63,140 bases of DNA, taken from Ectocarpus siliculosus. Lineage: Eukaryota; Sar; Phaeophyceae; Ectocarpales; Ectocarpaceae. Location: positions 573,170 to 636,309 of the forward strand of contig FN649748.1 in assembly GCA_000310025.1 (NCBI GenBank), in the 5' to 3' direction. Numbering within the stretch: the stretch's first letter is position 1; every line of letters begins with the position of its first letter. Positions 1 through 63,140 of this stretch are shown piece after piece. Under the pieces are notes generated by a model. That model saw only the letters and a program-made list of their open reading frames with translations, made no database searches and was not told where the DNA came from. The position numbers were made by a program, and so were the translations under genes.

Positions 1-2062
1 GAAAAGAGAGGCAGTCTACACAAGCACGAACACCACACGTTCGTCTGGTGGCTATCACGCTCTCCTACAAAACTTATCAACATCAGGAGTACCCTCTTCA
101 GTTTGCGCAAGGAGGTCCCGGGGGTGCCAAGAAGCTCGTGCACAACTGTGACCATGCACACACGGCAAACTCGGCAACAACGTACTTCGTACACGCCTGC
201 ACGCTCGCAAAGAAATACGCTCCTATCCACGGAGGTCGATATTTTGCATTTGCTGTACCTTGCATGTGCGTATCTACAACAATTTCTAGGCTAGACTACA
301 GCAGTACGCAAGGCAGAAGCCGCTTACATGTGGAGGACAGGGGTGGAGGCGTGGTAACCATGGCTGCACACAAAGAGTACGAAAGATACGTATCTTGCTG
401 ATGGTTGAACAACAAGAAACCCGACTAACGGATGCGACCTTTTCAGCGCCACCCGCGGAGATGGGAATGAGGCCTTCGGTCCTCCCCTCCCTCTCCCCTG
501 CCGTGGCACTCCCTCTCTCTTCTGAGACATTCTCCTAACCAAATCTCAACAAGAGAGAACTGCCAGCCCCCGGTAGTGGGTAAATACTAATGCGACACTG
601 CGACCTGCCGGTCTCCTTCGACCGAGGGAAGCCTAGCATACACACGTAATAACACATTGCTACCGGCGTGGAGGACGCTGGTGGGCAGGCGTATGCTGAG
701 CCGTTGTATGGGCGCTGCTACTGCTGTATGTACTGGTAAACATGTACCGCTCGCTGTTGAAAGTGCCACAAAAGGAAGGCGGAGAAAAAGCAAGCTTCTG
801 AGTACAGCCCCGGCTGAGACGTTCTTCTATACCGAAAGGCACAGACTGACGCCCAGAACATGGACGAAACATGACACACGCATCCAACCGCGGCTGTGAA
901 CATAAGCATACTCACTTCCAACTCGAAACTTATGGATGCCCATCAGGGTTCCTGTCCCGATGCCTGCCATGAGTGCGTTGCGGACGCAGGGTTTCTTCAA
1001 GATTGAAGTGCCATTGCCTTTTACCCACTCCAGTTGTTCTGGCCACGATTCAGAGGGCATGTTGCTATCTCAGAGAGAGCTGCGTGGAGAGGAGACTGTG
1101 TACTGCTGTAGCTGGAGCACGGGCCAGGAAGCGGCAAGGGGCGACGCAAACTCGAGGGAGTTCCGAACCAAACTCGAGAATTTTTCAGGAAGACTTTTCT
1201 TGGTTCGGTTCTTCTTCTGCCCGCGGTTCTGACCTGTTCTGGTTCTGACCAGGACGGGTTGGCTAGCAGTGGCTAACAGTGGCTAGTGGCCAGGGGGCCT
1301 AGTGGCTAGTGGTAGTGGTAGAGGCAAGAGAGAGAGGCTAGAGACTATAATAGAGGTGAGAGGTGAGAGGTTTGAGGTTAGAGGTGGTAGCCGTCCTTCG
1401 TTCCGAACAAAAACGATGACAGCAAAACGCATCGTCTAAGACTAGTGGTGACAATCTCATGGGACAACAGCTAAAAGCACCAAAGAGAGGCCACACCTGA
1501 CTACATATGTGTAGAAGTGTAGATACCATGAACATTTTTCAAAAAGTGTGTTCTTGTGAATCGGCAGCCTTCTCACCTCTCGCAATCACTTCGTGAAGTG
1601 CTTCTACAGCTGCAGCTGCTGCTACCAAACAAAGCTGAGACAGGAACCGAGGACGAACTTTATAAGACGCGCGACCAAGCTTTGGGATGGCCGTGAGCAA
1701 GATCGCTGAGTTCTGCGCCGAGCGCCAAGAACGACTGTTCGTCCAGGTGAAGAATGAGCAGCCGTCAACATCAAGGCGGAGTTCTGGATCTTCCTACACG
1801 GCCGATGGGATGGTCGACATACATATTCGCTGGAAGTTGCTTCATGCCGCAAGAACGCGATGCAGCTAGAGGTGCGGCCATCAGCCAGAGATGCTACACA
1901 AGATCATCGCTCGGTGCTGCCAGCTCCAGCGGAGAGACTGTTTTGGCTTTCTTCACTCTCACATTTGGATCGTCAAGGGGGGGAAGAACAGCGGTTTTGA
2001 CGCTGGCTCTTTTCCCATACTTTCATCCTATACAAAGAAAGAAGACAACCTTCCTTCCCGCC
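1..2062. other. Intergenic stretch, no recognised gene
   Basis: No open frame here carries a recognisable domain or a chain of splice-compatible exons. Low-complexity GGCTAGTG-like and GAGGTGAGAG-like motifs lie at about 1255-1390. The many short open frames overlap on both strands, as expected of non-coding DNA of about 50% GC. Confidence 0.5.
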
Positions 2063-2528
2063 GGGGTTAGGTTAGGCATTCTATTGTCATCAGTAGAGGA
2101 CACCATGAAGAGGCGTCGTGCGTGCTGGCACGTTCAGGTTTGCTACTGGAGCGGAAATATCGAAGGTCGCAGCAGCCTTTGAAAATAGTCCGAAATCTGC
2201 GCAGGAACCAAGCGGCATCCAACATTTGTCACAGCCATGCTCACCGCCACGGACCGTAAACCCCTGAACGGAGGGGTGTCAGCAGTATAGCTAGTGGCAC
2301 AGCTACTGCTGAAAACCGGTAGCTCAGGAGATTGGGGTCGGTGACGGCGAGCATAGCTGTGACAAATGTTGGATGCCACTTGGTTCCGGCGCAGATTTCG
2401 GACTGTTTTCAAAGGCTGCTGCGACCTCCGATATTTCAGCTCCAGTAGCAAACCTGAACGTGCCAGCACGCACGACGCCTCTTCATGGATGTCCTCTACT
2501 GCTGACAATAGAATGCCTAACTTAACCC
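2063..2528. mobile_element. Foldback (long inverted-repeat) element, about 466 bp
   Basis: The left arm (about 2063-2258) and right arm (about 2337-2528) are imperfect reverse complements of about 190 bp each, separated by a spacer of about 78 bp. The outer ends match as GGTTAGGCATTC-type sequence on the left and its complement GAATGCCTAACTTAACCC on the right. The inner ends match around CAACATTTGTCACAGC. There is no coding capacity; the open frames inside are mirror copies of each other. The structure fits a non-autonomous foldback or MITE-like element. I could not identify a clear target-site duplication. Confidence 0.75.
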
Positions 2529-4225
2529 TCAAAACTGACCTTATTTTGAACGCCTTCCGTTTTGGCTCTTTTGTCTTGCATTTAGAATGGAGCGAATTTT
2601 TATCTTGATTTCAAAGGAAGCCTGTGGAGGTAGACGCATTAAATGTATGTTTTGAGCAGCCTATACTGCCGCCCTGTGCGAGAATCAACGATTGCTGTTG
2701 TTCGCGATGCCTCCCGACTGGTCTTGTATGTCTGTCGTACAATTTCTGGACCTCTTGCGTTTGTTTTCAAAATTCGTCAACATCAAAATTGCTCTTCTTC
2801 CCCCCGTTAAGCCCTTGGCAGGAAATGCGGCTACGCTGGTTCTAGCACAAGGCTATCATACGGCGTTCGTTGTAGCGTAACAATGAGGCTTTCAAGGTGT
2901 TGTTTCTCTTGAGAGCGAGACCTTCTAATCCACACTCTGGGTTGCCCACGGTGCCTCCTTTCATCTGTGGGAAAGGTGCTTCTTTTGCGTTTGCCCCCAT
3001 TTAGAAGCGCTTGCCCTCCAAACACAGATAAACGCGGTGAAAATTCGCTGTTGAACCCGACCCCGCGATTCGACCTGCAATTTTGCACTCTCATACTCCT
3101 CTAGGAAGCATCCACACTAGAAGACCACATGTAATATGTATAGTTTTGCCCTGCGTACCCCGGCACCCCGCCTTGACGAGAAGCTCAAAGGAGGACACAT
3201 CGATATCATTCTATGCGAGGTAAAACAGGTGAAGAACACTGGGTCCAAAACGTGCCACCAAGAGTCGATCTAGCCCTAGAGGGGTTGAAACCGCTGGAGC
3301 TGCAAGCAGTCAAACGACGATGGCACGGTGCGGGCAAGCCCGGCAGCACTAACCAGTAAGAGCGAGTCCAACGGTCGGAGTGGCTTTCCAGCTTTTCTTG
3401 TCAACGTACACCGTGTGTGGCGATGCTGGTGCAAAAATCCAAACGCCCTGCTGTGAAGACCCTTTCTCAGGAAAGAGCCGGACGATGCCAGCAACCGATC
3501 CAGCAAGAACACCTTGATTCCCGCCATTGCGGCTCTCTACTTCGTCAAGACCGAGGCCGAGTGGTTGATACTGCGGTTCGGGTCCCTGTTGACCAAAACA
3601 AACTGGTGTGATCGCTGTTGTAAGTGAACGTCTATTTTGCAGTAAAACGTAGAGATCGTTGGTAAGATCTGGTAAGATGTAACCCACAAACATGAAGTTA
3701 GAACCGCAACGAGTTTCGACGACCCTTCTTGGAATTTAATGGTGGATTCGAACAGAAATAAACTGGGTGCGCGTGAGAACGTCTGCTTGAAAGGGAACAC
3801 GGTAGGACCGCGAACTACGATAGATGTTGCATCGTCAATGCGACGTGTCAAGACGTGCCAAGAAGCCGAGAAGCGTTATAATGTGAATGGGGGCTCCGGG
3901 TGAGAAGGTTCCAAGTAAAAAGAACATAATATCCTGGTAACGATCAAGACATGATCGTTTTTACATTTTACGGTAAGGGAGAGGCTCTTCCTAGAGAGAG
4001 TGCCCCGTTCCTAATGTAGCGCAAACCCGGGGTCACCATGACGCCTCAGGTCTCTCATAATAACTCACAGGGCTCCGGATCAACCGAGCACTGTCTACTT
4101 ACAACATACAACAGCTACCACGACAAGGGTCGTGTGCCGCGGTAACAAGGGACGCCAATCCCGGTGGTCGCAATGCGTCATCTATCAACTTCTGTAGGAA
4201 TATTACTATGTCTTCTGGCAAACAT
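2529..4225. other. Intergenic stretch downstream of the kinase gene
   Basis: This stretch lies between the foldback element and the stop codon of the minus-strand kinase. One ATG-initiated minus-strand frame of 114 codons (3349-3693) is listed separately because its middle part has plausible composition. Otherwise I see nothing recognisable. Confidence 0.4.
3349..3693 (-). CDS. Hypothetical ORF, 114 aa, unrecognised
   Basis: This ATG-initiated minus-strand frame is open for 114 codons. The C-terminal two thirds (from about residue 45) is rich in Gly, Val, Ser and Pro and includes a stretch resembling the edge of a globular domain, FAPASPHTVYVDKKSW. I do not recognise a family. No flanking exons with compatible splice sites were found, so it may be a chance frame or the remnant of an older gene. 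Confidence 0.15.
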   Translation of the reverse strand: MFVGYILPDLTNDLYVLLQNRRSLTTAITPVCFGQQGPEPQYQPLGLGLDEVESRNGGNQGVLAGSVAGIVRLFPEKGSSQQGVWIFAPASPHTVYVDKKSWKATPTVGLALTG

Positions 4226-6917
4226 TTATGAAGACTTCGGTATGAACCCCGCCGGCGGCGGGGGGTCAGGTACTCCCCGCATCCAAGGGTGTTCGAGAGC
4301 GGCTTGTAGCCCGATGCGTTGGAGCGGATCCTTGCACAGCATCCCCCGAAGCAAAGAGGCCAAGTCGGGAGAAACCGCCTTCCCCACATCCACTTCCTGC
4401 CCCTTGATCTTCTCAAACACCCGCTCTAGAGATGGGTCGTGAAACGGCAGGCATCCAAAGGTCCAGCAGTAGAGGGTGCACGCCGCGGCCCAGGCGTCGG
4501 CTGCACGCCCGGAGTAGGTTTTCCCGTCACCCATAACGCTCTCCGGGGAGTGGAAGGTGTAGGTCCCCACCGAACCCGTAAGACCTTCCTCCTCCTCCTC
4601 GTCCTGCTCTATTGCCGCTTCTCCTTGTCGTTGATGTTGCTGCTGCCCTGCGTGATGTTGTGGTTGTTGTTGGTCTTCTCCCTGACACCGCCCCATCGCT
4701 TCGCTGCCGTTGGCGTCTTTGCTTTTGGACGGCTGTCGGCGCACGATTTTCACGTAGCGAGCGCACCCGAAGTCGCAGATTCGGAGAGTCCCGTTCTCGA
4801 AGATGAGGAGATTGTCCGGCTGTCGTTGAGGATAGTTGCGGTGAGGGGCGAGGGGAGAGAGTCGCACACACACACACGAGAGGCAGACAGCAGAGAGAGG
4901 TAGACGAAACATAATAATAAAGCCATACTGAGGGAGCATCCAAATGTCTGTTTCGAGGTAACGGGGGTGCTATTCTTGCAAGCATCATACGGGGAGAATG
5001 CCGAAATCTAATGCTCCATTCGACAATGTCCAGCGGTAGACACCCCAAAACACGAAGCCCTCACGATAACACACCGGTCCCCATGAACACACCTTGACGT
5101 CACGGTGGACGATGTTCTTTCCGTGAAGGTACAGCAGCCCTTGTAGCAGATCGCGGAAGAGAGGCTTGGCCTCATCCTCCGAGTAGAAGCTCCCTGCACC
5201 TGCACCCCCGCCCCCACCAGCCTTAGTGCCAGAACCACCCCCATCAGGACGTTTGAATAACCCCGATTCGTCGTCGAACGTCATGGTCGGCCCCCCTTCC
5301 ATGTACTCCTGCACCATGCACACGCGCCCCTCCTGGCCGTCCTCCCACCCATCTTGCTCCTCTAGCACCTCGAACAAGAGTACAACACTCCGGTGGTAGA
5401 GGTGTCTCATCACTTCTATCTCTTGTCGCATCTATAAGAAAGGAGCCAAAGAGGCGGTGGTCCCAGCGGCAGCGTTACACGCGCACAGAGGACGGCAGAG
5501 GGATGCGAGAAAGACCCGAGTTGACGGCACCCAACACAGCCCGTGGACAAGGTTCGTATTGCCGCCTAACAGCACAAAATAACAGAACGAAACAAGACTG
5601 ATGCAGAGAGGATAGACGGAAACATGCGGCGTGCAGACAGGTGAGCACGGCTGTGTTTCTTTGAGGCACAATCGTGCGCACGCACCTTTTCCTCGGCGGT
5701 CACCTTCCGCATGCCACCCGCGGGCACGTTCACGTACTCGCTCAGCCGCCTGAGCCTGGGCTTGCTCATGACCTTCATGGCGAAGCGTCGCCACGGGGTG
5801 GCCACGCCGTCGCCGACCCGCCTCTCGCACAGGTAAACCCTGCCGTAGGACCCCTTCCCGAGCTCTTCGAGGATTACGTACTCGTTGACTGTCTGCTGGC
5901 CCTCCTCGTTCTTGCTCCATCGGGCGTTATTAGTAAAAAGGCAGTCCCACGGCCGCTCTTCTTGCTGCTGCGGCTGCTTAGACTGAAGCGCACGGAGGGG
6001 GTGGGGATAAGCGGCAATTTTTGTCTCCGTTTTGGTCCTCTGGCAGATATGGCTGCCCTTCTTGAGCTTTGTGGAGAGCCACCGCACCGCCGTATGTGCG
6101 TACAATGAAGCCGCATGTAGGATTCAAGTTCCGAGGTCTGCAACAATGCGTGCTAGTAGATCAGTACTGTGTTGTTGCAGAACCGCGCAACAACATGGCG
6201 ATGCATAGCACGACTGACTGTAGGTAAAGTGCGAAGTGTCCGTGTGACGCTGCATCTCCATTTTTCTCTCCGTGGGGTGCCTGGTTTGGAGACGAGGGCA
6301 TGGTTTGAGGCAAATGCAGAAGAGGAGCTCTTCTGTGTGACCACGGATTCGTAGCTCTCCTACGGACTTGCCTCTACTAGTAGCTACAACGGAAGGATCC
6401 GTGACCGTAGGGCATTGTGTACACACGGAGATGAACTTCTAGGAACGGCAACCACCGCAGAACCAAGGCAAAAAACATGGAAAAATGAACTACTGTGTGA
6501 CCGCTGGTGTTGAATCCGCACTGCATACGTAATGTGTAGATAGATGCCAATAATACACATGGTCACGCATACCAGCAGCGCCACTACGCGCAAACGATAA
6601 CTGACATGTTCAACCGAACCTGATTCCGCCGCATCTTGCATCGCTGCACTTCTTGCGGTTGGTAGTGGTAGACAACAGCAGCGAAACACTGCTTGTATTT
6701 TGCAACCAAATACCTTGTACCGGTAGACTATTCTTCTGGAATATAGGAGACGTGTACGCAGTAGGCTCACCTCATCTTCGCCGGCTGAAGCGGTCGCGCC
6801 GGTACCGGCAGCAGGAACTTTCGGAGGTTCATTGCAGATGCTAGGGGGTGGCGAAGGTGGACGACCTAAGCTGTCGTCATCATCAATACTCAAACCCGCG
6901 TCCTGAGGGGCACTCAT
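4226..6917 (-). CDS. CaMKK/GRIK-like serine/threonine protein kinase, 4 exons, about 486 aa
   Basis: Proposed exons on the minus strand are 6917-6771, about 6066-5686, 5431-5093 and 4819-4226; introns are GT-AG and all junctions are phase 0. The kinase core is complete. It has a glycine loop GKGSYGRVYLC, catalytic Lys in FAMKVMSK, an alpha-C Glu in RQEIEVM, HRDVK split exactly at an exon border before PDNLLIF, the metal-binding DFG in ICDFGCARYV, an SPE motif (usual form APE), and a final HPWM. Two features point to the CaMKK/SNF1-kinase-kinase group: an insert rich in Arg and Gly between the beta-3 Lys and alpha-C (the position of the CaMKK RP insert), and an NEYVILEELGKGSYG lead-in. By analogy it would phosphorylate the activation loop of an SnRK1/AMPK-type kinase in the cytosol. 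About 45 residues rich in Gln, His and Glu are inserted between DFG and SPE. The first exon (acidic, Pro-rich) and its acceptor (6066 or 6039) are the least certain part. Confidence 0.85.
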
Positions 6918-7212
6918 GTAATCTCAAGCTCGCTGTGAGGCGTTCCCTGTGCGAGAGAGAGAGAGAGAGAGAGAGCGGGAGAGAGAGACAAGAACGAGCG
7001 GAGTGATCCCTTGCAAAAACAGAGCACCATTTTGACACACGATGCACGAGAGAGCGAGAGAGGCCCCCAATCAAACGCCGTCGCCCCCGCATAATTATCC
7101 CGCATCCGGACAGCAGTGTAGCGTAAACAATGCAGTGGTACTTGTAGGTGGGTTCTTTGCTGCATACTCTCAATAGGAGAAACGTAGAGGTGAAAAGGTT
7201 GTGGGTTCAGTC
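6918..7212. promoter_or_regulatory. Shared divergent intergenic region of kinase and peroxiredoxin genes
   Basis: The two start codons lie 295 bp apart and point away from each other. The region contains a (GA)n microsatellite at 6953-6975, continued imperfectly to 6989. Such a short head-to-head spacing suggests a bidirectional promoter. I see no convincing TATA box and cannot place transcription starts. Confidence 0.45.
6953..6989. repeat. (GA)n microsatellite
   Basis: An almost pure GA run of about 23 bases is interrupted by CGG and followed by a second short run. It sits in the divergent promoter region. Confidence 0.85.
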
Positions 7213-10200
7213 ATGCTTGCTGGCTTTTCTCGGAGATCTGCATTCGCCGCCACAAGGTCGTCACTTTTTGCCCGGCAAGCAAGATCCTCTACTACTCCTT
7301 CGCTGTCTTGCAACACCACCAAGAGGACAATGTCTTCCGACCCCGTTGCCCTTCTCCTCGGCGACAAGTTCCCTGATTTCGAGGCAGAGACGACGGCGGT
7401 GAGTGGGTGTGTACTGGAATGTTTATGACTGTTGGCCGCAGTGCGCCGGAACAAAAACTATGAGAACATGTTCGATAGCGTGCTTGCCCTGAATCGGAAT
7501 GCATCGAAAAAAGCTCCGCTCACATGTCGTTGAGAGTCACGGCTGTGCCCCGAACGGTGATTTGTCTTTCTACAGGGACGCCGCTGCTGCGGTTGTCGTC
7601 ACCCTTCCGATCTCTACCCAGCACTTCCCAGCTTCCCAGTATCAGTACTGGTCCAACTTCCGCGGATGCCTTCCGTGGCCACAGGCGAAAAATAAGTAGT
7701 TGTAGACTCTCCACACGACAGCAATTAGTGTACAGCAGCAGTAGAACGAAACATGAGAGAGAATCAATGTAGAACCTCGAAACAAGAAACGCAATGCATC
7801 GGAGTTTTGTACGAATACGAGAGTCTCCCTTGCGGACGTGGGTGTCAAGTCTCGCGAAGGGTGACCCTAGGATAACATGCCCAAGATGTTTTGTGCATCT
7901 AATGATCGATCAAGTCAAATGTAGTTCTTGTGTTCCATACGAACATAAAACACCGAATGTACCAGCTCGGGCGGACAACAATTCATCCGCATCATCACCC
8001 TGCGCTGGTTCGACGATTTTTCTCTTGCGATTACAGCAATTTACCAATTTGGAACTGCATGGTAATGATTGAAGGCAAGCACCGCGGGAGGAACGGTGGT
8101 CTTCCTCTTTTGTGACCCGGGCTGGTGTGTCAAACATGCACCGAAAGGGGTCGACAATCCTTTGTCACCGCCTCAAACAGGCACAGCAGTAGGTAGGGTC
8201 TTCCCGCTACGACAAAGGGCGGGGTATTTAGCCGCGGGGTATCTACATACGACCTACATATCGTGCGGTAGTCTATCGGCCATGTAGGGCGTTTTTGGAC
8301 GCCGATGAAAATAAATGAGCAGTGGCCAAAATCGGGTACACCCGGTCCAAACACGGCCATAGTCGGGTACCCCTACAAAATGCTGCTGGGAGCGACCGCA
8401 TGACACCATCTGATTGGCCGACGCCCGCCCCTACCCGACCTTGACCGTCTTTTCAACGGGTGCACCCGATCTTGGCTACTCACCCCCCGGAGGGGTACCC
8501 GGTTTTCTTTCCCCTACCCGAAAATGACCGGGCTGTTCGGACCAAAACCCATGCACATAAGTACACGTGAGCAACGCCCTGCCCTCGAATTCGGACGTTC
8601 TGACGGCCCGGCGGGCGAAGGCAGACCCCCCGCCGGCGGTGGAAGCCTCCCTTGGGGGAAACGGCAGGCGGTCTGTGCAAATGATCGAGAAGAAGAGCTG
8701 GATGAATCCCTCACTCACGAGATGCGACACAAACAAGACTCTTCTAAGAATAGACATATTCTCTCCCTCCCGCTGCTTTCTCATTGACGACAAACGAGGG
8801 CCAGCGGTGTGCCTCCTCCGACCCGTGATTGTGTGCATGGGTTTTGGCCGAACAGCCCGGTCATTTTCGGGTAGGGGAAAGAAAACCGGGTACCCGTCCG
8901 GGGGGTGAGTCGCCAAGATCGGGTGCACCCGATGGAAAGACGGTCGAGGTCGGGTAGGAGTGGGCGGCGGCCAATCAGATGGTGTCATGCGGTCGCTCCC
9001 AGCAGCGTCTTGTAGGGGTACCCGATCATGGCCGTGTTTGGACCGGGTGTACCCGTTTTTGGACACTGCTCAAAATAAATCACCAGAATAGCGAGGAGTC
9101 CAGCCCGCACCACGCCCACACAGTAGCGCGCATCGTTTGTAGTGTAGCTAGGTGCACCAGGAACAGGCGTGCGACAGGCGCGGCGGGAGGTACTTGTATG
9201 TGCAGCCCCTATTCATATTACGGTGTATGCGGCGCTAGATTAGCGCTTGTATGGCTTTTTTCTAGGTTAACCCGGTGCGCTATTTACTCAAATTCCGATT
9301 ACATAAGTTTCCTTGAAGGAGCATTTGACCCTACACAAGTAAGACAGAACACACCTTGGACAATAGGCAATAGGACGATTGCAAATCAATAGGATCCTAC
9401 CAATCAATATGGGACGGCAGCTGCTGTCTACCATGTGCGTGTCGATGATTCATCGAGACCCCTATTGGCGGTCGTCAAAGCGTATCGATTCGCAATTTCG
9501 CTGACTATCGAATCTTTCAATAGTCTATCAACAGAATATCGCTAACCTATCGTAGTGTAAGTCGACCTTCATCGATGCGTATTTTTTGCAAGACATTGTT
9601 TTTCCGATACCCTACAATGCTCAGGAATAAAACATGTTGTATTCTTCAATAGGCATCGATGTGTGATGTGTTACCGTAGACGACACAAGATAACACACCC
9701 ACACAAGAAACCACACCCCCCACAGAATACGACACCCCGGTGATAATTTTGGGCGTTTCTGACAAACCATCGGTTTATCACCGGGGCTACACAAGATAAC
9801 ACACCCCGTGAGGTTACACCGCATACATTCACGGGGCCCCTCCTTCTATCGCCGGGGTGATACAGCATCTGCCCCGTGGGCATGTGGGCATCCCACACAC
9901 ACGCAGCATCTGCGTAACTCTCTTTTGGTCGTACCCAATAGCAAGGTATGCAGCAGCCTACTCTTTTGTATGAGGGGGCAGGACGGTCGGCGCACTCTGT
10001 GGCCACCGAGGTCATGAACTCAGGAGTTTTGTCACCTCCGTTGAGCTCCTGCATTTTTACAACATTCCGCAGAACCACAAGTCATGAAGTGTTCGTACAG
10101 GCGTTGCTATCACACACCCGGAATACCACACCCCTTCAAGTGTGCGGCAGCAGCGGTTCAACTCTACAAGCAGTGTTATAACACCCCCTTTTTTTTCACA

Positions 10201-13200
10201 CACCCTCATTATCACACCCCCAAACACACCCTGTGGGTATTCGGACGTGCCATCACACCCCCTTTTTATCAATCCCTCATTTATCACACCCCCAAACACA
10301 CCCTGTGCGTGTTCAGACGTGCTATCACCCCCCGTCAGGGGCCCCTGCGAGCTGCACTTTATCACCCGGGTTACACAAGATACCACACACCCCACAGGAT
10401 ACCACACCCGGTGATAATATTTTTTAAGCCCAAAATGTTGTCACCGGGTGTGTTATCTTGTGTCGTCTACGGTAAGCATGTTGATTTCATCATTGGTATG
10501 CATACCGATACGTGATCTTTGCTAGTGACCGAGCACGCAAACTTGAAAATGAGCAACTCCTCTTTGCGGTAGTATATGTCGTGGCTCCCTGTGGTCCCGC
10601 CCCTTCGCTAATGAATATCCATCACCTTAGCTAGATGTCGTTGTTGGTGTTCCGCAGCTGCACTCGCACTGCTGTTGAGCTACCGCATCGTATGGCAATT
10701 GTGACGAGTGTATCCCATATTCGGTAAGGGTACAATATCGTTATTGCTACCGATTGGTGACTAGTGTTTTCCACCCCAACGTTTAGTAAAAACCAATGTG
10801 GTGGATTCCAATAGAAAACACCAATCGGTGATTGGTAAAAAAGCAATCGGTAAGAACAATCAACAGTTTTTGATCGGCAATACCCTATCGGTCGCGCAAT
10901 AGACTATTGTAGCCTCTGGTGTTAACCTATTGTTTTCTTGCGATGCCTATCGATATTCCGAATCTTATTGCTATGATATGTGACTGTAGTTATTGATAGC
11001 TTTTTTTCTGACTTATTAAAAAACTCGAAACCCAATTTCATACCCTATCATCCAAGGTGTGAGGACAGAACATCCAGGTTTGTAGGTGCCCCGGCTATTT
11101 TTTTCAGAAGTTTACAAGAAACTCCGGGGAAAAGCGGGTCCCCTAACGACTGAAATTGCACAAGCCTCCATGTCTGTAAAAGAACGACCCGGGCGCGCGC
11201 GCGACACAGAGGGAGGGCATAGGAGGCGAGGAGGCACCACAAACAACCGCGAGTATCTCCTATTTCTTATTGCAAAGTGGGGTCGACCGTTTTACATGAA
11301 GGAGCACTATAAAAAAATCACGCACGTGCCGTGCGAATAGTTCTTATTATCTAGACCAAACAGCGGGATTGAAATGCCGAGCGGCCCGCTACAGAACTAC
11401 AGCAGCACTGCAGTACACACTGCGATCTTTGTAGCATCGTCATCATCATCAGCAAACAACAGATCAGCGGTTTGCCGTTTTCTTCCCTCGGCGAAAAGAT
11501 ACATAGTGCCACTTTCGTATGCATTATCATGTTGATGTTTTCAGATGTTGTCTGTTTGTGATCGTCCTTGACAACAGAGCGGAGGCGAGTCGACCGTGCC
11601 CGCCCTATTTCTTTCACACCCACCCGGCGAACGTCTGATAGAGAGAAAAGTACCGACTCAACGAAGTACTACCACCGGAGGACCTATGCAACCGCTTTGC
11701 AATGCTAAAGGGGGACAATTTCTTGACGTTCGTGGACCAGCAACTGTTGCTATTTTGTTCTGGTCTGTGACCTACCAATCGGTCCCCGCATCAAGAAAAA
11801 TATTAGATTCACCCACGGGGAAGCACCGGAGCCATGCACCCACACCTCGGCAGTCCCGCCTATACAGGCATGAGCACCGTTTCCCACCCAAGAATGACCT
11901 AGGCCTACTCGAGGCCCAGCAACCTAGCACCTACCCTCGCCAGGACCAACCCAGCACCTATCCAAGCAGCGGTAACAACCTAGATTTATCGCATCAACGA
12001 CAACCTAGCACCTATCCAAGCCTACCAACCTAGAAATTATCCCATCAACACCAACCTAGTGCCAATGCCGGCACACCAACCTAGAACTTAGCCACCCAGC
12101 GCCAACCTAGCATCCATCGGGTGGGTTTGGGGGGTTAGCGTTAGGGATTTTGGCCGGTTTCCTGCCCGTGCCAAAGCAGGGGTTCTGTTTTGTTTAGCAG
12201 TAACAAAATCGCCTCGGTTGTAATCTACTGGTTACTGGTTGAAGGGATAGAACCTTGAGTGTGGAACAGGGCGTAACAAGAGGCCTCTGACCACTTTGCA
12301 CTTTTATTTTCCTCTAGGGATTGTTTTTGGTCTGTCAAGGTTGTGGGTGCATGGCGTTTTTGCCTCCCTGTGGGTGCATAAAATGTTTTGGCCGCATCCA
12401 CGACTTTTTCAGGCTGAGTAATTTACGACGTCACTTTGAACAGATAACACTGACACTAAGACAGAACGTGCTCACTGTCAGCGCATGCACTCTATTATTT
12501 TCGTACATGCTCAGTATTTCCTTTCCGTTGATGCCAATCGTTTGAAACGAACCAAGATACGAAGTTTTTCCGCCGTGCGCGGACGCAAACACGCGTAACG
12601 GGAAGAGGCACGGATGTTGCATTACCTGGTGACAAGCGAATGACACCGTGGCAGAGCACCAGCAGCAGCGTAGAAATATGCATAGCATCGTGACAGATAG
12701 ATGCATCAGGTTCACAACTTACCCGCCACACTCAATCGCCTCAAGCCTGCCGATTTTCTCGGGGAGTGAAAGCAAGCAGTGTACAATATTTCCCGCAGGT
12801 AGCACAGAAACAAGCCGGTGATGGAGGGCATCAATTTCACCAAGAGAGACTCAACAGCAGCAACAGTAGGCAGACGACTTTGCCTCAATTCACGTTTGTC
12901 TTCGAAGACAGTCAGTAGCGTGGCGGCGTAAGAAACCTGAACCGATCCCAGACATCCACCCTGAGAACGCACAGCAGGAGACCCTCACGCCCTCGAAGGT
13001 TTCTCTCGATGGTGGGTGCGCTCTCGGCTTGGAAAGTTGTGCGGTTTGAGCAGTTAGTTGGACTCACACAACAATAAACTTACCGTCAGGTTACACATGG
13101 CGCATGGATATACCCACGGCCCGCAGGTCGTATACGCTCGTCTCCTTCCCTGCTGTTTTTGATAGCCGGCCTCGGATCTGTAGGGGATAAACGTGCATAA

Positions 13201-16200
13201 GTCTCAGCGGTGTTTGTTGCTGATTGTTGTCTCTGTTTCTCTTGGCTTAAATTCGCACGTGGTCTCCGCTTTATGTTCCCCCTTTACCTCGATAACTCGT
13301 GGGGTAAGGGTGAGGTGTTTCCTTCGATTTGTTCGGGACAACTGCCTGTGTAGCACGGCCATCTCGAAGCACCGCGAAATCAGTGTGACGAAGAGTGCCC
13401 TATTTTTATTCCTCCTCCGAAGCCAGCATATCGCCAATCGGTGCTCTGAAGATCTTGCTCTGGTTGAAACGGATGGTAATTTCGGTCGCCCATGTAGTCG
13501 ACTGTGGGCCCCTTCATCGCGTTGGAAGAGGCGGATATTTAAGGCCTGTTTTCCCTCTTGGGATGGAAGCAAACAATGGTTGCGGTTTCGCCAATCCTCG
13601 ACTCATTGTAACAAGACTTACCCCCCTAGTTTTGCTGGGCTACAAGTGTAGAGGCCTTCGTTTCTCATAAGCAGCGCCTCACGATATGTAGCTGTAGGGG
13701 CACCCAGATGTCGTGTTTGGTCGAGGCCCCGGTATGACACACTGAAGACTGTTCGCGCACAACTCTAACAGGACACAAGACAGGGCCCAAAACTGTAGCG
13801 TTGTGGCTCCGCGATGCCATATCTTCCTACTACAGCAGTTAATAGTGAGCTCTGCACACTTTATATCGCAAACGTAGGTATGTTTGGTGAGGGCGAGTAT
13901 CAAACGCAGCTCACCCGCAATTTCAACGGTGGGCAATCCTAACGGTGGGCTGTCCGATGCAGCTTACCCGTTGCATATCTACGTACCAGATTGTAGCTCA
14001 TCCGTATTCCGCCAGCCCATCCGCGCACAATGGGCGTTTGTCGCAATTCCCCCCCCCGCTACAGGTGGTAGTTTCGTTTTTTGGCAGCGGAAGTGATTGT
14101 AATTCCGGCTCTTGCAGCCAATTGCAGGCAGCGTATGGCGAGTTGCGGGGGGGGGGTATGGTCCACCCCTTGCATGCCACGCCTCGTTTCCGTCCATCCC
14201 AAACATGATGTCCCAGAAGTGCTGCTCTAGTTTCGATCTGACTGTTATTTCGACCACCCACGCGGTTCCACTTTCATGCGTTTGGTGTTTTGTCCTACAA
14301 CGGCAGGGCCCCATCAAGCTCCATGACTATCTCGGGTCCTCCTGGGGGCTGCTTTGCTCGCACCCGGCCGACTTCACGCCGGTGTGCACCACCGAACTTG
14401 GGACATGCGCGAAGCTGAACGTGGAAGGTTGGTGTCTACTGCTACGAAAGTTGTGCTCTGTGGCCCTTGAATATGTACCACACGTGTGCGGGCCGAGCTT
14501 CTGCCGTTTCCGTGCATCTCGTGTCATTTTTGGTGGCACTATGATCTCGCCGGTTCATGCGTTCTTCCGTGTTTTTTGGGGGTATGGGTTCACGTTATTC
14601 TCTCGCCGGTGCAACCGATGTCGTCCGTTGTCCAAAGTTGATCTGCTCTTCTCGACTGCCTCGTGCCCTTTTACAGTGCAGAGAAGATTGACCTCGGTCT
14701 TGCAACGTTCGAGCAAGGGCCGCACGAAACCGTCAGCTCATACGCCCTCCGTTTCCAAAACGAATTTACTCGTTTCGAAGACTACCATCAAGTGCCTGTA
14801 CATGTCTGATAAATCGGGGTGAAATCCATTCGTGAAGCTGTCGATGGCGCTCGCCGCAATGGGACAGCAAATCCTCGCGGGCGGCAACCCCACTGTCAGC
14901 GCCACGCCGTCCACACATGTCTCCAACCGCGCCGCTGTTGCCCAACAGTTTCCTCCTGTAGCGTAGCTCAACCGCAGTTGCTGCGTTTTTCCTGAGTTTT
15001 TTTTTTTTTCCCCGTTTCTTATGTTTCAGGCGGTGAGTTCCCGAAGCGGGATGTGAAGATGTTGGCCATCTCGTGTGATCCGTTGGAGTCGCACCAGGGC
15101 TGGATCGGCGACATCAAGGCACACACCGGCCACGAGGTCAATTTCCCGCTGATTGCGGATGCCGACCGCAGGTACTAGAAAGAAGAAGAGAAGCACGCTT
15201 GCGTATCATATGGTCACGTACCCCCCGCCCCCCACCGTGCTGCAGTGTAGGGCGAACGCTAGAAAAGCACTAAGAAGAATTGTTATCAGGAGAGTACGTA
15301 TGGAAAACCGGTGAGAGGGAGACACAGAATGCGATGGATCACCGGAAAGGCGATAGTATGGAAGGAGATGGGGGGAGACTATAGAGACATACCTCTCTTC
15401 TCAGCGACAACCTCGTTGTTACGTTTGTGCGTGGGGTCCTTCCTCCGGGGTTATAGTGCACATGAGAGTCTTTTTGATGTCGGTCGGTATTTTCGATGAC
15501 GGCAATGCGCTTCGTGAAGTGCTGCGTTATCAACTGTTCAACTAGTTGGGTGGTCCCTTGTTCATGATTTGCCTCGGTGGCATTGCATTCGCTCTTGAGC
15601 CTTCACCACAACGATACGAGCGTTTTCCACCAAACGGCTGTGGTGACGCATGGGTGCAACAGTTGTCGATGTGTTTCTCTCTCAACCTGCCACCCTCGAA
15701 ATATGTGTAGCATCGCGGCTTCCCTGGGCATGCTGCACCCGGACCACATGAGCGCGGAGGGCCTCCCGATGACGGTTCGCACCGTGTACGTCATCAGCCC
15801 CGAGAAGATCCTCAAGCTCGCGCTCACTTACCCGGCTTCCACCGGCAGGAACTTCGACGAGGTTTGTTTTGTCGCGACACCATAGCTTTTGTTCTTGAGA
15901 GAGGGCTTAACTATGATACAGCAGGTCTGGCGTGGTTGCTAGAGGGGTAGAGGCACCCATGTAGTCCGGTGGCATTGATTGGTGGTGTAGGTAGCTTTTG
16001 CGACGAAAAGTTTTCCTGGGTGCGTTAGAACTTGTTTTTTGTCTTCTGACCGACTACTCGGTCCCAGAGAGATATGACTAATATATAGTAAAATCAGTTA
16101 TAGCAGCAGCCGGAGCGCAACTCTGTGACAACATTTTTGAACGCGCTTCGATTCGCGGTTAGATTGAGAGCTATACGTAGAGACGTGGAGATGTAATCTA

Positions 16201-16908
16201 TGCTGTCGTCCCTCTTATGTTGTCGTCCCTCTTTAGCGTGGGGAGATAGACTGATTTTCCTCCCAGAACTGCTGCAGCAACAGGTATCTCACACCACTGG
16301 GAGATGAAAAACACGCACCCGTCTGACAGCAGTCAGTCCTCCTCCTTCAACGTCGCCAACCTCGGTGCACCTCTGTACATAGATCATTCGGGCGATCGAC
16401 TCCCTACAGCTCACGGCCACCCGCAGCCTGGCCACCCCAGCCGACTGGCAGAAGGGCGGCAGTTGCATGGTTCTGCCCACGGTCAGCCCCGAAGATGCGG
16501 CTGAAAAGTTCCCCGAGGTATGCGTACACTGTACTTCGATTTTGTCTTTTGTACAAGATTAAAAAAATCAGCACTTTTTGAGGCTGCCATGAGTGGATCA
16601 CGCCACATGTGCAGTATGATGCCATCACCACTATGGTCATCCACCCAGACAACTATTAACAGTAGGGCCAAGCAAGTAACATTCACTCTCCGTCATGCGC
16701 AGATGAACAGAAGTTCCGTGCCAGATGCCATGCAGCTTGAGAGAAATTTCGCCAGCGGTTTAGGGTTCATCTTGCGTCTGGATATTAGCGCCGCGTATTT
16801 ACCCCCTCCCGCCTCCCCCCCCTCGTGATTCCGCGTGTTTCTCTCCAGCACAAGACGATGGAAGTGCCCTCGGGCAAAGGGTACCTGAGGGTTACCCCCA
16901 CGTCGTGA
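7213..16908 (+). CDS. 1-Cys peroxiredoxin (PRDX6 type), 6 exons, 264 aa
   Basis: Exons: 7213-7398, 14307-14427, 15030-15171, 15711-15861, 16383-16517 and 16849-16908. All introns are GT-AG and codon phase is kept at every junction, giving 264 residues with a single stop. The enzyme reduces H2O2 and lipid hydroperoxides through one peroxidatic cysteine. The peroxidatic motif is HPADFTPVCTTELG with Thr86 and Cys89; the matching Arg is about residue 173 in PMTVRTVYVIS. Other family landmarks are LLLGDKFPDFEAETT, STGRNFDE, TPADWQKG, VLPTVSPEDA and the C-terminal PSGKGYLRVTP. Residues 1-39 precede the usual start; they are rich in Arg, Ser and Ala and lack acidic residues, so they look like a mitochondrial presequence. 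An internal ATG at 7330 would give a 225-residue cytosolic form, the typical family length. The long C-terminal extension after the Trx fold identifies the 1-Cys (Prx6) subgroup. Confidence 0.95.
8317..9071. mobile_element. Large foldback element, about 755 bp
   Basis: The left arm (about 8317-8557) and right arm (about 8833-9071) are near-perfect reverse complements of about 240 bp around a unique centre of about 275 bp. Both arms contain repeated CGGGTACACCCG-like palindromes, and a reading such as GAGCAGTG appears at each end. No transposase is encoded. It sits inside peroxiredoxin intron 1 and is most likely a non-autonomous DNA element. Confidence 0.8.
9670..10475. mobile_element. TIR element with perfect 30 bp terminal inverted repeats, 806 bp
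   Basis: Bases 9670-9699 and 10446-10475 are exact reverse complements over 30 bp; the terminus reads TTACCGTAGACGACACAAG. Just inside each end lies a hairpin built on CCGGTGATAA...TTATCACCGG. The interior is strand-biased, with many ACACCCC motifs, and contains a tandem duplication of about 70 bp (about 10209-10340). No transposase frame is present, so it is a non-autonomous MITE-like element. The flanks do not show an obvious target-site duplication. Confidence 0.85.
10209..10340 (+). repeat. Tandem duplication of about 70 bp inside the TIR element
   Basis: Two consecutive units share TATCACACCCCCAAACACAC, then CCTGTG, then a GACGTGC(C/T)ATCAC end. They differ at a few positions. Confidence 0.7.
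11930..12190 (+). repeat. Dispersed CCAACCTAG-rich repeat, copy 1
   Basis: This stretch contains about seven imperfect reiterations of a CCAACCTAGCACCTAT-like motif. They are followed by GTGGGTTTGGGG and a TTTTGGCCGGTTTC segment. A second copy in the same order and orientation lies at about 57440-57690. Confidence 0.7.
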
Positions 16909-19250
16909 TGGGTTAATCCAGTCCACAAGATCATGCGCTGCGCTGAAAAAGCAACCAACGAGTTCACGGTTGCTCATCTTGGCTCTTTGGGATGCGAAGT
17001 TCTTCATATGGTGTACGTTAGACCGTTGCTCCTAACTTGTGTTCGTGTGCAACTCTGACGCTTCTGTGTAAACAATGGGAGCCGTCGCTGGGAGGAAGGC
17101 TGGACTATTGGCATAGATTATGATCTGAGATGGTTGTTTTAGATGTTCAGTATGAGGCGTGTAAGGTTCCACTAGATATGCCCAGAACACGATCGTATGC
17201 TAGCACACGGCAGTAGTATATATATTCCTTCTGATTTTGGTGGAAACGAAATCCGTATTATTTGTTGCCCACCCTGTTGTAGACCATGTGCCACAAGGCT
17301 ATGAAACCTTCGGGGCGCGGCTTTGTAGAACTTGACCTCACTGTTTTATATTTTCCCCTTTCCTCCGTCCTCGGGGGGGGGATGGGAGTTGTTTTTGGAG
17401 GAAGGTGAGAACCAACCCCAGAAGGATCACGAGGTATTCTTCGTTGTTGTAATATCTTGGTGGACCTCCTCTTTCGTGGCTTACCCCAAACCCTAAACCA
17501 GGAACAACAAGCCGTGCGTATGCGTAGTAAACACTTTCATCTAAATATGTAACAGGTGGTGCGTGCTTGCTTGACAACTTAAATGATTGCCTTTGCAAAA
17601 CAGAAAAGGTGGCGCGAAGATGACACCATGACGGATAAGACAAAAGATGAATGGGTGCGTGCGCCAAGAGTATACGCATTCACGTCGCGTCCTTCTTGTC
17701 CTTCAGCAGTAGACTATGTACTTCGTATTTCGGACATGCTATACCGCACCCGTTCTTCCTCGCTCCGGGCGCGTCAGGCCATGAATCTGAATGCCCCGCG
17801 CGCATGAATGCACTCTCTACACGTGGATCTAAGAGGGCCGGTTGATCAAGTTGTCTACAGCAGTATGTGTAGGTGAGGTATTAACTGCTGCCCATACAAA
17901 GTCTACATTTGGCCAACCAGTTAACACGGTCGATGCTTTGGATCTACGACCACACCACCAGCAGTAGTTAGAGGTGCACGCGCTGCGGAGTGCACCCATT
18001 CAATGCACACCCGGCGCTACAGTAGGAGCTCTGGGCGGGTTCCGCGGTAAAGACGAGTTGTCTCTCCCGCGGCGAGGAAAAACTCAAATGAAAAACCGTT
18101 TTTTTATTTAAAAGCGTAAAAAAAGGACAAGAACAAAAAAATTGTGATCGGATCACCTTGATTTTTTTCACCGCATTGCCGATTTCGGCGCCTCCATGTC
18201 TCCTCGGCAGTCAATTCCGCTTGGCCGATTTAAGGGGGGTAGAGCCACTCAGAAAGTTGATCAGACAAACACTCGACGTGGGAACCGAGAATCCAAAATC
18301 CCGGGAATTTTGAAATTGCTCAGCTACGGCCAGCTTTTTGAGCAGCTGAAAGTCCATTGCAAAGCAAAACTGGGGCATTCCGATAATCAATTATATATTG
18401 GTGATCCCCACCCCAAAATAACCCTAATTCAAAGTCAGGAGAGATCAAATCAACATACATGTGGATAGTGTTGCGGGAGGGGGGATATTTCAGTGTAATT
18501 CCCATAGTGATTCCAGGTTTTAGCCCTGCTTTTGCGCATAATATATCAGTGCGTAGCTGTATCACGGCCGCATCGATCCTGATCAAAATTCTGACGACGG
18601 ATTCTTGATCTACACCACAACAACATTACCCCAGCCTGAGATTTTTATACGATTCGGAGTCGTTTGAATTTTGTTCGGGGGGCCCGCAGACGCGATTTTC
18701 GCCCAATTACCCACTCATTAATCAATAACTCATCACCACGACATCCAAATGGGAAAGGAAGTATATTTTCGTGATCCTCGTGACCTAACGGATGTTGGTA
18801 CCAAATTTCAGAGGTTGAGACCCATTTCTTGCTGCCCATCGAAAAATTCGTGAAAACCATTCGTCTTTATAGCCCGGAACCCGCCTCTGGCACGGTGTGG
18901 GAACAGCAGCAGACAGACAGACAGAGCGGTTCAGTCGTGTTTTCCGGCACGCCTGCACACAAAACGTTGGTGGTATGATTCTCTATCGTAGCCTCCTCCT
19001 GTAGGTTCAATGCAGGGACGTTCCATAAATAATAACGAACGCTGAATTCGGCGCAGAATATTTTGGTCTTTCATGACGTCCTTGTTTTTCGTTTTGTTTT
19101 GCTGCAGTTGTGCATGCTTGACGAACTCATGGAAACCCAACCCAATACCGCCCATTGATACCCGACCCCCCCCCCCCCCCCTTAACAACGCTCTTCTTGT
19201 GTTGCCACACAGCCACCACGCCGCCACACACACACTCCCGCCCTTTCTCC
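16909..19250. other. Intergenic stretch between the peroxiredoxin and ankyrin genes
   Basis: No gene is recognisable. The part from about 18170 to 18900 has an even, AT-richer composition and could be an old repeat. A run of 16 C at about 19166-19181 lies just before the ankyrin gene. Confidence 0.4.
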
Positions 19251-19904
19251 ATGATGCCTACCCCACCGAAATGGTCTCGAGGCCCATTGAACGAACTCCA
19301 CCAGGCCGCAATTCGTGGTTCTGCCGAGCGTATCAATTCCCTGCTAACCAGGGGCGTCATAAACATCAACCAAGGCGATCCGGCGGGCCGGACTCCCCTC
19401 ATGTGCGCCGCCCAAAAGGGCTGCCCGCGCGTTGTCGGCATCCTGCTGAACAAGGGAGCCAACATGTCGATAGCGTGTGACATGGGATTTACTGCCTTGC
19501 TCATTTCCGCTCAAATTGGCCACGTGGCGGTGACTACAAGATTGCTGACAGCCGGTGCCGACCTCGAACAAGCCGACAACCAAGGCTTCAGAGTGCTACA
19601 TATGGCTAGCTCAAACGGGCACTCCGAGGTGATGAAGATACTGATGAATGCGGGCGCGAACGTTGACTGCCGCTGGTTCGGTGGAGAGACACCGCTATAC
19701 CTGGCGGCGTCGAAGGGACACGTGGGCGCGATGCGGCTGCTCGTTGTTGCGAAAGCGAACCCGTTGTTTGCTGTAGGACAGTGCAACTCAGCTCCCGTTG
19801 GATATAGCGGCAATAGGAGGGCAGTCAGACGCGGTGCACCAGCTGATACAGCAGCTAGGGATCGAAGTCTGTACCCCGAGACAAAAGAAACAACGGATAG
19901 CTGA
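19251..19904 (+). CDS. Ankyrin-repeat protein, 217 aa as read, probable frameshift near the C terminus
   Basis: The tandem ATG at 19251/19254 opens a frame with an N-terminal capping helix (NELHQAAIRGSAERINSLL). Four ankyrin repeats follow, recognisable by GRTPLMCAAQKG (residues about 46-57), GFTALLISAQIGH (79-91), GFRVLHMASSNGH (112-124) and GETPLYLAASKGH (145-157). These would form a protein-binding scaffold. After residue about 170 the frame loses ankyrin character. From 19777 the +1 frame instead reads PLDIAAIGGQSDAVHQLIQQ, a clear fifth repeat, and continues to a stop at 19933-19935. A one-base indel between 19777 and 19800 is therefore likely; it could be a true mutation or a draft sequence error. 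An intron is excluded because the only GT..AG pair there would span 19 bp. Confidence 0.8.
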   Translation: MMPTPPKWSRGPLNELHQAAIRGSAERINSLLTRGVININQGDPAGRTPLMCAAQKGCPRVVGILLNKGANMSIACDMGFTALLISAQIGHVAVTTRLLTAGADLEQADNQGFRVLHMASSNGHSEVMKILMNAGANVDCRWFGGETPLYLAASKGHVGAMRLLVVAKANPLFAVGQCNSAPVGYSGNRRAVRRGAPADTAARDRSLYPETKETTDS

Positions 19905-19935
19905 GGAAGCGTGTCCAATAAGAAACCTCCCATAG

Positions 19936-21155
19936 TGCAGCCAGCTCCCACCACTATATAATAATTTGTTGGTAGGGGGGGAGAGTGGTTATTTCGGGTC
20001 GCCCCCCGGCCCCCCGCGCCGCCGCGGGCTGCGGTACCCACTGCTGTTGTACTGCTGTACTGCCACAAATCACGGGAGTCAGGAAGTTCAGGAGAGGGTG
20101 ACAATCCCAATCAATGTTCGCCACCACGGAGCTGTCGATTAAAAATTCTGCGTGAAAAGAAAGAAAGGCTTTCGCTGTGTTGTTGGTTTCTTCGCCAGAA
20201 ACAAACTATAACAGCAGCAGCAGGATGATGCGACAGCCCCAAGAAATTAAGAAATCGGTTTGAAGAAATTGGCCCACTTGGGCCGGTCCTTCGGGCGAAA
20301 ATAAGAAGCTGAGGCTCGACCCGATTTTCACGTTTCTTATCTCCGGGCCCGTTCTTCTGTGTGTAGCTGGCTTGTTGTGTGCTTCTCCTGCTCTTCCCTG
20401 GAAATCGTTCTTTGCTCTTCTCTCCGCCGCCCCCTTCACGGAATCGATAACAAACCGCACGACGAACGCTTTCTGACGGGTGTTCAACATGGTTGGAGTT
20501 ATTGTCGATTACAGCAGTGTAGTAGTCGACTGCTGCTGCTGTGTACTACTACCGCCGTGCCAAATTGATCATGTGATCATGTCGCCTGGCCACCGGGTCT
20601 CTGCTGTAGCCACGAGGTATAGCTTTGTGGGGCGATGACAGCACGTCTATGTACCACCTTGCAGACAGCAAACACTCGGGGTTGGGGAGCACGGGGAGCC
20701 AAACAACAGCATCCACACGCTACCAGGGGCACAACGTCACGACGCTGTGCAGCAGGGTGGAGTCCCGGCCACCGGCCACCGGCCACCGGCCACAAACGCA
20801 CAAGAAAAGAGAAAAAAATGTGGTTCTCCTCCAAACCGTCGTGGTTCTCCGCCCGAACCCCGAGTGCAATCTCCCCGCCCCCCACCCAGCTGCCCAGCTG
20901 CCCCCACCTCACCCCGGACGCAACTCGCCGCATCATCGTCTTTCATCCTTTGCACTCTTCCTTGGTCTCGCCTATTTATGTGTCGTTACATCGAGTGCTT
21001 GGACATACCTACCTCGTTTCAAGTGGCACACTAGTCGGAGGTACTTCCACTCAGGGCAATCCCTCTGTCGTAGGTAACCTTTTCGCATCACTGATGCTGC
21101 TGTGATCGGAGCTGTTCGGAAGCTACATCAGTCCCGCCGCTGTTGTTCTGCTGGA
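19936..21155. other. Intergenic stretch before the GPHR-like gene
   Basis: No gene was found. A short tandem CCGGCCA repeat (about four units, 20767-20791) and a region rich in CAG/CTG (about 20505-20545) are present. The promoter of the downstream gene should lie at the end of this stretch, but I cannot pinpoint it. Confidence 0.4.
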
Positions 21156-24100
21156 ATGGAGAACGGCGACTCACCTGCAGCGGAAGAGGGGAGCGGCAGA
21201 GGTGTAGTCTCTTGCTTCTTCGAAGCCTCCCTACTGCTGGCGTCCTTCGCTGTGTTCTACAAGTTCGCATGGTGAGAGAGAGCGCTGGAGGTGTGCAGCA
21301 CCGAACGAGTCGAAGCACTTGTTCGCGGAGATCCCGAGCTTCCTGTGCACGTCAAGCAGGACAGGATATGCCCAATGAACAGTATATCCAGTTCGCTTCC
21401 AGCGTGCACATCGTCGCAGCAGCAGCAGCAGCATAGTCGTAGCACGACAGCTTCATCGCTTTACCAAGACAACCACACAGAATAGCCAATCAATCAGTAG
21501 GCCACTACACCGGAGACCGTGCAACTTGGACCACCCCCCCTTTCATCGCCCCCCATCCTTCCCCCCAGGTTGTACTACCGCGAAAGGCTGTTCCCTCACC
21601 ACAGTTTCGCCACAGTCGCAACCACCACTACCGCCCACTCTTCCTGTGGGGATGTGCTCTCGCTCAAGGCGGCCGGACGAGCTTTCTCTCTTACTTTTGC
21701 GCTCTCTTGCTGCATATTCGAGGTCAGTGAGCTATCGACATGGCTGTCCGCGTCATTCCAATGCAATACCATCCCATCCCATACATCTCGTTGCACTAAA
21801 TAGTGTTCAAAATTGTAAATTATACCGGGCATGTGGTGGGTCCTTGGTGAGCATGTCCCCTCGACCAGGGTTTCTCGTGCACACCCTTGCTTGCTGAGTC
21901 AGCAGAAGAACACAATGTTACAAGGGTGTGTTCGGTAAGGTACGGCTACGCTCGGTAAGGTGTTGAGATCTTACCGAAGCGTACCGAGATTTTTGGTAAG
22001 GTATTGAAATCTTACCGAAGCGTACCAAGAATTTCGGTAAGATATTGGAGTCTTACCGAAGCGTACCGAGATTTCGGTAAGGTATTGAAATATTACCGAA
22101 GCGAGATTTTCGGTAGGTATTGAAATATTACCGGAGCGTACCGAGATTTTCGGTAGGTATTGAAGTATTTTGTGTTCTGGGTGAAGTATTTTGTGTTCTG
22201 CATCTGTGGACGCTGCAGCTGCACAGCAGCAGCGTTGCACAGCCGCCAAGCAGCGCCCCACAGCAGTCGTATCGGTTGCGGGCCGTCACGGCACGTGCCG
22301 AAATGGCTGACGACGCACACGCACAGCAGCAGCAGCAGCAGCAGCAGCCACACGAGCAGAGTCAACCCGCAGGCGATCCGTGCACGCTTGGTCCTGAAGA
22401 TGTGCACAGCATCTGGGCGTTGCGTATCGGCTGCCTCCTCCACGTTCTCCACATTGCGATAAACGCCGGCATGGAGTCTGAGATATTCATGGGGCCGATG
22501 GGCCAAGGGTCGTGGCACGGGTGGGAGCAGCAGCATCTGGTTGCCTTGCTCGGGATGGTTTGGTACAACCTCTCTTGTTCAGAATCATCGAACACGAATT
22601 GGGCGCAATTCGTGTCGCGTCGATGGTAGAGAGTAAAACCGGCATCCGATGGACAAGAAAGTTCATCAGACCAGCGGAGACAAGATGGATGGTGGTCTGG
22701 GAAGAAGCTGACCTCCTGGATGAGCGCTGGCCAGCAGTCAAATGGCTGTTTACCAGTGGGCGCCACACCATCTTCTCAGCACGCCTTTTTTGAGCTACTG
22801 GCACAAATCCATGGTCATGTGGAAAAACACCCGAATTCAGCTGCACGCCAAGTTTGCGGTGGAGCTAGGCAAGAAGGTCCTCTTCTGGGCGTACCACTGG
22901 CTTCGCGAAGGGGGGATTCTGTCTTCAGCACGAGGGTAGGGAACCAGAGAGGCTGGCTCCTGCGATGTGCTTTGTCGAGGTCGCCGATTTCATCCTCGAA
23001 TTCGAGCGGCGACTGGTGGTTTTGACATCGGATCTGAAAAATATTTCCCGGAGCTGATAGAATGGGCCGAGAGCAACGTGCGCGAGGACTTGGTGAGTTT
23101 GGATCAGTGCGTGTAGTGGTGTGCGTGTAGCTTTGTTGAAGGTAAGAGGGAGGAGCAAGGGTGGCTCATAGCATGGACGTGCATCCAGCTGCTTGTGGCC
23201 ATTGCCTGCTGCCCGTTGTCTCTTGTTGCTGGTTCGGACATGTTTTTCGATCCTTTTTTCCGAGCTTTCTTGGGTCTCGCATAATTTTCTCTGGACAACA
23301 ACTCAAAGAATCATGCTCTACTTCATGTCGTCCTCTGCTCTCCCCCTCCCAAACATGTGGCCACCTAGACTTTGCTATACGCTCACACCTCCACGTCCCT
23401 CGTCTGCCACATCTATGCCTTGTTCTGGTGGCTCCTGCTCGCTCAGTCGGAACAATTCATGCTGAATTTCGACGAGAGCTGCAGCAGCGGATTCTTTGGA
23501 GTGACTCTTGATCGGTGGCCGAAATGGACGGAACGACACCAGCACTTGCAGCTCAGCATGGCAAGGTTGCCTTGCTACTACTTCTTTGTGGGAAAGTGGG
23601 CCAGGTCAGAAGGAAAGGCTTGGGAATTGCCTATAGGGCAGGCGTGTGCTAGGGCTTTGCTGCTGGCGCTTTGGCCGGGGCAGTACGAGACGGAGGAATG
23701 GGCAGGATGGGAGGAGCCCCATCATTTTCGCGAGATCCTGGAAAGTGATCTGGCGGAAGCTTGCACGACAAGACAGAAAGATGGGCTCACTCTAGGTTTG
23801 TACTCTAAGGTTGAGGGGGATGGGCTTTTAGGTAAGATCTAGAGAAGTACGCGACATCCGCTCGTGGTAACGTAAAGATTGTGCAGCAGATGGACGAGAA
23901 AAGCGCAACATGCTCATCTACGTTTCAGCCTATTTCGGAGTTTCCTTTGCTGTACAAATGGTCTTGCTGGCTGTTTTTTTTTCTTTCGATTCCCCAACAA
24001 CTCGTAGAGAGTCTCTTTTCGCTGTACGACAAGCGCAGCCAGCAGTTTGACCTAAGGGAGATGGATGTTGTACACATCGGGCAGTACCGCTCGGCAGGAT

Positions 24101-26280
24101 CTAGAGCAATCGGGAGGGCTGTAGCAAGTGGAAAGGAGATTCGCGCAGCAGGTCGAATAGCAATCGGTCGCGTGCGCACCGCCACGAAAGAGGCGCACGC
24201 ATCGACTCCCAGAGAGAGAGAGAGAGATCAACGCAAGTGCGACCACGACTACAAGGCTTACATAGAGAAGGTTAGGCTGCAAAGACACGGTATAGTACTA
24301 CTCTGAGGAGTCAGGGAGTGCAGAGTCCGAGCCAGAGAGTAGCTCAGGCAGCGACGCTGCATGATAGCTCAGGAAACGATGATGCATGATGTTGTGCAGC
24401 AGATGGATGATGGATGATGGACGAGTTTGAGAAGAAATACTTGCGCTGACAACATCGAATTTGCGGATCGTTTCCGTTTTTTTCATGACTGCTCGTGGTT
24501 GTGATTTGCAAGTCACACCACATAGACGGCCGACGAAAGCGCTCTGTCCGTACATACCTACGAAGGCAGCACTACAATCGTAGTATTTAGTGCGCGTGAT
24601 GGGGCATCATCCCCCCGGCCTTCGCTTTGTGAAAAGACAGCAACTACACTCTGCAAATCTGCAGTCTGCAGAAAATAAATGCTGAAAAATGATGTACGTA
24701 ACACACGGACATGATGTCGAAAGACCACAAGAGCCTCTCTTAGATTTTTCATTTTTTCTAGTCCTTGCATAAACACCAGCAAGACCAACACCGTCGCGTG
24801 ATACTTCGTTCACACAGCAGCAGTGCACGACGACGGCGTTCACCATTGTCTATAGCATCGTTTTCCCAGTGATAGCCTGAGCGACAGCAGCAATTACGTA
24901 AAAAAACTACAACTGACAAAAAGAAAACCTACGAAAAAAACAAAACGGCGAAACATCACCACCTGCTACACAAAAATCAACCCCTTCCACGACCCCTTCC
25001 CCGCCCAGCACCTCGCCCAGCGCCCCTTGCTGCCCCACGCGCCCTAGCACCCCTTGTTGCCCCACGCCGACGTCCAGTCGCCGCTGCCTCGGGCTGCACA
25101 TTGCACCTTTCTGCCTCGTCCTTGTTGAACATGTCCTGGAGCAGCTTCACACACCCACCCCTCTCTCCGGACACAGACGCGGTGTTGTCCGACAGAACAT
25201 ACATGACTTGATGGGGCGGGTAGCCAAGCACGTTTACGATCGTGTCGTAGAACAGGTCCGCTTGGGCTTCTAGCTGTCTTGTCCTTCATGCTGCAGATCC
25301 GGAGCAGCCCCCACCAAGGCGCCTGAACTTCGGCATCCCAAAAAGCAACGAAGATGGGGAACTTCTTGTCTCCTTTCCGCAACGATTAATCGCCGGCGAT
25401 CAAAAGGTGCGGAGCTGCCAAAATGACTCTGATGAGCTCAGCTTTATCGAGATGTAAAATACCGAGCGCACGTGCCTCTTCGCCGTGGTTCCGGTGAACT
25501 TGGTCTTGCCATCTAGCTCGATTCCATAGGCCGTCTTGACCGTCCCTATGATCAGGGGCGCCACCTGGACCAGCGGAGTGCCGGCTTGAATCATTTTTTC
25601 CACCAATCGAGCCGACGCGAGGCCGTATTTTCGCCTTCCGAGTTTGTTCTTCTGCTCTCCTTCTTTGGTCTCTGCCCCCGGCTCGCCTTTCTCCTTGCTC
25701 TCCTGCTCACTTTCTTCGGGTACTTGTCGCGGCCGTAGGTTATCCTTGACCCCCTCCTCTACGATCTGCTGCAACTCAGCTGGATCGAACGGCTTGCGGG
25801 TGCTCTCGACGACGGCGAGGGATTGCCGTAGTTGCTTCACCGATGTGTTGAGAGCGTTAATTCGGAAGTTTTGGCGCGTGGTCTGCACGATTCGGGAGGG
25901 TGAAATACATGTACATCGATGAGTTGTGAGCAAGAGCAAAAGAACGTTTCCTCGTAGGCAACAGATCGACATCTGCTGCTTTCTGCTATTGTTGTTGGCA
26001 CAATCATTGTTGCGCTGCTGTCGTGATCAAATTGATAACTCGAGAAGCAGCGGTGCACACCAAGAGAGGAAACAAAGCAAAACGAAAAAGGAAGAAAAAA
26101 GCCGGTGGGCCCCTGAAAAAACAACGAGGAAAAATAAATCGTTCACCTTTTTGGTCGGAGCCTCGTTGGCCTTCTTCATCTGATCTCCCCAGGAAACCGT
26201 TGCTGCTAGCTCGTCTTCCGCCTGCCTTGCTAGCATCTTTGCGTGGATAAACCGCTCTCGTGCCGTCAATCCAGACTCCC

Positions 26281-26312
<32 letters not shown>

Positions 26313-29300
26313 GCCGGCGCGAGGTGTTTAGCTCCCGGGCAAAAAATCTCGAAGATCTCATCGCGCTCTTTCTCTGCCTCGTGTTTCTTGAGCTTAACTT
26401 CCCGCAGCTGCTGCTCCACTTCCGCCACAACTTCCTCTTGGCCGACCTTCTCCTCCGCCCGCTGCGCATGTACCGTGCGCAAGTGCCCCGCCGCTGTCAC
26501 TCTGCCCCTCTGCTCGATGACAAGCTCTGCCGCAAGCTCACGTCTCCGTTCAACCTCGCGCTCCAGCAACCTTTGTTTTTTCTTCGCGTCGTCCTGAACC
26601 AACTTGTGTTTCGCGGCAGCCTTGCGCTTCGCCGCGGCTTCCTTTTTCGACTTCTTAACGTGGGTTGTGCACTCTAGCCTCAAGGATTTTTAGTCCTTCT
26701 CCTCGAAAGCCTTGTTGCGGCGAGCGTACAACGCTGCATCCAGAATCGTGTCTCCGGTGCGCTCAAGAAAGGATTCTTGCTTTTTTGTATAATTGGGTTG
26801 TCTCTTCTTTGCCGTCCATGCTTTTTTGTTTTCTCCTGTACTGCCCTTGCCCATCAAAGATCCTAAACGGGAGTACCTGCTCCTCGACGGCAACGCCTTG
26901 GATCGGGGCGCGGTTTTTTGCGTCATGGGCGCAGAAACCAAAGCTAGAAATCGCCAGGAGCAGAGTTTTGGGTTCAAGCGAGAAAAATATAGCATCGGCG
27001 AAAAGTACTCTAAAAAACATATGTTTGCGGCAACCAAAGTGCGGAGCGAAAATCTGATCTGGTGTTTCCTTGTGTATGTTCTACAGACAAGTGTCACTCA
27101 ATATGAAGAGTCAACTCTCCACCTAGAGCCAGGAATACGTTCTCCCAGATGCTTGTCTTTATTCAAGTCAATATCAAATCGGCCACCGAGGTTGTGAAAA
27201 AAACAACAACAAATGTTTTGGTGGTCGTTCCGCTATTTTTTTTTGTCGTTACGGCGTAATCTCGAGGTCTAACAGTTTCTTTTTGGGGAACACCTTCTAC
27301 CTGTCATGTACCGGTCGTGTTTCCACTGTATGCCGGTCAGTTGATGGCGTTGTTTGGTGCCTCGGCAGGTCGATGAATCCTTGCAGCCCTTTTCTAGTTC
27401 GAGTGTTTTGTTTTGCCCCTCCCGGTATTCACCCCTATCACTGTGATCAACCATTATCAGGGGGCACGATTGCCACGTGGCGTCTGTGTGTCCCTTTCAC
27501 ACCCGTCGGGTCTCTTTCACCCTTTGGCCCACTCTAAAATGTTTGGTTCATATCGTTTTTTTGCGGCCCATTCCTGGTGTTTTCCAGCTCATCATCTTAG
27601 AGATCGCGGGATGGCTTAACCCAGCCTCGAGCCCGCTAGCCTGGAGAGCATGTCTGAGTCTCATGGTTCTTGGCCTACACGTGGTATTGCCCTTCCTGTT
27701 GGCCTTCGCTTGCCTGGGAGAGGTGGGGCTCGGCCGGTGAGCTAAACAAATCCATCGTTGGAGCGTAATGTTGTCGTTGCTGTTCTTGATACTTGTAGTG
27801 CGAATATTCTTGGGGATGATGGTGATCGTGCGGTGGTGGTGGTTCCCATACCGTAACGCTACATACCTCTGGTTGCTCGTTATGTTTGGTGGTCGAGGCA
27901 GACGTAGGCGTGATCGCAAACTCACGAATTTGTTGGCTGCTCCTGACCCTTCTGGCTCCCCCACCCCCCCCGCATCAGACGGCCCGCCTGCGTGGGCGCC
28001 CTGATACTGCTCTCGGGGATCCTATTCGTGGCGTCAGGCCTCGGACAACTGGAAATACCATCATCGTCAATAGCAGAAGCAGCAGCACAAGCGGGGCGGC
28101 CACCGGTGTTTTCCCTTGAGGTGGCGGCTTGCTTGTGTTCCGTTTGCTCGATATAACCCAATCGCGTCTTGGACACACCTACTCTGTGAAATTGTCAACA
28201 TATTGTATGCATGTTTTGCGCCCGTGAGGTGGGGCATCGCTTTTCGGGGGGTTCCTTTCTTCTAACGTGAAGTCCACGGAAGCAATTGCGTTGTCGTATC
28301 TGGCCCACTGCGCTACGCGCGTCATTTATTCCCCTCCCGCCAGCCTTGTGCATGGTCTTCATCGACTTTTCTCGCCCACTCACACTCGCTGGCTTACCTG
28401 TTCCGCTAAGATGATCTTGTCTGTGTTTAACAACCTTCGTCTGCTTTGAACGCGACCTCTCGCTGACCTCCAACGCTTGCTCTTAACCTGATACAACGTA
28501 GGTTTCAATGAACGCCACACTCACGGACTCTTTTCTAGCCGAAGCAGCAGTCTCAACACCCACCCCCTCACCAAGTGACGACCGGCTTTCCTCTCACGAA
28601 ACGGAACGTGGTATGTATGTGCATCCCAGGCTGGCCTGGCGAGGGTGGGGGTAGTGGGAGTGGCATCGCTTGCCCTTCTCAGCGGCTTCGGCGCTGTCAA
28701 TCTCCCATATCAGCAGCTGGCGACGCTCCTGCGTACAGTGCCCCACAGGTCGGTTGCATTGCGCGAGTAGATCGCCAGGTCTCGCGGCATATGTGGAGGG
28801 TCGAATGCTCAGCTAGGGTTCTCTGCGGCGTTGTGACTCTAGCTTTCCAAAATTCCGCACATGTAACCTGCGACGATGGCGCGTTGATTCCATCGCCGTA
28901 GTCTCGTCTTCTTTGTTGTTCTTCGTCCTCCTCACAATGCACAGAAGAGGGGGTTGCACGCAGAGGCGGGGTTTGTTTAGGACTTGCAGGGTTTAGAACC
29001 ACCACAGCCTACTCTTGTAGCTTAGCTTGGGGCGTTTTCGTTTTTGTTTTGCGCTCGCTGTCTTCCTTTGGTCTTTTTGAGTCTCAGGAAGCCATTCTTC
29101 GCGCGCGTTTCTATCACTGTCTTGAGCTGAAGGGGCATTTTTGATTGGTGGGGGGGGCGGGGGCGTCTGTGGCGCTCTTGTAGACCACGGGACAGTAAAC
29201 TCACCTGTTGCACGCGTTAGACAACACCGCGCGAGGCTCCGCGTTCATGCCTCAACCCTGCCCTAAAATTGACAGTGTCGTCAAGTCGCGGGAGAGGAGA

Positions 29301-32300
29301 GCACGCCTCACGCTCAAGGACATCGGGCAACGGAAACGCCGAGCAGCGATAGCCTCTTCCTCTTACGCCGTGCGAGGCGGAAACGGGGCAGGAGCCACTC
29401 CCGGCGGCAACGGTTTCGGTTACGGGGGATCAGCGGCAGCAGCGAGGGCGGTAGACTCATCATCGCAACGCGGTGGTCTGTTCTCCAGGGTGATTCGGGC
29501 GTTAACGGTAGTGGTTCCCGGGTTTTCTTCTACTTCCTCGGGGAACGCGGCCTTTTTCTCGTCTGCTGCACAGGCTGCGGCGGAGGTCAGTTTGGTGGAT
29601 ACCCAGACGGTGCTGGCGAGGAGTTGGGCGGGCGGGCGTATTCATGTGTTCGTTTGTTCACCACGCCAATTTCGCTGCTGCTCGAAGCCTGTCTCTAGCT
29701 CTTGCCTATAGAGACAAACGAAGCCTGTGGTTCTCTCTGTCCCTTCTCTCGCGGACAGGCGCGACGGATTTCTTTTTCGTGCCGGAAACTCAATGTTTGT
29801 TCGTTCCTGGTCTCTAAGAGTGGCGCCTGTCAGCATCACCAACGTTTCTTCCTGTACTTGTACACCTATTCGTGACGACCATCTTGTTTTTTTTATCATG
29901 TCGCTTCACCTTTTCGTGGTGTTTGGTTCGGGTGGCAGGCCCAGGCGACGGCAAGCCTGGAGAAGATAGCCCGGGACCTGTTCCTGGAGATCTCCGACTG
30001 CCGCCGAGTGAGATGCAGGGCGCGTGGGGGAGGGAGCAGTGGGGGGGGGGAGAGCTCACACAAAAAGTTGTTTTGGATCGAGACATGTTGTTGGTGTGTC
30101 GGCTTCCTCGTTTCGGCTCACCGAAGTCAGAGAACGAAAACCTCCCCCATGAGACAAGCCACCCCGTCAATGCCAGAAGGTTGTAGACGAACCAGCATGT
30201 ACATGTACACCCTGACAGGCGAACTGTTAGGCTCCAGATAGCCGTTCCGCGCGATATTGCCATACGTTGTTGCTTTTTTTTCACAGGTGACTTTAGTTTT
30301 GTATCCTATCGCCTCCATCTCCTCGCACGCGAGTTAGAGCAGCACGCTCGCTCTCGCATGCAAGAAATCATGCTTGGCGTGCAGAGGCATAAACGGCTAT
30401 CCCGCGACGAAAAGCCAGGTGCATGTCTGGTTTGCTTGTACCGGTCTACAGGACTGTACCACTCTCTCTTCCGCCTGCGTATCAATGTATGGATCGGCGT
30501 GACTCTCTTGTTTGTCGCCGTTTGTTTCCGTCCTGACTGCATCTTTTTTTGGGTCTCGTTCTCGGTGCATGGCGTCTTGTTGACGTTGGTCTCGTCCGTC
30601 TTTTGTGCAGATCCAGGATCAACAGCGACGGGCAAGGACCCTGCCTGGACGCATCCTCGTAGTCTTTGGGTGAGATCAGGTGCATTCTGCGCACCACAGG
30701 CGCCATGTACTTGTCCAAGTGTGACCCTTCCTCTTTTCTATCTTCCCATCGTGGAACTGCCTAAATCACTTGTGTCTTGCCTTCTCTTTCGGAGGAGCTC
30801 CAATGCGTGTTCACACAAGCATTTCCTCGGCGCCATATGCCATGTTTTTATCACGAGAGGGCTTCAGCAACCCCCTTATCTCCATCAACAATCCATCAAC
30901 AATCATGTCCAACGCTGGTACGAACAAGCGGTTGCTCAACATGTTTCACACACCGGGATTCGAACCCAGGACCCTTGATGTACAGAATATTTCGAGGACA
31001 TGGATCTGCCACGGAACTACCCTTTGGAATCAGTCAAAACCGGACTCTGTATTTCGTTCTTTTGGATCGTTTCCGTATCTTCGACGGATTTATTCGGGAG
31101 TAACGGGAAGAGGATCACAGCAGAACGGATAGGATCGCCTGACGTATGCACACCATTAGGCCGCTTTTCAAGGGCGAGGGTTTTGGAACGCCGTAAATGA
31201 TGCCCTTCGACTTGGACAAAATGGATTCGATTCATTTCCGACTGCATAAGAAACTATTTTTTGGTCCGAGCCGAAAATTCCACACTTTTGACTTCGGCAA
31301 AAGACTGCTTATGAAACGGCCATACAATTGAGATCAATCAATTCGCGCTTTGTTGTTGAGACGTTGGAAGTAAAACAATTGTCGAGTCCCACGGATAATG
31401 AGAAGGTGACGCACTGCGATGTGGGCAATTGGGCTTCTGTAAACCTCTTACTCTAGATAACGTTTGCGGAATGCCCACTTAACCACAGCAATGGTGCGTA
31501 GTGCGCACGGCTATGTAGTACTGGCCTCTCGCGGCGCTCTCCTGTTGTTTTTATGAAGTACCACTCCTTTGCTTGGTTAGATTGGTTCGGAAGAGGAAAT
31601 CCCCGTCACGCTCACGCTCATTCCCCAGTCAAACTGCTATTCTTGTTTTCGGCTCCTGTGGCCATCATGCCGCCGCCATGTGTCTCGCTTTTCCTCTCGC
31701 GAACCTTCGCTGAAAAACAACAAAAGCGCGGGGATGTTCGTGTACTGCCTCCTGCGGTTGTTCAAAGCCGGGGTCGCGGTTTTCTGGGCCTTCCCTTCCC
31801 CGTCCGGCAGCGGCCAGGGCGCGGTGGATGGAGGCATTTCTGGAGGGGAGGGGCCTGATCCCGCGACCCGGTTGGTGAGGTTCGCGCTGAACCGCCACCT
31901 GCTCGTGGATGAGGGAGACGCCGAGGGGTGGAGCGAGGTACTGTACGGTTTCGGCTTCGGTTTTGGATCCACGTCGGTGTCGCTCGTCTTGACTCGTGTG
32001 AGTGTTCTTTGATTGTCATCGGCTGTGCTAACCGGCTGGGCAATATTAAGACGTCAGGCTTACGGCGGGACAAAAACGGGAAGAAGTTTCCTGGGCGGTG
32101 AGTGCGCGTGTCAGTGACTGAGTGTAAGTGTTTTCTTAGTTAGCATCAACCGCGCCAACCGTCTGTGTGTGTGTGTAAAATGTGTTCATGTGTGTTGTCT
32201 GTAGCGGCGTGCGTGGTGCGTCGATGTTCTTGACGCTGGACAGCAGTAACCACCGTATTGGCCACTCGTGTTCATATTGCAGAGGGTTGCTCGAATGCTC

Positions 32301-34804
32301 TCAGACTAGAACGGTCGGATTCAGTTCGATACATGTCTTTTCGAAACAGTTTTTGGACAACCGCCTTAGCAGCAGAGGCATATTCGCGTATTCACACTCT
32401 TGCGTTATTGAGGACTTCTCTGTCATTAACTTAGAACTCTAACGTGTGTGCGGCAACTGATATCCTGTTTCACGCCAGCACTGGCAACCTTTCAAAGGTG
32501 CTGACTCGGACAATTCCGTTATCTGCGCAGGTACTCGTCCATTTGATTGACTTGTCCGCTTGTGCGCGTCGGCCTTGGTGCTCTTGTTGCCGCCACAGCT
32601 GTTGTCTTTCGTGCTGATCGGCGTTCTGGTCCTCCTACAGACGAGAGGCTTTCTCGCCACAATCACTACCGTGTCAAGAGCTTCTGTTATCAGCGGGTGA
32701 GTTGCTCCTCTTCATGCCGATGTCCATCTCCATATCTCAATCTCCGCCTCTCTCCCTCGAACACCGGGCGTGGGGGGGCGGCGGGAGAAAATTTTCGCCC
32801 GAGGTGAAAATTAAAAAGACAAAACACCCCTCCCCCCTACCATCGGCGATTGGTCCTGTTGGAACAACGCTCTCTCCTCTCGAGGACGCGTGGTCAATGG
32901 TCTAACAGCTAAGGCTCACAAAACATGAGCACGCCCCCTCCTATGCCAGTGTATCAATCCTTCCCCCTAGTAGAGAAATTTCCCCTCCGGTGTTTGCCAT
33001 CGAGGTTTGGGTTTTCGTCGCTTGGCAACGACGTTGTAGAACAAGCCGTCGCCCCCGGTGTTTGCCATCGGGGTTGGGTTTTCGTCGCTTGGCAGCGATG
33101 TTGTAAAACAAGCCGATCACTTCGTAAGCTCGGCAACCAGGTTACCGCTTTTTTTTTGCCTTTGGGATTTCTTTTTGCGGTAACCATGAATGGTGGTCGA
33201 GTAGATTAGCGGGGTGGAGAAACCTCATTCCGCGCAAAGGGGATAATCGCACGTTGTGTTAAATTGGTCAAGCACCCTCGAGGCAGTTACACAGCGCTTA
33301 CAGCTGTCTCTGGAAGTGAAAGCACCAGAAAATAAAATAAGTCATACGCAGCTGTCATCTGTACGCAAGGAAGTAAGCACAAGATGCCGAACACCCTTAG
33401 CAGGATGCAGCGCACCCTTCATGCGACTCGCCGAATACCTCGCGGCGCTTCGCGCTTGGTGATGTGAGAGCCTGGTCCGGTGAGAACCCGGCGTGCTCCG
33501 TCCCGGCTTTGTAGGGATGCGAGGTCAATGGTCTAACGACTACGGCATGCACGACAATGAGTACCCTCCCCCCCCCCTCCCCCCCCTAGTAGAGAACCCT
33601 CTCGACAACATATATCTTTCCCCCTCGGCCCGTCGTTGCCGCCCTCCTCGTGGACCCTCTTTCCCATCTTCCCCGCCTGACCCGCGCGAGGACGACAGCT
33701 TCTCGATACCCGCGCAGGTGCTATCGTTGCTCTGGTCCATGCTGATGGGCACGTACTTCACCTCGAGCGTGATCTTGATGCGCGTGAACCTTCCCCCGAG
33801 GCACCGGGTCGCGATCACGGCTGTGCTTGGCGGGATGAGGTAGGTTGTTGCCCGAAACGTAGGCGAAACTAAGGTGTTTATAGAGCCGAAGGGCGACAGC
33901 TAGCAACCGCAGCGCGCTACGGGAGAAACCTGTTCTCGATGCTCTTAAAATTTACAACGACCGCGATCGACGGAGTTTATGGTTGTAGGTCCGCTGTTTT
34001 GGAGTCATCTGTATCGATCTCGTCTGGGCGCCTCGTGTGCCAGTTCCCGGTAGAGGCATGGGGGTATTGTCCTCGAGTGACATGGGACCGCCACCTGTAA
34101 GGCTGTGCTTGTCCGCGCGAAGCTCTCCGATTTTCGCGACGTGTTTGATCCGAGGGTTTCCACTGCGTTCAGGTTCCCGTCTTTCAACGTTACCTTTTGG
34201 TTCTCACGAGCGCTGAATCGGAATCGGGCGCAGCTACGACGGCATAGGTAGTGTGCCTACCTAACTGCTCGCCGCCGCTATTATGCCGCAATGTTGCAAT
34301 AACTCCTTCTTCCGTGGACACGCGTAACGGCACAGGTTCAGCTTCTACCAGCGGTGGTTCGACACCGTGTTCTTGATCTCCGGCTGCGTGACCGCCGTCA
34401 CGCTCCTGGCGTTCCACCTCGCCAACCGAAACAGCGACGCGGACCACCACGAAGAGGACCACAACGGTAACACCCACCACCAACCACCACCAACAGCAAC
34501 AGGAACTACAACAAGAGGTAGAGGACAGCAGGCAGAAAATGCGTACGGAGTAGGGGAAGGGGGCGGGGGGTTCGGTGTTGTTGCTGACCCGCGCGAAGGT
34601 GGCGGGCCGAGCAGCAGCGGTGGCGGGGGCTATTACTCGAAGGGCGGCGAACCGTCCGCGGTTCGGCCTAGAGGGAGAGGGGCAGTGGACTTGTCGGGCT
34701 GGGACTACAGAACGTCTTTTTCTTCAGCGGGCAGGGGTGGAGGCGGTGGGGTTTCCGGTGGCGAGAGGCAGGCGGGTGGTGGCCGAAGATCGAAGCAGTC
34801 CTAG
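21156..34804 (+). CDS. Golgi pH regulator / GTG-type multi-pass membrane protein, 12 exons, 678 aa
   Basis: Exons: 21156-21271, 21569-21722, 27588-27736, 27979-28120, 28630-28748, 29276-29585, 29939-30007, 30611-30669, 31727-31937, 32599-32696, 33699-33839 and 34336-34804. Every junction is GT-AG and phase-consistent. Family landmarks in order: FSLTFALSCCIFE + LIILEIAGWLNPAS (residues about 75-105), ARVGVVGVASLALLSGFGAV (about 192-211), a basic cytosolic stretch with RERRARLTLKD, SLEKIARDLFLEISD before the ABA-GPCR-type domain, LLSFVLIGVLVLLQTRGFLA (about 444-463), LMGTYFTSSVILMRVNLP, and FSFYQRWFDTVFLISG (about 524-539). Members act as anion channels that acidify the Golgi (GPHR) or were proposed as ABA-binding GTG proteins in plants. 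The usual length is about 455-470 aa. The extra length comes from a Ser/Gly-rich cytosolic loop and a Gly-rich tail of about 125 residues. Exon 9's acceptor (AAAAG|C) is weak. Confidence 0.93.
21931..22165 (+). repeat. Minisatellite, about 6 units of 36-43 bp, each able to form a hairpin
   Basis: The unit reads roughly TCGGTAAGGTATTGAAATCT, then TACCGAAGCGTACCGAGATTT. Within each unit CGGTAAG and CTTACCG are inverted, so single-stranded units can pair. Units diverge by a few bases and the last two lose one base of the stem. The array lies in intron 2 of the GPHR-like gene, directly before the transposase C-terminal half. A short duplication of GTATTTTGTGTTCTG follows (22168-22201). Confidence 0.85.
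22304..24306 (+). pseudogene. Degenerate hAT-like transposase, C-terminal half
   Basis: Three or more frames must be joined to read the protein. The order is a polyQ stretch (CAG run 22324-22348), IWALRIGCLLHVLHIAI with a C-x2-H pattern (hAT transposases have C-x2-H after the second-Asp region), PAETRWMVVWEEADLLDERW with the hAT-type R-W pair, LHAKFAVELGKKVLFW, FILEFERRL, FPELIEWAESN, FMLNFDESC...TERHQHL, and a C-terminal LVESLFSLYDKRSQQFD. Frameshifts lie near 22600-22620, in a T run at about 22787-22793, and near 23000-23045. Introns may exist around 23095-23430. The family assignment rests on motif order only. It lies in intron 2 of the GPHR-like gene. Confidence 0.55.
24977..26854 (-). 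pseudogene. Degenerate hAT-like transposase, N-terminal half
   Basis: Read on the minus strand from ATG 26854: MGKGSTGENKKAWTAKK, a long charged coiled-coil rich in Lys, Glu and Arg with a polyQ tract (CTG run 26283-26311), an intron at 26146-25883, and GLASARLVEKMIQAGTPLVQ. After frame changes follow HLDKAELIRVILAAPHLLIAGD, KKFPIFVAFWD, AQADLFYDTIVNVLGYPP, VMYVLSDNTASVSG (an Asp in the position of a DDE-type catalytic residue) and CVKLLQDMFNKDEAER, ending in an Arg/Gly repeat. In-frame stops lie at 26690-26692 and about 25385; frameshifts lie near 25490 and 25270. The reading stops where the copy at 22304-24306 begins in protein order, so the two are complementary halves. Confidence 0.55.
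32841..32936 (+). mobile_element. LINE-like 3' end remnant
   Basis: About 96 bp match the last codons and 3' tail of the LINE-like copies at 41.9 and 62.2 kb. The match includes CCATCGGCGATTGGTCCTG, the GGACGCGTGGTCAATGGTC segment, and an end in GAGCACGCCCC. It lies in intron 10 of the GPHR-like gene, just upstream of a SINE-like copy. Confidence 0.65.
32978..33582 (+). mobile_element. SINE-like repeat copy 1 with 14 bp target-site duplication
   Basis: The element begins with two tandem head units containing GGTGTTTGCCATCG...TTTTCGTCGCTTGGC, followed by a conserved body. It ends GGTCAATGGTCTAACGACTA...GAGTAC followed by a C-rich tail. The sequence CCCCTAGTAGAGAA occurs at 32964-32977 immediately before it and at 33583-33596 immediately after the tail, as expected of a target-site duplication from retroposition. 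It lies in intron 10 of the GPHR-like gene, and its downstream flank is followed by exon 11. Confidence 0.8.
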
Positions 34805-35971
34805 CTCTTGTCGCCAATGCGGCGTCTGCAGGCTGGAACATGTTTCTCGAGAACGATTGTGTTCGCAGTACTTGGACGTTTGCTGACGTTGGGTTGGGTC
34901 TGACGGGTGGAATGGTGTTGGTATTGTGTGGTGTTGGTTTGAAGAGATACACGCAACCGTCCACGGCCCATCGGTTTGTTTCATCGCGTTCGATGGCGCT
35001 CGTAGTTTCTACCTTGTACCGTTCGATCTTGCATCGCCACGTATCCGAAGAGTCCCTATCGGGGTAGACGAGCAATCCTTTGTGGAGGAGCCTTGATTCC
35101 TAGCGCGATAAGGCTCCCATGGTTCCCAGCATAGATGAACACGCTGGTGTTTGCAGTGGATTTTGCTCCATCCCAATGTCCATTCTGCAGAACACCGGAT
35201 ATTTTAAGCTATGCCAGAGAAAGGTCGGGGGTAAAAACATCACGACAGCAACGACGAGGCGCCTGGAAATCGACTATGTAGCCAGACACGAAATCCTATC
35301 ACCCGACGACCGGTCGCGAGTCCCATCAGCCCCCCGCACACAAGACGCTCCACATTTCTACAATTTGGCGCTACAAGCGGAGCTCGAACATCACATGGAC
35401 AATGGGCTTTGTCGGTCTCCCTGGTTATTCAGTTCGTACATCCTCCTGGCCTTTTGGCGCTGGGACATGGGTACGACTCTCTGCGCAGTCACACCTACAG
35501 TAGCTGGGTTTTTTTCCCACGTCATGCCCAACAAGTGGAAAGCAAGCCACACAAGCTTCGATTCCATGACGAAAATGACGGCTGAATCCATTAGGGATAG
35601 AGAATGGTGGGAAGATAAGGAAGTCGGAGGACGAAATTAATTCCAAACGACCTTTTCTCGTGAAGGCGTGCCCCCGGCTGGCCCGTCCACATGAACCACG
35701 CGCTCTGAAATTCAGAATACGTGTAGAACGCGAGAAAATATCATCGAGCAAGAACCACCTGGTACCATTACCTGACAGATAACACTGAGCAGAATTCAAG
35801 CCATTTCTTGTTTCAGGGGGAAAAAAAATATTGTATCGTCGCTGAATGTTTGCTGCAACTACTGAAAAATATTGGCTACTACTGCCTTGGTGATACTACT
35901 AATTTACAATAACCTATGAGGTTTCGGCAACAGAGCACGAAGAGAGGGATGTCACAGCGCGACAACAACTC
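34805..35971. other. Convergent intergenic region between the GPHR-like and BART genes
   Basis: The 3' ends of two convergent genes face each other here. One ATG-initiated plus-strand frame (35119-35640) is listed separately. I see no other feature; both 3' UTRs should lie in this stretch. Confidence 0.5.
35119..35640 (+). CDS. Hypothetical ORF, 173 aa, unrecognised
   Basis: This ATG-initiated frame is uninterrupted for 173 codons, long for chance at this base composition. It contains a Trp-rich hydrophobic stretch (WLFSSYILLAFWRW, about residues 108-121) and an acidic C-terminus. I recognise no domain. It could be a small gene, a retroelement remnant, or chance open sequence between two 3' UTRs. 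Confidence 0.25.
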   Translation: MVPSIDEHAGVCSGFCSIPMSILQNTGYFKLCQRKVGGKNITTATTRRLEIDYVARHEILSPDDRSRVPSAPRTQDAPHFYNLALQAELEHHMDNGLCRSPWLFSSYILLAFWRWDMGTTLCAVTPTVAGFFSHVMPNKWKASHTSFDSMTKMTAESIRDREWWEDKEVGGRN

Positions 35972-38900
35972 CTATTTGTGCGACGAAGACGACCCACTAA
36001 GGCTGTCGCCATTACCCCGGCGTGCATGTTCCTTTTCCCTCCTCAGCTTTTTGGCTTCGCCGACCATGAGAAAGTAGAACCGGTCGTAGTCTGTTGTAGC
36101 CAGTAGGATCTCGATGAAGAACCTGTGCATGTCAATTGATGTCCGGCTGATGATGGGTTGTTACGCGCGTCAGCAACAATGCGGGCTGCTGCAAACCAAA
36201 CCCACAAACGGAGAGTGATATATCAGGTTGTGAAAAGACCAGGCGAAATCACCCAGCAATTGGACTTCTTCGGGTAGTGCTATGTAAATAGTGCCCAATA
36301 TTGATAACTTAGAATGTAAGCAACGCTCAACCGCCCTGCATCCTGCATTGAGGTGCGTTTATATGTCGCACAAAACGGGGTGCAGTCAATCTCCTTTCTC
36401 TGCTCGATGTCCCCACGACGCCTAAAGAGCCGACGTCGCAAGCAGAAAAGAGGGTTTGGTGTGGAATGGACCCTGTGGACAGAGCTTTTCGTGATCATGT
36501 TGTTCAGCGTCAATTGCACGCTCTGCCATTGTTGAAGGAGTGAAGCTGGAAAATGACCCCATCTGTGCTTAAAACTAGGTGAAACGCCGCATTCTACCCG
36601 ACGACGTGATGATGGCTTAGCAATGCTGTCTCTACCACTCAGCCCGTTGTGGTGGTAACCAGTCCCGTACCAGGCCACGACTCGAGAAAAGACGAATCCC
36701 TTCATATTCGCTAGCATCACACAAGGCAACTAAGCGATGAAAAATCTACCAATCGCTGTTCCTGATAATAAGTATTAATAGTTGTTGTAGTTGTCGGTGT
36801 GATTCGCGCTTGGAACAGAGACCAACCTTCGAGGAGAGAACTCCTCGAGCGTTTGAAGAGCTTCCTCGCACTCCTGCTGGAACTGCTCCACTGTCCCCCC
36901 CGCCTCTTCCTCGATAAACCCTGCGACAGAATTTGCCATGTAGAATAAGCAGAGAAGTGTCAATGATAATCTCATGAAGGAAAACCTCCCCTTGTCCACA
37001 GGGTGGTTTGTCCACAAGAACCCACCAAAAAAGGTGTCGCTGGACCCCTTGGTCGTAGGCACACCCAAGAAACTGGAGCTCTCTCGAACATGCGACACCA
37101 AGAACCCCTCCCCCCCCCCTCCCCCCCGGGAAAATTGGACGAAAACAGAAAATCAGGGTCAGATTTTTTAGTATCTTTACTATTCCGTAGATAGGACCTG
37201 TGGAGGTTCCAGCTCCCGAACTCACACCCTTGCCATTTAAACGAATATAGTCTGCAAAAAGAGGCCGATAAACAAACGCCCCAGCAGCGTGTAGTATTCA
37301 AATCGATGGATAGGCATGCATACGATTCAGGTAATATGCACCATGGTATTGTTTTTCGCTTCTCATGGGACACTTCTTTGTACATCCGTTCGCTGTGGGT
37401 CCACGAAACGCATGTCCCATCTTGCCTCATCAATGGTAACCCTAAGAGAGAGGTGACAGGTTGGTGCCATAAGCAATGCTGATGCCACCGTTGCACATCA
37501 CCGAAGACTTCACCCTGCGAGTGCTTTCCGAAGAACAGTGCTACTGCGCCCGCTTGCGGTTCCGAATGCGCCAGTGATGACGAAGTTGCCTTACTCGTTA
37601 TGTGTCCCGGTTGGTGCCGTACACCTACAAATGTGTACACGTATGGAAGATAAAAACTAGTTGTCAAAACTTACCTGAAATCTTGTTTTCAAAGTGTCTC
37701 AAGAATAAGTTGTACACCTCCGTGAACTCGAGTTTGTGCTCCACCTCGCCTGGTGATGTCCACTGGCCCTCGTCCGCGGTGTCCAAGAACGGCTCGTGGT
37801 GCTTCCTAGATATCGTACGGTTGGTATGTTGAACACAACAGTCACGAAATCTTTTGTATGAATCCACCCAAAGATCAAGGAATTGAAAAGGCGGGAAACC
37901 GGTGCCGTTGTGACACATACAGGAAAATCAAACAGCCTCGCTAGTCACAAAATCATCGTGACAGGTCATCTGCCGACAATTCTTCCAGCAGACCTTCATG
38001 CAGGTGTCGATGATTGTTCCAATCTCCTAGGAGAGCCTTTCGAACCCGTTGTGTCTACCAGTATCTCGGAGTCTGCACCAATGGGGGGACTCTATTGTTG
38101 TGGGGACTACCGTAACGTACGTGTACTTCCATTCCTACCCCCCCCCCCCCCGGTGTTTGCCATCGGGGTTGGGTTTTCGTCGCTTGGCAACGACGTTGTA
38201 CAACAAGCCCCCCCTCAGTGTTTGCCATCGGGGTTGGGTTTTCGTCGCTTGGCAACGACGCTGTAAAACAAGCCAATTCACTTCGTGAACTCGGCAACCA
38301 GGTTACCGGGTTTTTTTTGCCTTTGGCTTTTTTCTTTGGCGGTAACCGCAATGGTGGTCGAGTAGATCATGTTGTGCGGGGTGGAGAACCCTCACTCCGC
38401 GCAAGGGGGATGATCGCACCACGTTGTGTTGAAATGGTCAAGCATCCTCGAGGCAGTTACTACACAGCAGTGCGTATAGCTGTCTCTGGAAGTGAAAGCA
38501 CCAGAAAATAGATTAAGTCATACGTAGCTGTCATCCGTACGAAAGGAAGTAAGCACAAGATGCCGAACACCCTTAGCAGGATGCAGCGCACCCTTCATGC
38601 GACTCGCTGAATACCTCACGGCGCTTCGCGCTTGGTGATGTGAGAACCTGGTCCGGTGAGAACCCGGCGTGCTCCGTCCCGGCTTTGTAGGGATGCGAGG
38701 TCAATGGTCGAACGACTACGGCATGCACGACTATGAGTACCCCCCCCCCCCCCCCCCCCCCCCCCNNNNNTCCTCGAAGTCTTCCTCTAGAAACTGGGAC
38801 ATGCAGAACTCCTGAACGAAAATTGTAGATGGTAGATTGGCACGGATTGTAGACCATCAATGGAACTTGGTTTCGCGATGTTAGTTGAAGCGAACGGAGC

Positions 38901-39668
38901 AGTTGATGTCGACCCACTTAATCTTGTACGCGCATCTTCTGCGAAGCGCGCCGACGAGTAGAATAATGTATACCCCGCGCCATGCTTCAATAGAACGCGG
39001 CATGAATGCGCATACTTGTAGCCAATCAGTCTTATATTTTTCGTGTTGTTTGTGGTGTGTAGGCTGGTCTTCATGTAGAGTCTGGCATTCATGCTATTAT
39101 TGTAGAGTGTGAAATCAAAATGGGTTCATACACTTAAAAAGCTTGGCTGCAGAGGGTTTAGGTTTTGCCTATGGACTTGCATTCAGCAGTATCGGTCCGC
39201 GCGTAGGAGCCACACATTAGACCAGCCTGACCTTCCTTTGTGTGACAAACGTCGAGCATGCGCCAGCTGAATACTTTTAGGAAGAACTACTTGTACGTTG
39301 CCGGGAGTGAAGTAGCTGTGAGCTGACTGGTCACATGGTTTTCAAAATCCCTGCCTCGCCTCTGCTGGGGGCCTTCTTGTGAACGTGCGTGTGCTGATGC
39401 TCTTTCTGCACCGAAAAAGCGAAAGACGGCCATACCCTGAAAATGTCATGGCCACACACGACAGAAGAGGGCACCGCAGCTGGATAGGCTGTTCGGCTTC
39501 ACCCGAGCTTCATCTTTCGTGGCAGTTCAGTCCTCCTGCGATGTCAAACTTGTTAAAATCCTTCATCATCACCTGAACCTTGTCCAACAGGTCGAAGCCA
39601 ACCGTTTCCCCTTTCACCTCTCCTTTCGATTCGCTACCACTACCATCGTCCCCCCTGCGAATTTCCAT
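35972..39668 (-). CDS. BART-domain protein (ARL2BP/CFAP36 type), 5 exons, one broken by an assembly gap
   Basis: Minus-strand exons: 39668-39573 (32 codons from ATG), 38811 to the gap at 38770, 37805-37675, 36920-36827 and 36122-35972. The product reads GFDLLDKVQ + EFCMSQFLEEDFE, then after the gap KHHEPF, then EHKLEFTEVYNLFLRHFENK, GFIEEEAGGTVEQFQQECEE and FFIEILLATTDYDRFYFLMV, ending in a basic and Ser-rich tail. This order matches the all-helical BART domain of ARL2BP and CFAP36, which bind GTP-loaded ARL2/ARL3 and act in ciliary or flagellar protein traffic. Phases agree across exons 3-5. Exon 2 loses its 3' end and donor in the 5-N gap, so a few residues are missing from the model but probably not from the gene. 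Choosing between ARL2BP and CFAP36 needs a tree. Confidence 0.8.
38141..38765 (+). mobile_element. SINE-like repeat copy 2, 3' end abuts the assembly gap
   Basis: It has the same head (two tandem units), body and tail order as copy 1: GGTGTTTGCCATCGGGGTT at about 38152 and again at about 38217, then GGTCAATGGTCGAACGACTA and GAGTAC followed by a run of more than 20 C. The run leads directly into the N gap at 38766. It lies in the intron after BART exon 2, antisense to that gene. Confidence 0.8.
38766..38770. other. Assembly gap (5 N)
   Basis: Five N follow a long C homopolymer. On the other side is the middle of BART exon 2, so real sequence of unknown length is missing. Confidence 0.98.
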
Positions 39669-41311
39669 GCCCTGTATCGCTTGCGTATGATGCGCAAAAC
39701 TCACAACACACGCGGGAGCCCAACAAGCCGTTGAGTTGTTGAGTTGTTGAGTTGCACCCCAAACGCGGCGGAACCCACAAAATATGGTTCCCGTTTCGCT
39801 GGGTTGGCCCGAGGAGATACATTCATCCCTCCGTAATGCGGCGCAACTTTTCATTCTCAGATTCTCAGTTTGCATGATTGGATGATTGGCATGTCGGCAT
39901 ATTGGTTCATGTTGGCCACTGGATGCTGCTGGCGAAAATATCTCCAGAGAACGTTGCCCTAGGTAGCGCGTTGTTGGGTAGACTGGTATTAGAACTAATA
40001 CGTTAGAGAACAAATAAATACCAAGAAGAGACCACGTCGAGAAATAACCCCCTCGAAATCTCGTGTGTGTGTCGGTACCGACTAGGTACACGATTTGATA
40101 CAGATGGTACTACTGCTGTACGTCGAAATACACTGCACGATTTGGATACGATACTACATAATCACTTCTACATGCTGCTGCTGAGCAGCATGAAAAAATC
40201 AAATTTCTCCTTTATTGTTTTCTTTCGAATTGCATTCGTTAATATTTTCTACCGCCCGAGGGAAGAGAGAGATACCAAACTGGCAGAGAGCACGTTTCCC
40301 GCAGACACATTTCTGCGGCCTTTCTATCGTGCCTCTGCCTCTCTCCCAATAAAGACTGTCTCTCTCGTCCCTCCAAACAGCAACTGAGGGTGCTCTCTCC
40401 TGCGGTGGAGGGAACCAATCTTACTGCACACAGTAGTCTCAGATGACCAAGTCCCTAAAATGGTACCCTACCATTTTCTTCGCCAACATCGAGGTCATCA
40501 TGAAAATACTCGTGCAGTGGGATTAACTCCTGTTACTGCCTACCTACCGCACACAGTGCTTTCCTCCGATTGCCTCCCGACTCGCTACCCCTTGCGAGTC
40601 CTCTACTGTGGGCGGCTCCTACACATTCCTCTGACTTCATCTTCCCGCCCTTCGGGATACTCTTTCCAATGTGTTGCCCCCAACAGCCATATACAGCAAA
40701 TTCCCAAATCCTGAGCTAAATGGTGCGGCGCGCGTTAGTTTCTGGGATTCACCCCTATTCCGTAACTATTTGCCTCGAAGCTCCGCGGGCATGGGCATAC
40801 TTCAGAACTTGCACTGCACAACCTTTAACTAAGACAGGATGTTAACGGCGCGTCATCGGGCAACGTTGCACAACATGACAACGACGCCACCACCAAAGCA
40901 ACTGCTCCGCCGTCTGCTCTGTATCCCGATCATGGGTCGTTAAACTCATCCCGATTCTTGGATCGCCTGATGCGATGTACGAGGAGAACCCCGACCACTC
41001 CGGCGTGACGACGGCAGGAATAATCGGCACCCGGCGGTGATACGGGTGGCTTCCTGCACACCGCCGCCGCATCGACCAGCTGCCCCGCTCCGCGATTGTG
41101 GACACAAGGCTTGAACAGAATGGTAACACATGCGACTCCTCTTCTCGACCGGGGGGGGCCCGCAGTACGCAATGCGTTCCGGGTACCCCAATATAAACAG
41201 TATGGCAATTCGAGTTGTTTCAATAAACCTCGGTTTGTTTTGTGTACGCCTTTGTCTACGCCTTAAACAAACCTGCCCTTACCGAATCTACATGATGGAA
41301 TTAAGCATTTT

Positions 41312-41312
41312 G

Positions 41313-41344
<32 letters not shown>

Positions 41345-41380
41345 GGTGGCGGTGGGGGTGGTGGTGGTGGTGGTGGTGGT
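41312..41380 (+). repeat. (TTG)n(GTG)n trinucleotide microsatellite
   Basis: A run of TTG units passes into GTG units with one GCG and GGG interruption, about 69 bp in total. Both strands are open, so predicted poly-Val or poly-Pro frames here are artefacts. Confidence 0.85.
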
Positions 41381-41694
41381 TTTTCTCCGGTTTCGGCTGA
41401 GTACCTTCTTTGAAATACTTCGCTGATCCAACTGACGCGGCCGCCTTCTTCCGTGGTCACAGACTAACTACCAACAGGAGGGCAGCAGCCAGATTCTACA
41501 GATAGATATATGAGAAACGAAGCTCGACGTTGTTAATGTTTCTTGTTGTCGCTCCAAGTTGTTCGTTCGCAGTGTAGAAAATATTACTACGATCGGTCGC
41601 TCTTTGCAATTGCTCAACACTGGTCCACATACAGGATTTAGTGTGGTGCCGGTGGCTGAGCGAATTTCTTACACCATGTCCAATGGCACATAAT

Positions 41695-41825
41695 GCGTAC
41701 TGTAAGAAGAACCCCTACACTAAAAGCTACGGAGTACAATAGATGCGGCCGTTCGTAGCATAACCTAGGAACGAAAACCTCCAGCCCCGGCCAAAACAAA
41801 CGAGAGGTTTTCAGTGCGGGCGCTA
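41695..41825 (+). repeat. Dispersed repeat B, copy 1
   Basis: Segments GTAAGAAGAACCCCTACACT, ATAACCTAGGAACGAAA, CCCCGGCCAAAACAAACGAG and AGTGCGGGC occur in this order. Diverged counterparts occur in the same order at about 56985-57092. Confidence 0.5.
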
Positions 41826-41929
41826 AGTGTACAACAAACATGACTCCTGTGTCCTGGTTGCCGTTTCCCCGCTACCGTGTCCTGCCTGCCGTTTCCCCAC
41901 TGTTTTGGCCTTCAGGAGGCTGGACGAGG

Positions 41930-42797
41930 GGGGGGGGGCGTACTCTTATGTTTTGCATGCCTTAGCGGTTAGACCATTGACCACGCGTCCTCAAGAGGAC
42001 GGAGCATTGTCCCCACAGGACCGATCACCGATGGCCAATCGTTCCTTCCTACTTTGCCAATGGTGATTCAAAACTGTCTTCCCGAGTCTGTCTATCCCAA
42101 TAACGATATCCCTTCCCGCCTTCTCAAACCATTTCCTACTCCCCAGTACAGCTACCGTCTTCTCCTCTCTATTCCATGCCTCAAGCATCTCCCTGTACCT
42201 CCCTTGTATTTTTCCCAGCTCAGTCATGTACACTTCCCTCTCCTTTTCGTACAACTGACACTCCGCGACTACATGAACACGGGCTTCGCATTCGAAGCCG
42301 CAATCATATTTGAACTTGTCGTCTGCGTCGTCTACCGCCCTATGTCTTCGTCGACGGTTCGAAGGCCTATGTCCCCGGTCATGAATTTGACCTTAAGCTT
42401 TGTCCCTGCATCCATTGGTCCATGTAGGTAATCCTTGAACCCTATTCCTTCTTTCAACATTCCGTACACTTCTAGACCTTCCTTATCCTCGGTTTCTTTC
42501 CTTAGATTCTGTTTTTCTCTATCATCGGCACAAGCAGCAGATATCTTCTCCTTGAAACCCTGTAGACCCTCCGTTTCCAGCGTTTCATCTTCGTCGAATT
42601 CGATTTCGAACCCCTTCCATACGTCCTCTACAACCTTGACCAATTCCGTGGGTTGTCTACCCCTCGTTTTGCTTGCCCACTTCGCCTCCCATACTATTCT
42701 CGGCAACCCCTCCTCTCCCATCCCGCACATGCGATACTGCCATGTCAGCTTCCTTGCGTCTCTTCCCAACCGTAGGGATTGGATCCCCAATTCAGGA
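41930..42797 (-). mobile_element. LINE-like retroelement fragment, 5'-truncated
   Basis: The minus strand encodes the C-terminal end of a non-LTR-type polyprotein: LTWQYRMCGMGEEGLPRIVW, VKVVEDVWKG, GIGFKDYLHGPMD, then after a frame break a Cys/His cluster CGFECEARVHVVAECQLYEK and LGSRKWFEKAGRD. The body closely follows the copy at 62240-63140. The 5' border is abrupt at about 42797. The 3' end is GGTCTAACCGCTAAGGCATG...AGAGTACGC followed by poly(C), seen as poly(G) on the plus strand at about 41930. 5' truncation plus a 3' homopolymer tail is typical of LINE insertions. Reverse transcriptase motifs are not included. Confidence 0.75.
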
Positions 42798-45557
42798 GGC
42801 AGGAGAGGGAGGAAAAAGAGGAAGCCAAATGAAAGTGTTCAGAACCACTCGGCCCAACCATTCGCCACGCTACGGTTGCCTTGGCTCAAAGTCGGTGAGC
42901 CCCATGCCTATTTTCGCAAGGTCGTGAGTCTCCGGCGTATGTAAGGGTAATCCCAATCATTTCTCGTTTCTGGGAGATACCAAAGTGCTTCAGGCCCCAT
43001 GTACTGGAGATGCGTGTAGGAATTGTATTGAGTGAAAACGTCCCACGCATATTTCCTTTCGCGGGGATAATTGGTTGGAGGGCTACCTGCCGTACGGCCA
43101 AGAGGATGCGCAGCTCAACAAGGCAGCAGCGGCAAGCGAAGGGAGGAGTAAACTCCCGGGTACGACAATTGATTGCGATACCATGAAGTTAACCACAAGA
43201 CCAAACGATTCTCTTCAAGAAACGCTCAACCAGGCTGCTGAGTTACAGTAGAGATGACAATGGAAACTCGTTAACCGACTTTGATTTGTCCCGTACTCTT
43301 ACGAAACGAACTTCACCTCCACGTGAAGGAAGTCCGGACAACTACTGCAAATATGGATATCGTTTTTATAAGGGAGACCAACACAAAAAGCCGTCGCATC
43401 AAGTCCGCTTAATCTGAGGATCTTGACATCTAGGGCTGGCCCCAGGAACGCTTCATGTCTGAAAGTCTACGTACGTCTGACAAGCTGAGTGCCTCGTCCA
43501 AAATACTACAGTACTATATTACTCGGTGTAAACATTTGAAGAACAAAGTAGTCTTCATATGGAATTGGCTAGGCCGTTCGTTGGTTAGGCCCCTACACCA
43601 AAATGAGAAAGGCTGCACAACGACGAGGTTTGAACGCGCAGCACATGGGTGCCGACGAAGCGCACAACGCGCGATATACCCAAAACACAAGGTTCCGTAG
43701 ACTATGAAAACAGCCCGGCTAAAACCCCACCTCAGCGGGAAAATCTGTGGGACACAACGTGCACAAAAACCAGCTATTTCATCACTGGCTGATTCTACTA
43801 TACTTTTGTGTTCGACTCATGTCACATGCAGAGAGCTACCCCACCCCCCCTCCCCTCCCTGTTCATGACCAACTCACTCATCCGCCCGCTTGTAATCCAT
43901 TTTGTCACACTTGAGCGGGGCGTTCCCGCTTTAAACAACACATTGTGACACCCCGCCGGTAGTAGTCCAGCGGCCTCGGTTCAGCCGCACAAGAAAAACA
44001 AACAAACTTCTCCGTCGAAAAAAGTCAAGGACGAGGGCCCCTCCGGCGAATTCCGATACCCGGTACCGCCCTCGAGCAACACAGGCAACAAGCGCCACTA
44101 GTAGTTGGGGCAGCACTAGTAAAAAAAAGAGAAGGTAAACTCGTCGACTGTGTGAAGACTGCTACTGCCATCCTCGGGCCGAAAAACTTAAAAAGCACGT
44201 TTAAAATGTCCAGTGGACGATCGACCCGCGCAAATCTGCTGGGGACCCCAAGTGTAGATATTAGGCTGCGGTTTTACATGTGCCAAACAACCAATCCATA
44301 CTTCACGCATATTTATTTACATGCACAGCGGAGAGGTGTGAAGACCCTATCCTTAATACCCAAAAAGCCAAGGTTGGCTCTGTTGCGGTACTCTGCGCTT
44401 TTATAGTGTTCGTTCGTTCGGCCAGCCGCGCGGACGCTGCAACTTTGCCACCTGTTAAAACCGCTTTGTGTCCTCTCTGAGCTCACGGCATGCTCTGTAC
44501 TCAGGGCGGATGCCTCAGCCGGCGGTTGTCGTGCAACACAAGGATACTCTCTCATTTGCCTACGCAGGGAGGGCCGGAATATAAAAAGTGAGGCGGTCGA
44601 AAGCTTTCCTCATGCACTGCTATGTGCCTACATTTGCCCTGGGGTACGGTTTGCCAAAAGCAAAGCAACCTATACGAATAACTAACAAAAACATCCCAAC
44701 AGTCTGAACGCGAGTGCTCTTGTTACACCTGTGATCACTCTCCAAGGAAAGAAAATATGGCAAAAGGTTTCCTCATCCTTCTTACAGCAAAAGAGAAGAG
44801 AAAAAGGAAACTTAGGCCATAGGAACGCTGACCACCGCGACCGACTTATCTTCCTCGACCTTGGGGCCGGTAGTGGGAGGTTCGTCGCCGTACCTGAGAG
44901 GATGGGCAGAAACAAGAACACACGCAAGATACCGGCGAAAGATACCGGCCACAAACCTTATCAGCGTCGACAGGGTAGGTGTGTGGTGTACCGGGGGAGT
45001 GAAGTAATTCGACGTGATGTGGGCGCGGGACGAAATGTTAAAGCTTCTTCTCTTTATCTACGACCAAAGCCACAATGGACAGGTACATTCTGCTTTAAAG
45101 GGTAAGCTACGTTAAAAAACATACTTTTGGAACTCCGTCAAAGCATAGAAAAATGAAATTTTCGCTGCAACATACACTCAACACACGTGTGTGTTATGTA
45201 CGAGTCAACAGTTTTCAATCGCTACCCAGAATAGTGGTTGCGGTTGACCCGATTATAATATTATAATGTTCTGGTTTTAAAGCGGAAGGTAAAAGAGACA
45301 GTAACACATTCCGTTCCATCTTCACTGCTGACCACGTCGTCGAATCACCATTTCTAACTACTAGCCAATTCCATTCTAATGTATACTCACGGCGAATTTT
45401 GTCTTCTTCAACCAAGAGACGCCAGCGACTTGCCGACGGAGAACGAGGTTATAACCGCTGTACACGTTTACTGGCTGCCATTCTTGCAACAAGAAACGCA
45501 GTCAGACCGCGGCATGGTACAAAACAACAAACAGGTCGCGCTGATACGCTATTGGGC

Positions 45558-48500
45558 TCACCAGTCCTTGAAGGCATCTGCCTCTTCGGTCAATATAGGC
45601 TCGTCGAGGTTTCCCACACCAGCCCGCCTGACGCCTTCGATGGCGACGAAAACCACTGCCATCATGAGATCTGATCGATTTCGTTGGACGTGATGACGCC
45701 AAGCCGCCGCGGCAAGAGGGTTTGTAGTGAACATACAGGTGCGCGGACAATAAGAGGTGAGAAATGCAGTAGGAGGTAACGGGATAGCGGCACCGCGCTT
45801 TGGGTCGATATAGAGCTGGAGGGTTGCTGAAACTCCCGCGTCTCGTTTTTTATTCGTCGAACAAAATCAGGCATTTATCGACCCCATAAGCCCTTGTTTG
45901 TACTCGAGTGTCTGGCCCAAGTTGTTACACACAATGGCACGATGATGAGGACTGGCAAGAACTGATGAATCGACATTGGGGAAAGCAACTAGGGAGTCAG
46001 GAAATGATGCTAATCAACGCGTTCCGAAAGCCCCCCGCCCGCGGAGACAGGTTTTCTTCATCCCACCGTCCCAGCTTAAACATTATTCATGTCTACGTTG
46101 AAGCCCTAGGGCTCTATTCACGCAACATGGAGAAATCAGGCGGAGTGATTTCACCCTCCCCCAAAGGGACGAGCGACTAGAGTTTGGTAACGTGCTAGTG
46201 AACGCGGGATTTTTTCGTCTTTACCGTGTTGAAGTTGGTTCTTTACATACCGTACAGCGTCGATACGTCTACCGCACGCCCGTACGGTCTAAAACCAGGT
46301 AGCTTGACCGTTTTCCTACAATGAACGTGCCACGTATTTCTTATTGTTCCTCACATGCGGTCATGTAATGCCACTGGTCTGCGTGGTCCCAGCAGCTGGC
46401 CGTGGTCACCACTTCGAGATCGTCGGTCTGAGCAACAAAAACCGAGGGCGGCGAGGGGGGGGGGGGGTTGTCTTCGACCATTCTGTGAAGGATGCATCAG
46501 TGGCAAGCTCGTGTGTTTCCGTCAAGCGCGTCTGCTATTTACCACGGCCGTGCTGCTGCTTTGTCAGCAAAACAAGGGAATATACGTTTTTCTTAACGTA
46601 GCACATACAATAGCAAAGTTGAGTTGTTCACCACCCGAAGGGAGCGCGCGGGTTAAGTGCGAGCAAGAAGCATCCACGTTGATGTCCACTTTCGACAAGA
46701 AAACACACGTTTCTCCTAGGGTACGTACACACTTGTGGTGGTGTCGACGATGTGGGGAAGACCGATCGACACTCACAATGACGAATACTCTTACAATAAC
46801 ACCAACATACATGCTCTCGGAGGGTGTGTTGACCCTTGACCATGATCGTAAGCCCAACCCCACGTTTTACAGACCTTGACACAGACCGTAAATCGTCGGA
46901 GTGCAATTGAAACACCCATCATCGATCAAACTACACAGTTCACCGGGCTACTCTAAAACAAAAAAAGTGCGGGGTTAGGAAGTGTGCGACTCACCACGGG
47001 GGTACACAGATCACCCACGGTAGAGGTGAAATCGTCGAATCCAGCCACCTGAACGTGAAGAGAAAATGACGGAGCGCAAGATGGAGGGGAGAGCGGGGAG
47101 GGCAGTCGTTTGATTTTTTCCTTGCTTGTTCGTCTTTGGACCATGTTGGTCGCGAGCGTGAACGCGTGATCGTCATCGTCAGTTGGCAGCATCGCTCTCC
47201 TGTCACTCTGTCTCTGTTTCTGTTTGTCTGTTCGACTGACGGCCAGCCTCTCTCTCTCTCCGTCTCAATCTCTCTCTCTCTCTCTCTCTCTCTCTGCGTT
47301 GATCTCTGTTGCTGCTCTGTCTTCGAGAGCAGTCTCTCTGTCTCTCTGTGCCTGTCTGCTTGTGTCTCAGAGCCTAGATCCTTCTCCTGGTTTCCGTACA
47401 ACGCCAGGACAGAGATCCCCGGAAGGGGCTTCGCCGACGACTGAGGGGGGGGGGGGTGTACTCATTGTCGTGCATGCCGTAGTCGTTAGACCATTGACTT
47501 CGCATCCCTACAAAGCCGGGACGGAGCAAGCCGGGTTCTCACCGGACCAGGCTCTCACATCACCAAGCGCGAAGCGCCGTGAGGTATTCGGCGAGTCGCA
47601 TGAAGGGTGCGCTGCATCCTGCTAAGGGTGTTCAGCATCTTGTGCTTACTTCCTTGCGTCCGGATGACAGCTGCGTATGACTTAATTTATTTTCCGGTGC
47701 TTTCACTTCCAGAGACAGTTGGAAGCACTGTGTAACTGCCTCGAGGATGCTTGACCATTTTTAACACAACGTGGTGCGATCATCCCCCTTGCGCGGAGTG
47801 AGGGTTCTCCACCCCGCACAACATGATCTACTCGACCACCATTGCGGTTACCGCCAAAAAACAGAGGAAAAAAAAAAAAACGGTAACCTGGTTGCCGAGT
47901 TCACGAAGTGAATTGGCTTTTATTACAACGTCGTTGCCAAGCGACGAAAACCCAATCCCGATGGCAAACACCGAGGGGGGGGGGGGGGTACACCAACCCT
48001 CACAAGCCAACCTATCGCATCCCGTGGGGCGGTTCGGAAACAAGTCGTAGACCATCACATGTGACGGTGGTCGTGAAGCTCATTCAATTGTTGGTGGTGG
48101 CAGGCGCCAACCTTCTTGCGAATCATGATTTTGCCATGACTGTGCCGGCTTCCGGGTTAAAGGTGTGCTGGCTTGTATCTTGGCACGGAAATCACGGACG
48201 CTCGTTTCAGTACAACGTGGATGGAGGACAACGAACTACGTTGAGGGGAGAGTGGCCATCCTATTGCCGGTACAAGAAGAGTAACAACATGTTCGTGAGC
48301 GATGTTCTACATAGGCCGCGGGGCTCACCGGCACATGAATGATGCCGACTGCTGTGAAGCAGGCCGAAATGACCGCCCAGACCGACGCCTGCCACCACTT
48401 GCGGTCGATGATGTGTACGAGCATGGCAACCCAGCAGAGAGACACCAGAATAGCCCCACGCTTGAGACCGAGGATGCCCCTGCGATTAGTTCAGGCAAAG

Positions 48501-51500
48501 GGTACGCAAAAGGCGTGTCAACAACCGTTGTTGAAGCTGCGGGTGGTTGCCGTCAGTGCAGTTGGCTGTTGTTCTGGCGTCGCAGGTGCGACCGAAGAGC
48601 GATGCCTACTTTCCAGTTTCCTTTCATATCATATCCTAGACTTGCGTAAGGGACGACCAATGAATGCTGCCTTCACCACGTCTCAAAAAGAGCTCGGCGA
48701 GGTGTTGGCGTTTCACAGCCCTATGGCCACAAAAATGCGTAGGTTATCTAAATCCGTTGCCGCTTTCTCTCCGCTGTCACTTGTATACATGCGCTGTGCT
48801 GCGCGTATCTGGCGACAACTCGATGATACACCCAAACGGAACGTCTCTCTAACTAACAAAGAGGCAGCGTTTTTCCCCCTCTACAACAGAGCAAAAACAA
48901 GGCACGTTCTTCGTCTTGAAGAACACGAACGTTGCTCGTGTCTTGCTCACCACCACCCGTCGGTGAGGTCGGGCAGGTTGGTGTTGTAGTCGGTCCCGTC
49001 CTCGGCGACGCCGGCCAGAGGTCCGCGAGCGGCGATGTTGGTCACCCAGTCTGGGCGTGAGATTGGGGGCGAGGAACAAGCAGTATTTTAAGAGGATGGT
49101 TCGTAGCATCGAAGAATTGCTGTCCTCAGACTTGACTCGGAAAAAAGCGGTCAGGTCTGTACAGCGGCGAGGTTTCACATGAAAATTCCGGGGGACAAAC
49201 AAACACAATATCGGCTGCGATATAAAATTTCTCTTTGCACCTTGATTCGTCATCAGACACGCTTTCGACCTCGTACTCAACGTCGTGACATACGTTTGTT
49301 TGCAGTAGCCTTTTTTCCGGCCGCCCGCCCGCAATCGTTGTTGTTGATCTTCACATCAGCACTGTTATGGGGTATTCGCCCTCCATGTCGTGACCGCTGT
49401 GTGGTTTTCCATCCAAAGTGGCCGTCAGGCCTTACTAGCAATACCAAAGGAGCGCACAAGGAGAGCTGCAGCAACACATCCTTTCCCAGTGGCACTCACC
49501 AGCGATGGAAGGGAAGAGCCCGAAGAGCACAGCGGCGTAGTGCCTGGCGGGTAAAAAGCGGAAGCACTCCTCCAGAAGCATCAGTCCCACGAACAGTACA
49601 ATGGGCCCAATGGTGGGCTGGTTGACGATGGAGCGGATGAGGGCGACGAGGCCGAACCATGACAGGAAGAGGTAGAGCAAGCCGTTGATGAGGCTGTTGT
49701 GTTGGGGTGATCGTGTCGGCGTGGGTGTCGTTGTTGACACGAGGTTGTGGGAGCGCGAGGGAGACAGAGACAGGGACAGAGACAGAGAGCGAGAGGAGGA
49801 GAGAAGGAGGGGGTGCAGACAGACAAACACAGACAGACACAGAGAGGGAGAGAGAGAGAGAGAGATAATGGGATGACGGGGGAGCGGGGGAGAGGGAGAA
49901 CGGGAATGACGAGACAGAGAGAGAGACATATGCAGACACGCAGAGAAGGTAAGAATCGGGATATGGTTCGTGAGTGTTCGACGACGACGATTTTTCGTGT
50001 CTTTGGTCAACTGGATTATCCTCCAGCAGATCCTGCGCAGATGCCCTGGCTGTAAATATACCTCGGGTAGCTCTCCGATCACCCACCGCGGAGGACCTAC
50101 TGTCACTTTTCCGGCATATACTCGACGAAGTTTCGAAATGACCCACGGCCGTCTTCGACAACAAACACCACCACAACCACATAAATTCGCGTGGTGTGAA
50201 GTACGACCGCCTTTGGAACGGACACAAACACCAACACCAACACCAACAATAACAACAACAACAACAACGGAAGAAGAGAGAAAGTGCAGAAAATACAGCA
50301 CCCCATCACCACCTGTATCCCGTCTTGGCGCCCGACTTCTTGTAGGCCGGGTGTCCGAAGTACATGACCGTGCCAAAGGGGGACCCGAACAGCGAGGTGA
50401 TCATGGTGCCGACACCGTCGGCAACCATGCTCTCGGTCACGGGGTACGCATCACCTGTGTCGAGGGATGTCACGATTTTGGCGGGGGGCGGGGGTCACCA
50501 AATCGTGGGTAGGGACGGGGTGAAATCATGTTCATGCACGCCGTGATTCGTTGGAACCATAAACCAACAAGGGAGGGGTTGAAAACCGGGTGATCTACAC
50601 ACTGTTCCAGATCTTGGCGGAAGCTTCCACGAAAAACTGAAGGCACGTGGTTCTATGATGGGGGGGGGGGCGCGAGGATTTCGAGACCGCGTGCGAAAAA
50701 AACGTGTTCCCTTTTGAGTTTCCCGCTAAATAGAACACGAAGCTTGCGGCCAGACGTATGAGCAGCTGGGGGACGGTGAATATTAGTATCCACTCAGCAA
50801 GAGCTCTTTCAAAAGCTTACGACCGCGACCGTTCCCAGGCACAACCTTCGTTTCGTCTCCCTCCTTGCTCGTCGTAGGTTGAGGTTCAGATGACGTCGGC
50901 CTACACCCAGAGGGGCATGGGGTGTTGGTTAGTGTGGTGACAACGACATGACGATATGGTGGTCCTGAGGTTTTGGGTCGGTTTACGGGGAACATGGGTG
51001 TTCCTGTTACGGTCGTTCTCGTTGCGCTTGGCCTCCCGCTACTGTACTAGTGGTACAGTCCCATGCACGTTTGGGTGCGCCATCGATTTTCTACCTGCAG
51101 CCTTGGCGCTGACGAGAGCCATGAGCGAAGTTCCGACGGCAGATATGGCGATGGGGAACACGATGCCCAGGTAGTCCTTGGTGTCGCCGAAGTTCTCGAG
51201 CATGTCACCGCCGGTCCAAGTCGGTCCGTACCTGCCTCGGGAACACGCACACAAAGCGCAGAAAGAGCCCATTTCAATCGTCCATTCATGCATTGTTCGT
51301 TCTTGGCAAACTCTGTTGTTTGTAAATGAACGTAGGTTTTGGTCTTTTTTTCGGCTCTGCCCGGTACAATACAGAAAACGAAATCAAAACGAACTCAACT
51401 TTGGAGGTAATTCTTGGACATTGGGAGGTTGTAATCGACACCAGTAAAGAATTTGGGACTTGATAACAGCTTCATGCTAAAAAAAAATAATTTGAGAAAA

Positions 51501-54500
51501 GTTGACCAAAAGGACAGGTGTTCGGCCAAGAATCCTACTTAAGTCAATATAGTCGCTGTTGGACTACCCAACAGAGGAAACAAGAAGCGAAGCCCAGGGG
51601 ACTAAGGCTCTCTTTACGTAGTGTGGTGCGTTATATTTTTATTCCAGCAACACGCATTGAACTATGGCACGTGTTCCGTTCTTGTGGTATGTCGTCCACT
51701 GCGGGAGGATGTTGGACTAACGGTCAAACGAAACATGTGGGAATAGAAAAAACGGGTACACGTTAACACGTGCGTGCAGATTTTACCATAGCAGTGTTCG
51801 GTACATTGCAAAACACATCGAAGCACCCCACTTGTCCACACCACGCTCGTAGGACCATCAGAGCACCCGTATCGCAACGTGGTAGTACAGCACTTCGGTT
51901 GGAAACTTCTTCTGACACCTTTGCTATAAGTAGACTTGACACCATATTTCGTAATCGGTACGGTACAACGTTTCACGCAGGTTTCACTCAGACGTGTTAG
52001 GATGATGGCTGGCCTTCGTGTTGCTCATCCCCACCTAACCATGCTCTCTGACAACGGTCCCGTTGCTGGATCACATTCCTACAAGTGTTTTGGCCTCCAT
52101 TTTTGGAGAGTTCTCCGAATTCTCCTAAAACCACCTTCCTGGCCACGTAAAGCGCCAATTTCACACCATTCTTGCCTCGGCCAAGCTAACTGGTACATTT
52201 AGTCGCTATGGAATTGTTCCAGCAATGGACCCCCGTTTGTCATCCTCGTTCCTTTCGCTTTTTGTGAAAGGTCCTCAGCGCATCGAAAGTTGACCTGCGG
52301 TACCCCCACCTTTGCTACCATTGACTCTAGGGCAATCGGTGTACCTCTCACTCATCGCTTCACCAGCACATGACGGTATCATGCGCGACCTACGGTACGC
52401 CTATCGTGGTACCATGGTGTGGCTCGTTTCTCACTCACCACTTGACCAGGTCGACGGCGGCGTCGACGTCCTCCGATTCGTTCAGGCCGGTAGCCCACCC
52501 GAGGATGACACCCACGATGATCACCTGCACAGAAGGGGCCCGTTCAAAACAACGGATCTTTCCCGTTGGCGTTTGGTTTTGGAGAGGGGGCTTCTACACG
52601 ACAAGTTCAAGATCTCCGCTGGTGCAAACGATTGTTTATTCTTCTCTTGTTCTTGTCAGCTACAGCACGCGCCACCATTCAAGAGCCTGAGAATAATGTA
52701 ATAAATCAGGCTAACATATACCACACTGGTTGAGTGGGGCATGGGCATGGGGGCGCGGAGAGGTTGGTATATACTTCTGAAAGATGTACACGTATTTGGC
52801 AATAAGAATATGCACTCACAGCACCTCAATCCCACACATACAATATAGTCGCTGTTGGGTTAATCCACAGAGAACCTACGCCGCGAAACTGTTTCTATAT
52901 CCTATCCACCCCAGCCTCCACAAGTGATGGGCGCGTGAGTAAGTGGGTGACTACGCTAGTGCAACTTGTTGTGGAGGTCGTGGCTGTTGTTGTTGCTGCT
53001 GCAGCTGCTTCCGTGTCTGTTCATTGACCTCTGCCGATATTCTCATCTCTCTGTTGATACTTACCGCCGGACTCCCCTTCCCTGCTTCATAGAAATGATG
53101 TGCGCGTGTGGGCCAACGAAGTTGTGGTGTTCCCTTGCAGCTTGACTCGATAATGTGAATGCCCCCCCCCAGGTCGCAGGTCGACAATTCGCACTCTTAC
53201 TCTTTGAATTCACTCATCGGCCTACCTGAAGGGCCTCGGGGCACCTGTAGTTCCCCCAGCCGATTCGCACGTTCGCGTACCACCCAAGGAAGAGCGTGGT
53301 GATGGTCTACGCGGAGTAATCAACACACGACCAGCAAGATAACGATACACAAGTACAAGCGTGGGAAAGCGAGCAGACAGTTGTAGAAAGGGGGGGGGGA
53401 TGGTGAAGGTGGCCGCGCGAAGAAGCGACGTCATGCACGTCGATACATAGTTTCGGCAAAAACAAATAGCAACACCAAAGGCAAATGACGAAAACTACCA
53501 ATGAAAGAAAACGCAACAAGACAAAACAACTACCACAAGCGTTTTCCCGCTCACTTACCAGGAATCCGACGAGGGGGGCGCCGAAGGGAGTGGTAGCCTG
53601 CTCGAGGCCAAGGAAAGCGAAACCGATGCCTGGCAAGATGAAAAAAACAACAACAATTTCTTTGAGGTTTCCGTGGGCGATGTATCACCCAGAGGTAGGC
53701 ACAGCCGTAGCCGAGGAAGCAACCGCTTGTTGCCCACTCATGGCCTGGGCCAGCTACAATGCAAGTAAAGTCTCTGTACTCATTGGGCCGCGGCAGGGCT
53801 CAATTTTCTACCACTTATTGACAAATGGTACACGTGTTACTGGTTAGGTCAGGTTCTTGCCGATACACAGTTGTATTTGAGGGAGTTCTCGTAAAAAGCG
53901 GCGAGTGCTTCCTGTTCTCTTTGTATGGGACTGTGAGTAAGGTCGAAATCGGCGAAACTATTCGGCAGCGGCATTGAATCCGGCACCAACGACGCGTGAT
54001 GCGTCTCGAGACAGCTGCCGTTCCCCTGGTGGACTGTTAAGTTGCGCGTTGCACAGCTGAAACGTCTTCTAGAGTGTAAGCCTGATATTTTCCTTACGAA
54101 AACAAAATATCTCCGTCGCACAAACGAAGCAGAGCCGTACTCCGCAAGAAAGACAAAACATCAAAACTTTGGAAGAGGACTCTCAACAATGTTTGCTCGA
54201 TACGGTAGGTGGATGCTGGAGCTACAACGGTAAACAGATGGGATGATGGAAACGAGAAACATATGGTAAGTGCTAGTGCGAGGTTCTTACCGGCGACAGG
54301 CACGAGAAGGGCCGCGGGTGGAACGACTCTCAGCATCTGCGGGCCGAAGGTTCCCATCACGACCGAGATTATTCCGGAGATGAAGTTAGCGGCGAGGGCC
54401 ACGTTGTACGCCTTGATGAAGCTGTTTCCCACGGAAGGCGAAAAAAAGGGCGCAAAAACAAAATATGTCAGGCTCACAAAAAAACATCGTCGAAACGACA

Positions 54501-57500
54501 AAAACGACAGAAGGATGCACACGATAATGTGGAGATGGTCTTCAAGAAGTCCCCCATCACTCCAACGTCCGTCGAGAGGACGATAATCCCTCTATTCACC
54601 AAATTTAGAAATAAGCACAGAATCCAGCCGATTTTGTTCTATTTAGTCACTGCAAAGACTTCAACCCCCACCCTTCGACTGTCGTATTGTCTGGAACGGG
54701 TAATCTTTCTGTGTAGTCTTTTCAAAAAACGAGATTCTGTCCAGATCCCCGACGGAGATGACGAAGGTGGCGCGTTCAGTACGTGCTACGATCATCTGAC
54801 TAAAAACAAATCCCATGAAACCGCCACAAGAAGTTATTTCGTTCTTCGTACGTTAACCAACGTCCGCAGGGAAAAGGTGCCAAACGAGGGCATATGCGCA
54901 CAGTGTTAACCAAGTAAAGTAATGAGTCTCCTTATTCGTTGTTTCTCTCGCCCATGATAACCAAGCGTTAAGCTCGTTTTCTTCGTTTTTCTGTGGACGA
55001 GAGCAGCTTTCTGCTAGAAAGTGGATGGCCCCGGCTAGAAGGGCTAGGCGAGGAGGGGCTCAGGGAGAGCGCGCCATATCTGTGAACGGCCATCCGCAGT
55101 GGCCGTAGGAGAGAGATATCGTACAGGCTGGATGGGAATAGCACACGGAACATATGGTACTTCTGGAACCAGCTCACTTTTCGGTTGGGGTGCCCGTTCC
55201 AGAGAAGTACACGGGGTAGATGATGTTGAACACGAAGGCGAACGCTCCCGGGGTGTTGATGCCGTACGGCTGAACAAACCGTCCGTCGTGCAGCGGAAAC
55301 AAGAGAGAGGGAAGGAGGCTTCTCATTGTCGTGGTCTGTACTCTTCAATGGGGGGGGGGGGGAGGGGGGGGTGAATTGAGGGTTGTGAAAATTACGGGGT
55401 TCACGCCGCAGGGCTCAAAGCACAGTAAACACGCGCGCGAGAGAGTAGAGCGGGACTGGGGACGTACGGTTGACCTAACCAAAATCGATCCATGGCTGAC
55501 TGCGAGATGTGAACGAGATATCGGAAGGCGGTGGAGAGCAACTGATGAAACTAGAAATAGGTGGAGACACACGACGAAAGAAGCGTCCACACCCTAACCC
55601 TGTTCCGGCTTACGTTCCGCGGCACGTGGGTAGCGAATAATCACGCCGTGATGCTGCGTGCATGGCTATATGCCGGGCAACGAAACGGCAAGACCTACAT
55701 TTTCTTACTGCTTTGCACGAGGACCGCGAAGAGGTTCCGGACGAAGAGTGTGGACAAAATCCGATCGATAGCACGGCGCTTGCTTGAACCAAGCGTGCAA
55801 TAATTTTCGCGCGCGGAACTGATGCGAGATAAGGAGGACGGGTGGTCGTTTTTATCTCCAGCACGGCTCCGAACAATTGATACAAATCGAAGTGAACTTT
55901 GGGATGCCTCTACATGCAAGTGACGCGAGAGCACGACGTCAGCGAAACAATACGATTTAAAAAAGCGCTTACAATTGCAATCCCCCGAGAGGCAAACGCC
56001 TTCCTCCGGGCGACAGTTTCATCTCAGGTGAAACACCTTCGGGGTGACATCGTTTTTCTTCAGACGCCGAAGCCAATTTACCTGTGCGGTGAACGCCCGT
56101 CCGCAGGCCTTGCTTCGCCTCATGGCCAGGTAGGTGTAGTATCTGTTGCGTTTGTCAAGTACATGATGTACACAACGGGTGTGACGCAAAGTAGGGCAGC
56201 GGTGAGTCAACAAAATCAGCTGCACTCAGGGGTTTAGACTACAAACATCAGCGGCAACAGCAGATATATTGCGCTGATGAAAGGAAGAAGAGACGAACAA
56301 AAAATAGAAACAGTCCTTCAGGGGGAGGGGGGGGGCGAGTTGTTCCAAAAACAAAGCATGATATGACATGTTGTTGCAAACAAATTATTGAGAGGGGATT
56401 TGTGTAGAGGCAGACAGTATGCAAAGACGACTCCCGCCCAACATCTCCTTGTGCCGGCGATTTTTTTATTCTGGTGCTCTTACTGCTGACCGTTTCATGC
56501 ATATTCAGTGCGCAAACTTGTTGTCATACTTTGAGCTACAGCAGTGAAGCACCAAACTTCAGGTGGACCGCCTCCTTCCCATTTGCGGAATCCATTGGTC
56601 GCAACACCGACGATCTACGCCGCGTATCACCGTTTCTGTTGTCCGGGAAAACACTTCGTTGTGACCCTTCTGCTGTTTAATCCCCGCTGACGCATCCATA
56701 TGTACACGTACGGAAAGATGTCAGAATCGACGTCCAGGATAATGGGCATGGCGCGCACACGTGCTTTCCCACTGTCTCATCCATTTGTGCACGCGACTCA
56801 CGTGTTGCCGAACACCAGCGTCACGCCCAGCCCAGGCAAGATCTTCTGGTAAACCACCTGCGCGTTGTCGAAAGACGCATCGACTAGTACAGTTATCACC
56901 CGCACTAGAGCAGTTGGCAGTTAAGAAAATTGAGCCTCGAAAAACCCAAAGAATGGGAACTTGAGCACCATTGTTGAGCTCGGTAAGAACCCCTTACACT
57001 AAAACCTATATAGCGGCGATTTGCAGCACAACCCTAGGAACTAAAGGACACTAGCTTCGGCCAAAACTAGACATTCCCAAGTGCGGGCCCCAACTGTAGT
57101 TGCATGGGCACGCTCTTGTTTGTGGACGCACAAAACTATCGAAGAAGCTTGTTCTGGGAACTTATTGGTCCACACATTTCCGGGGCGCGACATGCATACC
57201 GGGGAGAGGAACATCATCTGCCCAGCAAGGGTGCACGAAGAAAAGTGAAGACGACTATCTATCTATCGACATGCATATGACAGAGAGAGGTCGAAAAGAA
57301 CATCAAATGATCAGTGTTGAAGTCATCAGTGTTGAACATGCATAGGTTTTCATTGATAGCTTGGTTTTATAAACAACAAAGTTGACCTTTTCGCACTCAC
57401 ACGAAACGCGAGCCGTCAACGCAATGTACCCGGAGGTGGGGGCAGCCTGGCACCTGTCCAAGTCATACCAACCTATGAGGATTCATCGCATCAACGCCAA

Positions 57501-60500
57501 CTTAGTACCTATGTGCGGGCACACCCGCCTAGAAATCATCCCATTAACACCAGCCTAGCACAATACCGGCAACCCACCTACTTAGACCTTATCCACCCAG
57601 CGTCAACCTAGCACCTATCGTGTGGGTTTGGGGTTTGGTGAGGGATAGCGATAGGGTTTTTGCCGGTTTCAAGCCCCCGTCAAGGGTCTGGGTACATTGC
57701 TTATTTGCGTACCCCTGGCTGAATAAATATTTTGCGCAAATTGCTGCGATCGTGGGGAAAGATAGATCGTACCAATCGGGTTTCATCGCTTCTTGTCCCT
57801 CGCAGACTGCTCTCGTCCTGTCCATGTATTTACATATTTCGAACGGATTGATATTCAAAACTAGTGACGTTTGTTTCAGTTGTTGATGTTTCAGCTCTAG
57901 TGTGGTACACAGTACGAGATACCTGTGCGCCAATGTGCAAGATAACAAAGACGGAGAAGAGAACATAATACTCTCAGTTTACGATTAGATTAAGATTACA
58001 TCCGACCGCGACACGAGGAACGATCAATCATGGACGTGCTGAATGATCGCGACCTTTCACACTAAGTCGACGCATAGTGCACAACGCGTAGATACAAAGC
58101 GCAAAGCATGCTCCAGTCGTCCCTCTGACTAAAATTGTTTGGTCGCCACGAGATAGTAGGTAACCATGGCTGGCTACCGTTGAGCTGAATCTAAGGGCGG
58201 GGGGGGGGGGTTACGATAGAGGCAGAAGGAGACTTAATCATATCCATGTGTCCCTAAAGAATATACCGCTCTGCATTCTCTTGAGATTGTTTGACCCTCC
58301 TCGCTTTTCCGAGCTCCCGGCGATGCGTGCCTCTCTCTTTCTCTTTTTCTTCTATCTCTGTTTCTAGCATACTACCGTGGCAAATACCATCGTAGGTGCT
58401 AGCATCGCAGGCGTCTAGAATGAAGAAATTAGTATAAATGTGTTTCTGTATTTAATGTGAAGACACAACAACAGCAATAGTACTGGAACAGACGAGAGCT
58501 GCCCTTCGTGCTACAACTTAAGGACTTTCTTCGTTAATTTTCCGCGGTAATGTTACTGCGGTAATTTCCGTTTCCCTTCATCCAGTGAAAATGAGAATTG
58601 CCGTTAACGCCCAAACCGTTCACGAACAAATAAATTAAGTTTTCCCATTAACGTACAAAAATTTACCGCGCAGAAATCGCACTTCCCGTGCTTTCGAGTC
58701 ACCGCGGAGTACATTATTACCGTAAGAACAATATGATCCCATCTACCGCACAGAAACACCAAGTGCATTGCTGTTGTTTAGCTGATGTCGAGCACCTTGG
58801 TTGATGCAGCAATCGCGTTGCATGTATGCTATGTTATGGAACTCTAGATGTTTTCTGTTGGTATTTCTCTTGTTTGTTCTTTGCTCCTTTGTTGCCTGAT
58901 TGACAGATTTGACTAAGGTGTTCATGGGGTGATGTTTAACAATAATAGGTGGGGGTATGTTGCGTGGGGGTTGTTTTCTTGTTTTGTTTGTTGAACCGTT
59001 GAATTCCACATCGTTTCTCTGTGTGTGTATGAGGAAGGCGGCGCTTGCTTGTTGCCAGCCCTTTCTGCTGATGGCATAATAACTTGGCTCAGGGCTGGAC
59101 TTACGTCGTCGTCTTGAGGCCACGCGAGCCTGCCTGCAGTCTGGTTTTCACCCTTCTTTTTATGCGACCGGTTTGGTTGACGAATGTGATGCTCGGTAAT
59201 GTGTGTGGCGCACGTTTGTTATGCGATGACCATATGCTTGAGGAACACTTGAAAGAAAGCAAACGAAACAGGGCCCAACGTGCGATGCTTGGTGTGGTTA
59301 ACTGTACAACTTGTACCGTCACGGTACGTGGTGACCCGTTACCGTAAAAAATGCATTACCGTGGTGGCTGATTACCGTAGTACAAGAAAATTACCGTAGT
59401 GACCAATTGCCGTACGGAATTTACCGTGGTGGCCAGTTACCGCCCAATAAACTGTGTTGTACCGTGGTTTCTGGTTAACGCGGGAAATGATGCCGACAGG
59501 AAAAACCGTTAACGAAGAAAGCCCTGAAAATCTTCTAAAACAATCTTCCTAGGGTCGAAAGTCGAAAGTTCATTTTCATGGCGGCAATTACTGGCTCTTT
59601 ACACTAAAAAGTAAAAATGAACTTTCCGGAACGTAGTCTAAATCTGAAACCGTGCAACATCGCACATGAATAATTGTTGATGGATCGTGTTTTTGCCTGT
59701 GGCTGGTATGAAAAGTGACCTACAACTGCTGTGGACCAGTCAGCAGTAACAGCGGAAGATACAACTGCTGTGGGTCAATCGCCCACAACAGAGTCTCGCT
59801 CGCTGATGAGCGCCGCGCCCTACGCTGGAGACGACGCAACGCGAGCTGTCAAGGGAGACATCCGCTAGCCATGCTCCGGGAACAAAAAAGAGTGGCGCGG
59901 AATACTCCGGTCGGAACGAACTGACTATACAGAAGTTCACTGCTGTGTGTATGCACAGCAAGGGAATGTGTTTGTTGGTAGCTCTGCCAGGAATGCGGCA
60001 TGTTGGAAAGATGTGTGACCTTTGTCGACTCTAATAACTGCAGCTACCAGTGGCTTTTCGGCTTTCTTCGAAGCCCGGGGGCCGGCGTGCGGGGTTGGGT
60101 ATCACACAAACAATCGTAAACCTTTGTCTCTACTTGGCATCTTCTACTGCTAGACTTTCCTCATGCATATGTGCGGGGCTTAAGCGGGGCACAGCCTGCC
60201 CCCCCTAGGGAACCCCTTGTACCCAAAGAACAATTCTACCATAGTGTAAGTCTAATTTCTGTTTGAAAGAGTTCGAAGATCCAACAGGCATACATAGACA
60301 CATGGACCCTCCCTACCGGTGGCAGATGCAGCTTCTTTTATACGTCTGCCACTGCTGGCAAAAAGGCCTACCTCGTTGATGATCTCGATAGGCACCCCGA
60401 AGAAGGTCATGTTGAAAATGGCACCGAGTACACCGAGGAGCGTGCTTGTATTGTCGAAGAAAAGCTGGCTCATGCAACCCCATTCAACCCCTCCAAAGGA

Positions 60501-60596
60501 CAGGTAGCTCATCATGGACTGCGTTTGGGTACCCACGCGGGAGGTGGGTTGATTTCCGAAACGGCGGCGGCAGATTTGCGGCGAGAGACAGGTCAT
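45558..60596 (-). CDS. NCS2/AzgA-like nucleobase permease, 16 exons, 588 aa
   Basis: Minus-strand exons: 60596-60372, 56857-56802, 56142-56082, 55269-55178, 54421-54291, 53629-53559, 53306-53226, 52524-52439, 51231-51095, 50454-50313, 49693-49500, 49050-48951, 48479-48329, 47048-46995, 46427-46355 and 45670-45558. All junctions are GT-AG and phase-consistent. Landmarks in order: SYLSFGGVEWG and LGAIFNMTFFGVPIEIINE (exon 1); TAQ + PYGINTPGAFAFVFNIIYP; ANFISGIISVVMGTFG; VPPAALLVPVAGIGFAFLGL; DYLGIVFPIAISAVGTSLMA; ESMVADGVGTMITSLFGSPF with FGHPAYKKSGAKTGYS; VLFVGLMLLEECFRFLPARH; ADWVTN; and LMMAVVFVAIEGVRR near the end. These give about a dozen membrane spans. The SMVADGVGT...GSPF and GHPAY...GARTGY-like region fits the xanthine/uracil/AzgA permeases, which import purines or pyrimidines with H+. 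The substrate cannot be read from the sequence. An upstream exon before the first ATG is possible, and MSYLSFGG (ATG 60512 or 60515) is an alternative start. Confidence 0.85.
47247..47295 (+). repeat. (TC)n microsatellite
   Basis: Two CT/TC runs are separated by a short CGTCTCAA interruption, inside permease intron 13. Confidence 0.85.
47442..47985 (-). mobile_element. SINE-like repeat copy 3
   Basis: Reversed relative to copies 1 and 2. The poly(G) at about 47443-47456, followed by GTACTCATTGTCGTGCATGC, is the tail. The head with a single GGTGTTTGCCATCGGGATT unit ends at about 47975, followed by another G run. It lies in permease intron 13 (47049-48328), in the same orientation as the gene. 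Confidence 0.8.
49842..49866 (+). repeat. (GA)n microsatellite
   Basis: A GA run in a purine-rich stretch (about 49745-49930) in permease intron 10 makes long open frames on both strands that are not genes. Confidence 0.8.
56985..57092 (+). repeat. Dispersed repeat B, copy 2
   Basis: GGTAAGAACCCCTTACACTAA, CAACCCTAGGAACTAAAGG, TTCGGCCAAAACTAGAC and AGTGCGGGC occur in the same order as at 41695-41825. Confidence 0.5.
57440..57690 (+). repeat. Dispersed CCAACCTAG-rich repeat, copy 2
   Basis: It shares with 11930-12190 the order TCGCATCAACGCCAACTTAG, CCCATTAACACCAGCCTAGC, TTATCCACCCAGCGTCAACC, GTGTGGGTTTGGGG and TTTTTGCCGGTTTC. Copies are diverged, so the family is not recent. Confidence 0.7.
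58522..59524. mobile_element. TIR element with TTACCG-rich ends, about 1 kb
   Basis: GGACTTTCTTCGTTAA at 58522-58537 is the near-exact inverse of TTAACGAAGAAAGCCC at 59509-59524. About 200 bp inside each end is dense in TTACCG/CGGTAA motifs. The central part (about 58745-59335) has short open frames on both strands but no transposase I recognise. It is probably non-autonomous. Confidence 0.6.
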
Positions 60597-61686
60597 CACG
60601 TGTGCGACAGGGAACGGCCCGACCGAGAGGAACCATGTTGATGTTCAACCTGCCTAGTGCATACAATGTTTGCTCAAGTAGAACAACCTCTGCAGGCTGC
60701 TCTATCTATGACTTGTATAGTAGTTTACGTTCGTATCCAAAAGAGCAGGATTGAATTGTCTCACAGATACATGCATGTCGGGATGCCGGCTCGTCTACTT
60801 CAGCTATTTCTATTGTCCGCTGTTTATTTGCACTCACCGCCATCGCTGCTCCAGAGCAGACAGCACAGCTGCTTGCAAGGGGTCTGAGATCTTGGGTAGG
60901 AGGACGATTAGCCATGGAAAGCTATTTCTCTCGCTGCTGCTTTGCAGCACTTCGTTTCTGCCCTCTGCGGAGACGTCATGACGTCATGACGCGGAACTTT
61001 TTCAGCGAGACTGTCAGAAAATATCCAATCGGGTGTTCCAGCATCCAACGCCCAGTGCAGCATAGTCTTCCCACTTCCCACTACCGGGGGCGCGCAGTTT
61101 TCAATCTTGACGTTTGGCAAGGAGTATGCCTCGGAAGAGAGAGAGTGTGTGACGTAAGAGAAAGAGAGAATTGTACGGAAGAGAGAGGGTAGTAGGAGGC
61201 AGGGAAGCCAGAAGACCTCCCACGTTCCCAACTCCGCAGGTGGCTTTCGAAGGGTGGTATCCATATTATGGGGTTTCCGCTTAGATCGTGTCGTATCTTT
61301 CCTACAGTTGGATGCATATATGTGCATCAACGGCTACAAGTAGATATTAAATAACCTTACCTGCATCCGTAGGATCGGGAAGTCCTTTTCTATGCCCGTC
61401 CCCTCGCAAAGGGTATTAACAGGACGACAGATTGATTGCCATACATAGCTGTTTCGTCGAACAGGAAAAACTGCTGTGGGGCGAAAAAAGAAAACTGCTG
61501 TTTGCTTCGCCCCTCCGTGACACTCACACCCAAACACTACAGGATGTACCAATGAAGCTGAAGTTGCTGACGGCGCTTGAAGTCATGAAAGACAGGCGAT
61601 ACGATTCCTACTTCGCTGCTCGGGCCGCCGGGGGTGGCTCAATAATTTCGCATGTACACGTACCTGCGCAGAAGTTGATGACTAGT
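60597..61686. other. Upstream region of the permease gene
   Basis: No gene is recognised. A palindromic direct repeat GACGTCATGACGTCATGACG at about 60971-60990 resembles CRE-type bZIP sites. A minus-strand frame at about 61090-60985 contains an ankyrin-like phrase (GKTMLHWALDAGTPDW) that may be an exon of an unseen gene. Confidence 0.35.
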
Positions 61687-62222
61687 GGGGGGGTGGGGGT
61701 ACTCATAGTCGTGCATGCCGTGGTCGTTAGACCATTGACCTCGCATCCCTACAAAGCCGGGACGGAGCACGCCGGTTTCTCACCGGACCAGGCTCTCACA
61801 TCACCAAGCGCGAAGGGCCGTGAGGTATTCGGCGAGTCGCATGAAGGGTGCGCTGCATCCTGCTAAGGGTGTTCGGCATCTTGTGCTTACTTCCTTGCGT
61901 CCGGATGACAGCTGCGGATGACTTAATTTATTTTCTGGTGCTTTCACGTCCAGAGACAGTTGTAAGCGCTGTGTAACTGCCTCGAGGATGCTTGACCATT
62001 TTAACACAACGTGGTGCGATCATTCCCTTTGCGCGGATTGACGGTTCTCGACCCCGCACACCATTAATCTACTCGACCACCATTCATTCATGGTTACCGC
62101 GGAAAAAACAAACCTAAAGGCAAAAAAGCGGTAATAACGTGGTTGCTGAGCTCATGAAGTGATTGGCTTGTTGTACAACATCGCTGCCAAGCAACAAAAA
62201 CCCCGATGGCAAACACCGAGGG
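61687..62222 (-). mobile_element. SINE-like repeat copy 4
   Basis: It is reversed: a G-rich tail, then GTACTCATAGTCGTGCATGC at about 61699, a conserved body, and a single head unit ending near 62218 (AACACCGAGG). Its 5' end abuts the poly(C) tail of the LINE-like copy at 62240 (minus-strand reading), so the two insertions are arranged head to tail. Confidence 0.8.
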
Positions 62223-62239
62223 GTGGGATGACTCGGGGC

Positions 62240-63140
62240 GGGGGGGGGAGGGGGGGGGGGGCGTACTCTTATGTTTTGCATGTCTTAGCGGTTAGACCGT
62301 TGACCACGCGTCCTCGAGAGGACGGAGCATTGTTCCCACAGGACCGATCACCGATGGCCAATCGTTCCTTCCTACTTTGCCAAAGGTGGCTCAAAAATGT
62401 CTTCCCTAGTCTGTCTATCCTAACGATATCCCTTCCCGCCTTTTCAAACCACTTCCTACTCCCCAGTACAGCTACCGTCCTCTCCTCTCTATTCCATGCC
62501 TCAAACATCTCCCTGTACCTCCCTTCTATTTTTCCCAGCTCGGTCATGTACACTTCCCTCTCCGTATTGTTCAGCCGATATTGCGCGACTACATGAACAC
62601 GGTCTTCGATTTCGAAGCCGCAATCACATTTGAACTTGTCGTCTTCGTCGTCTACCGTCCTATGTCTTCCTCGACGTTCTCGAAGGCCAATGTCCCCGGT
62701 CCTGAATTTGACCTGAAGCTTTGTCCCTTCATCCATTGGTCCATGTAGGTAATCCTTGAACCCTATTCCTTCTTTCAACATGCCGTACACTTCTAGACTC
62801 TCCTTATCCTTGGTTTCTTTCCTTAGATTCTGTTCTTCTCTATCGGCACAAGCAACAAATATCTTCTCCTTGAACCCCTGTAGACCCTCCGTTTCCAGCG
62901 TTTCAACTTCGTCGATGTCTAACCCCTTCCATACGTCCTCTACAACCTTGACCCATTCCGTGGGTTGTCTACCCCTGTTTTTATTTGCCCAATTCGCCTC
63001 CCATACTATTCTCGGCAACCCCTCCTCTCCCATCCCGCACATGCGATACTGCCATGTCAGCTTCCTTGCGTCTCTTCCCGACCGTAGGGATTGGATCCCC
63101 AATTCTTCCCTTACGGCTGCATTACTTGTGCGCTTGGAGC
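62240..63140 (-). mobile_element. LINE-like retroelement, C-terminal part, runs off the window end
   Basis: The minus-strand frame is open from the window edge (63140) to a stop at 62269-62271. It reads TSNAAVREELGIQSLRSGRD, LTWQYRMCGMGEEGLPRIVW, GIGFKDYLHGPMDEG, FKCDCGFEIEDRVHVVAQY (a Cys/His cluster) and LGSRKWFEKAGRDIVRIDRL. The AAVREELGIQSLRSGRDARKL segment resembles the region after the reverse transcriptase in non-LTR elements. It is intact over about 290 codons, unlike the 41.9 kb copy, so it is younger or better preserved. The 3' end runs into a poly(C) tail (poly(G) on plus at about 62240-62261). Confidence 0.75.

What the first reader, a model, noticed from the sequence alone, without database searches (positions are those of the whole stretch)
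61687..63140. A LINE/SINE pair that shares a ~45 bp 3' end and uses poly(C) tails
The LINE-like fragments (41.9 and 62.2 kb) end GCGTGGTCAATGGTCTAAC, two variable bases, CTAAGGCATGCA... AGAGTACGC then poly(C). The four short repeats end GCGAGGTCAATGGTCTAAC, GACTACGGCATGCA... GAGTAC then poly(C). The similarity starts only near the 3' end. A SINE that borrows the 3' end of a LINE to be copied by its reverse transcriptase is known from stringent-type LINE/SINE pairs, but the homopolymer tail is normally A or a short repeat. A C tail would be unusual and would also explain the frequent C/G runs and the assembly gap. The pairing is inference from the shared end.
Basis: partly seen in the sequence, partly recalled or inferred. 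Interest (0 to 1): 0.78.

Follow-up and report, generated by a model that had tools for sequence, protein, structure and literature searches.

The report
Seaweed retroelements that target C-runs
In this brown-alga genome a long copying element and a short hitch-hiker share the same 3' end and both sit at runs of C; the pair itself appears to be already published, but the runs of C look like the chosen landing sites as well as tails, which I did not find described.

Summary
Four ~0.5-0.6 kb repeats and three LINE pieces in the window end in a shared sequence followed by C. The genome is a brown alga (150 EsV-1-7 matches scored; 0 of 14 controls). The LINE has a full-length form: 4,244 bp, one 1,340-codon ORF with endonuclease and reverse transcriptase, stop codon 7 nt before the C-run. 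The short repeat matches it only at the 3' end (~110 nt; high-identity core 51 nt). A second LINE family ends likewise. In a tail-blind sample, 17 of 17 readable short repeats and 17 of 17 readable LINE ends (20 fetched of each) carry the shared end plus C-run.

The pair seems already published: RTEX-N1_Ec32 with RTEX-1/2 of Ectocarpus (PMC12477816). The parts I saw mention no poly(C) tail or target.

New here: the C-run is also the target. Detectable target-site duplications begin with C that survives upstream of the element, where no tail can reach. C6 or more lies within 45 nt upstream of 13 of 17 LINE-A copies (background 1.8%). Elements also stack through each other's C-runs: 7 of 34 on the same strand, 0 on the other. 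Best reading: target-primed reverse transcription at oligo(dC)·(dG) tracts, an RNA C-tail pairing with a G-ended primer.

The parts
61699..62218 (-). Short repeat (RTEX-N1-like, SINE-like), one 5' unit, ends GAGTAC
61687..61698 (-). C-run at 3' junction of the 61.7 short repeat (CCCCACCCCCCC on the - strand)
61677..61685 (-). 3' copy of a diverged target-site duplication (CTAGTCATC on the - strand)
   Evidence: by eye; not called by the automatic test
62227..62238 (-). 5' copy of that duplication (CCCCGAGTCATC on the - strand), lying directly after the LINE's C-run
   Evidence: by eye; not called by the automatic test
62262..63140 (-). LINE-A piece: C-terminal coding region and shared 3' end ...GAGTACG; continues beyond the window
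62240..62261 (-). C-run downstream of the LINE-A piece (C12 T C9)
41939..42793 (-). LINE-A piece, 5'-truncated; GCCTCCTGAA occurs at both ends (its last letters may belong to the LINE), read by eye as an imperfect duplication and not called by the automatic test
41928..41938 (-). C11 run at its 3' junction; the 5' flank has only CCC at the matching place
47457..47974 (-). Short repeat, C-runs at both ends (47445-47456 and 47975-47988)
38152..38740 (+). Short repeat with two 5' units; C14 upstream, C-run then a 5-N gap downstream
32988..33564 (+). Short repeat with two 5' units
32963..32977 (+). 5' copy of target-site duplication CCCCCTAGTAGAGAA
33582..33596 (+). 3' copy of target-site duplication CCCCCTAGTAGAGAA
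32840..32936 (+). Short, older LINE-A 3' piece ending GAGCACGCCCCCTCC, upstream of the 33.0 short repeat

Best explanation
A brown-alga APE-type LINE (LINE-A, 4.2 kb, single ORF; probably the published RTE-X type), a second LINE (LINE-B) and a ~0.5-0.65 kb non-autonomous SINE-like repeat share a ~110-nt 3' end with a conserved hairpin, followed by oligo(C). Shown: the anatomy, the shared end, the C-run at all readable 3' junctions of a tail-blind sample, and duplications that begin with C already present in the target. Inferred: the LINE protein binds the shared end, its endonuclease opens the G strand of a C·G tract, and the G-ended 3'-OH pairs with the C tail of LINE or SINE RNA and primes reverse transcription. 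Because each insertion leaves a fresh C-run, the elements supply new targets and stack in the same orientation.
For: Full-length LINE-A in L063, with the same 5' start in L061 (2 of 2 that reach it): Pfam Exo_endo_phos E 7e-11 and RVT_1 E 1e-32; PDB best hits are human L1 ORF2p, E ~3e-28. Shared end confined to the 3' part. Hairpin: alifold -9.8 against null -3.1 (sd 2.0), 0 of 100 column shuffles as good. C-run at 17/17 and 17/17 readable tail-blind ends (L094 read). Duplication word (7 nt after the 3' C-run) found in the 5' flank of 15 of 71 usable copies; null mean 0.42, max 4 in 300 shuffles. In 13 of these 15 the 5' copy is directly preceded by at least 3 C, in 10 by at least 5; one of the 15 (L031) is a repeat artefact. 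C6 or more in the last 45 nt of the 5' flank: LINE-A 13/17, SINE 33/37 and 14/16, LINE-B 2/2, window 2/4, background 422 of 23,248 windows. Stacking: 7 of 34 same strand, 0 of 34 opposite.
Against: 56 of 71 usable copies show no duplication by the strict word test. No empty site was found: 8 joined sites gave only their own 16 halves and 4 weak hits to one flank. The short repeat also begins with a C-rich leader, so C-runs upstream of it are partly its own; only LINE copies are clean. Of the 13 LINE-A flanks with C6+, 4 (L025, L031, L035, L039) are C-runs of older family members, so 9 are unrelated targets; 4 of 17 flanks have none (L023, L024, L028, L063), and the 5' ends of some copies are only approximate. 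In 2 of 14 duplications the 3' run is shorter than the target run and in 4 equal, so an RNA-borne tail is not needed in every case. The window LINE at 41.9 has only CCC in its target. No RNA, protein or transposition data.
Confidence: 0.75

Rival explanations
1. The C-run is purely an element-borne tail, like poly(A) of other LINEs, and target choice is otherwise unspecific; C-runs upstream are the SINE's own 5' leader or older tails.
For: 3' runs are longer than the run in the 5' copy in 8 of 14 duplications (L002 19 v 9, L016 14 v 5, L077 19 v 3); window LINE 41.9 has C11 against CCC. Short repeats carry C-rich filler between duplication and 5' end. 4 of the 13 C6+ LINE-A flanks are older family tails or units.
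Against: 5'-truncated LINE copies, which have no 5' leader, directly abut duplications that begin with C8-C16 (L027, L032, L040); 9 of 17 LINE-A flanks have C6 or more outside any older family copy, against 1.8% background.
Confidence: 0.13
2. The endonuclease itself is specific for C·G tracts and the element RNA carries no C tail; all C's at the 3' junction are target-derived and vary by slippage.
For: 3' runs are equal to or shorter than the target run in 6 of 14 duplications.
Against: 3' runs are longer in 8 of 14, up to 19 against 3.
Confidence: 0.2
3. The C-runs are homopolymer expansions that arose after insertion, or assembly artefacts.
For: C/G runs of 9 or more are common here (21 in the window, 0.5 expected from base composition), and gaps sometimes follow them (5 of 40 copies have N within 60 nt).
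Against: Does not explain C-runs preceding the duplicated word in the 5' copy, nor same-strand stacking 7:0.
Confidence: 0.04

Closest known systems
RTEX-N1_Ec32 with autonomous RTEX-1/RTEX-2_Ec32 (Ectocarpus sp. 7; PMC12477816: section 5 part 1 and search passages read)
   Same: ~600 bp, the most abundant family, 3' end conserved with autonomous RTE-X LINEs, 5' origin unknown; two autonomous partners, as here
   Different: A whole-word search gave 0 for 'poly'; the passages returned for 'tail' and 'microsatellite' concern Harbinger genes and repeat masking, and the TSD passage seen concerns Harbinger. Section 5 part 2 was not read and Fig. 1C 'terminal motifs' was not visible, so a C tail may be drawn there.
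Stringent-type LINE/SINE pairs (eel UnaL2 type; PMC3747384 passages, PMC4176376 abstract read)
   Same: SINE-like repeat carries the LINE's 3' end with a hairpin, then a simple tail
   Different: Tails named in the passages seen are poly(A), (TTG)n, (TTGATG)n, poly(T), TAA, TGTAA; here oligo(C). The shared end lies largely inside the LINE ORF here.
Microsatellite-targeting LINEs such as Togen for (TG)n (PMC4640811 passages read)
   Same: Insertion into a simple sequence
   Different: Togen is placed near NeSL, a clade listed there among those with a restriction-like endonuclease; here the endonuclease is of Exo_endo_phos (APE) type and the target is a C homopolymer that matches the tail.

Membership tests
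Stringent-type LINE/SINE pair | SINE and LINE share a 3' end, with similarity starting abruptly | tested here: met
   local alignment 406-518 of 519, score 41 v shuffle max 20; upstream-only score 9.5 on the shorter remainder; single blast match besides a chance 12-mer
Stringent-type LINE/SINE pair | conserved stem-loop in the shared end | tested here: met
   6-bp stem in three families, one pair changed on both sides, one pair broken in 2 of 12 rows; alifold 0 of 100 shuffles as good. Only three independent families, aligned by hand, so modest support
Stringent-type LINE/SINE pair | autonomous partner with EN and RT ending in the same sequence | tested here: met
   L063 ORF 1,340 codons
Stringent-type LINE/SINE pair | LINE protein mobilises the SINE in trans through the shared end | not testable with these tools
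   needs a retrotransposition assay
SINE (strict: Pol III transcribed) | tRNA, 5S or 7SL head | tested here: not met
   ARAGORN 0 genes in the 4 loci scanned; Rfam no match at E<=1 in window 61600-63140
SINE (strict: Pol III transcribed) | A and B boxes | tested here: inconclusive
   one A-box match, B box only with 2 mismatches 24 nt away; box consensus recalled
RTE-X clade LINE | single ORF with APE endonuclease and RT | tested here: met
   not exclusive to RTE-X (clade trait recalled)
RTE-X clade LINE | RT phylogeny places it in RTE-X | not tested
   no reference RT set in these tools; name rests on the match of description with PMC12477816
Simple-sequence-targeting LINE | most insertions lie in the same simple sequence | tested here: met
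   13 of 17 LINE-A 5' flanks with C6+ (9 outside older family copies) v 1.8% background; 10 of 15 duplications preceded by C5+
LTR or TIR element | long terminal or inverted repeats bounding the element | tested here: inconclusive
   copies show variable 5' truncation and C-run 3' ends, unlike LTR or TIR elements; no dedicated search for terminal repeats was made

The most novel reading that the evidence does not exclude
A LINE/SINE system whose tail and target are the same homopolymer: an RNA C-tail pairs with a G-ended primer in oligo(dC)·(dG) tracts, and each insertion leaves a new C-run, so two LINE families and their SINE breed and share landing sites and stack in one orientation. This would be a self-renewing homopolymer-targeted retroelement community.
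Probability: 0.55. Interest if true: 0.66.

Novelty: new variant of a known kind. Interest (0 to 1): 0.52.

Why it matters
In the passages read, tails of known LINEs and SINEs are A, T or short repeats. A C tail that matches a C target gives a simple, testable rule for target choice in target-primed reverse transcription: base pairing between tail and primer. It could also explain why this alga's most abundant repeats pile up, why they sit next to C homopolymers, and why some assembly gaps fall there. The abundance of the partner (the paper: more than 6,000 copies) gives strong statistics without an experiment.

Tried and rejected
Rfam and tRNA search for a Pol III origin: nothing. Pfam on the window fragments alone: only a sub-threshold match, because those pieces hold only the C-terminal region. 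First idea that LINE-A copies share a fixed 5' boundary: wrong; it was the truncation of the query copy. Looking upstream of L026 and L028 for a full-length LINE: neither gave one; the full-length copy came from the list. A first duplication score that down-weighted C was weak: 99% of 600 mismatched pairs lay below 8.25 and only 8 of 57 copies above it; of these 8, L031 and L014 are not simple duplications and the L009 word is not next to a C-run. It also mis-anchored L038. It was replaced by the word test. Empty-site search for 8 joined sites: none found; only their own 16 halves and 4 weak hits to one flank. MAFFT alignment of 3' ends misplaced the SINE hairpin; a hand alignment was used. 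Paper searches for a poly(C) tail or C-tract target: none of the titles and abstract beginnings listed was about one; apart from the four papers named in this report, full texts were not opened.

Full report
What was checked. The window (63,140 bases; G000:C23:573170-636309 of a 189.5-Mb, 492-contig genome) contains the shared motif 7 times with up to 3 mismatches against 0.40 expected. A search of G000 with the EsV-1-7 family, which PMC12477816 says has proliferated in brown algae (passage), scored 150 matches of 880 candidates, with none in 14 control genomes.

The families. The first look of the searches lists 2,472 candidates for the short repeat and 2,240 for the LINE 3' end, 40 scored in each case. 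Copies extending upstream led to LINE-A: L063 holds a 4,244-bp element with one uninterrupted ORF, 1,340 codons from its first ATG. Its 5' start is the same in L061 (2 of 2 copies that reach it). The ORF (1,339 residues scanned) matches Exo_endo_phos (E 7e-11) and RVT_1 (E 1e-32), and human L1 ORF2p in the PDB (E ~3e-28). The stop codon lies 7 nt before the C-run. A second LINE family, LINE-B, was found through a short piece in the flank of L042. Its ORF ends 5 nt before the C-run, and its last residues resemble those of LINE-A (GRVVNG in both). The short repeat begins with one to four ~65-nt units separated by C-runs (among 40 copies: 12 with one, 13 with two, 15 with three; four in L080 and L092).

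The shared end. The short repeat aligns to LINE-A over its last ~112 nt (406-518 of 519; score 41, 100 shuffles mean 12.8, max 20) and to LINE-B over its last ~109 nt (score 37.5, shuffle max 17.5). For the remainder upstream the best local scores (9.5 and 10.5) are below the shuffle means, though on shorter sequences. Against the whole of LINE-A the only blast match, apart from one chance 12-mer, is the terminal 51 nt at 82%. So the similarity is confined to the 3' end, but is longer than the 45 bp first reported. A 6-bp hairpin (CGUCCU/AGGACG in LINE-A, CGUCUC/GGGACG in LINE-B, CGUCCC/GGGAUG in the short repeat) is kept across the three families, one pair changing on both sides; one pair is broken in 2 of 12 rows. 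RNAalifold gives -9.8 against -3.1 (sd 2.0) for column shuffles, 0 of 100 as good. The alignment was made by hand and holds only three independent families, so this is modest support.

The C-run at the 3' junction. In the first sample of 40 short repeats the queries contained the shared end, so it was biased; 38 of 40 pass a simple pattern for the run, and the two others are L045 (runs into N) and L051 (a few extra letters before its run). I therefore searched with the middle of the short repeat only and with the reverse-transcriptase region only, and fetched 20 copies of each that I had not fetched before. Of the short repeats, 17 of 20 were readable to the end (3 run into N; L076, missed by the pattern, was read by eye) and all 17 carry the shared end and a C-run. 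Of the LINEs, 17 of 20 were readable (L099, L107 and L110 run into N; L094, missed by the pattern, was read) and all 17 carry it.

The C-run as target. If C were only a tail, the 5' copy of the target-site duplication would not start with C. I took the word that follows the 3' C-run and looked for it in the last 60 nt of the 5' flank. The set had 79 records: 39 and 17 short repeats, 17 LINE-A, 2 LINE-B (of 8 LINE-B loci; two have N flanks, the others were given no 5' end) and 4 window copies; L001 was dropped because it is the window copy at 61.7. With 7-letter words, 15 of 71 usable records have it, against a mean of 0.42 and a maximum of 4 in 300 shuffled pairings. One of the 15 (L031) is a repeat artefact. 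In 13 of the 15 the word in the 5' copy is directly preceded by at least 3 C, in 10 by at least 5 (L031 is in both counts). The clearest are 5'-truncated LINE-A copies, which have no leader of their own: L027 (C9 GCTGCTT), L032 (C8 GCCTGCTT), L040 (C16 ACGGCTT). In the window itself the 33.0 short repeat is bounded by CCCCCTAGTAGAGAA on both sides. The other 56 of 71 records show no duplication by this strict test.

Independently, C6 or more lies in the last 45 nt of the 5' flank of 13 of 17 LINE-A, 2 of 2 LINE-B, 33 of 37 and 14 of 16 short repeats (flanks with N left out), and 2 of 4 window copies, against 422 of 23,248 background windows (1.8%). Of the 13 LINE-A flanks, 4 (L025, L031, L035, L039) are C-runs of older family members, so 9 are unrelated targets; L023, L024, L028 and L063 have none. 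For short repeats the figure is inflated by their own C-rich leader.

Tail or target? In the 14 duplications the run at the 3' junction is longer than in the 5' copy in 8, equal in 4 and shorter in 2 (for L007 the 5' run was read; in L053 and L076 the counted run is the inner CCC of an interrupted tract). The window LINE at 41.9 has C11 at its 3' junction and only CCC in the 5' flank. So most likely both are true: the RNA brings some C and the target has some. Pairing of the RNA's C with a G-ended primer is the simplest mechanism that uses both; it is inferred.

Stacking. Because each element leaves a C-run, later copies should land there in the same orientation. Of the 34 tail-blind 3' ends, 7 are followed within 60 nt by another member of these families on the same strand and 0 by one on the opposite strand (7 of the 34 have N within 90 nt). 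In the window, the 61.7 short repeat follows the 62.2 LINE's C-run directly.

What is known. PMC12477816 (section 5 part 1 read; word searches) describes RTEX-N1_Ec32: ~600 bp, more than 6,000 copies, 3' end conserved with autonomous RTEX-1 and RTEX-2, 5' origin unknown, possibly a SINE. This fits the pair here in what I could compare, so I take the pair as not new. A whole-word search gave 0 for 'poly'; supplementary files and figures were not available, and Fig. 1C shows 'terminal motifs' that I could not see. PMC3747384 (passages) names tails of poly(A), (TTG)n, (TTGATG)n, poly(T), TAA and TGTAA. PMC4176376 (abstract) shows that a LINE protein binds its cognate 3' stem-loop. PMC4640811 (passages) names (TG)n-specific Togen LINEs. 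Searches for a poly(C) tail or C-tract target listed no paper whose title or abstract beginning was about one.

Limits. No empty site was found within this one genome (8 sites joined, only their own 16 halves and 4 weak hits to one flank). Counts of copies are lower bounds. No other repeat family was used as a control for C-run flanks. Placement in RTE-X was not tested by phylogeny. Function was not tested.

Noticed in passing
L063:5090-5107; 3' ends in L070 and L071: In both LINE families the ORF's stop codon lies 7 nt (LINE-A) or 5 nt (LINE-B) before the C-run, so the shared 3' end is almost wholly inside coding sequence; there is practically no 3' UTR.
   Followed up: partly
window:32988-33117, 38152-38272; L080, L092: The short repeat starts with 1-4 head-to-tail units of ~65 nt separated by C-runs, as if reverse transcription or template jumping had multiplied its 5' end at C-runs.
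   Followed up: partly
window, 21 positions: C or G runs of 9 or more: 21 in the window against 0.5 expected from base composition; 8 lie at these elements, 13 are free (possible unused targets or remnants).
   Followed up: partly
window:38766-38770; L005, L018, L044, L045, L050, L061, L062, L064, L072: Assembly gaps often follow the C-run or fall inside the elements (5 of 40 short repeats have N within 60 nt after the shared end).
   Followed up: no
L007 and L014 5' flanks: Larger local duplications next to the insertion: in L014 a 48-nt stretch recurs on both sides; in L007 a 22-nt stretch occurs twice in the 5' flank.
   Followed up: no
window:8316-9072 and 2103-2488: Two other inverted-repeat pairs (234-nt arms 93%, 185-nt arms 89%), not studied here.
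   Followed up: no
window:21949-22169: Repeats spaced 41 nt and more (GGTAAGGTATTGAAATCTTACCGAAGCGTACC...).
   Followed up: no
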